Assembly: GCA_023053685.1 (NCBI GenBank)
Contig: JALIGW010000021.1
Location: 12,388,834 to 12,452,833, forward strand
DNA: 64,000 nucleotides
Direction: 5' to 3'
DNA from: Diadophis punctatus similis
Lineage: Eukaryota; Chordata; Lepidosauria; Squamata; Dipsadidae
Part shown: one piece after another, positions 1-64,000 of the stretch
Numbering within the stretch: position 1 is the first letter of the stretch
How the letters are laid out: each line of letters begins with the position of its first letter
Program-made: the position numbers and the translations under genes
The notes under the pieces: generated by a model
The model's database searches: none
What the model saw: the letters and a program-made list of their open reading frames with translations, nothing else
Told to the model about the DNA's origin: nothing

Positions 1-18
1 ATTTATTTCAGCTATAGG

Positions 19-409
19 TACAGGTGGTCCTCGACTTATGACAGTTCATTTAGTGACAGTTTGAACTTACAAGGAAAATAGTGACTTATGACCGTTTCCC
101 CCCCGCCCCACTTGCGACCATCCCCATGGTCGCATGATCAAAATTGGATGCTTGGAAACTTGACTCGTACCTATGACGGTTCTCAGGGTCCTGGAGTCAC
201 GTGATCACCTTTTGCGACCTTCTGACAAGCAAAGTCGATGGGGAAGCTGGATTCGTTTAACGACCAAGTTGGCACCAACGTAACATCTGCAGGGATTCGC
301 TTAACAACTGTGGCAAGAAAGGTTGCAGAATATGGCAAAACTCAACTGTCTCGCTTAGCAACAGAAAATTTGGACTCAGTTGCGGTTCTTAAGTCGAGGA
401 CTACCTGTA
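19..409 (+). mobile_element. TA-flanked MITE, copy 1 (complete)
   Basis: A 387-bp element (21-407) begins CAGGTGGTCCTCGACTTA and ends with the inverted complement TAAGTCGAGGACTACCTG, 17 of 18 terminal positions pairing. TA dinucleotides flank both ends (19-20 and 408-409), as expected for a Tc1/mariner-type target duplication. It contains no open reading frame, so it would need a transposase in trans. Related copies occur at 2468-3310, 21518-21767 and 43430-43657. Boundaries are seen directly. The superfamily is inferred from the TA flanks only. Confidence 0.8.
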
Positions 410-894
410 TATGACAGAGGGGCTCACCTGTGCAAATGCCTCCAAGGAAAGTGGGACATTTTCAGAAACGGAATATGATTCTTACTGGATTTGATCCACT
501 CTGTGATCAAATTCTGGTTTATTTAGCATCGTTATTTCTCCCGAGGCCTCCTGCTTGAATTCCTGTCTCAAAAAGGGAACAAAACAGCCCCAAATCCTGC
601 TATTATAGCTCAAGTAAAATATAAATTCACTGAGTTGGGAGAACAAGGCATCCATCACAACCAAATTACTTTGGGGAGACCGAAGGACTTGGAGAATTAG
701 GGATGTGATTGATACGTTTACGCCATCACCTGCTTAGGCCGTTCATTGGAACGGGAGTGAAAGTTAAGTTGTGATCTTTAAGGGATGAGGAGATGGGGGT
801 ACTTAAAAGAGGGTTTGAAGCTAAGATGTCAGCTTGGAATTGGTCAATGAAGGGGTACGACATTTCTTCTTCTCTCATCTAAATATATTTCTTC
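410..894. other. No recognised feature
   Basis: Mixed-composition DNA without a recognisable repeat, RNA gene or coding signal. The only reading frame (482-664, minus, 60 codons) has no recognisable homology or context. Confidence 0.5.
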
Positions 895-1640
<746 letters not shown>

Positions 1641-2466
1641 TTAGACACCACCCATCTCATCATCCAAGTGATTCTGGTTTGCATATACAAACCATAAAAG
1701 CAAATAAAAGAGACATAATTACAAGCAGAATTAAAGGAGTGAACAGCAGAATTTTTTTAAAAAATCAGAGTTTAAAAAGCTAGCTGGTAAGGCTGAGAAT
1801 TTCTTGGCTGGCTGTCTTGACCCCAAACGCTGAACTGATTTCAACCAAGAACAGGTTTCTCTATATTTATCCACAAACGCAAATCCTGACAAATGCATAG
1901 GCAGGAGAAACCAGAAATACATCTGCTAATATTTGTATCTGCACTTATCAGTCTTCTGCCGGTGTACAAATAAGTTGGATTGCACTAAAGTCAGCCAAGA
2001 CAGAGCAATCCAAAGAGGGGGCTGAATGATTTTTAATTTGACTCTTCATCTTCAGGAATGATAAACCTTGGACCATTTAAACTCACGATTTATGTCCTCC
2101 CACTGCCACACTCTTGAAGGAGTCGAATATATTAAAAACAACTCACCGCCATGTAAATAAAACCAATAAATCATTGACGATAAGCATACCATTACAAAGT
2201 TATTAACATTTTCAAAATGACCTGGTGTTCTTCTCCGGCCGTGATGTCAACCATCAAATGCTCTAGGCCAGACTTCGGTTCTGGGGGGCTGGAAATATAA
2301 CTCAAGTGTATTAAAATATGAATACCCTCCGAATTTCATCGGGATCCTATCCCCCAACCCCACCCTCAACCTTACTTCATGGTATGCAGATTAGATAAGA
2401 CTGGATCTAATTGAACCAGTTCATTCAATTGTAGGGTTTTGTAGGTCAAAATCAGAACACTGCATT
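1641..2466. other. No recognised feature
   Basis: Apparently single-copy, AT-rich DNA with no recognisable repeat or gene. It ends at the 5' end of the second TA-MITE copy. Confidence 0.5.
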
Positions 2467-2467
2467 G

Positions 2468-3310
2468 TATAGATCGGTGATGGCGAACCTTTTTTGGTTC
2501 GCGTGCCAAAAGGGTGTGTGTGCGCACACTAGTGTGCGTGCACTTGCCCACACCTATTCCCTCCCCCCATGCATGCGCACCCCCCATGCTGCTCACTGCG
2601 CATGCACACAACCCCCCACCCCCGCGCATGCGCACAGGCCTCACTGAAGCCTGGGACAGTGAAAAAGCGACCAAATGGGCAAACCGGAAGTTCGGAAAAA
2701 CGGACTTCCGGTTTGCCCGTTGGGCCATTTTTCGCACTCCGGGGCTTCAATGAAGCTTCCCTGAAGCCTCCATAGAGCGAAACGGCCTTCCCCAAGGCTG
2801 AAAATCTGCTGGCCTGCGCGCTGGAGCTGACATAGGGCAAAGCCTTGCATGCCCTCCGATATGGCTCCGCGTGCTACCTGTGGCATGCGTGCCATAGGTT
2901 CGCCATCACTGGTATAGATGGTCTCGACTTACAACCTTTTCGTTTAGTGACCGTTTGAAGTTAGGACGACAGTGACTTAGGACTACTTTTCATAATTATG
3001 ACCATTGGAGCATCCTTGAGGTGACATGATCAAAATTCGGACACTCGGCAACTGACTCGTATTTACGACGGTTACAGTGTCCCGGGGTCACGTGATCCCC
3101 TTTTGCGACCTTCTGACAAGCAAAGTCAATGTGGGGAAGCCAGATTCGGTCTACAGCCCTGTGACTAACTCAACAACTGCAGTGATTCACTTAACAACTG
3201 CGGGAAGAAAGGCTGTAAAATGGAGCAAAATTCATTGAACAACTGTCTCACTTAGCCATGGAAATGTTAGGCTCATTAGTCAAGTAGGTTCTTTACTTAA
3301 GTCCTATAAC
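2468..3310 (+). mobile_element. TA-flanked MITE, copy 2, split by a hAT element
   Basis: The first 7 bases (TATAGAT, 2468-2474) and the body from 2912 (GTATAGAT then GGTCTCGACTTAC) match the 5' end of the MITE at 19-409. The body aligns with copy 1 through shared stretches such as CACGTGATC and TTCTGACAAGCAAAGTC. A hAT element (2475-2911) interrupts it next to the tip. The 3' terminus around 3290-3310 is decayed. Confidence 0.75.
2475..2911 (+). mobile_element. hAT MITE nested in the TA-MITE
   Basis: A 437-bp element with terminal inverted repeats CGGTGATGGCGAACC / GGTTCGCCATCACTG (14 of 15 pair) and a perfect 8-bp target-site duplication GTATAGAT at 2467-2474 and 2912-2919, diagnostic of hAT transposition. 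A central palindrome around 2676-2722 (arms GGGCAAACCGGAAGT) would fold back. Reading frames across it are proline/histidine-rich artefacts and there is no transposase. It contains CGCGCATGCGCA at 2623-2634, an exact NRF1-type consensus. Confidence 0.9.
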
Positions 3311-3316
3311 TTGGAC

Positions 3317-3533
3317 ATAGAATATCAGAGTTGGAAGGGACCTTAGAGGTCTTCTAGTCCAACCCCCTGCTCAAGCAGGAGACCCTAAACAATTTCAGAC
3401 AAAAAAGGGGTTGTAGCACCTACAACTTCTGAAAGTAACCGTCAGGAAATTTCTCCTTTGTTTTAGGTTGGATCTCTCCTTGGTTAGTTTCCATCCATTG
3501 CTTCTTCTCCTGCCTTCAGGTGCTTTGGAGAAC
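3317..3533 (-). mobile_element. CR1 LINE 3' fragment
   Basis: Minus-strand CR1 3' end. It starts with the family hallmark AGAGTTGGAAGGGACCTT, continues through CTTCTAGTCCAACCCCCTGC and the conserved ORF2 tail, then breaks at about 3533, where a plus-strand CR1 begins. Internally deleted and non-coding. Confidence 0.85.
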
Positions 3534-3926
3534 TGGAGCTAAAACCTACGAAGAATGGTTGCAGGAACTGGGTATGTCTAGTTTAATGAAAAGAAGGACT
3601 AGGGGAGACATGATAGCAGTCTTCCAATATCTCAGGGGTTGCGACAAAGAAGAGGGAGTCAACCTAATCTCCAAAGCACCTGAGGGTAGAACAAGAAGCA
3701 ATGGGTGGAAACTAATCAAGGAGAGAAGCAACTTAGAACTAAGGAGAAATTTCCTGACAGTTAGAACAATTAATCAGTGGAACAGCTTACCTCCAGAAGT
3801 TGTGAATGCTCCAACACTGGAAGTTTTTAAGAAGAGACTGGACAACTATTAGTCTGAAATGGTGTAGGGTTTCCTGCCTAAGCAGGGGTTGGACTAGAAG
3901 ACCTCCAAGGTCCCTTCCAACTCTCT
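3534..3926 (+). mobile_element. CR1 LINE 3' fragment (ORF2 C-terminus)
   Basis: The plus-strand frame at 3520-3852 encodes the CR1 ORF2 C-terminal signature ([20 protein letters not shown], then LRRNFLTVRTINQWNSLPPE). The element then runs through the 3' UTR to CCAAGGTCCCTTCCAACTC and directly into a TTCTA array. It is 5'-truncated and lies head-to-head with the minus copy at 3317-3533. It is a remnant, not a gene. Confidence 0.9.
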
Positions 3927-4342
3927 TATTCTATTCTATTCTATTCTATTCTATTCTATTCTATTCTATTTTATTCTATTCTATTCTATTCTATTCTATT
4001 CTATTCTATTCTATTTTTTCTTAATTTCATTCTATTCTGTTCTATTCTATTTTTTCTTAATTTCATTCTATTCTATTCTATTCTATTCTATTCTATTCTA
4101 TTCTATTCTATTTTTTCTTAATTTCATTGTATTCTATTCTATTCTGTTCTGTTCTATTCTATTCTATTCTATTTTTTCTTAATTTCATTGTATTCTATTC
4201 TATTCTATTCTATTTTTTCTTAATTTCATTCTATTCTATTCTATTCTATTCTATTCTATTTTTTCTTAATTTCATTCTATTCTATTCTATTCTATTCTAT
4301 TCTATTCTATTCTATTCTATTCTATTCTATTCTATTCTTCTA
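3926..4342. repeat. (TTCTA)n array seeded by a CR1 tail
   Basis: About 415 bp of TTCTA pentanucleotides, broken at six places by the same motif TTTTTTCTTAATTTCAT (first near 4014). This makes a higher-order pattern of irregular period. It begins exactly at the 3' end of the preceding CR1, consistent with microsatellite seeding by the LINE tail. Confidence 0.95.
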
Positions 4343-4950
4343 AACTCCTTGATATATATTTTTTCAAGCACTGGTAATGTTCAAGTAAATTCATTTGGGA
4401 GGAAAAGTGGAAAGAACTGGAGGGGAAGTGGGGTGTTTTATATATATATATAAATGTTTCCTGCCCTATGACTGTGGCATCTTCTTCTTTGAAGAAATTA
4501 AAAGAGATTGATACTTCTTAGCAAAGATGAAGTTCATCCCCTTGAAGCTGTAAGGAGATTGATCTAATTTCAGAAGGAAAATATTGGAGCAAAAGCTTGA
4601 ATAACCTGGAGTGAAGAAGGTTAATTATGCAATATTGCAAAAGAAACCAGGAAAGGATGAAACGGTGCATGAAAAGAGCCTCAACAGCCTTTATAACCCT
4701 ACATTTAAATCTTGAGTTTCTTTCAAAAGTGGGAAGCTATCTTGTTAGTTTTCTCTGCCTCTGATGTGGTTAATAATATCGGCTTGTTTTGGAAATTGCC
4801 ACGCTGTGGGATTTGGATTACAGGAATGTAGCAGCCGTAGCTGTGCTGGAACACCAAATCGATTTTAAACTAATATTTTGGTTCTTATAATGGTTAACAA
4901 AGTGAGTCCAGGTGAGTGCAAACAAGAATTTGAGATATATCCTTATCTTG
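4343..4950. other. No recognised feature
   Basis: Ordinary AT-rich DNA with no recognisable repeat, gene or RNA. Confidence 0.5.
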
Positions 4951-4952
4951 GA

Positions 4953-5137
4953 ATGGAATGGAATGGAATGGAATGGAATAGAATAATAACAGAGTTAGAA
5001 GGGACCTTGGAGGTCTTCTAGTCCAACCCCCTACTTGAGCAGGAAACCCTATACTATTTTAGACAAATTGTTGCCCAGTCTCTTTTTGAAAGTCTCCAGT
5101 GATAGAGCACCCACATCTTCGGAAGGCAAGCTATTCC
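4953..5137 (-). mobile_element. Short CR1 3' fragment with (GGAAT)n tail
   Basis: Five GGAAT/GAATA units (4953-4985) lead into ACAGAGTTAGAAGGGACCTTGG and the CR1 3' UTR on the minus strand, truncated at 5137 within GGCAAGCTATTCCGAAGG. The tail is again an AATAG/GGAAT-type pentanucleotide. Confidence 0.85.
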
Positions 5138-5310
5138 GAAGGAAGGAAGGAAGGAAGGAAGGAAGGAAGGAAGGAAGGAAGGAAGGAAGGAAGGAAGGAA
5201 GGAAGGAAGGAAAGGAAAGGAAAGGAAAGGATAGGAAAGGAAAGGAAAGGAAAGGAAAGGAAAGGAAAGGAAAGGAAAGGAAAGGAAAGGAAAGAAGGAA
5301 AGGAAAGTGT
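5138..5310. repeat. (GGAA)n then (GGAAA)n array
   Basis: About 70 bp of GGAA tetranucleotides passes into about 100 bp of GGAAA pentanucleotides. It starts at the broken 5' end of a CR1 copy. The encoded Lys/Glu/Gly frames are artefacts. Confidence 0.95.
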
Positions 5311-5617
5311 GGGTGCGACGGAATATACTTTGTAAAATATATCTATCTATATAATGCTAATCCATTCTGAAGTAGTTTCCTGAATGAATTTTCAGTGCAG
5401 TAATAAAAAAAGGAAAATGTTTAATAAATTGAGTTGAGAAATACAGGTCAATTACTTGTCACTTCTTGGTGGTTTTTTTCTCCTGACCCTTTTCTTCTTT
5501 CCAAATCATTTGTGGAAGCCGAGTCAGATCAAAAGATTAAGGCGATGATGGCTTTTGAGCCTTCAGGGCAATTTTGTCCAGTCCCGGGCAGCTCAATCAA
5601 ATTCAAATCAGATGTGA
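5311..5617. other. No recognised feature
   Basis: Non-repetitive DNA between two microsatellites. No gene or RNA seen. Confidence 0.45.
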
Positions 5618-5624
5618 CTCTTTT

Positions 5625-5676
<52 letters not shown>

Positions 5677-5678
5677 TC

Positions 5679-5709
<31 letters not shown>

Positions 5710-5822
5710 TTTTCTTTTTTCTTTTTTCTTTTTTCTTTTTTCTTTTTTCTTTTTTCTTTTTTCTTTTTTTCTTTCTTTTTTCTTTCTTTTTTCTTTCTTT
5801 CTTTCTTTCTTTTCTTTTTTTT
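5618..5822. repeat. (TTTC)n / (TTTTTTC)n polypyrimidine tract
   Basis: About 200 bp of pure pyrimidine: regular TTTC units, then TTTTTTC heptamers, then TTTC again. Frames on both strands give only Phe/Ser/Leu or Lys/Glu/Arg strings. Confidence 0.95.
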
Positions 5823-6292
5823 AAAAAGCAACTTTGCTCACAGTTTTTCATAAAGGAAAGAAATATCTCTGATATGTAATAGATTTACCGAATGGTATCA
5901 TTTTCTATCGGATTTCCTATATCGATTTTGGAGGGATGTCGTTTGTTAAGCAGGGAGTTGGCTTATAGTTCTTGGACTGGCAAACAAAAGAAACACCAGG
6001 AAGTGTTAAATGCTGAGACAACCCCCTGCCACCCACAAAAGATAAACGAAAAAGAGGGGCTGGGAGGAGAGAAAGGAAGCCTTGTGTTTGCATCTTCTCC
6101 TAATCCCTGAAACAAACCAGCTTCATTAGTTATCTTGTCTCCGTTGGACCATGCAAGTGTCAGTCCCACCGGAGGAATCTGGCATGGAAAGTAGCTTTCT
6201 AAAGTTGATGGATTGCGCAAGTGGGGTGGAATGTAACCGAGAGAAATGCAAATTTGTTAGGGAACAAGGGATATATGCGAGTAGTGGCGAAT
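5823..6292. other. No recognised feature
   Basis: Non-repetitive DNA. Short frames at 5892-6110 (+) and 5963-6220 (-) overlap each other, lack recognisable motifs and are taken as chance. Confidence 0.45.
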
Positions 6293-7245
6293 ATCTGTTG
6301 CTCTGGTGGAGGATGTACTAATACCACTCTATAAAGTCTTAGTAAGACTACACCTAGAGTACTGCATCCAGTTTTGGTCACCACACTATGAAAAAATGTT
6401 GAGACTCTGGAAAGAGTGTAGAGAAGAGCAACCAGGATGATTAGGGGACTGGAGGCTAAAACATATGAAGAACGGTTGCAGGAACTGGGCATGGCTAGTC
6501 TAGTGAAGAGAAGGACCAGGGGAGACATGATAGCAGTTTTCCAATATTCAAGGGGCTGCTACAGAGAGGAAGGGATCAAGCTATTTTCCAAAGCACCAGA
6601 CAAGGAATAATGGATGGAAACTGATCAAGGAGAGATTCAACCTAGAAATAAGGAGGAACTTTCTGACAGTGAGAACAATCAACCAATGGAACAGTTTGCC
6701 TTCGGAAGTTGTGGGAGCTTCATAAATAGAATAGAATGGAATGGAATGGAATGGAATGGAATGGAATGGAATGGAATGGAATAGAATAGAATAGAATAGA
6801 ATAGAATAGAATAGAATAGAATAGAATAGAATAGAATAGAATAGAATAGAATAGAATAGAATTTTTTATTGGCCAAGTGTGATTGGACACACAAGGAATT
6901 TGACTTGGTGCATATGCTCTCAGTGTACATAAAAGAAAAGATATGTTCGTCAAGAATCATAAGGTACAACACTTAGTGATAGTCCGGGTACAAATAAGCA
7001 ATCAAATCATATTAGTAACCAGTCAATTTAAATCGTAAGGATACAAGCAACGAAGTTACAGTCATACAGTCATTACTAGGAGGAGATGGGTGATGGGTGA
7101 TTCATCACTTGAGACTTTCAAGAAGATATTGGACTGCCATTTGTAAGAAATGGTGTAGGGTCTCCTGCTTGAGAGGGGAGTTGGACTAGATGACCTATAA
7201 GGTCCCTTCCAACTCTGTTAATCTGTAATGTAAGGTCCTATAAGG
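6293..7245 (+). mobile_element. CR1 LINE 3' region, interrupted by another LINE
   Basis: Plus-strand CR1 from the [15 protein letters not shown] region (6340s) through GDMIAVFQY to CTTCGGAAGTTGTGGGAGCTTCAT (6722). It resumes at about 7096 with TTCATCACTTGAGACTTTCAAG and ends with CCCTTCCAACTCTGTTAATC near 7222. The intact version of the junction is at 60385-60410. The 6723-7095 segment is therefore an insertion with a short TTCAT duplication. The reading frame is broken by small deletions. Confidence 0.85.
6723..7092 (-). mobile_element. Snake CR1-type LINE 3' UTR with (AATAG)n tail, nested
   Basis: On the minus strand this reads as LINE 3' UTR (AATTCCTTGTGTGTCCAATC, then ACACTTGGCCAATAAA), then a TTCTA/TTCCA pentanucleotide tail of about 140 bp (6723-6861). 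The same 3' end and tail type occur at 42395-42868 (+) and 60628-60870 (-), so the pentanucleotide belongs to the element's tail. It sits inside the CR1 copy at 6293-7245. Confidence 0.8.
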
Positions 7246-7404
7246 TCCCTTCCAACTCTGTAATCTGTAAGACCCTCACTTGACACATCCACACCTGACC
7301 CACCACAAGACTCTCACTGATGACTCACACCCACCACAAACCCCATCACAAGATCCTCATTTGATGCACCCACACCTAACCCATCACAAGACCCACACCT
7401 GACC
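7246..7404. repeat. Degenerate minisatellite, unit about 40 bp
   Basis: Three to four imperfect units containing CACACCTGACCCA(C/T)CACAAGAC, each followed by a variant of TCTCACT(T)GATG. The array is short and abuts a CR1 copy. Confidence 0.6.
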
Positions 7405-7725
7405 GAGTTCCTGCAACTGTTCTTCATATGTTTTGGTCTCCAGGCCTTGAATCATCCTTGTTGCTCTTCTCTGCACTTTTTCCAAAGTCTCAACATCTAT
7501 TTTGCAATGTGCTGACCAAAACTGGATGCTGTATTCCAGGTGTGGCCTTACTAAGTCTTTATCGAGCTTTACTTTATAATACTTTACATGATTTTGATTC
7601 CATGGCTGTTTCTACAACCAAGGATTGTATTAGCTTTTTTGGCTGCTGCCGCACACAGCTGGTTCAGTTTAAGAGATCGTCCACTAGCATTAGGTTGACC
7701 TTGTATCTAAAAGAGTTGTGTCTTT
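7405..7725 (-). mobile_element. CR1 LINE internal 3' fragment
   Basis: Minus-strand CR1 segment from the LQELG region (GAGTTCCTGCAACTGTTCTTC) upstream to the conserved CCAAAACTGGATGC / TGTGGCCTTACTAAG stretch and beyond, lacking the 3' UTR. Multiple stops show that it is decayed. Confidence 0.85.
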
Positions 7726-7931
7726 TTTAATGCCTTCAAGTCAGGGTTGACTTTGAGTAACTGCCTGGACAAGTCCTTGCAAATCACTCAGTTGGCTTTG
7801 TAAGACAGACTCCTGGTTTCTAGCTTGGGGTCCTAACCAGCACACCCAAGGGACTTGTATCTTAGCAGAACTCTCACTATCATAAAAGTCCCTTGGTGCA
7901 TGATGATCTTCAGATTTTATCCTGTTCAGAG

Positions 7932-8258
7932 CAGGGGTGGGATCCTCCCGGTTTGGACCGGATTGCCCGAACCGGTAGCGACCCGCTGGTGACATTACTG
8001 TCGCTGCCGTTCTGTGTGCGCCACCATCTTTTTTTTATTTTCTCCCTTCTGCGGCTTGAAAAAGGGCCTCCCGCCCTCCCGCCGGTGAAATCTGTCCTTT
8101 ATTTCTTCACCCAAAGCACAGCTGATGAGCTCCTCGGCTGTGTTTCGGGCTAATTTCTGCTTCTGAGCATGCGCGGAAGGCAAATCGCGTGAGTGGACTC
8201 GCGCGCGCAAAACGTCGCGATGCGAACCGGTGGCGAAGGTAAGTGGAACCCACCCCTG
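7932..8258 (-). mobile_element. hAT MITE (family shared with 51094-51440)
   Basis: A 327-bp element starts CAGGGGTGGGATCC and ends GGAACCCACCCCTG, with an exact 8-bp duplication GTTCAGAG at 7924-7931 and 8259-8266. A related copy lies in the opposite orientation at 51094-51440, sharing TACCGGTTCGGGC, GCGGGTCGC and TGCGCATGC blocks. It contains no transposase. A near-NRF1 motif (one mismatch) lies near 8166. Confidence 0.92.
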
Positions 8259-8266
8259 GTTCAGAG

Positions 8267-9299
8267 TGTGAGTAAGCTTCTACCTACAGCAGTTTCCCTG
8301 GCACGTCCATCTGAAGATCTCCTTGCTGGAGAAGATAATCCAGTTTGATCTCGATTTATTGATTTATAGATTTATTTCTAGTATTTTCCGTCTGGCGTGT
8401 GGGTTTAAAATCTGTATCCACAATAAATTCCTGTTTCAATGCTGGTTTCTAGGCTGATATTCTTGCGGAGCTACGCATTTTTAATTTTATTTAATTTTAC
8501 TTGATGGTTTTATTTCTTGCTACAGTTTTTTTTTTAATTTTAAATGTTGCAAGACGCTCTGAAAATCCCCCTGTACCCTTTGATGAAATATGAAGGCGCT
8601 CCCAATCAACGCAAAGCCAAGGCACAATAATTCTCCAAGCAATCTTTGCTTACACAGTTGAAAATTTAATTGCCATCGATATATTATTTTTAATACTGGA
8701 GCGTGTCAACTTAACCCAGTCTCTAATGGATATACACAAGATAACTACCGCCCGGTTTCAGACAGACATGTCAGAGTGGGATGTCAACGCTTGACAAGAA
8801 GAAGCCAATTACTATAAAATAAATGTGTTTGGTTTCCTAACTGCCATCTTGGACCATCAACTCTCTTGATCTCCCATGTTTTGGAGGGACGGCCAGGCCA
8901 CATCAGACCTCTTTTATTTCAGACAAGGCAAGTTATAATAATGTGTACATAATTTTTATGCAGGCTTATCTGTGCATCTTTTCTGTATCTTTATTTTTCA
9001 TGCAAAAGGTCATTAGCGTTGAAGGGAGCAGATGATACTTAATAAATAAGTCAGCTTCGGTTCCATCGTGGTAATAATATGCAGATTCTCTTCCAAAGGA
9101 TAACTTTGGGGGGGGGAGGGGAAGGAGAGTTTGAAGCTGACAAGTTATTCCCTGAAGACTCAGAGGACAGGCGGGCACCCATAAAGCACACGGCAGCTGA
9201 AAATAAACATTAGAAGCTGATGGGTAGAGGAGGAGGGGGAAGAGGCCCCGTAAAGCTTCCAATGAAAACAAGTTTTTCATTTCTATTTTTATTTTTTTG
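8267..9299. other. No recognised feature
   Basis: About 1 kb of apparently single-copy DNA. The frame at 8966-9280 (-, 104 codons) has no recognisable motif, and I see no splice or homology signal. Confidence 0.5.
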
Positions 9300-9431
9300 G
9301 TGATACCTAAGGCTTCTGATTTCTAAAGAGAAAGAGAGGGGGGAGGTGGAGGGAGGGAGGGAGAGAGAGAGCAAGGGAAAAAGGGAGCAAGAGCAAAAAA
9401 AAGAGTAAGAGAGAGAGAGAGAGAGAGCAAG
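9300..9431. repeat. GA-rich purine tract (left part)
   Basis: GA/GAG/AAAGAG purine-rich DNA. With 9721-10030 it forms one tract, later split by the SINE at 9432-9720. Confidence 0.9.
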
Positions 9432-9661
9432 AGCAGAGGTGGCGCAGCGGTTAGAGTGGGGTACTGCAAGCCACTTTAGCTGACTGTGATCCGCAGGTCA
9501 GCGTTTCAAATCTCACCGGCTCAGGGTTGACTCAGCCTTCCATCCTTCCGAGGTGGGTAAAATGAGATTGTTGGGCGCAATGTAAATATACATTGCTTAC
9601 TGGTGTAAACCGCTTAGAGGGAGAGTGCTTGCACTGTAAGGCGGTATATAAATGTCACAAA

Positions 9662-9724
<63 letters not shown>
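9425..9724 (+). mobile_element. Sauria-type SINE with (AAAT)n tail
   Basis: A tRNA-like head GAGGTGGCGCAGCGGTTAGAG (A-box region), a B-box-like GTTTCAAATCTC, the conserved body TTGACTCAGCCTTCCATCC and the Bov-B-like end GTAAACCGCTTAGAG, then GGCGGTATATAAAT. The 3' end passes into about 60 bp of AAAT repeats. A short duplication AAGAGCA flanks it inside the GA tract. Transcription by RNA polymerase III and mobilisation by Bov-B LINEs are known for this family. Confidence 0.88.
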
Positions 9725-9978
9725 GAGCAAAAGAGAACAAGAACAAGAAAGAGAAAGAGCGAGAGAAAAAGAGGAAGAAGGAGCAAGAGAAGGGAGAAAA
9801 GAGAGAGTGAAAGAGAAAGAGAAAATGTGAAAAAGAAAGTGAGAGAAAGAGTGAAAGGGAGAGAAAGAGAGAAAGAATCAGGGAAAAAGAGAAAGAGCAA
9901 AAGAAGAGAAGGAGTAAGAGAAAGGAGAAAGAGAAGAACAGCAAGAAAAAAAGGGAATGAGAAAGAGCAAAAGAAAAG

Positions 9979-10030
<52 letters not shown>
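9721..10030. repeat. GA-rich purine tract (right part)
   Basis: About 300 bp of GA/GAAA/GAG purine DNA ending in a (GA)n run. Encoded Arg/Glu/Lys or Ser/Leu/Phe frames are artefacts. Confidence 0.92.
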
Positions 10031-10033
<3 letters not shown>

Positions 10034-10879
10034 CTTAAATCTACATTTCACCCTCCTGTGACTAGTAAGATCCAATACGGAATATATGGCATTTGGTTAA
10101 GAGCTTCTTCTCAAATGCATTTTTCTAAGCATTTAGCCAATTTCTAGAGAGGAAAACAAAACAAAAGAGATAAAAACAGATAAATGCTTCCTATCTGCCA
10201 GCTAAGGTTAACTTCCTGCCTCGTCCCACACTGACCAACCCTTCATTTTGTGCCTTAAGTGTGCCATCTACAGGAACTTGGGTTGGGTGGAGAGGACATC
10301 GTGCTGGTGGTATCCTTGTCTACAGGGACCCTCCTGCATCAAGGATGCACAATTCGGGACTCCAGAGCTGTCAATGGCCCTCAAAAGTCTTGGTTGCATC
10401 TCCCAGAGGTCCTCTAAGGCTTGTCACGGATGCCTGGACATCTTCAGGAGTTTTTGTGGGGGAAGGCCTGCCACACAGGCGGTTATTTTAATTTGCATGC
10501 CCAACACACACAGCAGCAACACCCCCCTCCCTTCATATAGGCCCTTCTTTGCTGCGTCTCATATCCCTGGATACATTTTCTGTTGTGATCTTAAGAGAGT
10601 CTTGAATATTCCGTGCCATCTACGGTACGAGAAGATGTTTTGGACTGGAGTCTTTCTCAGCCATGACTGGAAAGACTCGAGATAGTCCTGGCATTTTCTA
10701 CAGAGGAGGGATTTTAACATTCAACCACAGCTTTTTCCCTTCACCTTAACCACATTAGGAAGCATTAAAATTCAAGGGAGCAAGGGAGACTGTGGAAAGT
10801 GTCTTCTGCAGAGGGCAAACAGGTGGTCAAGGTTTGGTAGTCATTGAATCTTCTCAGTGAGTTGCTCCTGAGCAATCAG
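10031..10879. other. No recognised feature; one unassigned ORF
   Basis: Mostly single-copy DNA. A 145-codon frame (10248-10685, +) is not low-complexity, but it has no recognisable domain, no clear start context and an overlapping second frame (10261-10491). I treat it as a chance ORF, and it would need homology evidence to be promoted. Confidence 0.4.
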
Positions 10880-11955
10880 AGAGCCCTATCTACCTACCTA
10901 CCTTCCTTCCTTCCTTCCTTCCCTCTTTCCCTCCCTCCTTCCTTTCTTCCTTCCTTCCCTCCTGCCTTCCTACCTACCTTCTTTCTTTCCTTCCCTCCTT
11001 CCTTGCTTCCATCCCTCCCACCTTCTTTCCTCCTTGCTTCCTTGCTTCCTCCCTCCCTACCTCCTCCTTTCCTTCCTATCTTCACTCTCTCTCCTCCTTT
11101 CCTTCTTTCTTTCCTCCCTTCTTCCTCCCCTCTCCCCTTCCTTCCTCCCTCCCTCCCTCCCTCCCTTCCTTCCTTCTTACTTCACTCTCCTTCTTTCCTT
11201 CCTTCTTTCTTTCCTCCCTTCCTCCTCTCCTCCTCCCCTCTCCTCCTCCCTTCCCTCCCTCCCTCCCTCCCTTCCCTCTTTCCCTCCCTCCTTCCTTTCT
11301 TCCTTCCTTCCCTCCTGCCTTCCTACCTACCTTCTTTCTTTCCTTCCCTCCTTGCTTCCATCCCTCCCACCTTCTTTCCTCCTTGCTTCCTTGCTTCCTC
11401 CCTCCCTACCTCCTCCTTTCCTTCCTATCTTCACTCTCTCTCCTCCTTTCCTTCTTTCTTTCCTCCCTTCTTCCTCCCCTCTCCCCTTCCCTCCTCCCTC
11501 CCTCCCTTCCTTCTTACTTCACTCTCCTTCTTTCCTTCCTTCTTTCTTTCCTCCCTTCCTCCTCCCCTCCTCCCCTCTCCTCCTCCCTTCCCTCCCTCCC
11601 TCCCTCCCTTCCTTCCCTCTTTCCCTCCCTCCTTCCTTTCTTCCTTCCTTCCCTCCTGCCTTCCTACCTACCTTCCTTCTTTCCTTCCCTCCTTCCTTCT
11701 TTCCATCCCTCCCACCTTCTTTCCTCCTTGCTTCCTCCCTCCCTCCCTCCTTCTTTCCTTCCTACCTTCACTCTCTCTCCTTCTTTCTTTCCTTCTTTCT
11801 TTTCTCCCTTCTTCCTCCCCTGCCCCCTTCCCTCCTCCCTCCCTCCCTTCTTACTTCACTCTCCTTCTTTCCTTCCTTCCTTCCTTCTTTCTTTCCTCCC
11901 TTCCTCCTCCCCTCCTTTCCTCTCCTCCTCCCTTCCCTCCTCCCTCCCTCACTTC
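10880..11955. repeat. 1.1 kb polypyrimidine block with about 345-bp higher-order repeats
   Basis: Nearly pure C/T DNA built of CCTT, CCCT and CTTT. A recognisable block order (CCCTCTTTCCCTCC, then CCTGCCTTCCTACC, then CTTGCTTCC) recurs starting near 10921, 11274 and 11615, giving a period of about 341-353 bp. Frames of up to 394 codons (10844-12028) encode only Leu/Pro/Ser/Phe and are not genes. Confidence 0.95.
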
Positions 11956-12184
11956 CACAATATTTATAGGCACCCCAATGCTACAGATTCCTACTGAGAG
12001 TAAGACATCTGAAGTTCAGCAGCACTGAGTAGACAGACGGATTCTCCTTGCCTGCTCCAGGTGCCCTTGTCTTCAGGATTATACACCGAGAACACCCCAA
12101 AAGAAGTCTCATTTCACCAATTGACAAGACCAAGAGTTCGCATGTAGTGATAGAATATTCATTGCTCAGGGTTGAAATGTGGGG

Positions 12185-12375
12185 TCCTTGGTGCTCTCTG
12201 TGCTTTGCGGACATCTCATTACCAAACTAGATAACATCATCAGTGCTAGAAAGGAAGGGGGTGCAGGATGGAGGAGGAGGACTGTGGGATCCTTGGCGCT
12301 CTATGAATTTTGTTGTTTTCTTGCAGGTGTTTCATTACCCAGCTAGGGAACATCATCAGTGCTAGAAGGGAATGG
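12185..12375 (-). repeat. Two hammerhead-like repeat units, decayed
   Basis: Two minus-strand units, each with a CTCTCTGTGCTTTG- or TTTTCTTGCAGG-type arm, the complement of GAAA, and TCATCAG (complement of CTGATGA) followed by TGCTAGAA. Motif spans are 12203-12252 and 12319-12367. The first has GAGAT instead of GAAAC. The second keeps CTGATGA and GAAAC but has ACC where the cleavage triplet GTC is expected. Confidence 0.6.
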
Positions 12376-12389
12376 GGTTTGCAGAGAAT

Positions 12390-12440
12390 GAGAAAGGGAG
12401 GAGGAGGAGGAGGAGGAGGAGGAGGAGGACGACGACGACT
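12390..12440. repeat. (GGA)n tract
   Basis: About 12 GGA units followed by GAC triplets. The same type of tract accompanies the hammerhead-like repeats at 24471, 24640 and 37595, so it appears to belong to that repeat unit. Confidence 0.9.
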
Positions 12441-12444
12441 GGGG

Positions 12445-12625
12445 GAGTCCTTGGTACTCTTTGAGCTTGGTTACTTTCTTGCAGATGTTTCATTACTCAA
12501 CCAGATAACAGATAGCAAATCCCACTCCCTTCTAATACTGATGATGTTACATGGTTGGGTAATGAAATGTCTGCCCAAAAACAACCGTCAGAGAGCACCA
12601 AAGATCCCACAGATTGCATCTCTTT
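12445..12625 (+). repeat. Hammerhead-like repeat units in inverted order
   Basis: A broken minus-strand half (12475-12510) is followed by a plus-strand unit at 12531-12580: TTCTAATA, CTGATGA, hairpin GTTACA..GGGTAAT, GAAATGTC, TGCCCAA. The core boxes survive, and the stem I pairing is partly lost. Downstream CAGAGAGCACCAAAGATCCC is the usual continuation of this repeat. Confidence 0.6.
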
Positions 12626-13400
12626 TGCTCATTGTCGATTTGCTCAGGAACCACCAATGCAGTCATCCATGTTCGGAACGCAATGAAATACTTGTTCGGG
12701 GATCGAAAACTCTAGGGAACATTTTCCAGAAAAGATAACATTCAAACCCCCCTGGAATATCCTTGAGATCTGTCCAAAAATAATAGCGGCAAATGCCAGC
12801 CATTTGCTGCACCCGAACCAGCCTTTAAAACAAAACAGCCTTCATCCTTTTGGATGCGATATTAACAAGCCAAATGCCAGTTAGGTGTGTTTCCACAACT
12901 GGCAAAGATTTACAAGGACTTAGTTGGCGTGAACCTTCACATCTTGGAAATTGGAGAAGTCCTGCTTGGCAGATGTTGGTTCTCTGACAACAAATGGGGA
13001 AACCGCTGGGTAGACCGAAGCACAAGTGTTGATCTGAGCGGGTGTGCATTTTCCCTGCTTTGACCGATTTAGCTTCACACTATTAGTGTTACAATCCCTC
13101 CGATAACAAGAGCATTTTGCCAGTAGCCCCGTGTTTTTCAAGCAAGATTTCTTCCCTTGCAAGCCTGAAAAACAGAGCTTAAAATATCACAGTTCCAAAA
13201 CGCAACCAATTTATGCTGGATTTTTATTTTGTATTTTCCTGTCAAGGAACATAAGCACAGAGAAGCCATTTCAGAAATGAACTTTTCACACAAGCTATCT
13301 AGTCCGGTCCCAAAACAATTCCAATGCAATGCTACAAGCCACATACTCCTGCTTCAGTTGTCCTACTTAATTTCAAATACCGGGGGTTGCTGTAATGTAG
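12626..13400. other. No recognised feature
   Basis: Single-copy-looking DNA. Several overlapping 60-80-codon frames on both strands at 12825-13414 have no recognisable homology. Confidence 0.45.
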
Positions 13401-13755
13401 AATCCAGCCGTTAAGCAATCCTAGTTGATCTCAAGAGAGGTAAGATGGTGATTAAACCCAGTTAGGTCATGGATGGGAGAGGCCAGAAAGAAATTCAGGA
13501 TTCCTGCGAAATCTAACGGCTAGGCCAGCAGAAAAGATGGCATTTAAAAGCTGAAAAGATATCTGCAAAGGCACAATTTTACTTATCTTAGTTAAGAATG
13601 GATTTTTCTTTCTTTTTCTTCTTCTTTCTTTTCTTTTTTAAAATCTTAATAAATTGTGACTCGAGTTCTATTGATGGTCTATACATCCAATGGTAAAACG
13701 ATAAAAAAAAGAAGAAAGTACAAAAAAAGGAAAAAAGGGATCACCCAAACATTCA
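13401..13755 (+). repeat. Local direct duplication, left copy
   Basis: Starts GAATCCAGCCGTTAAGCAATCC and contains GTTGATCTCAAGAGAG, GCATTTAAAAGCTGAAAA, ATTGATGGTCTATACATCC and AATGGTAAAAC. All recur in the same order at 14189-14545. The copies differ by substitutions and small indels, most of them in the T-rich middle. Confidence 0.85.
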
Positions 13756-13758
13756 TTC

Positions 13759-13793
<35 letters not shown>

Positions 13794-13806
13794 TAATCAA
13801 TCAATC
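13756..13806. repeat. (AATC)n tail of a CR1 copy
   Basis: ATTC/AATC tetranucleotides adjacent to the 3' end of the minus-strand CR1 at 13807. This is a tail type different from the usual pentanucleotide. Confidence 0.9.
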
Positions 13807-14170
13807 AGAATAGAGCTAGAAGGCACCTTGAAGGGCTTCTACTCCAACCCGCTGCTCAAGCAGGAGACCTTATATCAATCCAGACAAATGGTTGTCCAGT
13901 CTCTTCTTAAAAAAGCCTCCAGTGATGGAGCACCCACAACTTCTGGTGGCAAGCTTTTCCACTGGTTAATTGTCCTCACTGTTTAGGAAGTTTCTCCTCA
14001 ATTCCAGGTTGCTTCTCTCCTTGGTTAGTTTCCATCCATTGTTTCTTGTCCTGCCTTCAGGTGCTTTGGAAAATAAGTTGACCCCCTTCCTCTTTGTGGC
14101 AGCCCCTCAGATACTGGAAGACTGCTATCATGCCACCCCTAGTCCTTCTTTTCTCTAAAACTGGACCTAC
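13807..14170 (-). mobile_element. CR1 LINE 3' fragment between the duplicated segments
   Basis: Minus-strand CR1 3' UTR and ORF2 tail (AGCTAGAAGGCACCTTGAAG, then CTTCTACTCCAACCC, GGTGCTTTGGAAAATAAG and ACTGCTATCATGCCACCCC), 5'-truncated at about 14170. It lies between the two halves of the 13401/14189 duplication. Confidence 0.85.
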
Positions 14171-14188
14171 CCAATTCCTGGAATTCCT

Positions 14189-14545
14189 GGAATCCAGCAG
14201 TTAAGCAATCCTAGTTGATCTCAAGAGAGTTAAGACGGATTAAACCTGGTTAGGCCATCGATGGGAGAGACCAAAAGGAAGTTCTGGATTTCTTGATACT
14301 TTCTGCAAAATCTAAAGACTATGCCAGCAGAGAAAAAAAGCATTTAAAAGCTGAAAAAGTAACTGTAAATGCACAAATTTTACTTGTCTTAGTTAAGAAT
14401 GGGTTTTTTTACATTTTTGTTTTATCTTAATAAATTGTGACTCTTGTTTTATTGATGGTCTATACATCCAATGGTAAAACAAGAAAAAATAAAGAAAAAA
14501 ATTACAAAAAAAAGGGATGGGGAATGACCTAAACATCCAACATTG
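14189..14545 (+). repeat. Local direct duplication, right copy
   Basis: Direct repeat of 13401-13755 (same order of conserved blocks, same strand), followed by GGGATGGGGAATGACC. The period between the copies is about 788 bp, including the CR1 insert. Confidence 0.85.
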
Positions 14546-15184
14546 AACATTAAAAAGAACCAAACCCTCCACCCTGGCTCGATGCTTAATACAAAAATTA
14601 AAAAAAACTCTGATAAATTGTTCTCTTACGCAAGGGGTCTGTAAACAGTTGTAAACTTTCTCATCCTTATTTGACCAGAAAAGTAGTAGATTATAGATTA
14701 TATAAACAAATATTTCAGATGAGGAGATCACTATGGAATGGATATTTTTGGGTCAAATATTTTTTTCTCTGCTAGGGGTAGAAAATCTAACTATGTAAAA
14801 TAATAATAATAATAATAGGAAGCTGTGAGTATCCCAGGTATCCTTTGGCATTGAGATTTAACTCAGTGAGGCCCTGGGGAAGGAAGAGTCAGCTAACTAA
14901 TAAATGGTGTAAAACTCTTAGCCAAAGAGTTAGCCAATGGGGGCCTTTTATAATAGTTAGTAAAGGAATGTAGAGAACAGAGAAGACAAGACAGCCATGC
15001 CAGCCTCAAGGTGTGAATTTGAATGATGGCTTCATTGCTGTTCCAGCCTAGGCAGATGTCATCAATCATTCATGATTGATCATGTGTCTTTTCCTACACA
15101 AACCTTTGCAAATCTCCAGGCTTGGTTTGATTGGCTGGTAGCCCCACGATCACCCTTTCAAGGTATTTTCACGAAGACATTGTT
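14546..15184. other. No recognised feature
   Basis: AT-rich DNA with an (AAT)n stretch near 14803-14818. No gene seen. Confidence 0.45.
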
Positions 15185-15185
15185 T

Positions 15186-15345
15186 AACAGATTACCAGAG
15201 TTGGAAGGGACCTTGCAGGTCATCTAGTCCAACCCCCTGCCCAAGCAGGAAACCCTATATCTACCTCTACCTAGGATCGAACTCACAACCTCCTGATTAT
15301 GAGGCAAGAGCTCCACCTCTAGGCCACAGTGGTTGTGTTCCAGAT
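15186..15345 (-). mobile_element. tRNA-derived SINE with CR1-type 3' tail
   Basis: On the minus strand: head GTGGCCTAGAGGTGGAGCTC with an A-box-like TGGCCTAGAGG and B-box-like GTTCGATCC, then GTAGAGGTAG and a tail CAGGGGGTTGGACTAGATGA followed by CAAGGTCCCTTCCAACTC. The tail equals the last about 80 bp of CR1. A plus-strand copy of the same composite is at 31985-32140. CR1-tailed SINEs are presumed to be mobilised by CR1 reverse transcriptase. Confidence 0.82.
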
Positions 15346-15409
15346 CTCCACTGCTTTAGCTCACACTGTAGGGGAGTCGCTCTTTTCTCCCTACCACTTT
15401 ACATTTAGA

Positions 15410-15795
15410 ATAACAGAGTTGGAAGGGACCTTAGAGGTCTTCTAGTCCAACCCCCTGCTTAAGGAAGGAAACCTTACACCACTTCAGACAAATGGTTATC
15501 CAATCTCTTCTTAAAAACTTCCAGTGTTGGAGAATTCACAGCTTCTGGAGGCAAGCTGTTCCACTGATTAATTGTTCTAACTGTCAGGAAATTTCTCCTT
15601 AGCTCTAAGTTGCTTCTCTCCTTGATTATTATCCACCCGTTGCTTCTTGTTCTACCCTCAGGTGCTCTGGAGAATAGTTTGACTCCCTCTTCTTTGTGGC
15701 AGCCCTTCAAGTATTGGAAGACTGCTATCAAGTCATCCCTGGTTCTTCTTTTCACTAGCCTAGACATACCCAATTCCTGCAACCGTTCTTCATAT
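15410..15795 (-). mobile_element. CR1 LINE 3' fragment
   Basis: Minus-strand CR1. The frame at 15474-15782 keeps the ORF2 C-terminus (MQELGMSRLVKRRTRDDLIA, ending VFKKRLDNHLSEVV) without a stop before the natural end. The copy is 5'-truncated at the LQELG region, right beside the next CR1. Confidence 0.9.
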
Positions 15796-15802
15796 ACAGA
15801 AT

Positions 15803-16320
15803 ACAGAATAACAGAGTTGGAAGGGACCTTGGAGGTCTTCTAGTCCAACCCCTGCTTAGGCAGGAAACCCAACACCACTTCAGACAAATGGTTATCCAAC
15901 ATCTTCTTAAAAACTTCCAATGTTGGAGCATTCACAACTTCTGGAGGCAGGTTGTTCCACTGATTAATTGTTCTAACTGTCAGGAAATTTCTCCTTAGTT
16001 CTAAGTTGCTTCTCTCCTTGTTTAGTTTCCATCCATTGCTTCTTGTTCTACCCTCAGGTGCTTTGGAGAATAGTTTGACTCCCCCTTCTTTGTGGCGACC
16101 CTTGAGATATTGGAAGACTGCTATCATGTCTCCCCTGGTCCTTCTTTTCATTAAACTAGACATACCCAGTTCTTGCAACCGTTCTTCATATGTTTTAGCC
16201 TCCAGTCCCCTAATCATCTTCGTTGCTCTTCTCTGCACTCTTTCTAGAGTCTCCACATCCTTTTTACATTGTGGCGACCCAAACTGGCTGCCGTATTCCA
16301 AGTGTGGCATTATAAAATGC
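15803..16320 (-). mobile_element. CR1 LINE 3' fragment (best-preserved ORF2 end)
   Basis: The minus-strand frame 15840-16310 (156 codons) covers the CR1 ORF2 C-terminus: PHLEYGSQFGSPQCKKDVET, then [20 protein letters not shown] and GDMIAVFQYLKGRHKEGGVK. It represents the region after the reverse transcriptase domain. The rest of ORF2 is missing. It lies in tandem with the CR1 copy immediately to its left. Confidence 0.92.
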
Positions 16321-17280
16321 TATTAATTACTAAATAAATAAAGTGGTATTTAAGTGGGTTGCGCAATTCCAGAGCAATTGAATTTGTAAAACAAATAACG
16401 GTAAGCAGGCAAAAAAAAAAACATGAATTGCAGAACAGAACAAATAGCTTATGTGATATTTATTCATTCCAACTTAGGGAACATGTTCAGTTGGCTGTTT
16501 TCTTCTTCCTTTCTTCCCGCTTCTTCGCAAGTTGAAACCAAGTTTATATTTTGCTCACTTTCCTGAGTACCTGTAATTGCTTCACCTTCGTCGCCACCAC
16601 ACATAAAATAATGATGGGGTTTATTTAAAAACCAGGCAAGCTGTTTCATTCAGCGGGAGAAATGCTGCCTCCCTCTGATCTTCCTATTGTGGGAGCTGAG
16701 GAGATTCCCCACTGAGATTGTCTTTCAGTCTTCTCCACTATAAGGGAGATCAAAGGGAAAGTGGCTAATTAACATAGTAAAGAACATAAAAATCCCAAGA
16801 GCTTTATCAGTGTCACAATCCAAATGGTTAAAAAATAAATAAAAAAAATTAGTTGATAGCGATACGCAGGACTGAAAGTCCTTGAAATGGCAGCTTTTGA
16901 ATACGAATGTGACTATGAATTCATATTCATATAGATAGATAGATTTGTATGCGTGTGATATATACATGTGAAATATCCTTAATTATACAGAATAATGCCA
17001 AAGCATAAGGAACAGCTTTTGATTTTTGCCGAAACTTGCTTATGAAAGCATTTCCATCCTAAACACTGGTGTGGACTGTCTTTATCTCATTTTTCCCCTT
17101 TTTTCAAGAAATCTGACAAAAGGCTCCAAATCTTTTCTTGAATAAACATTCAGCTCTTTTCTATAAGAAAAACTAAAGGCAGCGTTGCTAGGGGAAAAGG
17201 TCTTTCCTTCCTCTTTGAAAACACAAAATCACAACTTTCCTTCCCAAATGAGGTTTAGCTGCTTGAGCTGTGAGTGAAAT
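16321..17280. other. No recognised feature
   Basis: AT-rich, apparently single-copy DNA with a short GATA run near 16930. No gene or RNA recognised. Confidence 0.5.
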
Positions 17281-17357
<77 letters not shown>

Positions 17358-17402
17358 TGTATGAATGTATGAATGTATGAATGTATGAATGAATGAATGA
17401 AT
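17281..17402. repeat. (GA)n then (GAATGTAT)n microsatellite
   Basis: About 70 bp of GA dinucleotides followed by GAATGTAT/GAAT units. Confidence 0.95.
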
Positions 17403-17439
17403 GTAGGGAACATTTTTCTAATAAAAGAGAATATTTGTA

Positions 17440-17539
17440 GCTCAGGGTTGTCCTAGGTGCTCTCTGAGTTTTCTTGCAGACGTTTCATGACCCAACTAGG
17501 TAACATAATCAGTGCTAGAAGGGAGTGGGGGTTGTAGAG
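17440..17539 (-). repeat. Hammerhead-like repeat unit cut by an LTR element
   Basis: Motif at 17471-17520 (minus): TTCTAGCA, CTGATTA, hairpin GTTACC..GGGTCA, GAAAC, GTC, TGCAAGAA. The CTGATGA box carries one substitution, but stem I pairs at 7 of 8 positions. The unit continues as GGGAGTGGGGGTTGTAGAG and is broken at 17539 by the LTR element. It resumes at 24471 with AGAGGAAGAGGAGG. Confidence 0.7.
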
Positions 17540-18165
17540 TGTTGGAAGTAATATTCTTCTGGGTTCAGTTCCAAGTGGGGAAAAAGAACACTGGATTCAT
17601 GGAAGTTGCTTGGAAAGAAGGTTTTAATGGAGAACAAAGGAACAGGAGCACATAGCTCCTGAACAGAAAAGGTGGATCACATGTTTCCAGGTGTTGGGTC
17701 CAGAAAAGGAAGGGGCAAGATGCTTGGAGTTCCTTGCTTTATACTCTCTCTTGGGGTCCCTCCCCAACTGTTTCCTCTTCCTATACAGAAATCTATCCTA
17801 TTGGCTGTCAAGATTCACAGGAGCATTCTGGGGCATCTCTTGTGGGCTGTCCTGAATCCCAGGGTGGTTGGGATGGAATTTTACCAGGTCCCATGTGGTG
17901 AATGAAAAGGCTTTGTGATTCCTTTCCTGTTTGTAATGTAAAAATACTGTTTCAGGCTAGGTGGGGGGAATGGGCTGGGCTAGGCCATTCCTTGATGGCC
18001 CATTAGCAAGAGTGGGAGGAATGGGTGAGCTGGCGCATAAGATGAGTCTTTTGTCTGCTTAGAAGCAGGTTTCCAGGGATATTCTACTGTATATAATATT
18101 CTGCCTTTTAATATTTCCCAGGGTATTTCACCCTTCCAGGAGGGGGTGGGTATTAACTTCCTACA
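17540..18165 (-). repeat. 3' LTR
   Basis: On the minus strand the LTR starts TGTAGGAAG and ends CTTCCAACA. It has a TATA box candidate TATAAAG at 17737-17743 and an ATTAAA polyadenylation-like signal at 17622-17627. The differences from the other LTR that I can see are A/G in GAGCACAT(A/G)GCTCC and G/A in GTAAT(G/A)TAAAAA. Confidence 0.92.
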
Positions 18166-18183
18166 ATCCCTCATTTTTTTTCC
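18166..18183 (-). other. Candidate polypurine tract
   Basis: Immediately upstream of the 3' LTR on the minus strand lies GGAAAAAAAATGAGGGAT, a purine run in the position where plus-strand priming occurs in LTR elements. Confidence 0.6.
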
Positions 18184-20765
18184 AAAACATGTGAGTGCTA
18201 CACACGTTTTGACACAAGCTTCAGATTGATCAGGTCAGGGAGACTTGATGGGTGCTTTAAATTTTCTCTGATACAAAGGGGAAGACTTGATAGAGGCAGC
18301 AGAAGGATTTCTTCAGTGGCTCCCAAAAGGAGAGCTTTCAACCATGATGGTCAGTGCCAGGGCAAAAGTTCTGGAAGTAAATTTACAGTATCCAATTTTC
18401 CATGCCAATTATGTTCAGATGTTTGATAACACTTTCTGTGAGCTCCCAGACAGGTTTCAAGCAAGCACAGGCCCCACAATATTTCCACAGCCATGGTTTA
18501 CCTTTAAATCATAGGCTGCCCATTTCCAAGGGATGGTTCTTGAATCTGCCCTAGCTCTTACTTTAGTGCATGTAGGATTTGTGAGTCCAAATTGTTTGTG
18601 AGTCCAAATTGAGGTTAGCCAATGTGCAATCCAACCCCCCCCCCTTTTTTTTCTTTTTTTCCCCAAAATTACACACACTGAGCCCTGGGACTCCTACTCA
18701 TGAGACCACCAGTGCAACATACCCTGCTTTACTGGGCAGCATTCAGGGCTTGAGTTTTGGGAGATTCTTTCTGCTAGCTCTTCAAGTGGGGAAATTGCCT
18801 GAGGGGACTTGTCCCCTCCCCCATGGGATTAGCAGGGAGATATGACTGCCTGGGCTTTAATGCCACAAAGCAGGAAAAAAAAGAAAAACAAACAAACAGT
18901 AATCTAGAGGCAGCTTTGGGTGGAGGTAGATAAAGGATAACCTCAGTCTAATTCTGAATGGGGTGTCTCTGTGTGTGCTTGTGTGTGCAGCTACTTTCTA
19001 AAATACAGGCAATTACAGACATTCTGGACAAATTTCCCTCCCACTAGATAGAAATCTAAAGGGTACAGAACTTGCTGTGGCAACCACTCCCAAATACAAT
19101 TCTTACATGAGTACATTAAACTGATTACAATATAGATGAGACAAGAAAGAAAAACTTTACAATGAATTTCTGTGAATGAAGCAGAGAGAGAGAGAGAAAA
19201 AAAACCTCACAATGAATTTCCCCCCTCCCCCCTAGTCTTTTCAGCTGTCTTCTGGGGATTGAAAATAGACTTTTGGTCTTTATCTGTCCATCTCAGGGTC
19301 CTTTCATTCATGTCTGCTGGGTGGCCTTAGGCTTGGTGGTAAGGCTGGTCAGTCAGGCTTGGGAAGATCTGCTCCACTCTGGTTGCTGTGATGACTAGAG
19401 GACTAGATTCAAACCCAATTCTGGCTCAAATGGATGGAAGATCTCTACTGGAAGCAATATCTGAGTCCATGTGCTATGCTTCCATAGGCTTCAGGATCAT
19501 GTGTGCAGGGCTGAAAGACATAAGAACAGGGTCCCCTCCCCCTTTTGCTGGTAATTCTACCAGGAAAGGCATTGTAGAAGGATTAGAGATTTGGGGGGGG
19601 GGGGTGTAGATAGTTTGCAGGCAGGGTTTGAGGAAAACAAACAACACATCAGTATTGCAGTTAAATCAATTATAACAAAATGGAGACATCAAATGAGGAA
19701 GAAAAACTGGATTCACCTGCTTCAGAAAAAAGGACAGACATTTCCATCTCAGCAGAGAATTGGCATCCATTAAACATCACAAAAGAGCAATATTAAAAAA
19801 AATTGTTTGCATTTACATACAATAAATGTAAGAATGAAATTTTCCCGTAAATTAACTTAAAACATTCCCTCTTAAACTTGGGCTTTTCTTAAAATCACAG
19901 AAAAGAATAGGAAAATTGAACTCTGTTCGTCACCCAAGTCTAGGTTGGCCGGACCTAGCTGGGCAAAGACATTTTCTTTTCTTTTCAGTGCTTTTAATTC
20001 TTTTCTAACAATTTAAAATTCATATCTCTAGGGAACAGAGACAATTTTACAGTTGCAATTACCTCGAGTGCGCACAATGACTTAAGACGTACACATACAC
20101 AAAAACAGGAACAAAAAAACAGGGACAAACACACAAGTCATTCCCACCATAAATCTCAGTTAAATTAGGGAAGGCACAAATCTTAACAAATAAACCACGT
20201 GGTTACATATAGGAGAGAGAGAGGAAAGGAGAGAGAGACAAACAAACAAAACCCCAACATTTTCCTTTTCTTTTAAGTACCTTTATTAAGCCAAATCGGT
20301 TTTCCTATGTCATCCCTCAGCAAAGCCCATTTTCTACATATTCTTCTACATCATACCGGCCAGGAAGGCATTTGCCTCTCGTCCTGAGCCACAAGCAAGG
20401 TTCCTAAAGGGGTTCTACCTCCCTCGAGCTGCACTTCCCATGTTTTTTCCCTTCTGATGTGGGCCTTGACACTTTGATGCAGCCGGGATGGTACCACGTC
20501 AGTTTTCAGACAAAAAGGTCTGGAGAGGACTTCGGTTCCCTACACAAAGTATGCGTACCTCTCTATTAGGGAACTCTGCTTCCGGTTTTCGGATCCCTCT
20601 AAAAAACGGCAATCCGGGAGAACTGCTGCCCCCAACGCAGATCAGTACGAGCAACTCCTACAACTTCACTCCTTGCTTGTCTACTTGAAAATCCTGGGGT
20701 TTGCTTTTGGGCTGTTCACAGGATAAACAATTAACAAAATTTGCTTTCCCACCCTTCAATCACAC
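18184..20765 (-). other. LTR element interior without recognisable coding
   Basis: 2.6 kb between the polypurine tract and the first LINE fragment. Only short frames (up to 78 codons) are present on either strand, and none shows gag, protease, reverse transcriptase or integrase motifs. I could not assign this interval, which may be the element's own leader or 3' region. Confidence 0.5.
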
Positions 20766-20779
20766 TTGCACACACATTC

Positions 20780-21365
20780 TTTCTCCTTACCTAACAGAAG
20801 CTCTGAAAAAGCTAAACAGAACTTACACAAATCAAAAACAGAGAAAGAGAAGATATTGACACATAGGCTGGTAGATGAGAAAGAAACTCTATACTACCAA
20901 AATGAGGATAAACAAAAAATAATTCAAGATTATGAAAAGCTGTATGAGCAAGAAGTTTCAGAAAATAAAATTAAAGAATATTTGGAAAAAGCGGAATTGC
21001 CTAAAGTACCAGAAAAGGTAAAAAACTAAATGAATGAATATCAATGATGGAATTATCAAAAGCAATCAAGAGACAAAAGAACAACCAAACACCAGGACCA
21101 GGTAGGCCAGTGGCAGAATTTTACAAAGGTTTTACATAATGAAGTATTGATTGATGCAAAGGTACCAAATTCATGAATGGAAGCAAATATTACTTTGATT
21201 CCAAAAGAAGATTCAGATTTAATGCAGATAACTATAGGCCCATCTCTTTACTGAATGCTGACTATAAAATATATACTTCAATAATGGCAGCAAGACTAAA
21301 AGGTTGCTAAATGAATTTATACATTCAGATCTCAAGCTTTTTCTAAGAGACAGATTAAAAACAAA
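20780..21365 (+). pseudogene. L1-type LINE ORF2 fragment inside the LTR element
   Basis: Conceptual translation gives L1 ORF2 signatures: YEKLYEQEVSENKIKEYLEK at about 20935-21000, then KRQKNNQTPGP..AEFYK and the NYRPISLLNADYKI block of the L1 reverse transcriptase, across frameshifts and missing codons. The domain is incomplete and non-functional. Its orientation is opposite to that of the host LTR element. Confidence 0.75.
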
Positions 21366-21517
21366 ATGAGAATGATTTTAAATTCATATTGACACTGGAA
21401 TTGCTAAATATAAATATTAGGGCAGACACAGAAATTAAAGGCATGGAAACTGGAAAACTAATTTTTTTCCAAAAGGTAGAGGAAAGAACTAGAGGGACAT
21501 TATGGCAAACCCTTTTT

Positions 21518-21767
21518 TTCCCATGGCTGTTAAGCAAATCACTGCAGTTGTTAAATGAATCACACGGTCATTAAGCGAATCCAACTTTGCTTATTGACTT
21601 TACCTCTTGGGAACTGGATCACATGATCCTGCATTGGCACAACCATCCTAAATACATGCGAGTTGCCAAGCACATGACCATAAGGTCGTAAGGGTGAGGA
21701 CATCCCTAACTCATTTTTTTCCCAATGCCATTGTAACTTGGAATGGTCATTAAATGAGGACTACCTG
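21518..21767 (-). mobile_element. TA-MITE, copy 4, truncated, inside the LTR element
   Basis: The segment aligns in reverse to part of the 19-409 MITE (TGTTAAGCAAATCACTGCAG, CACATGATCC, GACCATAAGGTCGTAAG) and ends GAGGACTACCTG, a preserved terminal repeat. The other terminus is missing. Confidence 0.75.
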
Positions 21768-21789
21768 CCCTGAATGGATCATCAACTCA

Positions 21790-23175
21790 GCTGTTAGCAG
21801 GCTGAGGAAAAAATCTGTATCCAATCTGTATCCAAATCAGCTCTAGTTAATACTTACAAACAAAGAAGAAGTTGTAGAAGGATTTGAAACTGCAGGAACG
21901 TTGGGTGAGAGTGACCACAGTCATACTAGAATTCAACATAACGCAAACACAAACAATTGAACACAAGGACACCAAAGTCTTAGATTTTTTGAAAGAACCA
22001 ATTTTAATAAACTCAGAGAAAACTTGAGAAAGATTCCTTGGATGAAAGTCCTAAAGGGAAAAGCAACTCAAAAGCTGAAAAAAACATGATTATAAAAGCC
22101 AAGAACAGCACAATATCAATGAGAAAGAAAAATCAGAAATCCAAGAAACCAGCATGGCTGCACAAAGACCTCACTGACAAATTGAATGAATTAAGGACAA
22201 ATAAAAAAATGGAAAGAGGTTGGACACATAACTAAGGCAGAATATCAGCAGATAGTCAGAATCTGTGAAGAAAAATCAGGAAAGCAAAGGCCCAGAATGA
22301 ACAAAGACTTGCAACTGAAGTCAAATATAATAAAAGTTTCTTCCAACACATAAATAACAAAAGAAATCAAGAAACAGTTGGCCCACTAAAGTGAAAGGCA
22401 ACACAGAAAGCCATGAGTTGCTTAACTCATGCTTTGCATTGGTCTTCATGCAAAAACTACAGCCCAACTAACCTGAAATATAACTGAAAAAACAGACTGG
22501 AAACTAAAGTTAAAGTAAGCAAAAAAAAACAGTAAGAGAACACCTGTCCGAACTTGATGAAAGAAATCACCAGGACCAGATGGATTACATCCCAGAGTCC
22601 TAAAGGAGTTGGTAGATGAAATCTCAGAACCACTGCACCACATCTTTCTAAAAAGAAAAAATCTTGGGACACAGGGGAACTACCTGAGGACTGGAAAAGA
22701 GCTGATATGGTTTCTATCTTCAAAAAAGAAAAAAAAAACAGACCCAGGAAACTACAGACCAATCAGCTGAACCTCAATACCAGGGAAAATACTGGAAAAG
22801 ATTATTTTAAAAAAACCAGATCTGCCAACACTTAGAAACAAGTAAAGTAATAACCAACAGCCAACACAGGTTTGTTAAGAACAAATCATGCCAAACCAAT
22901 CTCATTTCATTCTTCAACACAGTGGCTAAATTAGTAAACCAGCAAAATACTGTGGACATAATATACTTGGACTTCAGCAAAGCATTCAACAAAGTAGACC
23001 ACAAGCTATTTCTTCCCAAACTAGGAAAACAATGGGATAGACAGCTTCATCACCAGATGGATTTTGAATACTTGAACCCTGGGCCCTATCTATTAAAATG
23101 AAATTTAATACAGAGAAAAGTAAAATCCTACACTTAGGTAAAAAAACCAAAAACATACATAATTTTATAAATTGG
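21790..23175 (+). pseudogene. CR1 LINE ORF2 fragment (RT domain) inside the LTR element
   Basis: Scattered frames give CR1 ORF2 hallmarks in order: KPAWLHKDL near 22150, then GPDGLHPRVLKEL-like (22570s), GNYRPIS.TSIPGKILEKII (about 22755-22805) and VDIIYLDFSKAFNKVDHKLF (about 22945-23005). The YLDFSKAF block is the reverse transcriptase motif preceding the catalytic aspartates. Frameshifts and stops throughout make it a fossil. Confidence 0.8.
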
Positions 23176-23250
23176 TGCAACAAATTAAAACAGCTTTGGA
23201 GAAGTGGAAAAATCTATAACTATCATTGATGGGAAGAGTAGCCACCTTAA
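23176..23250 (+). pseudogene. Short L1 ORF2 scrap
   Basis: Translation yields a WKNL..LMGRVATLKMNIL-like string typical of L1 ORF2 downstream of the reverse transcriptase. Too short to delimit. Confidence 0.5.
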
Positions 23251-23822
23251 AATGAATATCCTGCAATGGCTAGCAGACAAAAAGGGAGTCAGGAGAAAGA
23301 AGATATATGAAATTATTTATGATATAAGGAAAAGCAATTAATTTGGTTAAACAAATAGCATGAGTATTATTTCCTAAAATGATTTGTACCAGAGAACACA
23401 CTGTTCAATTGAAATTGGAATTTCATATGCTATAAAATAAAATAAAATAAAACTTATTACCCATACACAAAAAGAAGGTCCTCTGCTCTGGCCTGACCTA
23501 TACTTTCCAGGCTTTCTTTGCAGAACACACAGAAGCAAAAACCAGCTTTGATTGGGGGAAGGATCCCTTTAGACAAACAGAGACACACACACACAGGCAT
23601 ACACACATTTCCCACGGTTTTCTATGGTTTAAATTAAAATTTAAAATTTAGAGGTACTCACCTTTCTTCCAAGCAACCTTTGAGTTCAAACTCAAAACCC
23701 CCTTTAAAACCTACTTCCCAATGGCCAAGGCCTAAGAAAAAACTCACCCACAGACTTCAATTGGTCTGTTGCCAGCAAGGGAAGCCTTACTTAGGCCAGG
23801 TCCATCTGGAGAGGTTAGCTTG

Positions 23823-23842
23823 GAGTCCCATCTGGGTCGCCA
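23823..23842 (-). other. Candidate primer-binding site
   Basis: Two bases inside the 5' LTR, the minus strand reads TGGCGACCCAGATGGGACTC. Its complement ends in CCA and resembles the 3' end of an arginine-type tRNA (GAGTCCC..TCGCCA). Position and TGG start are as expected for a PBS. The tRNA identity is inferred from memory. Confidence 0.6.
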
Positions 23843-23844
23843 AT

Positions 23845-24470
23845 TGTTGGAAGTAATATTCTTCTGGGTTCAGTTCCAAGTGGGGAAAAAGAACACTGGA
23901 TTCATGGAAGTTGCTTGGAAAGAAGGTTTTAATGGAGAACAAAGGAACAGGAGCACATGGCTCCTGAACAGAAAAGGTGGATCACATGTTTCCAGGTGTT
24001 GGGTCCAGAAAAGGAAGGGGCAAGATGCTTGGAGTTCCTTGCTTTATACTCTCTCTTGGGGTCCCTCCCCAACTGTTTCCTCTTCCTATACAGAAATCTA
24101 TCCTATTGGCTGTCAAGATTCACAGGAGCATTCTGGGGCATCTCTTGTGGGCTGTCCTGAATCCCAGGGTGGTTGGGATGGAATTTTACCAGGTCCCATG
24201 TGGTGAATGAAAAGGCTTTGTGATTCCTTTCCTGTTTGTAATATAAAAATACTGTTTCAGGCTAGGTGGGGGGAATGGGCTGGGCTAGGCCATTCCTTGA
24301 TGGCCCATTAGCAAGAGTGGGAGGAATGGGTGAGCTGGCGCATAAGATGAGTCTTTTGTCTGCTTAGAAGCAGGTTTCCAGGGATATTCTACTGTATATA
24401 ATATTCTGCCTTTTAATATTTCCCAGGGTATTTCACCCTTCCAGGAGGGGGTGGGTATTAACTTCCTACA
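23845..24470 (-). repeat. 5' LTR
   Basis: Direct repeat of 17540-18165, same length. It ends TTCCTACA, followed by the AGAG target duplication and the resumed GGA tract of the interrupted host repeat. Confidence 0.92.
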
Positions 24471-24643
24471 AGAGGAAGAGGAGGAGGAGGAGGAGGAGGA
24501 GGAGGAGGAGGAGGAGGAGGAGGAGGAGGAGGAGGAGAGGACTGTGAGGTCCTTGGTGCTCTCTGAGCTTGCTTGTTTTCTTGCAAATGTTTCATTACCC
24601 AACTAAGTAACATGATCAGTGCTAGAAGGGAATGGGGGTTGTA

Positions 24644-24674
<31 letters not shown>

Positions 24675-24960
24675 GGAGGAGGAGGAGGAGGAGGAGGAGG
24701 AGGAGGAGGAGGAGGAGGAGGAGGACAATGACGACTATGGGGTCCTTGGTGCTCTCTGAGACTTCTTGCAGACGTTTCATGACCCAACTAGGTAACATTA
24801 TCAGTGCTAGAAGGGAGTGGTGTTTGCAGAGAGAAAGAGGAGGAGGAGGTGGAAGAGGAGGAGGAGGACGACTGTGGGGTCCTTGGTGCTCTCTGAGCTT
24901 GCTTGTTTTCTTGCAGACATTTCATTACCCAACTAGGTAACACCATCCATTCTTTTGGTC
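24471..24960 (-). repeat. Three tandem hammerhead-like units with (GGA)n tracts
   Basis: Units of about 170-190 bp, each made of a GGA tract, GGGGTCCTTGGTGCTCTCTG, a TTTTCTTGCAGAC arm and the reverse of the hammerhead-like core, followed by TGCTAGAAGGGA. Motif spans on minus are 24579-24627 (CTGATCA, GAAAC), 24764-24812 (CTGATAA, GAAACGTC) and 24909-24950 (left arm lost). GGA tracts occur at 24480-24538 and 24640-24723. Frames here are polyproline/polyserine/polyarginine artefacts. Confidence 0.75.
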
Positions 24961-25919
24961 TTTTTTTTGGGGGGGGAAACATTTTTCTTCTCTGCCATAG
25001 CTGAGATCAAGGGGCAACCTGATGTGAGGCACCTACCAAAGTTTTCTTGAACTCGGGTCACGGTTTTGGTAAAATATCAGAAAGTACAAATGTGTCACTC
25101 GATGAACATGCATGAACGCGACCCAACGGGGATGGTGAATACGCTGAAGATAGGCAGCAGTGCTGGCCGTACAGTTACAGGCTTCTTTTCAGTCTGACTT
25201 CTACGGACAGATCAGCAAGAATAATTTTATGTAGCTGAGCACATTCATGTCCACTGATTTCAAGCATTCCAGCTCTCTTTGGGGAAATCACTGACAGGTA
25301 TCCACAACCTGTTTGGAAGGTATCCATGTTTTTCTTTCTAATGACTGCGGCTGTAACTGGAGAAACATCTAGTAATACTGATGAAATTCACAAGCCAAAG
25401 GCACAGCCGATTCAGACTAATCAAAAAGCTTTTAAAGCATGCAAAGTGAATTCAAACATACGTTTCCCTGCCTGTTTTGCATTTGTATAGAGAGTTGCAG
25501 AAATAATATAATTGCTTTCTGAAAAGGCAGGGGTTTTTTTTCTTTCTCATTAAAGGCCGAGGTTTGAGGAGTCTGGAGAATAGGCAGGCAAAGGTCTGGC
25601 ATCTTTGTGCTCAGGATTTTATTCCAATGAGTCGGGATAATCACAATATTTCATGCACGTTATGAATTTAACATTGCAAACAGTGTACTCCGGGCAGCAT
25701 AGAAAAGATACAAATTTGAGAGAGAAACGGTTTGGGCTTTTTTTTTTTAAGTTTGTTTGTTTGTAGAAAGAGTAAATACAAAAGCTACTTTCTGGGTTTA
25801 TTCAGGTAAAGGCAATGCAACAGATTTTTAATAGTGCGAGGGATAGTAAAATATCATTTCTTATCATGGTATTAATGGAAGATCAATTTGGCATCTATAA
25901 ATCAGGGTTTTTTTTTCAG
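24961..25919. other. No recognised feature
   Basis: About 950 bp of apparently single-copy DNA. No recognisable coding, RNA or repeat signature. Confidence 0.5.
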
Positions 25920-26052
25920 AATCAGAACAGAGCTGGAAGGGACCTTGGAGGTCTTCTAGTCCAGCCCCCTGCTCAAGCAGGAGAACCCATATCATTTCAG
26001 ACAAGTGGCTGTCCAGTCTCTTCTTAAAAACCTCCAGCGATGAAGCACCCAC
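25920..26052 (-). mobile_element. CR1 3' fragment fused to a hammerhead-like repeat
   Basis: Minus-strand CR1 3' end (AGAGCTGGAAGGGACCTTGG to CTTCTTAAAAACCTCCAGCG) ends at GATGAAGCACCCACTGGGCC. A hammerhead-like unit (CATTGGTGATG) begins there. The same junction occurs in the opposite orientation at 37720-37760, so the chimera was duplicated as a unit. Confidence 0.8.
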
Positions 26053-26055
26053 TGG

Positions 26056-26280
26056 GCCAGCATTGGTGATGTTACCCAGTTGGGTAAAGAAACGTCTTCA
26101 AGAAAACAACCAAGTTCAGAGAGCACCAAGGACCCTACAGTCTCCTCCTTCCCCCTCTTCCTCTTCCTCCTCCTCCTCCCAAATGCCACTCCCTTCTAGC
26201 ACTGATGATATTACCTAGTTGGGTAATGAAACGTCTTCAAGAAAACGACCAAGTTCAGAGAGCACCAAGGACCCCACACT
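26056..26280 (+). ncRNA. Two hammerhead-like motifs, the second intact
   Basis: The second motif (26194-26243) keeps every conserved box. Stem I 5' arm TTCTAGCA (26194-26201) pairs at 6 of 8 positions with TTCAAGAA (26236-26243). CTGATGA is at 26202-26208, a 6-bp stem II ATTACC/GGTAAT (26210-26215 with 26222-26227) encloses a TAGTTG loop, and GAAA (26228-26231) is followed by CGTC, whose C (26235) is the expected cleavage nucleotide. One extra T (26209) lies between CTGATGA and stem II. Stem III is only AC/GT without a loop, so activity would require a dimer through self-complementary ACGT. The first motif (26060-26108) has TTGGTGA. Confidence 0.65.
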
Positions 26281-26435
26281 TTAACTCTGAGATACAAATA
26301 TTCTCTCTCTTTTTTTGTGTTTAGTAATTCTCAAAAGGAAACAGGGAATACGGAATTCAGCCAGATATTCTGCATGGGTCCCGTTGAATGAATAAGTCTA
26401 GGAACCTAACAGAGAAAGAACAATTCCCCTACCTC

Positions 26436-26515
26436 TATTTATCTAGCACTGATGATGTTACCTAGCTTGGGTAATGAAACATCTTCAAAAAAAACCACCA
26501 AGCTCAGATTTTGTT
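26436..26515 (+). ncRNA. Hammerhead-like motif, CpG-decayed
   Basis: ATCTAGCA, CTGATGA, GTTACC..GGGTAA, GAAAC, ATC, TTCAAAAA at 26441-26490. The change from CGTC to CATC looks like CpG decay and would remove the GUC triplet. The repeat continues as CCACCAAGCTCAGA and then joins Penelope-like sequence. Confidence 0.55.
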
Positions 26516-26720
26516 CAAGAGGCAACTGGACTTTTTTTTCCCCTGAAGACGTTTTGCTTCTCATCCAAGAAGCTTCTTCAGTTTAATTTTCTTCAAGAAA
26601 AAACAAAGAAAGTCCAGATGTCTCTTGAAAAAGCACCTTTGGGACAACCGTGACCTGGATGACCGAGAATCTCCATAGACAACCAAGCTCAGAGAGCACC
26701 AAGGGTATCTCATGTCTACT
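26516..26720 (-). mobile_element. Penelope-like fragment with second hammerhead-like family
   Basis: Minus-strand motif at 26542-26588: CTGAAGA, hairpin GCTTCT..AGAAGC (26560-26578), then AAAACGTC. It is flanked on the plus strand by AAGTCCAGATGTCTCTTG, GCACCTTTGGGACAACC and GTGACCTGGATGACCGAGAA, sequence I associate with Penelope-like retroelements. Hammerhead motifs are known in that class. No reverse transcriptase or GIY-YIG frame is visible here. Confidence 0.5.
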
Positions 26721-26944
26721 GCATGTTCCCCTCTCCTTGTCTGGTCCAGTTTTGCTCCATTTTGTGAATTGGAAATCGCAAACTTTTGGCAAACCCATCG
26801 ATCCATTTCTCGTTCTTCTCCTCCTGTTAACTCTTCTCTAGAGACTTCAGAAACGGTTGTAAGAAAGGATACAGAAGCGATAACATCGGTTTCAGCCATA
26901 TCTTTCTGAGGGAAGTTAGCATCCACCCCTCTCCTAGAAGAATG

Positions 26945-27745
26945 AAATATTTTAGGAAATATTAAAAAGGCAGAATATTATATTTCCCTGCATGAGAAAT
27001 GGAGAAACATGGTTTTTTTAAGGCAGGAAGCAAACTCACTCTTAATAGCCCCCACCCTCCTCAATAGTCCACAGCAGATGTCCCCACTTAAGAGATAACG
27101 AGATAGCTAGGTCTATTCATAGGCAAATGCCCTCACCCAAGATCCAACAAAGGTAGGATTAGCCCTCTACCCATCTAGCAACAGAAAAGCCATTAAGACA
27201 TGGCTCTTCCTGCAGGCGGGGTGATTTTGAGACAACCTTACATCTGAGGTCTCCCCCATGTATGCATGGTGTTGTATGTTTCTTTTAACTTTTTAAAATT
27301 GTTTTTAATGATTTTATTGTTTGGTGTTCTTTAAAATGCTGCAATCCGCCCTGAGTCCTTAGGGAGTAGGGCGGCATAGAAGAATACCCAAATAAAATAA
27401 AATAAATAATAAACAACTCACCACATGGCACCTGGGAAGATTACATCACCCAGCAAGGATCAACCAAGCCTGGGACTCAGGACAGCCTACAGAGTTGCCC
27501 CTGCATGGCCCCATGGGAGTCTGACAACCAATCAGAATGCAAGCTCAAATCCAAAAGCCCAGAGAGGGTATAAAACTCAGGCACCCTCAGCATCTCTTCC
27601 CATATTTTTTCTTTCTCCTTCACCCAACATCTTCAAGGCATGAGATCCTGTCCACCATTCAAACCATCTTTCCAAACAGCTGCCATGTTTCCAGTGTCTT
27701 TCTTCCCCACTCGGAACTGAACCCGAAGGGATATTTCCTCCAACC
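26945..27745 (+). mobile_element. Older LTR of the 17.5-24.5 kb family, interrupted by an L2-like LINE
   Basis: GGAAATATTAAAAAGGCAGAAT (from about 26957) and then CACCACATGG.ACCTGG, TATAAAACTC (about 27570), CCATGTTTCCAGTGTCTTTC and GGATATTTCCTCCAACCT match the minus-strand sense of the young LTR, with many substitutions. It lacks a partner LTR, so it is a solo or fragmentary copy. The block 27030-27415 is a later LINE insertion. Confidence 0.75.
27030..27415 (+). mobile_element. L2-like LINE 3' end
   Basis: Decayed coding end (AGAAAAGCCATTAAGACATGGCTC, a KAxKTWLF-like signature), then a 3' hairpin CCGCCCTGAGTCCTTAGGG/AGTAGGGCGG (27347-27375) and an AAATA tail. The 3' stem-loop plus A-rich simple tail is typical of L2-clade LINEs. 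Confidence 0.65.
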
Positions 27746-28384
27746 TGTCAAAGTCCTAATTTTACACGGAGAGCTTCTACAATGATCGGTCTTTACCCTT
27801 AGACGTCGGCAGAACATTCGCTCTTCTGATTCCCTCTGAGGTCGACTCTTGCATGTGTATGACATATCTGAAGTGTGCTTCAGGGTGCTTAGAGGGAAAA
27901 CGGCATGAACCGTGAGTCATGGCGAGTGCAATTAATACTCTCCAGACTAGACTGGCAGAAGGATTTCAATGAATTCAAATGTAGTCCATGCGTGGCCATC
28001 ACGCTGTTCGCTTTTTGAGGCGATGTTATGCTGAACACCGAAAAGGAGTAATAAAGCGATGGAATGAATGACACAAGAAGAAGGGAAAAAAAGAACTAGA
28101 CTAATAATATTCATTCTCTTCATACCTTTCTACCTTTGCTCCCATCGCTGTCAAGGCAATTACTACTTCAGAGATCCTGGCTTGCGTAAGAGAATGCAAG
28201 CAGGGTTGAGATAAACTGGGGTTTGGTTTTGCGGGGACATGATGGCCAAAATGTGTCAGAGCTGGAGGTGTGAACCGTTCAGATCCCAGTGGCAAAGAAG
28301 TTTCTGATCCAGCACTGTCTGTAGCCATTAGCAGCTCCTTAAAGGGGCTGAGTCTTATCTGGGACTCCAACGGTGTCAGAATGA
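27746..28384. other. No recognised feature
   Basis: Single-copy-looking DNA. Frames at 27659-27865, 27889-28074 and 28101-28370 (all minus, 61-89 codons) carry no recognisable motif. Confidence 0.45.
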
Positions 28385-29103
28385 GAACATTGTTGGAAGG
28401 GACCTTGGAGGTCTTCTAGTCCAGCCTCCTGCTCGGGCAGGAGATCCTATACCATTTTAGACAAATGCCTGTCCAGTCTCTTCTGAAAAACTTCCAGTGA
28501 TGAAGACCCACAATTTCTGGAGGCAAGTTGTTCCATGGGTTAATTGTTCTCTCCATTAGGATATTTCTCCTTAGCTCTACGTTGGTTCTATCCTTGGTTA
28601 GTTTCCATCCATTGTTCCATCCATCCAAGAGCCGAGGTGGCGCAGTGGTTAAATGCAGCACTGCAGGCTACTGCTAGTTCAGCAGTTCAGCTGTTCAAAT
28701 CTCACCGGCTCAAGGTTGACTCAGCCTTCCATCCTTCTGAGGTGGGTAAAATGAGGACCCAGATTGTTGGGGGCAATATGCTGAACTCTGTAAACCGCTT
28801 AGAGAGGGCTGGAAAGCACTGTGAAGCGGTATATAAGTCTAAGTGCTAGTGCTAGTGCTATTGTTTCTTGTCCTGCCTTCTGGTGCTTTGGAAAATAAAT
28901 TAACCCCCTCCTCTTTGTGGCAGCCCCTCAAATACCAGAAGATTGCTACCATGTCCCCATTATCCATCTTTTCTCTAGACTAGCCAAACCCAAATCCTGC
29001 AACTGTTCTTCATTTAGTCTCCAGGCCTTTAGTCATCTTAGTTGCTCTTCTTTGCATCTTTTTTTGCAATGGGGTGACCAACACTGGATGCAGTTTTATA
29101 ATC
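28385..29103 (-). mobile_element. CR1 LINE 3' fragment, split by a Sauria SINE
   Basis: Minus-strand CR1 from TTGGAAGGGACCTTGGAGG (28393) to TTTCCATCCATTGTT (about 28616), interrupted at 28627-28859. It resumes at TTGTTTCTTGTCCTGCC and ends near ACTGGATGCAG (29093). ATTGTT is duplicated at the SINE borders. Confidence 0.88.
28627..28859 (+). mobile_element. Sauria-type SINE
   Basis: Head GAGCCGAGGTGGCGCAGTGG (A box), B-box-like GTTCAAATCTC, body TTGACTCAGCCTTCCATCC, GATTGTTGGGGGCAATATGC and the Bov-B-like 3' end GTAAACCGCTTAGAGAG to GAAGCGGTATATAAGTC, with a GTGCTA repeat tail. It is nested in the surrounding CR1. Confidence 0.92.
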
Positions 29104-29137
29104 ACACAAGCTCAGGAAAATATCTGAAATATTTGAG

Positions 29138-29460
29138 ATGAATGACACAGCTAGAAGGCACCTTGGTGGTCTTCAAGTCAAACTCTCTGCTCAAGCAGGA
29201 GACCTTATACCATTTTAGACAAATGGCTGTCAAATGTCCTCTTAAAAAACATTGTGGAACACCCACAACATCTGGAGGCAAGTTGGTCCACTGGTTATTT
29301 GTTCTCACTGTCGGAAAGTTTCTCTCTAGTTCTAGGTTGGTCCTCTCCTTGGTTAGCTTCCATCCAGTGCTTCTTGTCCTGCCCTCAGGTGCTTTGGAGA
29401 ATAGGTTGACCCCCTCTTCTTTATGACAGCCCCTCAGATATTAGAACACTCCTATCATGC
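29138..29460 (-). mobile_element. CR1 LINE 3' fragment
   Basis: Second minus-strand CR1 3' end (ACAGCTAGAAGGCACCTTGG to ATATTAGAACACTCCTATCATGCC), 5'-truncated. It is followed by a plus-strand CR1 at 29528. Confidence 0.85.
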
Positions 29461-29527
29461 CAAGAAATGAAGTCAGGAAGACAAGACATGGTCATTCCCT
29501 TTTGGTCTTTCGGTAGCACCTCCTGAA

Positions 29528-29902
29528 CTCGACTGGGTATGTCTAGTTTAATGAAAAGAAGGACCAGGGGAGACATGATAGCAAGTGTTCCAATATCTCA
29601 AGGGTTGCCACAAAGAAGAGGGAGTCAAGCTATTCTCCAAAGCACCTGAGGGCAGGACAAGAAGCAATGGGTGGAAACTAAGCAAGGAGAGAAGCAAGTT
29701 AGAACTAAGGAGAAATTTCCTGACAGTTAGAACAATTAATCAGTGGAACAGCTTCCCTCCAGAAGTTGTGAATGCTCCAAACACTGGAAGTTTTTAAGAA
29801 GAGACTGGACAACCATTTGTCTGAAGTGGTATAGGGTTTCCTGCCTAAGCAGGGGGTTGGACTAGAAGACCTCCAAGGTCCCTTCCAACTCTGTTATCAT
29901 TA
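29528..29902 (+). mobile_element. CR1 LINE 3' fragment
   Basis: Plus-strand CR1 ORF2 end ([15 protein letters not shown], a one-base insertion near 29583, then [20 protein letters not shown]) through the 3' UTR GTCCCTTCCAACTCTGTTAT, with a short ATTATT tail. Confidence 0.88.
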
Positions 29903-30979
29903 TTATTTCCACCTGGCTGGCTACCTTTTGACCCCAGGAAAATCTCATTCACAGAGCTGCAGAATCCATTTCCAGATCCAAGACTCATTAGCCTGCTTCA
30001 GACTTAATAAATAACAGTATTCAAATCTAAATACTTCTAGCCAAAAACTGACCAGCGTTGTGACCGTTTATTGTGAGCAGGGAAAGCTGGACCATGGTCT
30101 GTGAAGACGACTAAGGCTGGGACTCTAATCTACACTTTCTCTGTCTCACTAAAAGCTTTAAAAGAAAGCCTAAAATCAGTTCTTCTTCTTTTTTTTAAAG
30201 TGGAGAGCTAAAATTACACACTCCAACACTAAATAAAAGCCCCTGTGGAACCATAAGGCAGGAAATTCAACTTACAGAGTCCATTTGCTCAGAGCATCTC
30301 TTCCCCCTTCAACTGCTGTCAAGAAACCAAGAAATCAAATTTCTGAAGACATCTTGACTATTTTCATCCCCTGTTGCCTATGGGAGCTCAACACTTCAAG
30401 CCTGGGAAGAACTGGATTCAGATGTACATCAACTGATCATCAGGACAGGAGGAGAGGTTTCTGGTCCAGGCAGTATCTGTGCCCAGATCCAGGTCCAAAT
30501 TGTGGTCTTTCATCCGATGGATTGGCACATCGCAAAATCGCCTTATTTTTTTTCCCCCGAGAGAAAACCTGCACTAAAGACCTCTCATCATCGTAGCTTT
30601 GTCTCTCTTTTTTTAAAGTATTATTTTGGGCTTCGTTCCTTCTTACTTTAATCCCTTCCTGCCATATTTCATATTTCAAGGGCTCATCTCACCAACCTTG
30701 AAGTCGGTAGATGTTTGAATTGCACATCAGTCTTCATTAGGGCAAGTCATGGTTGAATGAAATTGCCAGTAACCCTGGCTCTTTCCCCACCCCCAACCCC
30801 AACCCCAAGTGCCGAGAGATTCTGATGTCAGCGTTCATAATCAGGGGAGGCCACCTCTGTGCTTTGCAATTTGCGCCTTTGAATGAAAACTAATTTTTGA
30901 TCTTCGTATCTGAGAAGTGAAAGTCTTTAAAGCATCCTTCTCATTTAATTTTAATTAGCATTTAAGCTGTTTCATTAAA
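29903..30979. other. No recognised feature
   Basis: About 1.1 kb of single-copy-looking DNA. A 103-codon frame at 30285-30596 (+) shows no recognisable domain. CCCCAA occurs a few times near 30790 but is too short to be an array. Confidence 0.45.
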
Positions 30980-30984
30980 AATGG

Positions 30985-31738
30985 AAAAAAGCAATCCCTT
31001 TCTCTTCTCTTCTCTTTCTTTCTTTCTTACTTCCTTCTTTTCTTTTCTTCTTTTCTTTCTTTCTTCTTTCTTTCTTTTCTCTCTTTCTCTCTTTTACTTT
31101 TTCTTTTTTCTTCTGTCTTTCCTTTTTCTCTTTTTTCCTTTCTCTTTCTCTTTCTTCTTTCTATCTTTCTTCCCACTCCCTCCCCCCTCCCCCTCTCTCT
31201 TTCTCTCTCTCCTTTTCTTTCTCTCTCTCTCTCTCCTTTTTCTTTTTCTTTTTCTTTCATTCTTCTATCTTTCTTTTCTCTCTTTCTCTTTCTTTCTCTT
31301 TTTTTCTTCTTCTGTCTTTCCTTTCTCTCTTTTTTCTTTCTTTTTCTTTCTCTCTCTTTTTTCTTTTTCTTTCTCTTTCTTCCTTCTATCTTTCTTCCCA
31401 CTCCCTCCCTCCCTCCCTCTCTCTTTCTCTCTCTCCTTTTCTTTCTCTCTCTCTTGCTCTCCTTTTTCTTTTTCTTTCTTTCTTTCTTTCATTCTTTTTC
31501 TTTCTTTCTTTCTTCTATCTTTCTTTTCTCTCTTTCTCTCTCTTTTTCTTTTTTCTTTCTTCTTTCTTTCCTTTCTCTTTTTTCTTTCTCTTTCTTTCTC
31601 TCTCTCTCTTTTTCTTTTTCTTCTTTCTATCTTTCTTCTCCCTCCCTCCCTCCCTCCCTCCCTCCCCCTCTCCCTCTCCCTCTCCCTCTCCCTCTCCCTC
31701 TCCCTTTCCCTCTCTCTCTCTCTCTCTCTCTCTCTCCC
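30985..31738. repeat. 750-bp polypyrimidine (TTTC/TC) tract
   Basis: C/T-only blocks of TTTC, CTCT and TTTTTC, with CCCTCCC patches near 31170, 31400 and 31640 giving about 230-bp spaced higher-order repeats. Ends with CTCCC and TC dinucleotides. The 326-codon frame (30981-31961) is an artefact of the tract. Confidence 0.95.
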
Positions 31739-31984
31739 CTACACACACAAATTCTGTTGCAAACAACTAACAAGAACACAGTCCAGTTTTCTTACCTCTA
31801 CTGGTCATATCACTAGCAGAAAAGGGTCCAAAAATGTTATAATGTTTGAGAGAAAAGTCAGAAGTGCCTTCGATATTCTCGGTCCTGTAATCCTTTATGT
31901 AGTTACCTGTCCTTGGGCTGGACCCATGAACCACAGGTTAAATACTTGGTTCCCAGGCTGATGAAGAATCAAGAGACAAGCAAG

Positions 31985-32140
31985 CCAGCTGCTGTGGCCT
32001 AGAGGTGGAGCTCTTGCCTCCCAATCAGGAGGTTGTGAGTTCGATCCTAGGTAGAGGCAGATGTAGGGTCTCCTGCTTAGGCAGGGGGTTGGACTAGATG
32101 ACCTGCAAAGTCCCTTCCAACTCTGTTAATCTGTTAATTG
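31985..32140 (+). mobile_element. tRNA-derived SINE with CR1-type 3' tail
   Basis: A-box-like TGGCCTAGAGG at 31994-32004 and B-box-like GTTCGATCC at 32039-32047 (spacing as in a tRNA), head end TAGGTAGAGGCAG, then GGTCTCCTGCTTAGGCAGG, GGGTTGGACTAGATGACC and CCCTTCCAACTCTGTTAATC, the exact CR1 3' terminus. Same composite as 15186-15345 on the other strand. Confidence 0.88.
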
Positions 32141-32499
32141 GAGACGGTTATGTAACCAGACAGCCGAAAGCTTCTCTGTTATTAGTGAAGGGATCCACCA
32201 CTTTCCCAGATGACAGGAAGACTCCTAGAAAGAAAACTGAAACATCTCCACTCTAATACACTCAGGAACATGCTGGTTCTGAATGGAAAGCAGTTCAATT
32301 GCTGGAATTCTTGTAACCCCATTTTTCCCCTGCTTTAATAATCTTGCTAAGGAGAACTCTGTGGGAATGTGTTTGTGGGGGGGGGGATCGTGTTTATTCT
32401 TAAGCAAATGCCAAAGAGCTTTACATGCTTTCTGAGCCTCCAGGTTTTCTTTTCTATTCCTGTGCCATTCTTTCTCTCATCTTCTTTTTGTTCAGTAGG
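32141..32499. other. No recognised feature
   Basis: Non-repetitive DNA. No gene seen. Confidence 0.4.
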
Positions 32500-33166
32500 A
32501 AGAAAAGGGGAGGGAAGGGGAATGGAAAGGGAAAGGGAAAGAAGGAAAGGAAAGGAAAGAAGGAAAGGAAAGGGAAGGGAAGGGAAGGAAAGGAAAGGAA
32601 AGGAAAGGAAAGGAAAGGAAAGGAGGAAAGGAAAGGAGGAAGCAAAGGGAAGGGAAAGGGAAAGAGAAGGAAAGAGAAGGAAAGGAAAGAAGGAAAGGGA
32701 AGGGAAGGGAAGGGGAAAGGAAAAAAGAAGAAAGGAAAGGAAAGAAGAAAGGAAAGGAAAGGAAAGGAAAGGAGAAGAAAGGAAAGGAAAGGAAAGAAGA
32801 AAGGAAAGGAAAGGAAAGGAAAAAAGAAGAAAGGAAAGGAAAGGAAAGGAAAGGAAAGGAAAGGAAAGGAAAGGAAAGGAAAGGAAAGGAAAGGAAAGGA
32901 AAGGAAAGGAAAGGAAAGAAGAAAGGAAAGGAAAAAAGAAGAAAGGAAAGGAGAAGAAAGGAAAGGAGAAGAAAGGAAAGGAAAGGTAAGGAAAGGAAAG
33001 GTAAGGAAAGAAAAGGAGAAGAAAGGAAAGGAGAAGAAAGGAAAGGAAAGGAAAGGAAAGGAAAGGAAAGGAGAAAGGAAAGGAAAGGAAAGGAAAGGAA
33101 AGGAAAAAAGAAGAAAGGAAAGGAAAGGAAAGGAAAGGAGGAAAGGAAAGGAGGAAGCGAAGGGAA
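32500..33166. repeat. 660-bp (GGAAA)n-based polypurine array
   Basis: Almost pure purine on the plus strand, built of GGAAA with GAAGAAAGG and GGGAA variants. Sub-blocks such as GGAAAAAAGAAGAAAGG recur at about 32719, 32818, 32931 and 33105. The 200-285-codon frames on both strands encode only Lys/Gly/Glu/Arg or Phe/Leu/Ser/Pro and are not genes. Confidence 0.97.
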
Positions 33167-33799
33167 AGAGCATATTCATCTGGAAGACAATGTAGACCTG
33201 CCATCAGCTACTTTTCTTCACCCTAACCTCATTTTTCTCCATCAAATTGTTAGATCAGCTTCAGAGGAAGGGAAGTGAGGCCTGCTGTCAGAGAGTTTTA
33301 AAAAGCCCAGAGTAACCTTTCCCAACCTTAGACCCTCTGCAGACATCAACTGCCAGAATTGGAGTTGACTCCCAAAAACATCTGGGAGCTGCCCGGGTTG
33401 TGAAATGCTAGCACAGGTAAACGGAAAAAGGTAAATAGAAAAGGAAAGCAAGAGACCTATTGTTCTTCTGAAAACAAAACAAAACCTATGAAGTCTGGTG
33501 AATTTTTCAAAATTCAGGGCTGATCTTCTGACTGCTGATAAAATTAACTTACCTGAGATGAATATTCAAGAAAGACAGAGATTCTGTTGAGGGGACGTGT
33601 GCCCACTCTCCCATCACCTGAGTCAAATTTTATCCTGCCTCAGAATCTCAGAGGAAATCAAATCTATCTAGTTCATTAACGATCGTCCATGGGGGAAGAA
33701 TTGATTTAGGAAAGACTCATCGCCTTGTTCTGGCTGCATCCCTCCACGGAGCCTTCTAGACTTGGGAATAAATATCCGTCTTCGTGGGTGTGTAACAGA
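33167..33799. other. No recognised feature (possible old hAT scrap)
   Basis: Mostly single-copy. Around 33318-33410, TTTCCCAACCTTAGA..GGAGTTGACTCCC..GGGTTGTGAAATGC weakly resembles a decayed palindromic hAT element, but its ends cannot be defined. Confidence 0.35.
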
Positions 33800-33800
33800 G

Positions 33801-33865
33801 GTGGCATTCAGCCGGTTCTGTCCGGTTCGCCTGAACCAGTAGTGGAAATCGCTGTACATGTTCTT
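33801..33865 (+). mobile_element. hAT MITE end fragment
   Basis: CAGAGGTGGCATTCAGCCGG and TCCGGTTCGCCTGAACCAGT match the terminal region of the hAT element at 57462-58581. Only about 60 bp remain before LTR-like sequence begins. Confidence 0.65.
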
Positions 33866-33869
33866 GCAC

Positions 33870-34067
33870 AGGAACAGGAAGCTCAAGTGTAAAGCCCAAT
33901 AGAAGGTATAAAAGCCACCCACTCTCAACTCCATGTGGTCAGCTATTCAGAACCATGTGCTTGATGGCTCTGCTTCATCATTAAACCATCCTTCCAAGCA
34001 GCCTCCATGTTTCCAGTGTCTTTCTCCTGGCTTGGAACTGAAACAGATGGATATTTCCTCCAACAAT
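33870..34067 (+). mobile_element. LTR 3' part, same family as 17.5-24.5 kb
   Basis: GGTATAAAAGCC (TATA, about 33906), CATTAAACCATCCTTCCAAG (polyadenylation-like region), CCATGTTTCCAGTGTCTTTC and GGATATTTCCTCCAACA match the 3' portion of the LTR family. The 5' part is missing. Confidence 0.7.
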
Positions 34068-34099
34068 AGATCAGGAGGTTCATAAACTCAGTTAGTCAT

Positions 34100-34880
34100 G
34101 CCCTGGTCACCTCCTGAATGGATTATTGTGGTGGGCTGTACATGGAGCTGATGTGGTCCACCAGCAGCCCGTGCAGCTGGTAGCTGATTCCGACAGCACA
34201 GAGGCTGGTGTGGTGATGCGCCAGCGGCCTGTGCAGCTGGCACCCGAGTCGGACAGTGAGGAGGCTGGAGAAGACTCAGTGCCAGAGGTTGAGATTAAGC
34301 CAGGGCCTTCAGAACCTCCAGAAGCTCCCATCAATGACGAGGAAGAAGAGGAGGAGCCTATTCTCAATGCATGGGCTCGCAGAGCTGCCAAAAGGCAGAA
34401 ATGGTTCCTCAGGAGGAAGTCTCCTCAGGAGTAAGGCTTGGGGATAATTGGCCACTCCCCTAGCCTATTTAAGGGATGATGACGAAGGAAGCAATTTGCA
34501 GGAAACAACGTTCGTTCATATTCCTTCCTGTCTTGACTCTGATCGGATCTTGTTCTCTCTCTTGGCATTTTTCCTGAAAATTGCTTCTGGGCAATTTGCC
34601 AACCACGGTAAGATTTCTGATATCTACAAGACTGTTTACTCAGCATTGAGTTATTATTTCAGGGACTCGTGCTGGCTGTTAATGAAGTTGAATTAACAGC
34701 TGGTGTTCAGAAAAGACTGCTTTAAACTGTATTTGTCTGTGACGACTACTAAGAAAGCTCATTAGTGGTCCTTAATTAGTAAACTAAGGTTTGTACAGAC
34801 TTTGTGTGTGCTGCGGTCTTTGTGGTCTGTAGCTGGGGCAGAACAGTATCTGGAAGACATAGCTGCTACAAAACGCAGCA
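34100..34880 (+). mobile_element. Possible LTR/retroelement end with acidic ORF
   Basis: Contains an uninterrupted 102-codon frame (34126-34434) with acidic runs (DSDSEEAGEDS, NDEEEEEEP) and a basic end (RRAAKRQKWFLRRKSPQE), then a TATTTAAGG box (about 34467) and GTAGCTGGGGCAGAACA near 34835-34850. The mix of TATA-like box and acidic/basic tail peptide resembles a retroelement LTR that overlaps coding. I could find no terminal repeats or target duplication, so this is a weak call. The alternative is a decayed host exon. Confidence 0.3.
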
Positions 34881-34924
34881 GAACAAGCAATTATGTGTTC
34901 TGCTAAAACTTCACACTTCTCGTC

Positions 34925-35475
34925 CACAAATTGGTTCAATTCAAGGTGCTGGTTATGAATCTAAAAGCCCTCCATGGCCCTGAGTGGATAGCGCAGTGGT
35001 TAAAAGCAGCATTGCGACCTTCAGCTGATTGCTAGTTTAGCAGTTCAGCTGTTCAAATCTCACTAGGCTCAAGGTTGACTCAGCCTTCCATCCTTCCGAG
35101 GTGGGTAAAATGAGGACCCAGATTGTTGGGGGCAATATGCTGAACTCTGTAAACCGCTTAGAGAGTGCTGTAAAGCACTATGAAGCGGTATATAAGTAAA
35201 GTGCTATTGCTATTGCTATTGCTGAGTGAAATTATTTGAGGAACTGCCTCCACCTGGTTATCTCTGTCCATCCCATCAGATCTTCCAAGAGGGTCGTGCT
35301 GAAAGTCCCATCAGCCAAGGAAGTTCATTTGGCAGGATCTACAAGCAGACTCTTGTCTACCATGGCTCTCCTTCTTCAGAACCTCATTGCCTCAAGCTAA
35401 GATTGGTTAACCCTGTTGGCCTTCCAAAAAGGTGTTTAAAACTAGGTTTTGTTTTGTGCCTGAGAATGGCAGGGA
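34925..35475 (+). mobile_element. L2-like LINE fragment, split by a Sauria SINE
   Basis: Left part ATTGGTTCAATTCAAGGTGC..TAAAAGCCCTCCATGGCCC translates to an L2/Jockey-type C-terminal string (FKVL...KALHGL-like). The right part from 35229 continues (LRNCLHLVISVHPI..FAG-like, then GLPKRCLKLGF). The SINE at 34987-35221 interrupts it. Confidence 0.55.
34980..35228 (+). mobile_element. Sauria-type SINE with target duplication
   Basis: GATAGCGCAGTGGTTAAAAG head, B-box-like GTTCAAATCTC, TTGACTCAGCCTTCCATCC body and Bov-B-like end TGTAAACCGCTTAGAGAG to GAAGCGGTATATAAG, with a GCTATT repeat tail. CTGAGTG is duplicated at 34980-34986 and 35222-35228. Confidence 0.92.
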
Positions 35476-36389
35476 AATGCAACACCCATTAAATGGATTC
35501 ATCATACATTCAGAATGCCCTTCTGCTACTATAATTGTAATTGTTTTACTCATCTCTTTAATGGTTTCATTTTAATTCATTTGAATGTTTGGTGTTTTGT
35601 TCTTCTAATTTAGCGCATCGCCCAATGTCACATGCATGAGATAAGCAGCAGGTAAATTTAATCAATAAAAATTTTTAAAAATGCCAATTTTGTTTTCTCT
35701 TCTTATCCCAGTTTTCCAAAACTGAAGTTAGTTTTCATCAACAACTTTTGTATCTCCGTATTCCGGTGCATCACAATCAGTTTTGATCGCTCTTGGCCCC
35801 AAGATTTAAGTTTGTTTGTTCAGTGACTGTCTCATTCATTATTTTCCTTCCGACTTCTTCATTAGTTCCATTTTCTTTTTCTTCCTTTCTTTCGCCAAGG
35901 GATGAGCAAATAACTGGGTTTCTTTTCCTGGCAATTCATTCCGTACGCTTTCTGCATTTAGCAATTGCTTTTAATGCATTTTAGATTTATTTTCTCCAGG
36001 AAAAGGCATATATTTTCATAGGCTTTCCATATTTAAGCTCGTGTTTATACACAGTTGGATTCTTCTTTTTTTTCTTTTTTGTGCCAAGAACGTAACTGAA
36101 AAACTCTGAGCGATGCAAGATCCAAAAGATAATCATGAGCCCATCGGCACCTGAATCTAGAAGGTGCAAATTAGATTGAGTCACTTTGAAATGCAAAGTG
36201 AGCGGAATTCATGAGCTTCCCCAAACTCTGTTTTTTACCAAACTCTAAACCTGCTTTTCCATTGTTGTGATGACTGCCTGCACTAACTGGATTGTTGCCA
36301 TCTTAAACAAACCAATGAATCTCAACATAGGATGAATTTGTAGAAGTTACATATCTACAGTTACAATCCAGATACAAAAAAGGATGCAG
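35476..36389. other. No recognised feature
   Basis: AT-rich single-copy-looking DNA. No gene or repeat recognised. Confidence 0.45.
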
Positions 36390-36738
36390 AGGAATATGGA
36401 TTTGATACTGAACCACAACAATTACATAAATTGTTGGTAGGCCCAGAGGGAAAACTAATAACCAAAATATATAATTATTTACTAAAATTTGATAGGGCGG
36501 AGGAGGTTGTGAAAGAACCCATGATTGCCTGGGCCAAAAACTTTGGATACAACGTAGAATTAGAAGAATGGGGAAAAAAATTGGAATAAAAATTATACAA
36601 TAACTAAATCTGTGGCCTATAAGGAAAACCAATATAAGATGTTTCATCATTGGCATTTGGCGCCAGCGAGGTTGGCCAAGATGTACCCAAATTTAAATCC
36701 AAAATGTTGGAAATGCAAACAAGGACAAGGTACTTTCT
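36390..36738 (+). pseudogene. L1-type LINE ORF2 C-terminal fragment
   Basis: Translation across one frameshift gives IAWAKNFGYNVELEEWGKKL, then KENQYKMFHHWHLAPARLAK and MYPNLNPKCWKCKQGQGT. This is the L1 ORF2 C-terminal region with the start of its Cys-rich motif (CWKC). The fragment stops abruptly at 36735, where a hammerhead-like repeat begins. Confidence 0.85.
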
Positions 36739-36739
36739 T

Positions 36740-36825
36740 TCACTCTAGCACTGATGATGTTACCTGGTTTGGATAATAAAACATCTGCAAGAAAATAAGC
36801 AAGCTCAGAGAGCATTAAGATGGCC
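36740..36825 (+). ncRNA. Hammerhead-like motif, decayed
   Basis: CTCTAGCA, CTGATGA (36751-36757), hairpin GTTACC..GGATAAT, AAAAC, ATC, TGCAAGAA at 36743-36792. G12 of GAAA is changed to A and CGTC has become CATC, so it should be inactive. The repeat continues with AAGCTCAGAGAGCATTAAG. Confidence 0.55.
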
Positions 36826-36935
36826 CAATTTCGGGTAGACTACTAAGAGTTTGCGGATCCTACAAATTCCTAGATGGACCCTCAGTAGCGTAGCACATCT
36901 TAAGTTCAGACGCAAGAGTGCAGACTTGGTATGGC

Positions 36936-37142
36936 CTAACGCAAAACTATTTTTGTCTTGATTGTTAAGAGTGCTGGATCAATCAATTTCTCTTGAAACA
37001 CTTCAAAATCAGTAGTTCCCGTCAAAAACGGGAAACAGTTCTTACAAGCCTTATAATTACCACAATCATCAAATAGTCTCCATTTCACCATATATAGAGA
37101 TAGGAGATAGCAGTGTTCCAATATTTGAGGATCTGCCACCAA
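36936..37142 (-). repeat. Inverted copy of the 38259-38462 insert
   Basis: The minus strand encodes YKACKNCFPFLTGTTDFEVF and LIDPALLTIKTKIVL, the same string as 38284-38462 (+), and is bordered by the same CR1 position (GGAACACTGCTATCTCC). Both copies therefore descend from one insertion that was duplicated in inverted orientation. Confidence 0.8.
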
Positions 37143-37512
37143 TAAGAGGGGTCAACCCAGGGGTGAAATCCAGCAGGTTCTGACAGGTTCTGGAGAACCG
37201 GTAGCGAAAATTTTGAGTAGTTCGGAGAACCGGCAAATAGCACCTCTGGCTGGCCACAGAGTGGGGAGGGAATGGAGATTTTGCAGTATCCTTCCCCTGC
37301 CACACTCACCAAGCCACGCCCACAGAACCGGTAGTGAAAAAAATTGGATTTCACCACTGGGTCAACCTGTTTTCCAAAGAACCTGAAAGCAATATTGGAT
37401 GGAAATTAATCAAGGAGAGAAGCAACCTTCAATTGAGGAGAAACTTCCTAACAGTGAGGACAATTAACCAGTGGAACAGCTTGCCACAAGAAATCGTGGG
37501 AGCTCCATGAAG
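37110..37512 (+). mobile_element. CR1 LINE 3' fragment, split by a hAT MITE
   Basis: Plus-strand CR1 (GTGTTCCAATATTTGAGGATC, CACCAATAAGAGGGGTCAACC, hAT insertion, TGTTTTCCAAAGAACCTGAAAG, GAGGACAATTAACCAGTGG). It stops at GGGAGCTCCATGAAGCTCTC, where a hammerhead-like unit joins. Confidence 0.85.
37158..37359 (+). mobile_element. hAT MITE in CR1
   Basis: A 202-bp element with ends CAGGGGTGAAATCC and GGATTTCACCACTG and an exact 8-bp duplication GGTCAACC at 37150-37157 and 37360-37367. The interior holds GGAGAACCGGTAGCG and CCACGCCCACAGAACCGGTAG, blocks shared with the 57462-58581 element. No coding capacity. Confidence 0.93.
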
Positions 37513-37735
37513 CTCTCTGAACTTGGTTGTTTTCTTGAAGACGTTTCATTACCCAACTAGGTAACATCATCAGTGCTAGAAGGGAGTGGCGTTTGGGAGG
37601 AGGAGGAGGAAGAGGAAGAGGAAGAGGGGGAGGGGGGAAGGAGGAGACTGTGGGGTCCTTGGTGCTCTCTGAAGGTGGTTGTTTTCTTGAAGACGTTTCA
37701 TTACCCAACTGGGTAACATCACCAATGCTGGCCCA
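37505..37735 (-). ncRNA. Two hammerhead-like motifs, the first intact
   Basis: The first motif, 37532-37581 on minus, reads TTCTAGCA, CTGATGA, T, hairpin GTTACC..GGGTAA, TGAAACGTC, TTCAAGAA, with all core boxes conserved. A purine-rich GGA/AGAGG stretch (37595-37648) separates it from the second unit (37684-37730), which has TTGGTGA instead of CTGATGA. Tandem arrangement with about 150-bp spacing suits a dimeric hammerhead. Confidence 0.65.
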
Positions 37736-37836
37736 GTGGGTGCTTCATCGCTGGAGGTTTTCAAGAAGAGACTGGACAGCCACTTGTCTGAAATGGTATA
37801 AGGTCTCCTGCCTGAGCAGAGGGTTGGACTCCAAGG
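37736..37836 (+). mobile_element. CR1 3' UTR fragment
   Basis: GTGGGTGCTTCATCGCTGGAGG to GAGCAGAGGGTTGGACT, plus-strand CR1 3' end fused to the hammerhead-like repeat. This is the mirror of the 25920-26060 junction. Confidence 0.8.
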
Positions 37837-37837
37837 A

Positions 37838-37965
37838 CCCATGTCCCAAAGGAGCTTTTTCAAAAGGAAACTAGACTTCCTTTGTTTTTCCTCGAAGACG
37901 TTTCACTTCTCATCCAAGCAACAGCTTCAGTGAACAGTTGCCTCAAGGAAAAACAAAGAATAGAG
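37838..37965 (-). mobile_element. Penelope-like fragment with hammerhead-like motif
   Basis: ATGTCCCAAAGGAGCTTTTTC, then minus-strand CTGAAGC (one substitution), a GCTTGGATGAGAAG hairpin region, GAAACGTC and TTCGAGG at 37890-37935. Ends with AGGAAAAACAAAGAATAGAG. Confidence 0.45.
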
Positions 37966-37974
37966 TGAATGTGC

Positions 37975-38585
37975 AGGAAGGGACCTTGGAGGTCTTCAAG
38001 TCCAGCCCCCTGCTCAAGCAGGAGAACATATACCATTTCAGATAAGTGACTGTCTAGTCTCTTCTTAAAAACCTCCAGTGATGGAGCACCCACAACTTCT
38101 GTGGGCAAGCTGTTCCACTGGTTAATTGTCCTCACTGTCAGGAAGTTTCTCCTCAATTCCAGGTTGCTTCCCTCCTTGATTAGTTTCCATCCATGGTTTC
38201 TTGTCTTGCCTTCTGGTGCTTTGGAAAACAGGTTGACCCCTTCCTCTTTGTGGCAGATCCTCAAATCTTGGAACACTGCTATCTCCTATCTCTATATATG
38301 GTGAAATGGAGACTATTTGATGATTGTGGTAATTGTAAGGCTTGTAAGAACTCTTTTCAGTTTTTGACGGGAACTGCTGATTTTGAAGTGTTTCAAGAGA
38401 AATGGATTGATCCAGCACTCTTAACAATCAAGACAAAAATAGTTTTGCATTAGGCATTGTCCCCTCAAATACTTGAATGCTGCTATCATGCCCCCTCCGG
38501 TCCTTCTAGACTAGCCAGACCCAAATCCTGCAGCCGTTCTTCGTATGTTTTAGCCTCCAGGCCTTTGATCATCTTATTTGCTAGA
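37975..38585 (-). mobile_element. CR1 LINE 3' fragment with insert at 38284-38462
   Basis: The minus-strand CR1 frame 37860-38276 keeps GVNLFSKAPEGKTRNHGWKL and LRRNFLTVRTINQWNSLPTE. The element is interrupted at CTGCTATC (38283) and resumes at 38463 after a 25-bp imperfect duplication (CCTCAAAT..CTGCTATC), running to ATCATCTTATTTGCT at about 38582. Confidence 0.85.
38284..38462 (+). pseudogene. Insert encoding a Cys-rich peptide, possibly Penelope-like
   Basis: 179 bp with an open plus frame: MVKWRLFDDCGNCKACKNSF and DFEVFQEKWIDPALLTIKTK. The C-G-x-C-x2-C motif followed by a TK-V/I-x-hydrophobic strand is reminiscent of the zinc-knuckle region before the GIY-YIG endonuclease of Penelope-like elements. 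That reading is tentative. The 25-bp flanking duplication suggests retrotransposition. An inverted copy lies at 36936-37142. Confidence 0.35.
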
Positions 38586-38668
38586 AAGTCCAGTTGCCTT
38601 TTGAAAAAGCACTTTTGGGACAACCATGACCTGGATGACTGAGAATGTCCATGGGCATCCAAGTAGGT
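38580..38668 (+). mobile_element. Penelope-like fragment
   Basis: GAAAGTCCAGTTGCCTTTTG, GCACTTTTGGGACAACC and CATGACCTGGATGACTGAGAA, the same block seen at 26600-26690, 48845-48930 and 59440-59645. It lies directly next to a CR1 copy. Confidence 0.5.
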
Positions 38669-39415
38669 CCCTTGGATCCTACAGAATAACAGCTCTGTTA
38701 TTCTGAGCTGTTTACAGTATATTCTATATGTAGAATCTACACATTTCTGAATTGACGTATGAGCACGTGTGAGTTTCTGGAAGCAAGCAAGAATCATTAT
38801 TCTGGGGGGGAAAAACATTTTTTGTGATTTTAGTTCTTAGCCTCTATTGTAAGAAGCTGAGCACCTCAACCCCAGAGTTATAGTAGCAGGTCAACTGAAA
38901 GCAAACATACTTCAGATTCTGTTATAGGGAAATATGCATATATCTCTCCCTAAAGATGCCCCTAGCTATTGTATAGACGAGAAGATTACAGTTACTAATG
39001 ACTTCAGACAACAGCAAGGTTTGAACAAGCATCTTTTAAATGCTCTGCTAATACTTCCAACTTCTTTGCTAATCCTAGCAGCTATCAAGCTTGCTCCAGT
39101 TCAGTTCTGATTTAGATCCCTTTTAATTAATTGTATCCTGTATAACTTACTCTTGATTTAAGAGGACTGAAATTGAATGTTAATTAAGAACCAGTGGAGC
39201 TTGAAAACATGCACCGCATATTGAAATGACTGGGCCTTGTCAGCCGGATCTACGCAGTCAGGCCACCTGTTTTATGCTGTCAAGTATTAAGCTTGTTGGA
39301 CTCTAATCTTCTCTCCTCTGGTGGGATGGAAATATTCTAGCAAGAATGTGTATGTGATAAAGGATAGCATTGGCAGGTGATATAAATACCTTCTAACTGA
39401 AAGAATGGATGCTTT
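38669..39415. other. No recognised feature
   Basis: About 750 bp of AT-rich single-copy-looking DNA. No recognisable gene. Confidence 0.45.
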
Positions 39416-39499
39416 TTTAAAAAAAATATGTTTATTAAGACGTTTTACATAGAAATTAAAGAAAATACATTCAAGGAAATATATGTAACAAAGTGTGAC

Positions 39500-39614
39500 A
39501 AAGAAGGAAGGAAGGAAGGAAGGAAGGAAGGAAGGAAGGAAGGAAGGAAGGAAGGAAGGAAGAAAAAGAAAGAAAGAAAGAAAGAAGGAAGGAAGGAAGG
39601 AAGGAAGGAAGAAA

Positions 39615-39666
<52 letters not shown>

Positions 39667-39795
39667 AAAAGAAAAAGAAAGAAAGAAAGAAAGAAAGAAA
39701 AGGGAGATAGGTAGATAGGGAAGTAGGGAGGTAGGGAGGTAGGGAAGAAGGAAGGAAGGAAGGAAGGAAGGAAGGAAGGTAGGAAGGAAGGAAAA
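39500..39795. repeat. (GGAA)n/(GAAA)n purine array
   Basis: Alternating GGAA and GAAA blocks with a GTAGATAGG/GGTAGGGA interlude at about 39705-39745, then GGAA again. Frames are low-complexity artefacts. Confidence 0.96.
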
Positions 39796-39899
39796 TACAT
39801 ATATAGAGCTATAAAAAATAAAAAAAATAAAAACGCGTCAATTATACAGAAAGAAATAGCTTCTGATATATTTTTCAGCAGTTATAAATACAGTTTTAA

Positions 39900-40125
39900 T
39901 CAAACCTAAGGAAACATCTGCAAGAAAACCACCAAGCTCAGAGACCACCAAGGACCCCAAGGTTCTCCTCGTCCTCCTCATCCTCCTCCTTGTCCTCGTC
40001 CTCCTCCTCCTCTCCACAAACCCCACTCCCTTCTAACACTGATGATGCTACCTAGTTGGGTTATGAAACGTCTGCAAGAGAAACACCCAGCTCAGTGAGC
40101 ACCAAGGACCCCTCCTTCCAACCTT
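39900..40125 (+). ncRNA. Hammerhead-like repeats, one with intact core boxes
   Basis: A truncated unit (GGAAACATCTGCAAGAAAACC, about 39910) is followed by CCACCAAGCTCAGAGACCACC and a CCTCGTC/TCCTCC tract. A complete unit follows at 40031-40080: TTCTAACA, CTGATGA, hairpin GCTACC..GGTTAT, GAAACGTC, TGCAAGAG. Core boxes are intact, but stem II has mismatches, so activity is uncertain. Confidence 0.58.
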
Positions 40126-40135
40126 GAGCTACAAA

Positions 40136-40998
40136 TATTCTCCTTTATTGCTTTCTGCAAAGTCTTTTGCCCAGTAACATCGAGAAGATTACCCTGGATG
40201 TTAGACATTCATCAGAAGTTCCCCTACAAATCACTCATTAGAACCTCTATTCACCCTTGCTGACCCAGAGTTGCGCCAGTTGTGGTGCCCCACAGCTGGC
40301 ACAAAAAGCTAATGCAGACCATAAAAGAGAAGGCTGTCTTAGAAGACGGGGGAAGGAACGAAGACGCCTCCGTACTGCAACAATTCACAATTCAGACTCT
40401 TCCGAAATCTCTCTCTCTGCAAAGCACAACTGGCAGAAGATTATTAGCGTAAACTCCACAGGACATGTCTTGTGCGCGTACATTGCCCATCCCGCATTAT
40501 CATCTCTGCATAGATTACAATATTTTAACAGACAATGCCTGCTGGTGAGCTAGTAGGGGGAAATGCAAATAGAGGCAAACATCTGCTTTGGTGATAGGCA
40601 ATTCCCTCCACCCAGGAGCTTCTTGGCTGTTCTGATGTCAGATGGTGGGAAGTCAAACGCAAGTCGGCCAAAAAAAGACTGGCCAGATTTCAAGAGAGAG
40701 AACCATCTTGTGATGCGCAGAACCCGGCGCCTATCCATCCTTCTTTGATTGACATATGACATTTGCTTTGTTTGAAAGCAGCTCCCTTGCAATAAGAGCC
40801 GTTTCTGGAAAGCCACAGCTCATCTACAGGAGTCAGCTGACCAGCATGACAGTAATTTCACCCAAGGGAGGGAGGGACTGCTGTGGTTCTCTAGGAACAA
40901 ACAGAGTCTGCATTTCGAGATTAGCTGCAGGGTTGTGTCCAGGATACGGGTTGGTCTGTTTTGATATTCTTTCAGAGTGGACACTCAGCCCCGAAAGT
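40136..40998. other. No recognised feature
   Basis: About 860 bp of single-copy-looking DNA. Frames 40257-40553 (+) and 40550-40816 (-) have no recognisable motifs. The polyglutamine end of a frame at 40756-41058 comes from the CAA microsatellite. Confidence 0.45.
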
Positions 40999-41000
40999 AC

Positions 41001-41051
<51 letters not shown>
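41001..41051. repeat. (CAA)n tail of a CR1 copy
   Basis: About 17 CAA units abut AGAGTTGAAAGGGACCTTGG, the 3' end of the minus CR1. This is a further example of a simple repeat at a CR1 3' end. Confidence 0.95.
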
Positions 41052-41622
41052 GAGTTGAAAGGGACCTTGGAGGTCTTCTAGTCCAACCCCCTGCTTAGGC
41101 AGTAAACCCTACACTACTTCAGACAAATGGTTGTCCAACATCTTCTTAAAAACTTCCAGTGTTGGAGCATTCACAACTTCTAGAGGCAAGCTGTTCCACG
41201 GATTAATTGTTCTAACTGTCAGGAAATTTCTCCTTAGTTCTAGGTTGCTTCTCTCCTTGATTAGTTTCCACCCATTACTTCTTGTCCTATCCTCAGGTGC
41301 TTTGGAGAATAGCTTGACTCCCTCTTCTTTGTGGCAACCCCTGAGATATTGGAACACTTGCTATCATGTCTCCCCTAGTCCTTCTTTTCATTAAACTACT
41401 AGACATACCCAGTTCCTGCAACCGTTCTTCATATGTTTTAGCCTCCAGTCCCCTAATCCTCTTTGTTGCTCTTCTCTGCACTCTTTCTAGAGTCTCAACA
41501 TCTTTTTACATCATGGCGACCAAAACTGAATGCAGTATTCCAAGTGTGGCCTTATCAAGGCCTTATAAAGTGGTATTAACACTTTGCGTGATCTTGATTC
41601 TATCCCTCTGTTAATTTTGTTC
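41052..41622 (-). mobile_element. CR1 LINE 3' fragment
   Basis: Long minus-strand CR1: 3' UTR, ORF2 end ([20 protein letters not shown]) and upstream [20 protein letters not shown] to the CAAAACTGAATGC region, with two small insertions that shift frame near 41350 and 41397. It ends head-to-head with the plus copy at 41632. Confidence 0.9.
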
Positions 41623-41631
41623 GCCATGATA

Positions 41632-42078
41632 TAAAAAAGATGTCGAGACTCTGGAAAGAGGGCAGAGAAGAGCAACGAAGATGATCAGGGGACTGGAGGC
41701 TAAAACATATGAAGAATGGTTGCAGGATTGTCTACTCTATAAAAAGAAGAACTAAGGTGTGACATGATAGCAGTCTTCCAATATCTCAGGGGCTGCCACA
41801 AAGAAGAGGGAGTCAAGCTATTCTCCAAAGCTCCTGAAAGCAGAACAAGAAGCAACAGATGGGAATTAATCAAGCAGAGAAGCAACCTAGAACTAAGGAG
41901 AAATTTCATGAGAGTGAGAACAATTAACCAGTGGAATAAGTTGCCTCCAGAAATTGTGGGTGGAGGTTTCTAAGAGGAATCTGGACAGCCATTTGCCTGG
42001 AATGGTATAGGATCTCCTGCTTGAGCAGGAGGTTGGACTAGAAAACCTCAAAAGTCCCTTCCAGTTCTATTCTGATTG
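41632..42078 (+). mobile_element. CR1 LINE 3' fragment
   Basis: Plus-strand CR1 starting at ATGTCGAGACTCTGGAAAG, through [20 protein letters not shown], to CCCTTCCAGTTCTATTCTG. With the preceding minus copy it forms an inverted pair with almost no spacer. Confidence 0.88.
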
Positions 42079-42083
42079 ATTGA

Positions 42084-42330
42084 ACGAATCAAGGAGAGAA
42101 GCAACCTGGAATTAAGGAGAACCTTCCTAACAGTGAGGACAATCAACCAGTGGAACAGATGTTGCCTTCCGAAGTTATGGGTGCTCCATCGCTGGAGATA
42201 TTTAAGAAGAAACTGGACAGTCACTTGTCCGAAATGGTATAGGTTCTCCTGCTTGAGGTTGGACTAGAAGACCTACAAGGTCCCTTCCAACTCTGTTAAT
42301 TTGATAAACCTCCAAGGTCCTTTCCAGGTC
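42084..42330 (+). mobile_element. CR1 LINE 3' fragment
   Basis: Begins AATCAAGGAGAGAAGCAACC, contains LRRTFLTVRTINQWNR, and ends CAAGGTCCCTTCCAACTCTG. A further partial 3' end (CTCCAAGGTCCTTTCCAGG) follows near 42310. Confidence 0.85.
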
Positions 42331-42394
42331 TAGTCTGATTCGGATCATTTTAACAAACCACTGAGCTTTTCTAGGTTACTACAAGAATCAAAAC

Positions 42395-42872
42395 CTCACT
42401 CGGTTCGGTCCCTCATCTATGCACCAAAGAGAAATTCCTTGTGTGTTCAATCACACTTGGCCAATAAAGAATTCTATTCTATTCTATTCTATTCTATTCT
42501 ATTCTATTCTATTCTATTCTATTCTATTCTATTCTATTCTATTCTATTCTATTCTATTCTATTCTATTCTATTCTACACTACATTACACTACACTACACT
42601 ATACTATACTATATTATTATTCTATTCTATTCTATTCTATTCTATTCTATTCTATTCTATTCTATTCTATTCTATTCTATTCTACTCTACTCTACTCTAC
42701 ACTACACTACACTACACTACACTATTATTCTACTCTACTCTACTCTACTCTACTCTACTCTACTCTACTCTACTCTACTCTACTCTACTCTATTCTATTC
42801 TATTCTATTCTATTCTATTCTATTCTATTCTATTCTATTCTATTCTATTATTCTAGTCTAGTCTAGTCTACT
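42395..42872 (+). mobile_element. Snake CR1-type LINE 3' end with compound (TTCTA)n tail
   Basis: A short 3' UTR (AATTCCTTGTGTGTTCAATC, ACACTTGGCCAATAAAG) is followed by about 395 bp of TTCTA with sub-blocks of TACAC (42575-42600, 42700-42722), TATAC and TACTC (42724-42790). The nested variant blocks show local slippage expansion of point variants. Confidence 0.9.
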
Positions 42873-43116
42873 CCAACTATCTTTCAGGCTTCTTTCAGGG
42901 AACATTGTAATGTCCTTCCTTCCGCCCTGTTGCCGAGTAGATATTGCCAACATCTCCGCGCTCATCATATCTGCCCTTGAGACATGCAAGAGATAAAATC
43001 AATAATACACTTGGAGGTTTTATATGACAGGGCATCAAAATCATATTCTTTCCCTTCTCGCTTCAATCCCCAGACAATCAGATCGTTTCTATGTTGATTT
43101 TCTTTTCACTGATAAG

Positions 43117-43120
<4 letters not shown>

Positions 43121-43190
<70 letters not shown>
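43121..43190. repeat. (AC)n microsatellite
   Basis: About 34 AC units. Confidence 0.97.
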
Positions 43191-43429
43191 AATCTTGCAA
43201 AGTTTTGTTATCTAGCCTCAGGGCTTTAGCAGAGAAGCATCCGGAATAAGATTTAAGATGGATTGCTGCCTACGCTGATTTGTGTTTATCTATTTTGACT
43301 CCCCCTTTTTTTAAAAAAACACCTGACGTTTTATTTGCTGGATGAAAGCCCTAATAAATAAAACTGATTGATTTCTGCTGAAGTTTTCCTTGTTCTCTTT
43401 TTTGCATCGCAATCCACATCCTCGAGGAC
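43191..43429. other. No recognised feature
   Basis: Short AT-rich interval without recognisable features. Confidence 0.4.
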
Positions 43430-43660
43430 AGGCAGTCCTCGACCTACGATCACAATGGGGCCCAACATTTCTGCTGCAAAGCGAGACACTTGTTAAAGCG
43501 AGTTTTGCCCCGTGTTACGACCTTTCCAGGATTGTTGATTGAATCACTGCCATTGTGAAGTGACCAATGCGGTTGTTTAGTGAATCTGGCTTCAAGCCCC
43601 CTGGAGATTGCTTGTAAGAAGGTCGCAAAAGGGGATCACATGACCCCAGGACACAGCAAC
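43430..43660 (-). mobile_element. TA-MITE, copy 3, truncated
   Basis: Starts ACAGGCAGTCCTCGACCTAC (terminal repeat), then GCGAGACACTTGTTAAAGC, GGTCGCAAAAGGGGATCACA and TGACCCCAGGACACAG, all matching the 19-409 element in reverse. It is truncated where the adjoining GA/GATG array begins. Confidence 0.8.
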
Positions 43661-43670
43661 CAATGGGATA

Positions 43671-43903
43671 GGAGAGAGAGAGAGAGAGAGAGATGATGGA
43701 TGGATGGATGGATGGATGGATGGATGGATGGATGGATGGATGGATGGATGGATGGATGGATGGATGGATAGATAGATAGATGATAGATATAGCGAGAGAT
43801 AGAGAGATAGAGAGATAGAGAGAGATGATGGATGGATGGATGAATGGAGAGAGAGAGAGAGAGAGAGATGAGGGATGGATGGATAGGTAGGTAGGTAGGT
43901 AGG

Positions 43904-43955
<52 letters not shown>

Positions 43956-43960
43956 GAGAG
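43671..43960. repeat. (GA)n/(GATG)n/(GATA)n compound array
   Basis: (GA)n, then 16-17 GATG units, a GATA/GAGA mixed part, (GA)n, GATG, GGTA and (GATA)n. Frames give Ile-His-Pro-Ser or Ile-Tyr-Leu-Ser repeats only. Confidence 0.96.
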
Positions 43961-43979
43961 AGAGAGAGATGGATATACA

Positions 43980-44035
43980 GTATGTATGTGTGTGTATGCA
44001 TATACATATACATCATATACATATATACATCATAT

Positions 44036-44077
<42 letters not shown>

Positions 44078-44164
44078 ACACCATATATATATATAAGCAC
44101 CAGGGGCTTAATCAAAGTTTTCCTTACCACGAGAAGCTCTAATTCATCCTGACAGCTCTTTAAA

Positions 44165-44221
<57 letters not shown>

Positions 44222-44222
44222 C
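43980..44222. repeat. Two TG/CA arrays in opposite strand sense
   Basis: (CA)n at about 44038-44070, flanked by a TATG/ATAC region, and (GT)n at 44168-44220. They are separated by about 95 bp of ordinary sequence. The complementary strands make this a potential long-range hairpin. Confidence 0.92.
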
Positions 44223-44940
44223 TGGGAAGAATATTGCTTTCCCTTATCAGGTTTGACATCAAGTTTTCGGTGCTAGGCATCGAGTCTGCGGAAACAAAAC
44301 AAAAAACAAAAAAAAATTGGCCCCGCCACAAGATTCAGATCGCACGGCATTCGAGAGTTACACTGCAGGCGGCTTGCCTTTGTTCACGTGGGAGGAAATC
44401 TGCACAACTCCAGCCTTGTCCTATTTTTTTCCCCTTCTTTTTTCTTTTTAACAAACCCGCTCCGGCAAATGGCTGGTAGCTAATATGTCACATCAAATGG
44501 GATTTGATGTGTAGAGTTGTGGTCACTGCACCTTAAAAAAAAAAAAGAGAGAGAGAGAGACCGCAGAGCTGGAGAAGATGAGAGGGGAAAAAGAGAAATG
44601 ATCAGAAAAGACTAAGGCAGTTGAGGGAGGGGGGTATTAGCTGGGAATAAAGAAGATGAAGGAGAGATGATAGCGGCGTTTGAAAACGGGCATGGTCGCA
44701 GGAAGGAAGGGAAAAACGAGAAGTTTGTCTCCTTTTTTTTCTAAGTTGGAACTCAAGGTCACCTGCTGAAATTAAAGGCAGGGAGATTCAGGACCGACAG
44801 AAGGAAGTCCTTTCGTCACACAGGGCAGAGATAAACTGGGGGACGTATGCCCAAAGTTGTAAGAATGGTAGGAAGTTGGGTTGCTTGAACAGGGGACCTA
44901 ACAATGAGTTCATGGAGGGGAGGAGGAGGAGATGAATAGC
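44223..44940. other. No recognised feature
   Basis: Single-copy-looking DNA, some of it purine-rich. No gene recognised. Confidence 0.45.
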
Positions 44941-44943
44941 AAC

Positions 44944-45000
44944 ATGCATACATACATACATACATACATACATACATACATACATACATACATACATTAC
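44944..45000. repeat. (CATA)n microsatellite
   Basis: About 14 CATA units, interrupted on the right by the hAT element. ATAC units resume at 45356. Confidence 0.95.
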
Positions 45001-45355
45001 CAGGGGCAGGTTGCTCGCTTACCGATGCCGGTGCACTGCGCGCGCATCTCCACATTTCGGGGGGGGCGCGCTTGCTATGTGCGTGCACCCCCCCTCACGC
45101 GATTTTGCTTCTGCGCATGCGCGGAAGCAAAATCTCGCCGAAATCTCACGAGGGGATGCGCGTGACAGAGATATCGGCCTGATTTTGCTTCCGCGCATGC
45201 GCAGAAGCAAAATTGCCCAAAAATTCTCAGAAAAAGATGGCGACGCATGCAACGGACCAGCGAAGATGGCTCCGGAGCGATTGCACGCAAATTGTGCAAT
45301 CGGCCGCTCCCTACCAGAGCAACGCAAGGACAGCTCCGGCAGGAACCCACCACTG
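45001..45355 (+). mobile_element. hAT MITE in an ATAC microsatellite
   Basis: Starts CAGGGGCAGGTTGC and ends AGGAACCCACCACTG, related to the terminal repeats of the other hAT MITEs. An 8-bp duplication cannot be verified inside the repetitive target. The CpG-rich interior has two exact NRF1-type sites (TGCGCATGCGCG at 45112-45123 and CGCGCATGCGCA at 45192-45203) within a repeated TTTTGCTTC..GAAGCAAAAT context. Confidence 0.8.
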
Positions 45356-45414
<59 letters not shown>

Positions 45415-45420
45415 TACAGC
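45356..45420. repeat. (ATAC)/(AC)n microsatellite
   Basis: ATAC units, then about 22 AC units, then ATAC units. It continues the array split by the hAT MITE. Confidence 0.95.
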
Positions 45421-45578
45421 AACAGCACTTAGACTTATATACCACTTCACAGTGCTTTAAGTGGTTTACAGAGTCAGCATCTTGCCCTCAACAATCTGGG
45501 TCCTCGGATGGATGGAAGGCTGTGTCAACCTTGAACGATCGAACTGCTGACAATTGGCAGAATTAGCCTGCAATCACG
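45421..45578 (-). mobile_element. Sauria-type SINE, 5'-truncated
   Basis: The minus strand carries the Bov-B-like 3' end (GAAGTGGTATATAAGTCTAA reversed), GTAAACCACTTAAAG, the TTGAGGGCAAGATGCTGAC region and the CCTTCCATCC body, then GTTCGATCGTTC. The tRNA-like head is missing. Confidence 0.85.
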
Positions 45579-45652
45579 GTAGAATAGAATAGAATAGAAT
45601 AGAATAGAATAGAATAGAATAGAATAGAATAGAATAGAATAGAATAATAGAA
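45579..45652. repeat. (AGAAT)n array
   Basis: About 13 AGAAT units between the truncated SINE and a minus-strand CR1 segment. Confidence 0.96.
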
Positions 45653-45654
45653 TG

Positions 45655-46160
45655 TTTAGGTTGGTTCTCTCCTGGTTAAGTTTCCATCTATTGTTTCTTG
45701 TTCTGCCCTCAGGTGCTTTGGAGAATAGCTTGACTCTCTCTTCTTTGTGGTAGCTCCTCAAATATTGGAAGACTGCTATCATGTCCCCCCTGGGCCTTCT
45801 TCTCACTAGAACTAGACAGACCCAATTCCAGCAACCGTTCTCTGTATGTTTTAGCCTCCATCATCTTTGTTTGCTCTTCTCTGCACTCTTTCTAGAATCT
45901 CAACATCTTTTTTTTTATATCGTGGTGACCAAAACTGGATACAATATTCCAAGTGTGATCTTACCAAAGCATTATAAAGCAGTACTAACCCTTCATGTGA
46001 TCTTGATACTAGCTTATTTGTTAAGACAGCCAAGGACGGTGTTGGCTTTTTTTGGTGACTGCCTCCCACTTCAACAGTCGAACATAGAAATAAGGATGTT
46101 TCTGTGCAGCTTAAGAGATTGTCCAGCCCTATGCCTTTCCCCAAACCCTGAGTTCAGCAC
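45655..46160 (-). mobile_element. CR1 LINE 3' region fragment
   Basis: Minus-strand CR1 without the 3' UTR: TTTCCATCTATTGTTTCTTG, GGTGCTTTGGAGAATAGCTT, then upstream ORF2 to CCAAAACTGGATACAATATT and the [20 protein letters not shown] region (45851-46144). Confidence 0.88.
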
Positions 46161-47460
46161 TAACAGGTTTCTAATCCTCCAATGAACCCACTTTGGTTCT
46201 GAAAGTCATTTCTATTTGAAAAGGACACTGGGCTTGGCGTATTCATTCAATTTTGCATTAGCATTCTATCACCTCTTCAGATGTTGGATTAAGACCGAGA
46301 GATTTAATTCAGGTCCAGCTTCAGTACAGAGAAACTTACGAGACAATCCCTCTCTCTCTCCCTCCCTCCAACTTACTTCATATCGCTGTTGCGACGATGG
46401 AGGAAAAATTGGAGGACAGACTTCTATGCATGCAACCTTGAAGCTACTGTCAGAAAACTGAAAGCGTAAATGTAACTTTAAAAAAAAAACACCCTTCACA
46501 GTCTTTTTTCCTGCTATAAACACAAGAGCTACTGATAATTCTTTATAAGAAGACACCCCATCCTTTCAAAGCAAGGAGGAATCGTTTTTTTTTTATATTG
46601 TTCTTCTAAAATTAACCAAGAGAGCGTCTGCCCGAGGCAATTACGCAGAAGACAGTTGGGAAGCTGGCTCGATTGGATTCTTCTTGGATTTGGTGACCTG
46701 GTGCTATTCTCCTTTGCTGAGGCTGAAGAATGGCTCTGACAAAGCATTGAAAGAACGGTGTGTTTTCTTTCTTGTCTGGGTGAATAGATGCCAGCCAAAC
46801 AAACTGGGGCAGCGGGAGAGCAGTAATTGAATGTCTGCATTATTTTTTTTAAAAAAAGAGGCTAACCACCCACCACTATGTCTACCCAATTCAAAGTACA
46901 TGAATACACCCGCCGCAGTGGTCAGGAAATTGGGATAGACGCCTTCCGAGATCGCTCCCAATGATCTGAATCAGCGCAATGCCGCAACCACTTAAAATCC
47001 AGAAAATCTGAGCTCCCGTAGAATCATTTCTCCATCAGCCAGTTCTCTAATCCGAGTGGATTTATAGGCAGGTGCACAACCCATAGTCTCCGCTCCGTGA
47101 GAAGACTTCAGGTTTAAAGCACACACACACAAACACACCTTTTTTGACCCCGATTGTGGATCAGGGTCAACAATTATAGGGGCTGGAAGTGTTTTCGGTG
47201 TTTATGTGAGGATTCCTGAGGTGAGACCTTTGGTCTGATCAATCATCGGCAAAGCAGTTTTGCAACCATTACAGAAAGATTTATTTCCAAAGCACAACAT
47301 TTAGGTGATTACTTTTTAGCAGGGCGAGTCTCAGGAAGCATGTATTCTCTAAGCTGTTTGAGGCAACTAGGAATTGATCTAACTTGGGGGGGTTCGAAGA
47401 ATCAAGATCACACAGTAGGTTCCAGTCAACCTGATTTATTGCTCATGGCTATGCACAGTA
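46161..47460. other. No recognised feature
   Basis: About 1.3 kb of single-copy-looking DNA. Frames of 82-103 codons on the minus strand (46269-46961) and 47340-47588 (+) have no recognisable motifs, and the last of these overlaps a hAT MITE. Confidence 0.45.
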
Positions 47461-47468
47461 ATCTAGTC

Positions 47469-47612
47469 CAGGGGTCTCCAACCTTGGCAACTTTAAGACT
47501 TGTGGACTTCAACTCCCAGAATTCCACAGCCAGCAAAGCTAACAAAGCTGGCTGTGGAATTCTGGGAGTTGAAGTCCACAAGTCTTAAAATTGCCAAGGT
47601 TGGAGACCCCTG
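47469..47612. mobile_element. Palindromic (foldback) hAT MITE
   Basis: 144 bp that is almost a perfect palindrome: CAGGGGTCTCCAACCTTGGC pairs with the complementary end, and ACTTCAACTCCCAGAATTCC with GGAATTCTGGGAGTTGAAGT, leaving a loop of about 16 bases. The exact 8-bp duplication ATCTAGTC lies at 47461-47468 and 47613-47620. A transcript would fold into a hairpin of about 64 bp. Confidence 0.95.
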
Positions 47613-47821
47613 ATCTAGTCAACTCATGGTCAGCACTAAATTCATGCTAGATAAGAGTCAACCAAATTCCAGAAAGGATGGGTTTACCACTTGTGAGATT
47701 TACCACTTGTGACAACGTAATGATTCCAGGCTGATTTCCTCTCTTGACTCCACCCCTAGGCTCTGACACTCCTTCTCCTACGAAGCACAGATTTTCAAAA
47801 TCCAGTGTTTTCATCAACCGT

Positions 47822-48165
47822 TAAAAGGTAATGGTGAAGGTGCCCCTGCTAGTCATAGACAACTTTACAGGCCAGCGCTCATCTCTATTTCTAGACAACT
47901 GAAGACATGTGGCCAACATGACATCATGTTATAGTGCAGACCATATGGCGAAACACAGAACATTGTTTCCTTTCCTCCGACGTGGTACCTATTTATCTAC
48001 TTGCATTTACATGTTTTCGAACTGCTAGGTTGGGCAGGAGCTGAGACAAGTAATGGGAGCTCACTCCATCACACGGTGCTAGGACTTGAACCATCAGAGC
48101 ATAGACCTTTTCTGGCATCTTTGGAAGCCCTGAGCCACCATGCCTCTCCTGTCCCATTAGGTCGC
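47822..48165 (-). mobile_element. Degenerate tRNA-derived SINE (long form)
   Basis: The order GGTAATGGTGAAGGTGCCCC, GCTAGTCATAGACAAC, CATGTGGCCAACATGAC, TTCGAACTGCTAGGTTGG and GGAGCTCACTCCATCAC, then ACTTGAACCATC (B-box complement) and GAGCCACCATGCC (A-box complement), matches a long squamate SINE I recall from other snake and lizard sequence. It is heavily mutated. The 81-codon frame 48001-48246 lies mostly in it and is not a gene. Confidence 0.65.
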
Positions 48166-48302
48166 TTAAAACGTAGAGACAATGACCTTATGTTGGTTGA
48201 ACTTGTGGTAAACTTTTTCACAAGGCACTCACTGTGCCAAGCTTAGTTCCTGTTTCCCTGAAATATTTTAAATCCTGAAATACAGATAGCCACAAAGGTG
48301 CT

Positions 48303-48500
48303 GTTTCAGGAGGCTACTGGACTTTCTTGTTTTTTTTTCTTTTGAAGACATTTCGCTTCTCATCCAAGAAGCTTCTTCAGCTCTGACAGGATGGTGGGGA
48401 TGGGAAGGATTTATATTCCTTGCAGACAGCTGGTCATTTGCATCCTTTTAGAGGATCTTTGAAGCACTTGAAGGTTTATCTGTGTCTTCAGGGTCACCTG
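48303..48500 (-). mobile_element. Penelope-like end with hammerhead-like motif (left arm)
   Basis: Minus-strand motif 48341-48388: CTGAAGA, extra A, stem II GCTTCT..AGAAGC (6 bp), GAAATGTC, TTCAAAAG. Outer blocks CAGGAGGCTACTGGACTTTC and inner blocks CTTATATTCC-like and CAGGGTCACCTGA are repeated in reverse at 48640-48935, so the two arms form an inverted repeat. Confidence 0.55.
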
Positions 48501-48599
48501 AGTGGTGCAAATGATTCCTGTAGTCTGAAATTTTTCCTCTGGAAATCCATTCCTACTCTCACACCATTCCAAGGGTGTTCATCCCAAATTGTATAGCTG

Positions 48600-48935
48600 A
48601 AAGTCTGTAGAGATTCTCAATCATCCAGGTCATGGTTGTCCCAAAGATGCTTTTTTCCCCAAAAGAACCATTAGTCAAGTGACCCTGAGGAAACAGATAA
48701 ACCTCCAAGTGGCCTCAATGACTCTCTAAAAGAATGCAAATGACCAGCTGTCTGCAAGGAATATAAATCCTTCCATTCCCCACCATCCAGTCAGAGCTAA
48801 AGAAGCTTCTTGGATGAGAAGCAAAACGTCTTCAACAGAAAAAACAAGGAAGTCCAGTTGCCTTCTGAAAAAAGCACCTTTGGGACAACCATGACCTAGA
48901 TAACGGAGAATCTCTACAGACTGCAGATGGCCACA
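48600..48935 (+). mobile_element. Penelope-like end with hammerhead-like motif (right arm)
   Basis: TAGAGATTCTCAATCATCC and GGTCATGGTTGTCCC (minus sense) are followed by TCAAGTGACCCTGAGG, TGCAAATGACCAGCTGTCTG and the plus-strand motif 48793-48836 (CTAAAGA, GCTTCT..AGAAGC, AAAACGTC), then AAGTCCAGTTGCCTTC and GGACAACCATGACC. The core has one change in each box. Confidence 0.55.
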
Positions 48936-49184
48936 CATCTATAGAATATTATGAGTATTTTAAATGTGTCACATGTAGTATTCCAGGAAACTTTTGATAT
49001 TTTTTCAAGAATGGTGTTCCTAATAATAGTTAATGAGAGCTGGTGATAATCAATGGGAAGCAAATATCTTTAAATTCATCTGCTATGTTCAGGAGAAATA
49101 TAAAAATCTGAGCTAGATATTGCAAACTGACAACCAAATCTACTAACTTCCTGCCTTGGGAAGAACTTTTTATTCCAGCTGCAA
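48936..49184. other. No recognised feature
   Basis: Short AT-rich interval. Confidence 0.4.
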
Positions 49185-49357
49185 TATATATCTATATCTA
49201 TATCTATATCTATATCTATATCTATATCTATATCTATATCTATATCTATATCTATATCTATATCTATATCTATCTATCTATTTATCTATCTATCTATATA
49301 GATATAAATATAGATAGATATAGATATAGATATAGATACAGATACAGATACAGATAC

Positions 49358-49438
<81 letters not shown>

Positions 49439-49560
49439 TAGAGAGAGAAGAGAAGAGAAGAGAAGAGAAGAGAAGAGAAGAGAAGAGAAGAGAAGAGAAG
49501 AGAAGAGAAGAGAAGAGAAGAGAAGAGAAGAGAAGAGAAGAGAAGAGAAGAGAAGAGAAG
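49185..49560. repeat. (TATATC)n, (GATA)n and (GAGAA)n compound array
   Basis: TATATC hexamers (49190-49270), TATC/GATA with an inversion point near 49300 where TATC becomes GATA (hairpin-forming), GATACA, GATA (49356-49438), then about 24 GAGAA units ending at the 3' terminus of a CR1. Confidence 0.95.
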
Positions 49561-49723
49561 AGTTGGAAGGGACCTTGGAGGTCTTCTAGTCCAACCCCTT
49601 GCTTAGGCAGGAAACCCTACACCACTTCAGACAAATGGTTATCCAACATCTTCTTAAAAACTTCCAGTGTTGGAGCATTCACAACTTCTGGAGGCAAGCT
49701 GTTCCACGGATTAATTGTTCTAT
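49561..49723 (-). mobile_element. Short CR1 3' end
   Basis: AGTTGGAAGGGACCTTGGAGG to TCCACGGATTAATTGTTCT, truncated. The simple repeat on its 3' side is GAGAA rather than AATAG. Confidence 0.88.
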
Positions 49724-49951
49724 ATATATACAGCCTACCTACCTGCATGCATGATGATTATGAATTCCCATTGGATTTCAGTAAAAGACACCTCCAAGGA
49801 ACAGTATCTAGGTCTGAAGCAGGAAGATAAATAGCCATGAAAATTTAAATTGAATTCTGCACGCCAAACACGTTTCTATTATTATTTTTCCTTCTTTCAT
49901 TTTGTTTCCTATATTAAGTGGGCCAAACATTAAATCATCGTTATGATGCTT

Positions 49952-50750
<799 letters not shown>

Positions 50751-50754
50751 AGAC

Positions 50755-51000
50755 GGAGTGGTGCGGTGGTCTAGAGGTGAAGCTCTTGCCTCACAATCAG
50801 GAGGCTGGGAGTTCGATCCTAGGTAGAGGCAGATATTTCTCTCTCTGGGCACACTAAGTATATATCTGCTGAACAAAACTCCGCATTGGCAACAGGAAGG
50901 GCATCCGGCCATTAAAACACTCTGCTACGTCCATTCAGCTGCCCAGATTTCCACCCCGCAAGGGATTATGGGGTCGTTAAATGATGATGATGTGCGTATG
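50755..51000 (+). mobile_element. tRNA-derived SINE with RTE/L2-like tail
   Basis: The head is nearly identical to that of the CR1-tailed SINEs: A-box-like TGGTCTAGAGG (50767-50777), B-box-like GTTCGATCC (50811-50819) and TAGGTAGAGGCAG. The body then diverges (GGCAACAGGAAGGGCATCCG, CCCCGCAAGGGATTATGGGG) and ends in GATGAT repeats. The tail differs entirely from CR1 and looks like another LINE's 3' end. Confidence 0.75.
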
Positions 51001-51093
51001 ATGAAATGGTAGCTGACATGAACACCGTATTTCCCTATATGCCGAAATGAGGAGGGCTGAGTCTATGGGAAAAGAGGAAGTATATGCTGAATC

Positions 51094-51440
51094 CAGGGGT
51101 GGGTTCCACTTACCTTCGCTACCGGTTCGCATCATGATGTTTTGCGCGCGCGTGCGTGTTCCCTCGTGCAATTTGGCTTCTGCGCATGCTCAGTAGCTGG
51201 AATCGGCCCGAAACATAGCTGAGGAGCTGATCAGCTGTGCTTCGGGTGAAGGAATAAAGGTTAGCATAAACCCGGGGGTGGGCGGGAGGGCCCTTTTACA
51301 AGCAGCAGAACAGGAAAAACCTTCAAAACAGTAAAAAAAATGCAAAAAATTCCAAAATAAGAGATGGCGGCGCCCACGGACCGGCACCAGCTGGTCCAGT
51401 TCAGTGACATCACCAGCGGGTCGCTACCGGTTCGGGCGAT
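51094..51440 (+). mobile_element. hAT MITE (family of 7932-8258), right end lost
   Basis: Starts CAGGGGTGGGTTCCACTTAC and follows the 7932-8258 element in reverse order (TACCGGTTCGCATC, TTTTGCGCGCG, GAGGAGCTGATCAGCTGTGC, CACCAGCGGGTCGCTACCGG). It breaks after GGGCGATCCAG, so the right terminal repeat and target duplication are missing. Confidence 0.85.
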
Positions 51441-51477
51441 CCAGATTCAGAAATTAAATTGAAACATGCTTGGAGAG

Positions 51478-51875
51478 CAAACCTCTGCCAAAAGGAATTG
51501 GGGATGTCTAATCTAATGAAAAGAAGAATTAGGGGTGACATGATAGCAGTCTTCCACTATTTGAGGGGTTGCCACAAAGAGGAGGGGGTCAACTTATTTT
51601 CCAAAGCTCCAGAAGGCAGGACAAGAAACAACAGATGGAAACTAACCAAGGAAAGAAGCAACCTCGAACTAAGGAGAAACTTCCTAACAGTGAGGACAAT
51701 TAACCAGTGGAATGGGCTTGCCCCCAGAAATTGTGGGTGCTGCATTGCTGGAGGCTTTTAAGAAGAGATGGGACAGGCACTTGTGTGGAATGGCACAGGG
51801 TCTCCTACTTGAGCAGGGGGTTGGACTAGAAGACCTTCAAAGTCCCTTCCAACTCTGTTATTCTGTTAGGCCAGT
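51478..51875 (+). mobile_element. CR1 LINE 3' fragment
   Basis: The frame 51459-51761 holds ELGMSNLMKRRIRGDMIAVF and GVNLFSKAPEGRTRNNRWKL. The 3' UTR ends CCCTTCCAACTCTGTTATTC. Confidence 0.9.
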
Positions 51876-52418
51876 TACCGAGTGCCGAGTGCCCTACTCT
51901 CTTTACAAAAAATGAAAGAAAATAAGAAAACAAACATCTACCCTTGCCCCTTGCCCCTCTTCTTGCCTTGATGGCAAACCTCTCTTGCTTCCCATCGCCA
52001 TGGCATCCTCTCCACCATCGGTGTTCCAAAGCCTCATTGCTCTTTCTATCCTGCTTAAGGTTTCTTGGAAGACATAATGTTGCTAATTAAGTTGGGTGAG
52101 GGAGACGCAATATATCTAATGGAATATTCTGCTTTATAGCAACCTACGTTTGCCCACAGATATAATGGACATTATTTTTCTCTGGCAACAGTGACCCCTT
52201 GGGAGGAAGTAGCTTATTGCGGCTTCCTTAGTTGCCATTTTAAATCATAGCGTTCTCAGCCTTGCTTCCTCATCCTTTATCCACCATGTATGCAAATCGT
52301 ATCATAAAACTGCTCCTTAGATTTATCTTGCTGGCCCGTTTAATCTTACGGTCAACATCTCTTGTTGCTGGGCCCTTTAGAAGCCTCTCCTTCTTCAGGA
52401 ACACCCAGGCTTGCTTTA
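51876..52418. other. No recognised feature
   Basis: Single-copy-looking DNA, with a (TTTTA)n stretch at the border with the next LINE. Confidence 0.4.
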
Positions 52419-52419
52419 G

Positions 52420-53465
52420 ATATTTTATTTTATTTTATTTTATTTATTTTGTCAAGTACGTGTTGGTAATATACATAGATATAACATTGTTTATATACAT
52501 AAGATGGGTTCTGATAAGAGGGAACATTAGGACAGGGACGGTAGGCACGCTGGTGCACTTATGCACGCCCCTTACTGACCTCTTAGGAATCGGGTGAGGT
52601 CAACAGTGGACAGTCTAAGGGTAAAGTTTTGGGGGTTTGGTGATGAAACCACAATGTCAGGTAGTGAGTTCCAGGCATTTACCACTCTGTTGCTAAAGTC
52701 GTATTTTCTACAGTCAAGTTTGCAGCAGTTCACTTTGAGTTTGTATCTGTTGTGTGCTCGTGTATTGTTGTGGTTGAAGCTGAAGTAGTCGTTGACAGGA
52801 AGGACGTTGTAGCAGATAATTTTATGAGCTATGCTTAGGTCGTGCCAAAGGCGACGTAGTTCTAAGCTTTCTAAGCCCAGGATTTCAAGTCTGGTTGCGT
52901 AAGGTATTCTGTTGCAAGTAGAGGAGTGGAGGACTCTTCTCGTAAAGTATCTCTGGACACTTTCTAATGTATATATGTCCGATATGTGGTGTGGGTTCCA
53001 GAGAGATGAGCTGTATTCAAGGATTGGTCTGGCGAATGTTTTGTATGCTCTGGTTAGTAGTGTGATATTACCGGAGAAGAAGCTACGTAAGATTAGGTTA
53101 ACAACTCTTGAAGCCTTTTTGGCGATGTTGTTGCAGTGGGCTTTGGCACTGAGGTCATTTGATATGAATATTCCAAGGTCTTTGACAGAGTGAGGGTCGT
53201 CTGCAAGGTCGTGTCTATTCAGCTTGTATTTGGTATTCTGATTCTTTTTGCCAATGTGTAGGACAGAGCATTTGTTGGTTGAGATTTGGAGTTGCCAGAT
53301 GTTTGACCATTCTGACACAAAGTCAAGGTCTTTTTGGAGGGTAGCAGTGTTGTCGGTGGTGTTGAAGAGTTTTACATCATATAGAGAATAATATCTAAAA
53401 GGATCCATAGGGGAGCTGAGGATGTCGACAGTTGGTGTCACAATCATGAACCCAACTCTGCCCTG
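52420..53465 (-). pseudogene. Rex1-like LINE, 5'-truncated, RT thumb and C-terminus
   Basis: A long minus frame (52572-53510) starts at a degenerate catalytic box (SLYDVKLF, where YADD is expected, about 53365-53388). It continues DLDFVSEWSNIWQLQISTNK, VKDLGIFISNDLSAKAHCNN, then LEILGLESLELRRLWHDLSI, and ends VVNAWNSLPDIVVSSPNPQN and TRFLRGQ. This is the post-YADD region of a Jockey-superfamily (Rex1/CR1/L2) reverse transcriptase. The upstream endonuclease and palm are absent. It ends in a TTTTA tail at 52420-52450. It is unusually intact, suggesting a fairly young insertion. Confidence 0.82.
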
Positions 53466-53500
53466 TTGATAATAAATCAACATAATCTCCACATTTGAAG

Positions 53501-54350
53501 GGAAGATCAAGTTCCAAGACCAGATCTACCAGAATGTAGGTGCCTTTCACAGCAGAAGACAAGAACTTAGTCATTAACTTCTTTCCAAAGGTGTACCTAG
53601 ATATCTATGCTTCCACAGGACATATTGGATCTCCAGCAAAGAGATTCCGTCACTCTCTCCATGCCTATTGAGAAGATCAAGATCTATGAGAACCTCTACC
53701 AGGACTTAGCTGCCTTTCTCAGCAGAAGATGAGAACTTAGTTGTTGATTTCTTTCCAAATGTGCACATAGATATCCATGCTTCCATAGGACCCATTAGAT
53801 CTCCAGAAAAGAGATTCCTTCACCCTCTACATGCCTATTGAGAAGATCAGGTTCTAGGAGAACCTCTACGGGGACTCAGCTACTTTTCCCAGCAGAAGAC
53901 AAGGACTTAGTTGATTATTTCTTTCCAAATGTGCTCAGAGATATTCATGCTTCCATAGGACCCATTAGATCTCCAGCAAAGAGATTCCATCACTCTCTCC
54001 ATGCCTATTGAGAAGATCAAGTTCTTGGAGAACCTCTACCAGGACTTAGCTACTTTTCCCAGCAGAAGACCAGAACTTAGTTTCTGATTTCTTTCCAAAT
54101 GTACTTGTATGTAGTCATGCTTCCATATGACCCATTAGATCTCCAGAAAAGAGATCCCTTCACCCTCTCCATGCCTATTGAAAAGACCAAGTTCTAGGAG
54201 AACCTCTACCGGGACTTAGCTACTTTCCCCAGCAGAAGACCAGAACTTAGTTGCTGATTTCTTTCCAAATGTACATGTAGGTAGTCGTGCTTCCACAGGA
54301 CACCTTAGATCTCCAGAAAAGAGATTCCTTCACCCTCCAAATGCCTGTAT
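53501..54350. repeat. Five-copy 170-bp tandem repeat
   Basis: The block ATGCCTATTGAGAAGATCAA and its variants start at 53661, 53831, 54001, 54171 and 54341, exactly 170 bp apart each time. Other shared blocks are GACCCATTAGATCTCCAG, GATTTCTTTCCAAATGTGC and CAGCAGAAGACAAGAACTTAG. Copies differ by scattered substitutions but not by length. No coding signal. The unit length is close to nucleosomal and centromeric satellite monomers. Confidence 0.92.
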
Positions 54351-55189
54351 TTAATTCCAAACTCAATTTACTCCTTTCCCCCCACCTTCCCTTCCAGTAC
54401 AGTACATATATCTTCCACTGGGGGTCAGAAACATGCCTCATCATCATGGTTTCAATGGTCCTTGAATTCCGAAGCATCCCTGTGAAATCCCAATTTTTTC
54501 CCAACCATTACCTTCTATTAAGAAAACATCCACCAGTAACTCTGGGATACTAAATAGTCAGCACCAGAAATGGGACCAGGGAGCACTATCTTAAATAAAG
54601 CGTTTACAGAAAAAGGGGACTTTCTCCCCCTCTACAGCTGGAGAAGGTCCTTCTCCAGAGTAAATGTCTACAGCATTGTATGCTCAGCTTGAGATCTGCA
54701 ATGTTTGCCATGGGAAGCTTGTGTGCAGCTATTGCTGCATTGACCTCGGTGGAAATTTTCAAAGAGTGGTAGGTTGTAATTTGCTAGAAGCGAACATATT
54801 CACCAGGGTGAAATGCAGCAGTCTTGGCCATTACTTGAGGATGTGAAAGTTAAGAGGGAAACTATTTTCTTAGTACTTCATGAACCTAATTGATTGGCCA
54901 CTGGCTTCTTAATTTCTTTCTATATTTCACTTTCCAATATTATGTGATCTCCCAGCGATTCTCCCAAGGTTTTCTCAAAGTCTATTACTATTCAGTCTTT
55001 TATGTTCTGCTGGGGGGGGGAGAAACCCACGATTGCCGGGGTTGCTAGGCAAACATTTTATAGGCTTTTGGCCACCCCTTTATTGCCTTAAAGAATAAAG
55101 TGTATGTTTCTCTGTGTGTCTGTATATAAGACACCCTGTGTATATAAAGACACCCTCTTTATATACCCATAAAGAGAGAAGGGGTCTAT
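54351..55189. other. No recognised feature
   Basis: Single-copy-looking DNA. Confidence 0.45.
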
Positions 55190-55191
55190 GT

Positions 55192-55273
55192 GTAAGAGAG
55201 AGAGAGAGAGAGGAGAGGAGAAAGAGGAGAGAGAGAGAAAGAGAGAGGGGGGAGAGAGAGAGAGCAGGGAGAA

Positions 55274-55308
<35 letters not shown>

Positions 55309-55886
55309 GAAAGAGAAAGAGAAAGAGAAAGAGAAAGAGAAAGAGAAAGAGAAAGAGAAAGAGAAAGAAAGAGGAGAGAGAAAAGAGAGAGAGAGAAGAG
55401 AGAGAGAGAAAGATGAGAGAGGGGGAGAGAGGAGAGAGAAAGAGAGAGGAGAGAGAGTGGTGAGAGAGCAGAGAGAGAGGAGAGAGGGGAAGAGATAAAG
55501 AGAAAAAGAGAGGAGAAAACGGTGAGACAGTAGAGAGAGTAGAGTGAGAGAGGAGAGAGAGCAGGGAGAGAAAGAAAAAGAGAGAGGAGAGAGAAAAGAG
55601 AGAGAGAGAGAAAGAGAGAGAGGAGAGAGAAAGAGAGTGGAGAGAGAGCAGTGAGAGAGAGGAGAGAGAGCAGGGAGAGAGAAAGAGAAAGAGAGAGGAG
55701 AAATTGGTGAGAGAGTGGAGAGAGGAAAGAGAGAGGAGAGAGAGCAGAGAGAGAGAGAAAGAAAGAGAGAGGAGAGCGAAAGAGAGAGGAGAGAGAGGAG
55801 AGAGAGTAGGGAGAGAGAAAGAAAAAGAGAGAGGAGAGAGAAAAGAGAGAGAGAAAAGAGAGAGAGAGAAAGAGAGAGAGAGAGAT
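55192..55886. repeat. 700-bp GA-rich polypurine tract
   Basis: Purine DNA on the plus strand built of GA, GAGG and GAAA units with occasional T/C. A 16-fold GAAAGA block lies at 55275-55370. The 250-267-codon minus frames are Ser/Leu/Phe strings and are artefacts. Confidence 0.95.
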
Positions 55887-56600
55887 TGCATTTTTTTAAA
55901 GAAAGCAAAAGTAATATGCAGCCGCTCTTTGCCGCAAAAGGACCCAAGGTACTATGTGAGAAATGAAAATCTTATATGAGATGCTCTGAATTGCCAATAA
56001 TGAACATTGAGTGCAAAGGCAAATTAAAAACCCTATGCTATGAGAGACCATTAGGAGCAACATGGCATTTATGGAACAGCAGATGGTGATTAAAAGCATA
56101 AAACCTAGAGTGTCATGCTAAGGAGAAAAATAACAAGGCTCACTCTATTTTCAGAAGTTGAACATTTCAATTATCCGAGCTGTAGACCTTAACAGCCGGC
56201 AGAGGTCTTACCAGCTCATGTGGCCTTCTTCTCCTGCATCTCTGAATGAAAAAAAGGCACTTTGCGGCTTTACTCAACAAGGTCAACACCAAGGTTTTGA
56301 GGAGAAGCAGCAAAAAATATGGCAGTTGGGGTGAGATGTGCAGCTGAAGTCTTCCTTGATTGTGTATTTGAAGGACCGTCTTTTCCCAGTTGTATCTACC
56401 CAACCCACCAGAGCGAGGAGACAAGATACGTTATGAGTCGAATATGGTTAGAAGTTAGTTAAGGGAGGGAGGTGATAAGCTAAGGATTTGAGACCTAGGC
56501 AACATAATACTTGATTGTTGGAGGCAGCACTATATTTACATAAATATACACCTAAAATGATTAGACTTAAAGAAGTATTAACATAGAAGAGAACTAATGT
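55887..56600. other. No recognised feature
   Basis: Single-copy-looking DNA. No gene recognised. Confidence 0.4.
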
Positions 56601-56639
56601 TATTATTATTAATATAAATGTTGGAAGTCTAGGGAGATG

Positions 56640-57112
56640 AGTTGCTCGGGTGTTACTCATAAAATATATTTGAATGGATGCACTCTGGAGTGAAACCAGA
56701 GGGAGGAAGAGGGGGAAGAGGAGAGGAGAGGGGGAAGAGAGGGGAAGGAAGGAGAGAGGGAGGTTAGAAGGGAGAAGGAGAAGAAAGGGGTCAGGAGAAG
56801 TTGAGAAAGAGGAGAGGAAGGAGAGAGGAAGGAAGAAGAAGGAAGTAGGGGAGAGAGGGGAGAGAAGGAGAAAAAAGGTAGAGAAAAGGGAGGGAGGTAG
56901 AGAGAGGGGGGAGTGTTATTACATGGTGTGGGGGAAACAGATGAGCAACGCTATAATGCTATATGTATATTCTTATGTTTGTTTGTTAGATAACAATATA
57001 AAAATGTATGTTCATACTTGATAAAGATGTTATGGTATATTTGTTGATGTGTACGTGGGAAAGTTAAAAAAATAAAATAAAAACTTTTTTAAAAAGAAAA
57101 AGAAAAAAGAAA
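56640..57112 (+). mobile_element. L1-like LINE 3' UTR with polypurine run and poly(A)
   Basis: A GGAGG/GAAGG polypurine run (56695-56910), then TTGTTAGATAACAATATAAAAA, GTATATTTGTTGATGTG and an A-rich tail AAAATAAAATAAAAAC..AAAAAG. Reverse-oriented relatives at 57628-58092 and 61620-62340 have the same order (poly(T), an ATAC-rich part, then a polypyrimidine run). A polypurine 3' UTR and poly(A) are typical of L1 elements. Confidence 0.65.
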
Positions 57113-57113
57113 T

Positions 57114-57453
57114 GTTATGGGTCCCCTTTCTTAAGGAGATCAATCTAGTGGGACCAAGAAGGGTCTTCTCCATGATGGCTTCCTCCCTGTAGAAGATCAT
57201 CCCTGAAAAGATATCGTAAGATCAATCCCCATCTTGATATTCCTTCAAAAGGCCCTGAAGACATGGTTTTGCCAGTAAGCAGTACCCCAGGGTGATATGG
57301 AGCCCATCAAGAGGGTTGTGTGATTGTTGTCACCTGGGTGGGGGGGGGGTTATTGGGTTTTGCATCTGGGTTTTATTTCTGTAAGCTGCCCAGAATCACC
57401 ATGAATGAGTTGGGCAGCCATATACGTTTTCTTAATAAAGGCAATAAATACAC
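57114..57453 (+). mobile_element. L2-like LINE 3' end
   Basis: Decayed coding end (CTTCAAAAGGCCCTGAAGAC, LQKALKTW-like) followed by a hairpin GCTGCCCAGA..GTTGGGCAGC (57384-57418) and a short AATAAA-type tail. Same design as 27030-27415. Confidence 0.6.
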
Positions 57454-57461
57454 ACAAGAAG

Positions 57462-58581
57462 CAGAGGTGGTATTCAGCCGGTTCGCACCGGTTCGCACAA
57501 ACCGTTGGCGGAAATTTGGCCAAGGTCGCCGAACAGGTAGCGGTGGCCAGCTAGCCATGCCCCCGAACTCATCCCCCGGTCTCCACTTGCTCGCCCCACC
57601 CGCCAAGTTCATCGCTGCCATGTTCTTTTTTTTATATAAAAAGTTTTTTATTTTTTCTCCAACATTACCATACATAAGTAAATACATATACCTCAAATTA
57701 TATCAATAGAGCACAATTATACATTATTATATAATTGTTCTTAACATATTCTCCTATATTTCACCCAATTTATATTACTATTCATCAACTTGTTATTGTT
57801 GTTTTTTTTCCCTTTACACTCCCCTCCCTCTATCTCCTCCTCTTTCCTCTACCTTCTTCTCCTTCTCTCCCCCTTCCTACGCTCCACTCCACTCCTCTTC
57901 CCCTTCCCCCTCTACTTCCTCTTCTCCTTCTTGGCCTTTCCTTGAGTGCTTCTTATCTTATATCATCTTATATTTAACAGATTGGTTTATTATTCCCTTT
58001 AATTTTCAAGCCCATCGGTGTCATTTCTTCATTTATCATTTTATAAATCATTTCTAAACAAATACTTCATAGTTTTGGTATATGTTAATTATCATCGCTG
58101 CCATGTTCTTCATGCACGTTTATCCCATTGCCTTGCAAGTGCAATGGGATGCGCATGCGCGAAGAACATGGTGGTGACGGCATGGCAGCAGCTTTTTCCA
58201 TGACCTCTGGTACTTTTTGGTGGCCTGATGGCTGGGGGCCACCGAAAACTCCGATCAGCTTGCCTTCCAGACTCTGGACCAGCCGCCGCAGAAGGTAAGC
58301 AGCCCGAACAAAGAGGCGGTGGTGGGGGAGGAAGCGGGGCTAGGGCCGGGGCCACTAAAGGAGGGGAAACAGGAGTGACTGGCGAAGGGAGGGTGAGTAG
58401 ATAGGAAATTCCAAAAAAAATCCTACCTTTTCCTGTGGGCGTGGCTAGGTGGGGTGTCATGTGACTGAGTGGACGTGGGCGTGAGTGATGTCAAGTTGGC
58501 CACGCCCACTCAGTCACATACCCCCCACCTAGCCACACCCACCAAACCGGTAGCAAAAAAAAAAATTGAAACCCACCACTG
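57462..58581 (+). mobile_element. hAT MITE interrupted by an L1-like 3' end
   Basis: Outer ends CAGAGGTGGTATTCAGCCGG and TTGAAACCCACCACTG, with an exact 8-bp duplication ACAAGAAG at 57454-57461 and 58582-58589. Without the 57628-58110 insert it is about 640 bp. It contains TGCGCATGCGCG (58150-58161), an exact NRF1-type consensus. The GC-rich right half has no transposase frame. Confidence 0.92.
57628..58092 (-). mobile_element. L1-like LINE 3' end nested in hAT
   Basis: Minus-strand insertion (poly(T) on the plus strand, then an ATAC-rich part, then CTCCTCTTTCC polypyrimidine) bounded by an exact 18-bp duplication CATCGCTGCCATGTTCTT at 57610-57627 and 58093-58110. The long duplication and poly(A) are hallmarks of target-primed L1 retrotransposition. 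It is 5'-truncated in the 3' UTR. Confidence 0.88.
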
Positions 58582-58599
58582 ACAAGAAGGCTACCAAAG

Positions 58600-59325
58600 C
58601 AGAGGTGCTTAGCAATATTTGTATTTGTATTTGTTTATTTTGTCAAGCATAAATGAATATAAGCAAAGTACAAACAGTAAAACATGATTGAATATATATA
58701 TAATATTACAAGCATGAATAAGAGTAGAAGAGGTATGAATATATGGGTACATTAGGACAGGAACGGTAGGCACGATTGTGCACTTATGCACGCCCCTTAC
58801 TGACCTCTTAGGAATGGGGTGAGGTCAATGGTAGATAATCTGAGGTTGAAGTTTTTGGGGTTTGGGGAAGAAACTACTGAGTCAGGTAAAGTGTTCCAGG
58901 CATTGACCATTCTGTTGTTGAAGTTGAATTTTTTGCAATCAAGTCTGGAGCAGTTTACATTAAGTTTGTATCTATTGTGAGCTCGTGTATTATTGCGGTT
59001 GAAGCTGAAGTAGTCGTTAACAGGGAGGACATTGAGGCGGATAATTTTGTGAGCTACACTTAGGTCAGAACGAAGGCGGTGGAGTTCTAAGTTTTCAAGT
59101 CCCAAAATTTCAAGTCTGGTTTCATAAGGAATTCTGTTGTGAACAGAGGAATGTAATACTCTTCTGGTGAAGTATCGCTGGACATTCTCAATAGTGTTAA
59201 TGTCTGATATGAAGTGTGGGTTCCAGACTGATGAGCTGTAATCAAGGATCGGTCTAGCAAATGTTTTGTATGCTCTGGTTAAGAGTGCAATGTTACCAGA
59301 GAAGAAGCTGCGCAAGATTAGGTTA
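58600..59325 (-). pseudogene. Rex1-like LINE, 5'-truncated
   Basis: The minus frame 58797-59315 (172 codons) covers RSFFSGNIALLTRAYKTFAR, VQRYFTRRVLHSSVHNRIPY and VVSSPNPKNFNLRLSTIDLT to FLRGQ, closely matching 52572-53150. The 3' UTR ends at a TTTGTATTTG/TTTATTTTGTC tail (58616-58650). Confidence 0.85.
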
Positions 59326-59419
59326 TCCTCCAGAAAGTTCTGGGATTTGTGAAGCGGACAGATTCTGGAAGTTCAACATCTTTTACATCCATGGTCTTCC
59401 TGGAAGAGTTACGGGCAAA

Positions 59420-59652
59420 ATGAATTTTCCCAAAGGTGCTTTTTTTTTTCCAACCGTGACCTGGATGACTGAGACTCTCCATAGACATTGAGAAAAATGA
59501 AGTCTCTCTTTAGATGGCAACCCTTATTAACCCAGCTTTTTGGATGAGGTGCAAAACATCTTCAAAACAAACAAACAAAAACCCAAGAAAGTCCAGGTGC
59601 CTCCTGAAAAAGCACCTTTGGGACAACCATGACCTGGATGACTAAGAATATA
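59420..59652 (+). mobile_element. Penelope-like fragments
   Basis: CCAAAGGTGCTTTTTTTTTT and CGTGACCTGGATGACTGAGA, then TTTTTGGATGAGGTGCAAAACATC (a decayed hammerhead-like 3' half), AAGTCCAGGTGCCTCCTG, GCACCTTTGGGACAACCATG and a second CCTGGATGACTAAGAA. Two tandem copies of the same end. Confidence 0.5.
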
Positions 59653-59920
59653 GATTTTTCTTTGCTAGAAAAAAATTCCACTCTTTGGAACACTTTGCCT
59701 CCCCAAAATTAGATGAGCCCCAATCCTGTTCACCTTTTGGAAAGTCATCAAAAATTGACTGTTCTCCCAGGCACCAATTTGTTTGTTGATTGGTTGATCC
59801 CCAGTGGCCATTTTTCTTCATTTTTTTTCTCATGCTCTCTAGCTACTTCTGTTATTTCTCATTTATGCTACTGCTTTAAGCCATATTAGCCACGCAGAGT
59901 AACAGAAATCAATCAAACAA
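59653..59920. other. No recognised feature
   Basis: No recognisable feature. Confidence 0.4.
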
Positions 59921-59921
59921 A

Positions 59922-60027
59922 CAAACAGAGTTAGAAGGAACTTTGGAGGTCTTCTAGTCCAACCCCCCCCCCCGCCCCACTTGTCATTTCAGACAAATGA
60001 CTGTCCAGTCTCTTCTTAAAAACCTGC
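59922..60027 (-). mobile_element. Short CR1 3' end
   Basis: ACAGAGTTAGAAGGAACTTTGG to CTCTTCTTAAAAACC on the minus strand, truncated and fused head-to-head to the plus CR1 at 60027. Confidence 0.8.
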
Positions 60028-60520
60028 ATCCAGTTTTGGTCACCACACTACAAAAAAAAATGTTGAGACTCTAGAAAGAGTGCAGAGAAGAACAAGCAAG
60101 ATGATGAGGGGACTGGAGGCTAAAACAGACGATGAACGGTTGCAGGAACTGGGCATGGATAGTCTAGTGAAGAGAAGGACCAGGGGAGACATGATAGCAG
60201 TCTTCCAATATTTGAGGGGCTGCCACAGAGAGGAGGGGGTCAAGCTATTCTCCAAAACACCTGAAGGACAGACAAGGAATAATGGATGGAAACTGATCAA
60301 GGAGAGATTCAACCTAGAAATAAGAAGGAACTTTCTGACAGTGAGAACAATCAACCCATGAAACAGAAGTTGCCTTCAGAAGTTGTGGGAGCTTCATCAC
60401 TGGAGGCTTTCAAGAAGAGACTGGACTGCCATCTGTCAGAAATGGTGTAGGGTCTCCTGCTTGTGCAAGGCGGTTGGACTAGATGACCTACAAGGTCCCT
60501 TCCAGCTCTGTTAATCTGTA
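60027..60520 (+). mobile_element. CR1 LINE 3' fragment
   Basis: From CATCCAGTTTTGGTCACCAC through [40 protein letters not shown] and LRRNFLTV-like to CAAGGTCCCTTCCAGCTCTG. Intact over 93 codons (60080-60361), with a small deletion after NP. Confidence 0.9.
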
Positions 60521-60627
60521 TCTGTATCCATACCTCCAAAGATGGAGCAGCCATAACAGACAACCTACATATATGCAAGGAAGTAAGAAAGCAGGATTCA
60601 CCTGAAACATTTCACCTGCTGGAAAGA

Positions 60628-60872
60628 TAGAGTAGAGTAGAGTAGAGTAGAGTAGAGTAGAGTAGAGTAGAGTAGAGTAGAGTAGAGTAGAGTAGAGTAG
60701 AATAGAATAGAATAGAATAGAATAGAATAGAATAGAATAGAATAGAATAGAATAGAATAGAATAGAATAGAATAGAATAGAATAGAATAGAATTCTTTAT
60801 TGGCCAAGTGTGATTGGACACACATGGAATTTGTCTTTGGTGCATATGCTCTCAGGGTACACAAAATTATTT
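60628..60872 (-). mobile_element. Snake CR1-type LINE 3' end with (AGAGT)n/(AGAAT)n tail
   Basis: About 75 bp AGAGT then about 90 bp AGAAT pentanucleotides abut TTCTTTATTGGCCAAGTGTG and ATTGGACACACATGGAATTT (3' UTR, minus). The switch from AGAAT to AGAGT at the distal end suggests slippage spread of one variant unit. Confidence 0.88.
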
Positions 60873-61610
60873 GTGAAATTGTTCATTTCACAAATAATTT
60901 GTTAATTTTAATTTAAGGTTCACAATATTATTATTGTGTTATTCAGTATTATTCAGATCCCTATAAATTCACCGTATAGCAGAAGAAGCCCAGAAGTTTC
61001 ATCAGCCCAAGTTTGCTCAACTCGGGTAGCCCTAATACATCCCTCCCTCCCCTTGCCACAGAAATGTGGCAAGCAGAAAATCTTCTTGCCGTCAGAAGCA
61101 AAAGTTTCTAGTACACCACAATAACGCTCCCCCAAAATTTCTTCTTGAGTTTGAGTAAACTTTCCTGACAATGCTCGGGAGGTCTCTGGTCCTTATTAGT
61201 CTCCTTTGTCAAAAATCACACTGCTTCAGGTAAGCCCTACCGTTCTTGAAGCATCCTCAAGATAGGGAGATGGAAAACCTTAGCGGTAATTTGCCGGCCT
61301 TAATCACTTTTTAAATCTGTGGCAAGGAGCTCTGCGAAAGTGCTGAGAGACACACTTTCCGAGCACTCGCGCGTGACAATGGAAATGTTCATTGCTGGAA
61401 CTCTGGTTTCAGTTTTCTTGGTAATCCTGTTTCCAAGCAGGCAGTGTTGTTCCGTGACAGCCCAACACTCTTTGGTTGAAAGGAACAAACGACCTCGATA
61501 AAGAGAGAGAGAGAGAGAGACGAACCGACTGTGATTTGGAGTAAAATAATGGTCATATTACATGTGAACACATAAAGATAGATGTTAAGGTCGATTGAAG
61601 TCAGGGTTTT
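60873..61610. other. No recognised feature
   Basis: Single-copy-looking DNA. Overlapping 60-72-codon frames have no recognisable motifs. A short (GA)n run at 61502-61520. Confidence 0.45.
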
Positions 61611-61619
61611 CTCTGAATC

Positions 61620-62360
61620 TATTTTTGTTTATTTATTTTTGAAAAAGTTTTTTTATTTTTTTCCACAATCTCCATATACACATCCATACATATACCATAA
61701 CTCATGTCAAAACATCAAAACATACATAATTATACGTTTCTATCCAATATAAGAAGGTCTATTAATATATCATAAATTAATATCTTAATTTTGCACCATT
61801 ATACTTCTATACTTCTATTCTATCCTGTTAATGACTACTTCAGCTTCAACCGCATCAATACACGAGCACGTAATAGATTCAAACTCAATGTAAAGCGCTC
61901 CAAACTCGACTGCAGAAAATACGACTTCAGCAACAGAGTGATCAATGCCTGGAATGCACTACTTGACTCTGTGGTTTCTTCCCCAAACCCCCAAAACTTT
62001 AATCTTAGATTCTCTACAGTAGACCTCTCCCCGTTTCTAAGAAGTCTTTAAGGGGCGTGCATAAACGCACCACTGTGTCTCCCGTCCCTGTCCTACTGTC
62101 CTATTGTCCTCTTTTATCGTTACTTTTTACTTATGTTTATACAAATTACTACTATACATGTTTGACAAATAAATAAATAAATAAAATAAATAAATTTGCC
62201 AGTCTGTTTTCCCTCATTTCATAACATTCCCCTCCCTCTGTCTCCCTCTCTTCCTTCTACCTCCTTTCTCCTTCTCTCCCCATCCTACCTCCCTCCTCCT
62301 CTCTCCCATCCCTTCCCTTCCTACTTCCTCTTTCTCCTAATCTTTCCCTGAGTGATCTGA
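61620..62360 (-). mobile_element. L1-like LINE 3' end, split by a Rex1-like LINE
   Basis: Poly(T) plus ACAATCTCCATATACACATCC at the left and CCCCTCCCTCTGTCTCCC polypyrimidine up to TCTTTCCCTGAGTGA at the right match the order in 57628-58092. The Rex1-like copy at 61806-62205 lies in between. Confidence 0.65.
61806..62205 (+). pseudogene. Rex1-like LINE C-terminus and tail
   Basis: The plus frame reads PVNDYFSFNRINTRARNRFK, then YDFSNRVINAWNALLDSVVS and LRFSTVDLSPFLRS, stop, followed by a 3' UTR and an AATAAATAAATAAAATAAA tail (62165-62203). Strongly 5'-truncated. Confidence 0.85.
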
Positions 62361-62455
62361 ATCTATTTTTAGAAGGGAAAAAAACCCCCCAGGGAAATAT
62401 TAGAACAGTGGGTTTCCCATTTTTAGAACACTGGGTTTGCCATTTAGAGCCGTGG

Positions 62456-62683
62456 TGGCGCAGTGGTTAGAGTGCAGTACTGCAGGCTACTTCTGCTGAC
62501 TGCCAGCTGACTGCAATTTGGGCAGATCAAATCTCACCAGGCTCAAGGTTGACTCAGCCTTCCATCCTTCCGAGTTGGGTAAAATAAGGACCCAGATTGT
62601 TGGGGGCAATATGCTGACTCTGTAAACCATTTAGAGTGGAGTGTAAAGCACTATCAAGCGGTATATAACTCTAAATGCTATTA
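62456..62683 (+). mobile_element. Sauria-type SINE, tail hit by hAT
   Basis: GTGGTGGCGCAGTGGTTAGAG head, CAAATCTCACCAGGCTCAAG, TTGACTCAGCCTTCCATCC, TGTAAACCATTTAGAG and AAGCGGTATATAACTC. The GCTATT tail is interrupted at 62684 and resumes at 63749 as TGCTATTGCTATT. Confidence 0.9.
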
Positions 62684-62778
62684 CAGGGATGTCAAACTCG
62701 TGGCCCGCCGGCCGGATGCATCCCGTGCTGTCCACATCCACCCCCATTTTAGCAAAGGGAGAAAAAGTTGCAATACAT

Positions 62779-63704
62779 TTATTTTTTTGTTTGTTTGTTT
62801 GTTTGTTTTGTCAACAAGTGCAAGGAAACAGGACACATGAAAAAATGGCACAAATAAATGGATATAAAGAAACAAAACATAGCCATAAACACATAAAATG
62901 AGTACATTCAAATGGGTACAGTAGTACAGGGACGGTAGGCACGTTGGTGCGCTTATGCATGCCCCCTTAGGGACCTCTTGAGAAACGTGTAAGGTCCATG
63001 GTAGACAGTTTAAGGTAAAAGGTATGGGGGTTAGAGAAACTAACAACAGGATCAGGTAAAGTGTTCCAGACATTTACTACTCTATTGCAGAAGTCACATT
63101 TTCTGAAATCAAGATTAGAGCAGAATACATTTAGTTTGTATCTATTGATAGCCCTAGTGTTATTGCGGTTGAAATTAAAGTAGTCGTTAACAGGTAGGAC
63201 ATTAAGGTAGATGATCTTGTGTACTAAGCTTAGGTCGGAACGTAGATGGCGTAGTTTAAGGTTATCCAGGCCTAAAATTTCAAGTCTACTGAAATAAGGA
63301 ATTTTATTGCGAGCAGAGGAGTTGAATACTCTTCTTGTAAAATACCTCTGGACCAGAGGTGGGTTCCTGCTGGTACGCTCTTGCCTGTTGGTCGCCACAG
63401 AACCGAAGAAGCTGGTGGCATTCGCGGCGCAGGGCTTCCCCCACCCGCTTTCCCGCACCCGCAGGGACGCCGCCATTTGCTTTCTTTTGCCCTCTGCGTA
63501 AGCAGAATGCTTTGCGTATGCACAGAGGGCAAAAGAACACAAATGGTGGTGTCTAGGCGGGTGTGGGAAAGCGGGCGTGGGAAGCCCCACGAACGCCACC
63601 GGCTTCTTCAGTTCTGCGGCGACCAACAGGTAAGAGCGTACCGGCAGTAACCCACCTCTGCTCTGGACCCTCTTTAATGTATTAATGTCCGAAATACAGT
63701 GTGA
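62779..63704 (-). pseudogene. Rex1-like LINE nested in hAT
   Basis: The minus frame 62967-63350 encodes QRYFTRRVFNSSARNKIPYF, LEILGLDNLKLRHLRSDLSL and VVNVWNTLPDPVVSFSNPHT to TRFSRGP. The 3' tail is (GTTT)n/TTTATT at 62779-62810 on the plus strand. AATACAT is duplicated at 62772-62778 and 63705-63711. It is itself split by 63354-63660. Confidence 0.85.
63354..63660. mobile_element. Foldback hAT MITE nested in the Rex1-like LINE
   Basis: 307 bp with ends CAGAGGTGGGTTCCTGC and AACCCACCTCTG and an exact 8-bp duplication CTCTGGAC at 63346-63353 and 63661-63668. The two halves are nearly complementary (TGTTGGTCGCC/GGCGACCAACA, CTTTTGCCCTCTGC/GCAGAGGGCAAAAG), so the whole element is a long hairpin. 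The Cys/Arg-rich frames across it are artefacts. Confidence 0.94.
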
Positions 63705-63756
63705 AATACATCATGTGATGAGGTGTCATCATGAGTTTGACACCCCTGTGCTATTG

Positions 63757-64000
63757 CTATTTAATGTAGGTCTTTACTATTAGAGTTATATCCTATGTTT
63801 CCTCATAGACCTACAATGATACACCATGCTTGTGTTATCTTCGCAAATAACAGCCTTGGGAGAATGGGCCAATTCACCACAGCCAACACACCACAGCCAA
63901 ATCAACATCACCAACTCACTGCCACCAACTAGCCACAGGACAACTCACCGTGATCATCTCACCATGGCCAACACACCATCGCCAATGTCAACCTTGTGAC
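63757..64000. repeat. Degenerate CACCA/CCAAC minisatellite at the window edge
   Basis: From about 63868, short imperfect units such as TCACCACAGCCAACACACC and TCACCATGGCCAACACACC repeat with about 20-30-bp spacing and continue to the window end. The first about 110 bp show nothing recognisable. Confidence 0.5.

Follow-up and report, generated by a model that had tools for sequence, protein, structure and literature searches.

The repeat copies analyzed here very probably derive from a Penelope-like element (PLE) with a minimal type I hammerhead ribozyme that lacks stem III, and represent its terminal region (the pseudo-LTR with the start of the ORF) in decayed form. They occur in a stretch of 64,000 nt from the genome of the snake Diadophis punctatus similis (contig JALIGW010000021.1, assembly GCA_023053685.1), hereafter termed the window, and elsewhere in the same genome. 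The evidence lies in the anatomy of the motif, the covariation between two families of copies, the linkage to the end of an ORF, the two alternative 3' ends, and the structure of the arrays and inverted copies.

The hammerhead motif in the window

On the + strand, positions 26194-26243 of the window read TTCTAGCA-CTGATGA-t-ATTACC-tagttg-GGTAAT-GAAACGTC-TTCAAGAA. The boxes, spacing and repeat positions named in an earlier, sequence-only reading are all present in the window, and the extra base after CTGATGA, the stem-loop II of 6 bp and 6 nt and the loopless AC/GT stem III are as it described them. The core boxes are those which we take to be common to the Rfam hammerhead families, and the core CUGANGA...GAAA...UH with its cleavage triplet, in type I order, is intact at 26202, 37540 and 40039 (boxes only). 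The copies of the earlier reading form family F1. Its list omitted the partial F1 copies at 12474-12519 (-) and 39871-39928 (+) and an entire second family, F2, which reads CTGAAGA-a-GCTTCT-tggatg-AGAAGC-GAAACGTC and is represented by 4 window copies. The spacing of F2 is identical to that of F1, whereas the sequence of its stem II is unrelated. The features are as follows.

26192..26245, + strand: F1 hammerhead with intact boxes and stem II; stem I mismatched at 2 of 8 pairs; second ATG changed to ATA, first ATG kept
26246..26313, + strand: 3' part of the F1 unit at 26192; the point of the short end lies near 26278 (CCCCACA) and is followed by the long tail (CTTTAACTCTGAGATACAAATATTCTC...)
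26053..26106, + strand: decayed F1 copy; C3>T and A6>G; upstream unit in the array of the 26192 copy
26140..26179, + strand: TCC-rich spacer between two F1 units
26439..26493, + strand: decayed F1 copy; one extra loop base; CATC
37530..37583, - strand: F1 hammerhead with intact boxes and stem II; within sequence shared by duplication with the copy at 26 kb
37682..37735, - strand: decayed F1 copy; C3>T and A6>G
40029..40082, + strand: F1 hammerhead with intact boxes and two broken pairs in stem II; long tail follows
39871..39928, + strand: partial F1 copy; model E 0.011; BLAST match 39907-39959; upstream unit of the 40 kb array
12200..12253, - strand: decayed F1 copy; last unit of a minus-strand array, with the long tail at its end
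12316..12369, - strand: decayed F1 copy
12474..12519, - strand: partial F1 copy, from the covariance model
12528..12581, + strand: decayed F1 copy; head-to-head partner of the minus-strand array; short end
17469..17522, - strand: F1 hammerhead; G8>T; long tail
24576..24629, - strand: F1 hammerhead; G8>C; CATT
24761..24814, - strand: F1 hammerhead with G8>A and one broken pair in stem II
24906..24957, - strand: partial F1 copy; first unit of a three-unit array
36741..36795, + strand: decayed F1 copy; one extra loop base
26538..26591, - strand: F2 hammerhead; CTGAAGA, stem II GCTTCT/AGAAGC; G12>A
37887..37940, - strand: F2 hammerhead with A9>C and one broken pair in stem II
48337..48390, - strand: F2 hammerhead; one CpG-type change, CGTC>TGTC
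48787..48840, + strand: F2 hammerhead; G5>A and G12>A

A weak F2 match was also observed at 59521-59570 (+). The pattern CTGANGA-N19-GAAACGTC, with up to 2 mismatches, matches the window 15 times, compared with a mean of 0.49 per shuffle in 100 dinucleotide shuffles of the window, none of which reached 15. One match (26543-26576, +) is a palindrome artefact, the reverse side of a near-palindromic F2 copy, which leaves 14 genuine matches, 10 of F1 and 4 of F2. A stricter scan, allowing at most 1 mismatch per box and demanding at least 5 stem II pairs, gave 9 window sites versus 1 in all 100 shuffles together. A loose scan with 2 mismatches per box was set aside as uninformative alone (20 window sites versus 6-20 in 20 shuffles).

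By BLAST, the window holds 16 full or partial F1 copies and one 26-nt tail fragment, and a covariance model of the window recovers the same F1 copies. This model, built from 15 window sequences, recovered all 14 coordinates given in the sequence-only reading, 11 of those copies having been in its training set and three (24906, 26439 and 36741) outside it. The F1 copies at 37532, 37684, 12203, 12319, 17471, 24579, 24764 and 24909 lie on the minus strand. Those at 37532 and 40031 had been described as having all core boxes intact, which holds for the boxes of both; at 40031, 2 of the 6 stem II pairs are broken.

Boxes and stem II are intact together in only 2 of the 11 ungapped F1 window copies (26202 and 37540). 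These lie in 25958-26263 (+) and 37830-37512 (-), respectively, which match at 91% over 319 aligned nt, flank included, and the two copies were thus rejected as independent evidence, both being within one duplicated block. With these two duplicated and stem II broken in the 40031 copy, the window provides one independent well-preserved hammerhead, so that the argument depends on the two families and on copies elsewhere in the genome. Both 26202 and 37540 also carry TTCAAG in place of TGCAAG, breaking one stem I pair; hence none of the 15 tabulated copies has every element intact.

Several further features of the window were observed. The halves of the duplicated compound repeat (25958-26263 and 37830-37512) are inverted relative to each other, lie about 11.5 kb apart and extend into flank beyond the F1 units. 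The flank at 25.9 kb is presumably CR1-like, and by eye it resembles a 396-bp unit that is tandemly duplicated at 15407-16191. Among the 11 ungapped F1 copies, G8 carries three different substitutions (17479-17512, 24586-24619 and 24771-24804, all -), from which no inference is drawn. A 92-nt inverted repeat at 47495-47586, perhaps a small transposon, has a match to Rfam mir-5408 on each strand that falls short of the gathering score, and a 170 bp tandem repeat is present in 4.9 copies at 53502-54337.

Secondary structure and covariation

In an alignment of 11 F1 and 4 F2 window copies, 75.2% of the cells in the named stems are paired and 15 cells are changed on both sides; none of 500 shuffles was as high in this cell count, in the paired percentage or in covariation score. 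Taken alone, the count of 6 pairs showing a double change is unremarkable, being matched or exceeded in 103 of the 500 shuffles. All of the measures fall when the 3' partner is shifted by 1-3 columns. Most double changes are one F1/F2 difference common to several copies, and they therefore amount to about one event per pair. Stem II, with 91% of its cells paired, covaries once F2 is added to F1, and the presence of the same motif in F2 with compensating stem II changes supports the hammerhead reading originally proposed for F1. Stem I is weaker (63%): the TGCAAG form makes 7 of 8 pairs and is found in 4 of the 11 F1 copies (12326, 17479, 24586 and 24771), and the TTCAAG form at 26202 and 37540 makes 6 of 8.

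A stem III with a loop is absent from the F1 and F2 window copies, the AC and GT strands being loopless in the monomer. The minimum-energy structures predicted for four single copies are not those of hammerheads; in three of them, all F1, parts of stems I and II are retained, but GAUG pairs with CGUC. The sequence-only reading had suggested that two copies could form a dimeric stem III through the self-complementary ACGT. This agrees with published work on PLE hammerheads, as far as the available text of that work goes, but the two-strand folds of two copies predict no such dimer: they are joined along stem II and not through ACGU.

The Rfam covariance search that had been put forward as a check, with the lack of any hit named as a refuting outcome, gave no match. 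With release 15, no hammerhead was found in the whole window at the gathering score or at E<=10, in a 141-nt stretch searched alone at E<=10, or in four other loci of the same genome at the gathering score. The search had no positive control for the stem-III-less class, and since the class lacks stem III the missing match is not taken as decisive.

Linkage to a probable Penelope-like ORF

The genome was searched in an assembly of 1.78 Gb in 419 contigs. One 85-nt F1 copy gave 1473 first-look candidates, of which 40 were scored. At some loci matching the window copy, and at locus L009, a TATA-like box precedes the hammerhead, and sequence resembling the end of an ORF is found further upstream. 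A 76-aa stretch of this ORF end from L009 matched in all 150 scored of 3487 candidates. Thirty loci were then defined by the PLE-type C-terminal protein and not by the RNA, one of them (L047) being the query's own place. The hammerhead model matches downstream on the same strand at 28 of the 30, no such match being found at L056 and L057. The motif lies within 400 nt of the ORF end at 22 loci, at a distance of 120-252 nt (median 171.5 nt), or at 21 of 29 without the query locus; at six others the downstream match is found only at 516-1084 nt, the match at L067 being of F2 type. In the 22 linked loci the CTGANGA box is intact in 19, and a TATA-like box, by a loose pattern, is present in the 55 nt upstream of the motif in 17.

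The upstream ORF contains Y(I/V)G(Q/E)TGR, which we take to be the GIY-YIG signature of PLEs, at 5 of the 30 loci. The Pfam GIY-YIG domain was matched below its cut-off (19.1 bits against 22.6; E 0.0016) in one of four proteins scanned, and this protein itself gave 7059 first-look candidates in the genome, with all 150 of those scored matching. Pfam returned nothing for the C-terminal ORF fragment. When the genome was scanned for GIY-YIG, 2 matches were obtained among the 150 scored of 685 candidates, one weak and the other SLX1-like by reading. The F1 hammerhead itself overlaps an open frame, or ORF start (MMLPSWVMKRLQENNQ...); counted from A9, the predicted cut falls after base 28. A search of the PDB with the 36-aa ORF start and exact-pattern scans of viral and prokaryote contigs gave no matches.

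The link to Penelope-like elements, raised in the sequence-only reading, is thus supported by the F2 family with its compensating stem II changes, by the PLE-type ORF end at 22 of 30 loci and by a PLE tail signature. The layout, the tail and a weak endonuclease match indicate that the element is probably a PLE.

Two 3' ends, arrays and inverted copies

F1 copies stop at one of two points about 35 nt apart, which is the tail signature of PLEs. The short end is at ...AAGGACCCCACA, 43 nt past the predicted cut and +71 from A9; the long end is about 35 nt further, after TTTCAACCCTGAGCTACAAATATTCTC..TTTTATT (near +106 from A9). The F2 copies, judged by eye, likewise stop at either of two positions, near GCACCTTTGGGAC or GAGAATCTCTACAGAC, with about 35 nt between them. 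In F1, this offset corresponds to the optional 30-40 bp 3' tail of PLEs. At the 22 ORF-linked loci, the 3' ends of 11 were unclassifiable.

In 38 loci (172 kb) that are the best matches to one window copy, the covariance model finds 208 hammerheads, and a separate scan based on the core boxes finds 195, of which 189 are F1. They form 66 same-strand arrays: 23 single units and 43 head-to-tail arrays of at least 2 units, the largest with 12. The units are spaced at a median of 137 nt (range 87-255), many of them being joined by a TCC-rich spacer, and all six period-3 tandem-repeat rows of the window (GGA, GAG or CTC) adjoin F1 copies. Arrays of 7 to 12 units, mostly with TCC-rich spacers, were observed head-to-tail at L020, L044, L043, L046 and L033. 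A comparison of flanks anchored on the arrays was clouded by further units and other repeats.

When unit hits on both strands from 69 sources were joined, 88 clusters were obtained: 38 single, 30 same-strand, 18 divergent (head-to-head), 1 convergent and 1 mixed. The divergent clusters all derive from the window and the F1-chosen loci; they numbered 18 among the first 60 clusters and 18 among 88 after the 30 ORF-end-chosen loci, which contributed none, had been added. Both outer ends could be classified in 15 of the 18, three having an unclassifiable end, and these 15 comprise 13 pairs of a long with a short end, 2 short with short and none long with long. The outer ends of the single and same-strand clusters are 23 long, 32 short (27, and 5 with TCC), 12 cut and 1 at an edge. 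The long/short pairs are found at L012, L014, L018, L019, L022, L023, L027, L032, L035, L042, L045 and L046 and at 12178-12611 of the window. The discordant ends suggest, from 15 clusters whose orientation and end classes had been inspected before the long/short test was framed, that each side of the target uses a different one of two putative start points of reverse transcription.

Conservation, coding capacity and alternative explanations

In the 189 F1 copies of the core-box scan, both core boxes are intact in 58, stem II also in 22 and at least 7 of the 8 stem I pairs also in 7, and the core is changed in 131. The scan admits copies by their core, so that these intact fractions are biased high, as is the figure of 0.959 from the analysis of stem variants. 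In 235 hits of a whole-unit HMM, conservation is 0.953 in the core, 0.887 in stem II, 0.923 in stem I, 0.927 in loop II and 0.895 in the rest of the unit. The core exceeds this remainder in conservation (permutation p 0.003), with a residual selection bias since copies with few core mismatches had served to train the HMM; stem II shows no such excess. Drift of the boxes at the neutral rate, which the sequence-only reading had named as one of the outcomes that would speak against it, is thus not seen in the sample, within that bias. The CpG decay of CGTC that it had described is evident: the two CpG columns are conserved at 0.68 in these hits, versus about 89-95% elsewhere in the unit. Among 171 ungapped copies, the change GTA>GTC (giving GGTCAT), which breaks one stem II pair and is synonymous for Val, is present in 46%, from 24 of 39 sources, so that lineages with an imperfect stem II have multiplied. 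The change CTG>CTT, also synonymous, breaks one stem I pair in 13%. A third variant, ATG>ATA (20%), is a G>A change at the base of stem II that is non-synonymous and converts G-U to A-U, the pair being kept.

The position of the motif over an open frame raises an alternative, which we consider unlikely, whereby the boxes are simply the conserved start-codon region of the PLE ORF; the likeness to a ribozyme would be inherited and would no longer matter, the letters reflecting coding. The frame CTG ATG ATG TTA CCT AGT TGG GTA ATG AAA CGT is indeed open across the motif in the tabulated F1 copies, and the two common variants that break a pair are both synonymous. In F2, however, all four copies have a stop inside the motif in the frame of the F1 peptide, and yet boxes and spacing are kept; what the families have in common in their boxes is thus not accounted for by coding. 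The non-synonymous ATG>ATA variant, which keeps its pair, and the excess conservation of the core also argue against this alternative, and past the cut site the third codon positions (0.922) are not more variable than the first (0.901) and second (0.916). Coding conservation as the full story was rejected on the F2 stops and the codon positions.

The tandem layout invites a different interpretation, likewise improbable in our judgment, in which the F1 arrays are a non-autonomous, retrozyme-like element whose units of about 137 nt cut themselves as dimers and circularise, and are copied back by PLE machinery to yield arrays. The number, length and regular spacing of the arrays (43 of 66 with at least 2 units, up to 12, median 137 nt) and the ACGU palindrome would suit dimer cleavage. 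In the available text of the sources, animal retrozymes are tandem repeats of 150-450 bp with type I hammerheads, some (axolotl) have a very weak helix III and cleave better as dimers (PMC7229834), and PLEs are proposed as retrozyme helpers (PMC7761336). Most published retrozyme hammerheads nevertheless keep some helix III, as far as the available text of PMC7229834 states, whereas F1 is loopless there; the core is changed in the majority of sampled copies; and some arrays hang directly on the PLE ORF end (L054 and L055), so that arrays can equally be repeated pseudo-LTR ends. As for a chance likeness in an unrelated short repeat, for which only the missing Rfam match speaks, it is extremely improbable: the shuffled windows yielded 0.49 matches on average against the 15 observed, and a single site in 100 when stem II was required, against 9. 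Chance origin was rejected on these shuffles, on the covariation between F1 and F2 and on the ORF linkage.

We think that the ancestral element probably carried a hammerhead that was working or protein-assisted, with a degree of constraint on its core as long as the element remained active, and regard the copies in the window as dead. In the working element, the end of the endonuclease ORF would be followed by about 170 nt, a TATA-like promoter, the hammerhead, and an ORF start overlapping it from A9, with two start points for reverse transcription some 43 and 78 nt beyond the cleavage site. The ancestral RNA may have been cut after GUC as a dimer in which two ACGU palindromes form stem III; alternatively, cleavage may have required the help of the element's protein, as reported for the Anolis element PAc. 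Each genomic copy would represent a cDNA that was initiated at either start point and terminated prematurely upstream, which would account for the many copies that hold only hammerhead units.

Relation to known elements

The closest known system is PAc, a Poseidon-type PLE of Anolis carolinensis, thus of a different host. According to the available text of its description (PMC11167929), PAc has a stem-III-less hammerhead and two adjacent start points of reverse transcription with a 30-40 bp tail between them. Its RNA needed protein to cleave, insertion in vitro proceeded without cleavage, and no RNA was found to end at the cut; its protein cleaves and extends both target strands, with no difference in reverse-transcription start between them. 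In the same text the favoured start lies 111-118 bp into the ORF, whereas the F1 ends are near +71 and +106 from A9, and the start is alike on both strands in vitro, whereas the genomic inverted copies described here are long on one side and short on the other.

Minimal type I hammerheads without helix III, in tandem in the pseudo-LTRs of PLEs and cleaving as dimers, are described in the accessible portions of PMC7761336 and PMC6466107, which cite Cervera and De la Pena 2014 and Luense et al. 2017. By these descriptions the hammerheads of PLEs and Terminons (also Arkhipova et al. 2017) are type I, without helix III and tandem, with dimer cleavage reported or proposed. F1 agrees with this class in that it has no helix III loop, stands beside a PLE-type ORF and is tandem in 43 of 66 arrays. 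It resembles the animal non-LTR retrozymes, as portrayed in the available text of PMC7229834, in its short tandem units and type I hammerhead, some of these having a very weak helix III, but differs from them in having no stem III loop at all and in its linkage to a PLE ORF end. The window differs from the Rfam hammerhead families in giving no match at E<=10, and the Rfam library thus did not flag these copies.

The literature searched, as far as its accessible text extends and with most subscription journals outside its scope, contained no snake PLE hammerhead; by title or start of the abstract, PMC11167929 was the only paper on a reptile hammerhead, and papers on squamate repeats that mention Penelope exist. 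The class of motif is already published, and F1 and F2 extend it to another genome.

As ribozymes these copies are ordinary; they are useful for the structure of insertions. The available text of the Anolis study leaves the purpose of the hammerhead open, since cleavage was not needed for insertion in vitro (PMC11167929), and a genome with many PLE ends lets that purpose be asked. The end structure of the inverted copies provides a direct and checkable prediction on two-ended priming in PLE insertion. It is a serious, though still tentative, possibility that PLE insertion involves two cDNAs, one for each cut strand of the target, which begin at different start points of reverse transcription and meet head-to-head, the long tail marking one target strand and the short end the other. 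If so, the 18:1 excess of head-to-head clusters and the 13 long/short pairs among 15 would be an in vivo trace of this process.
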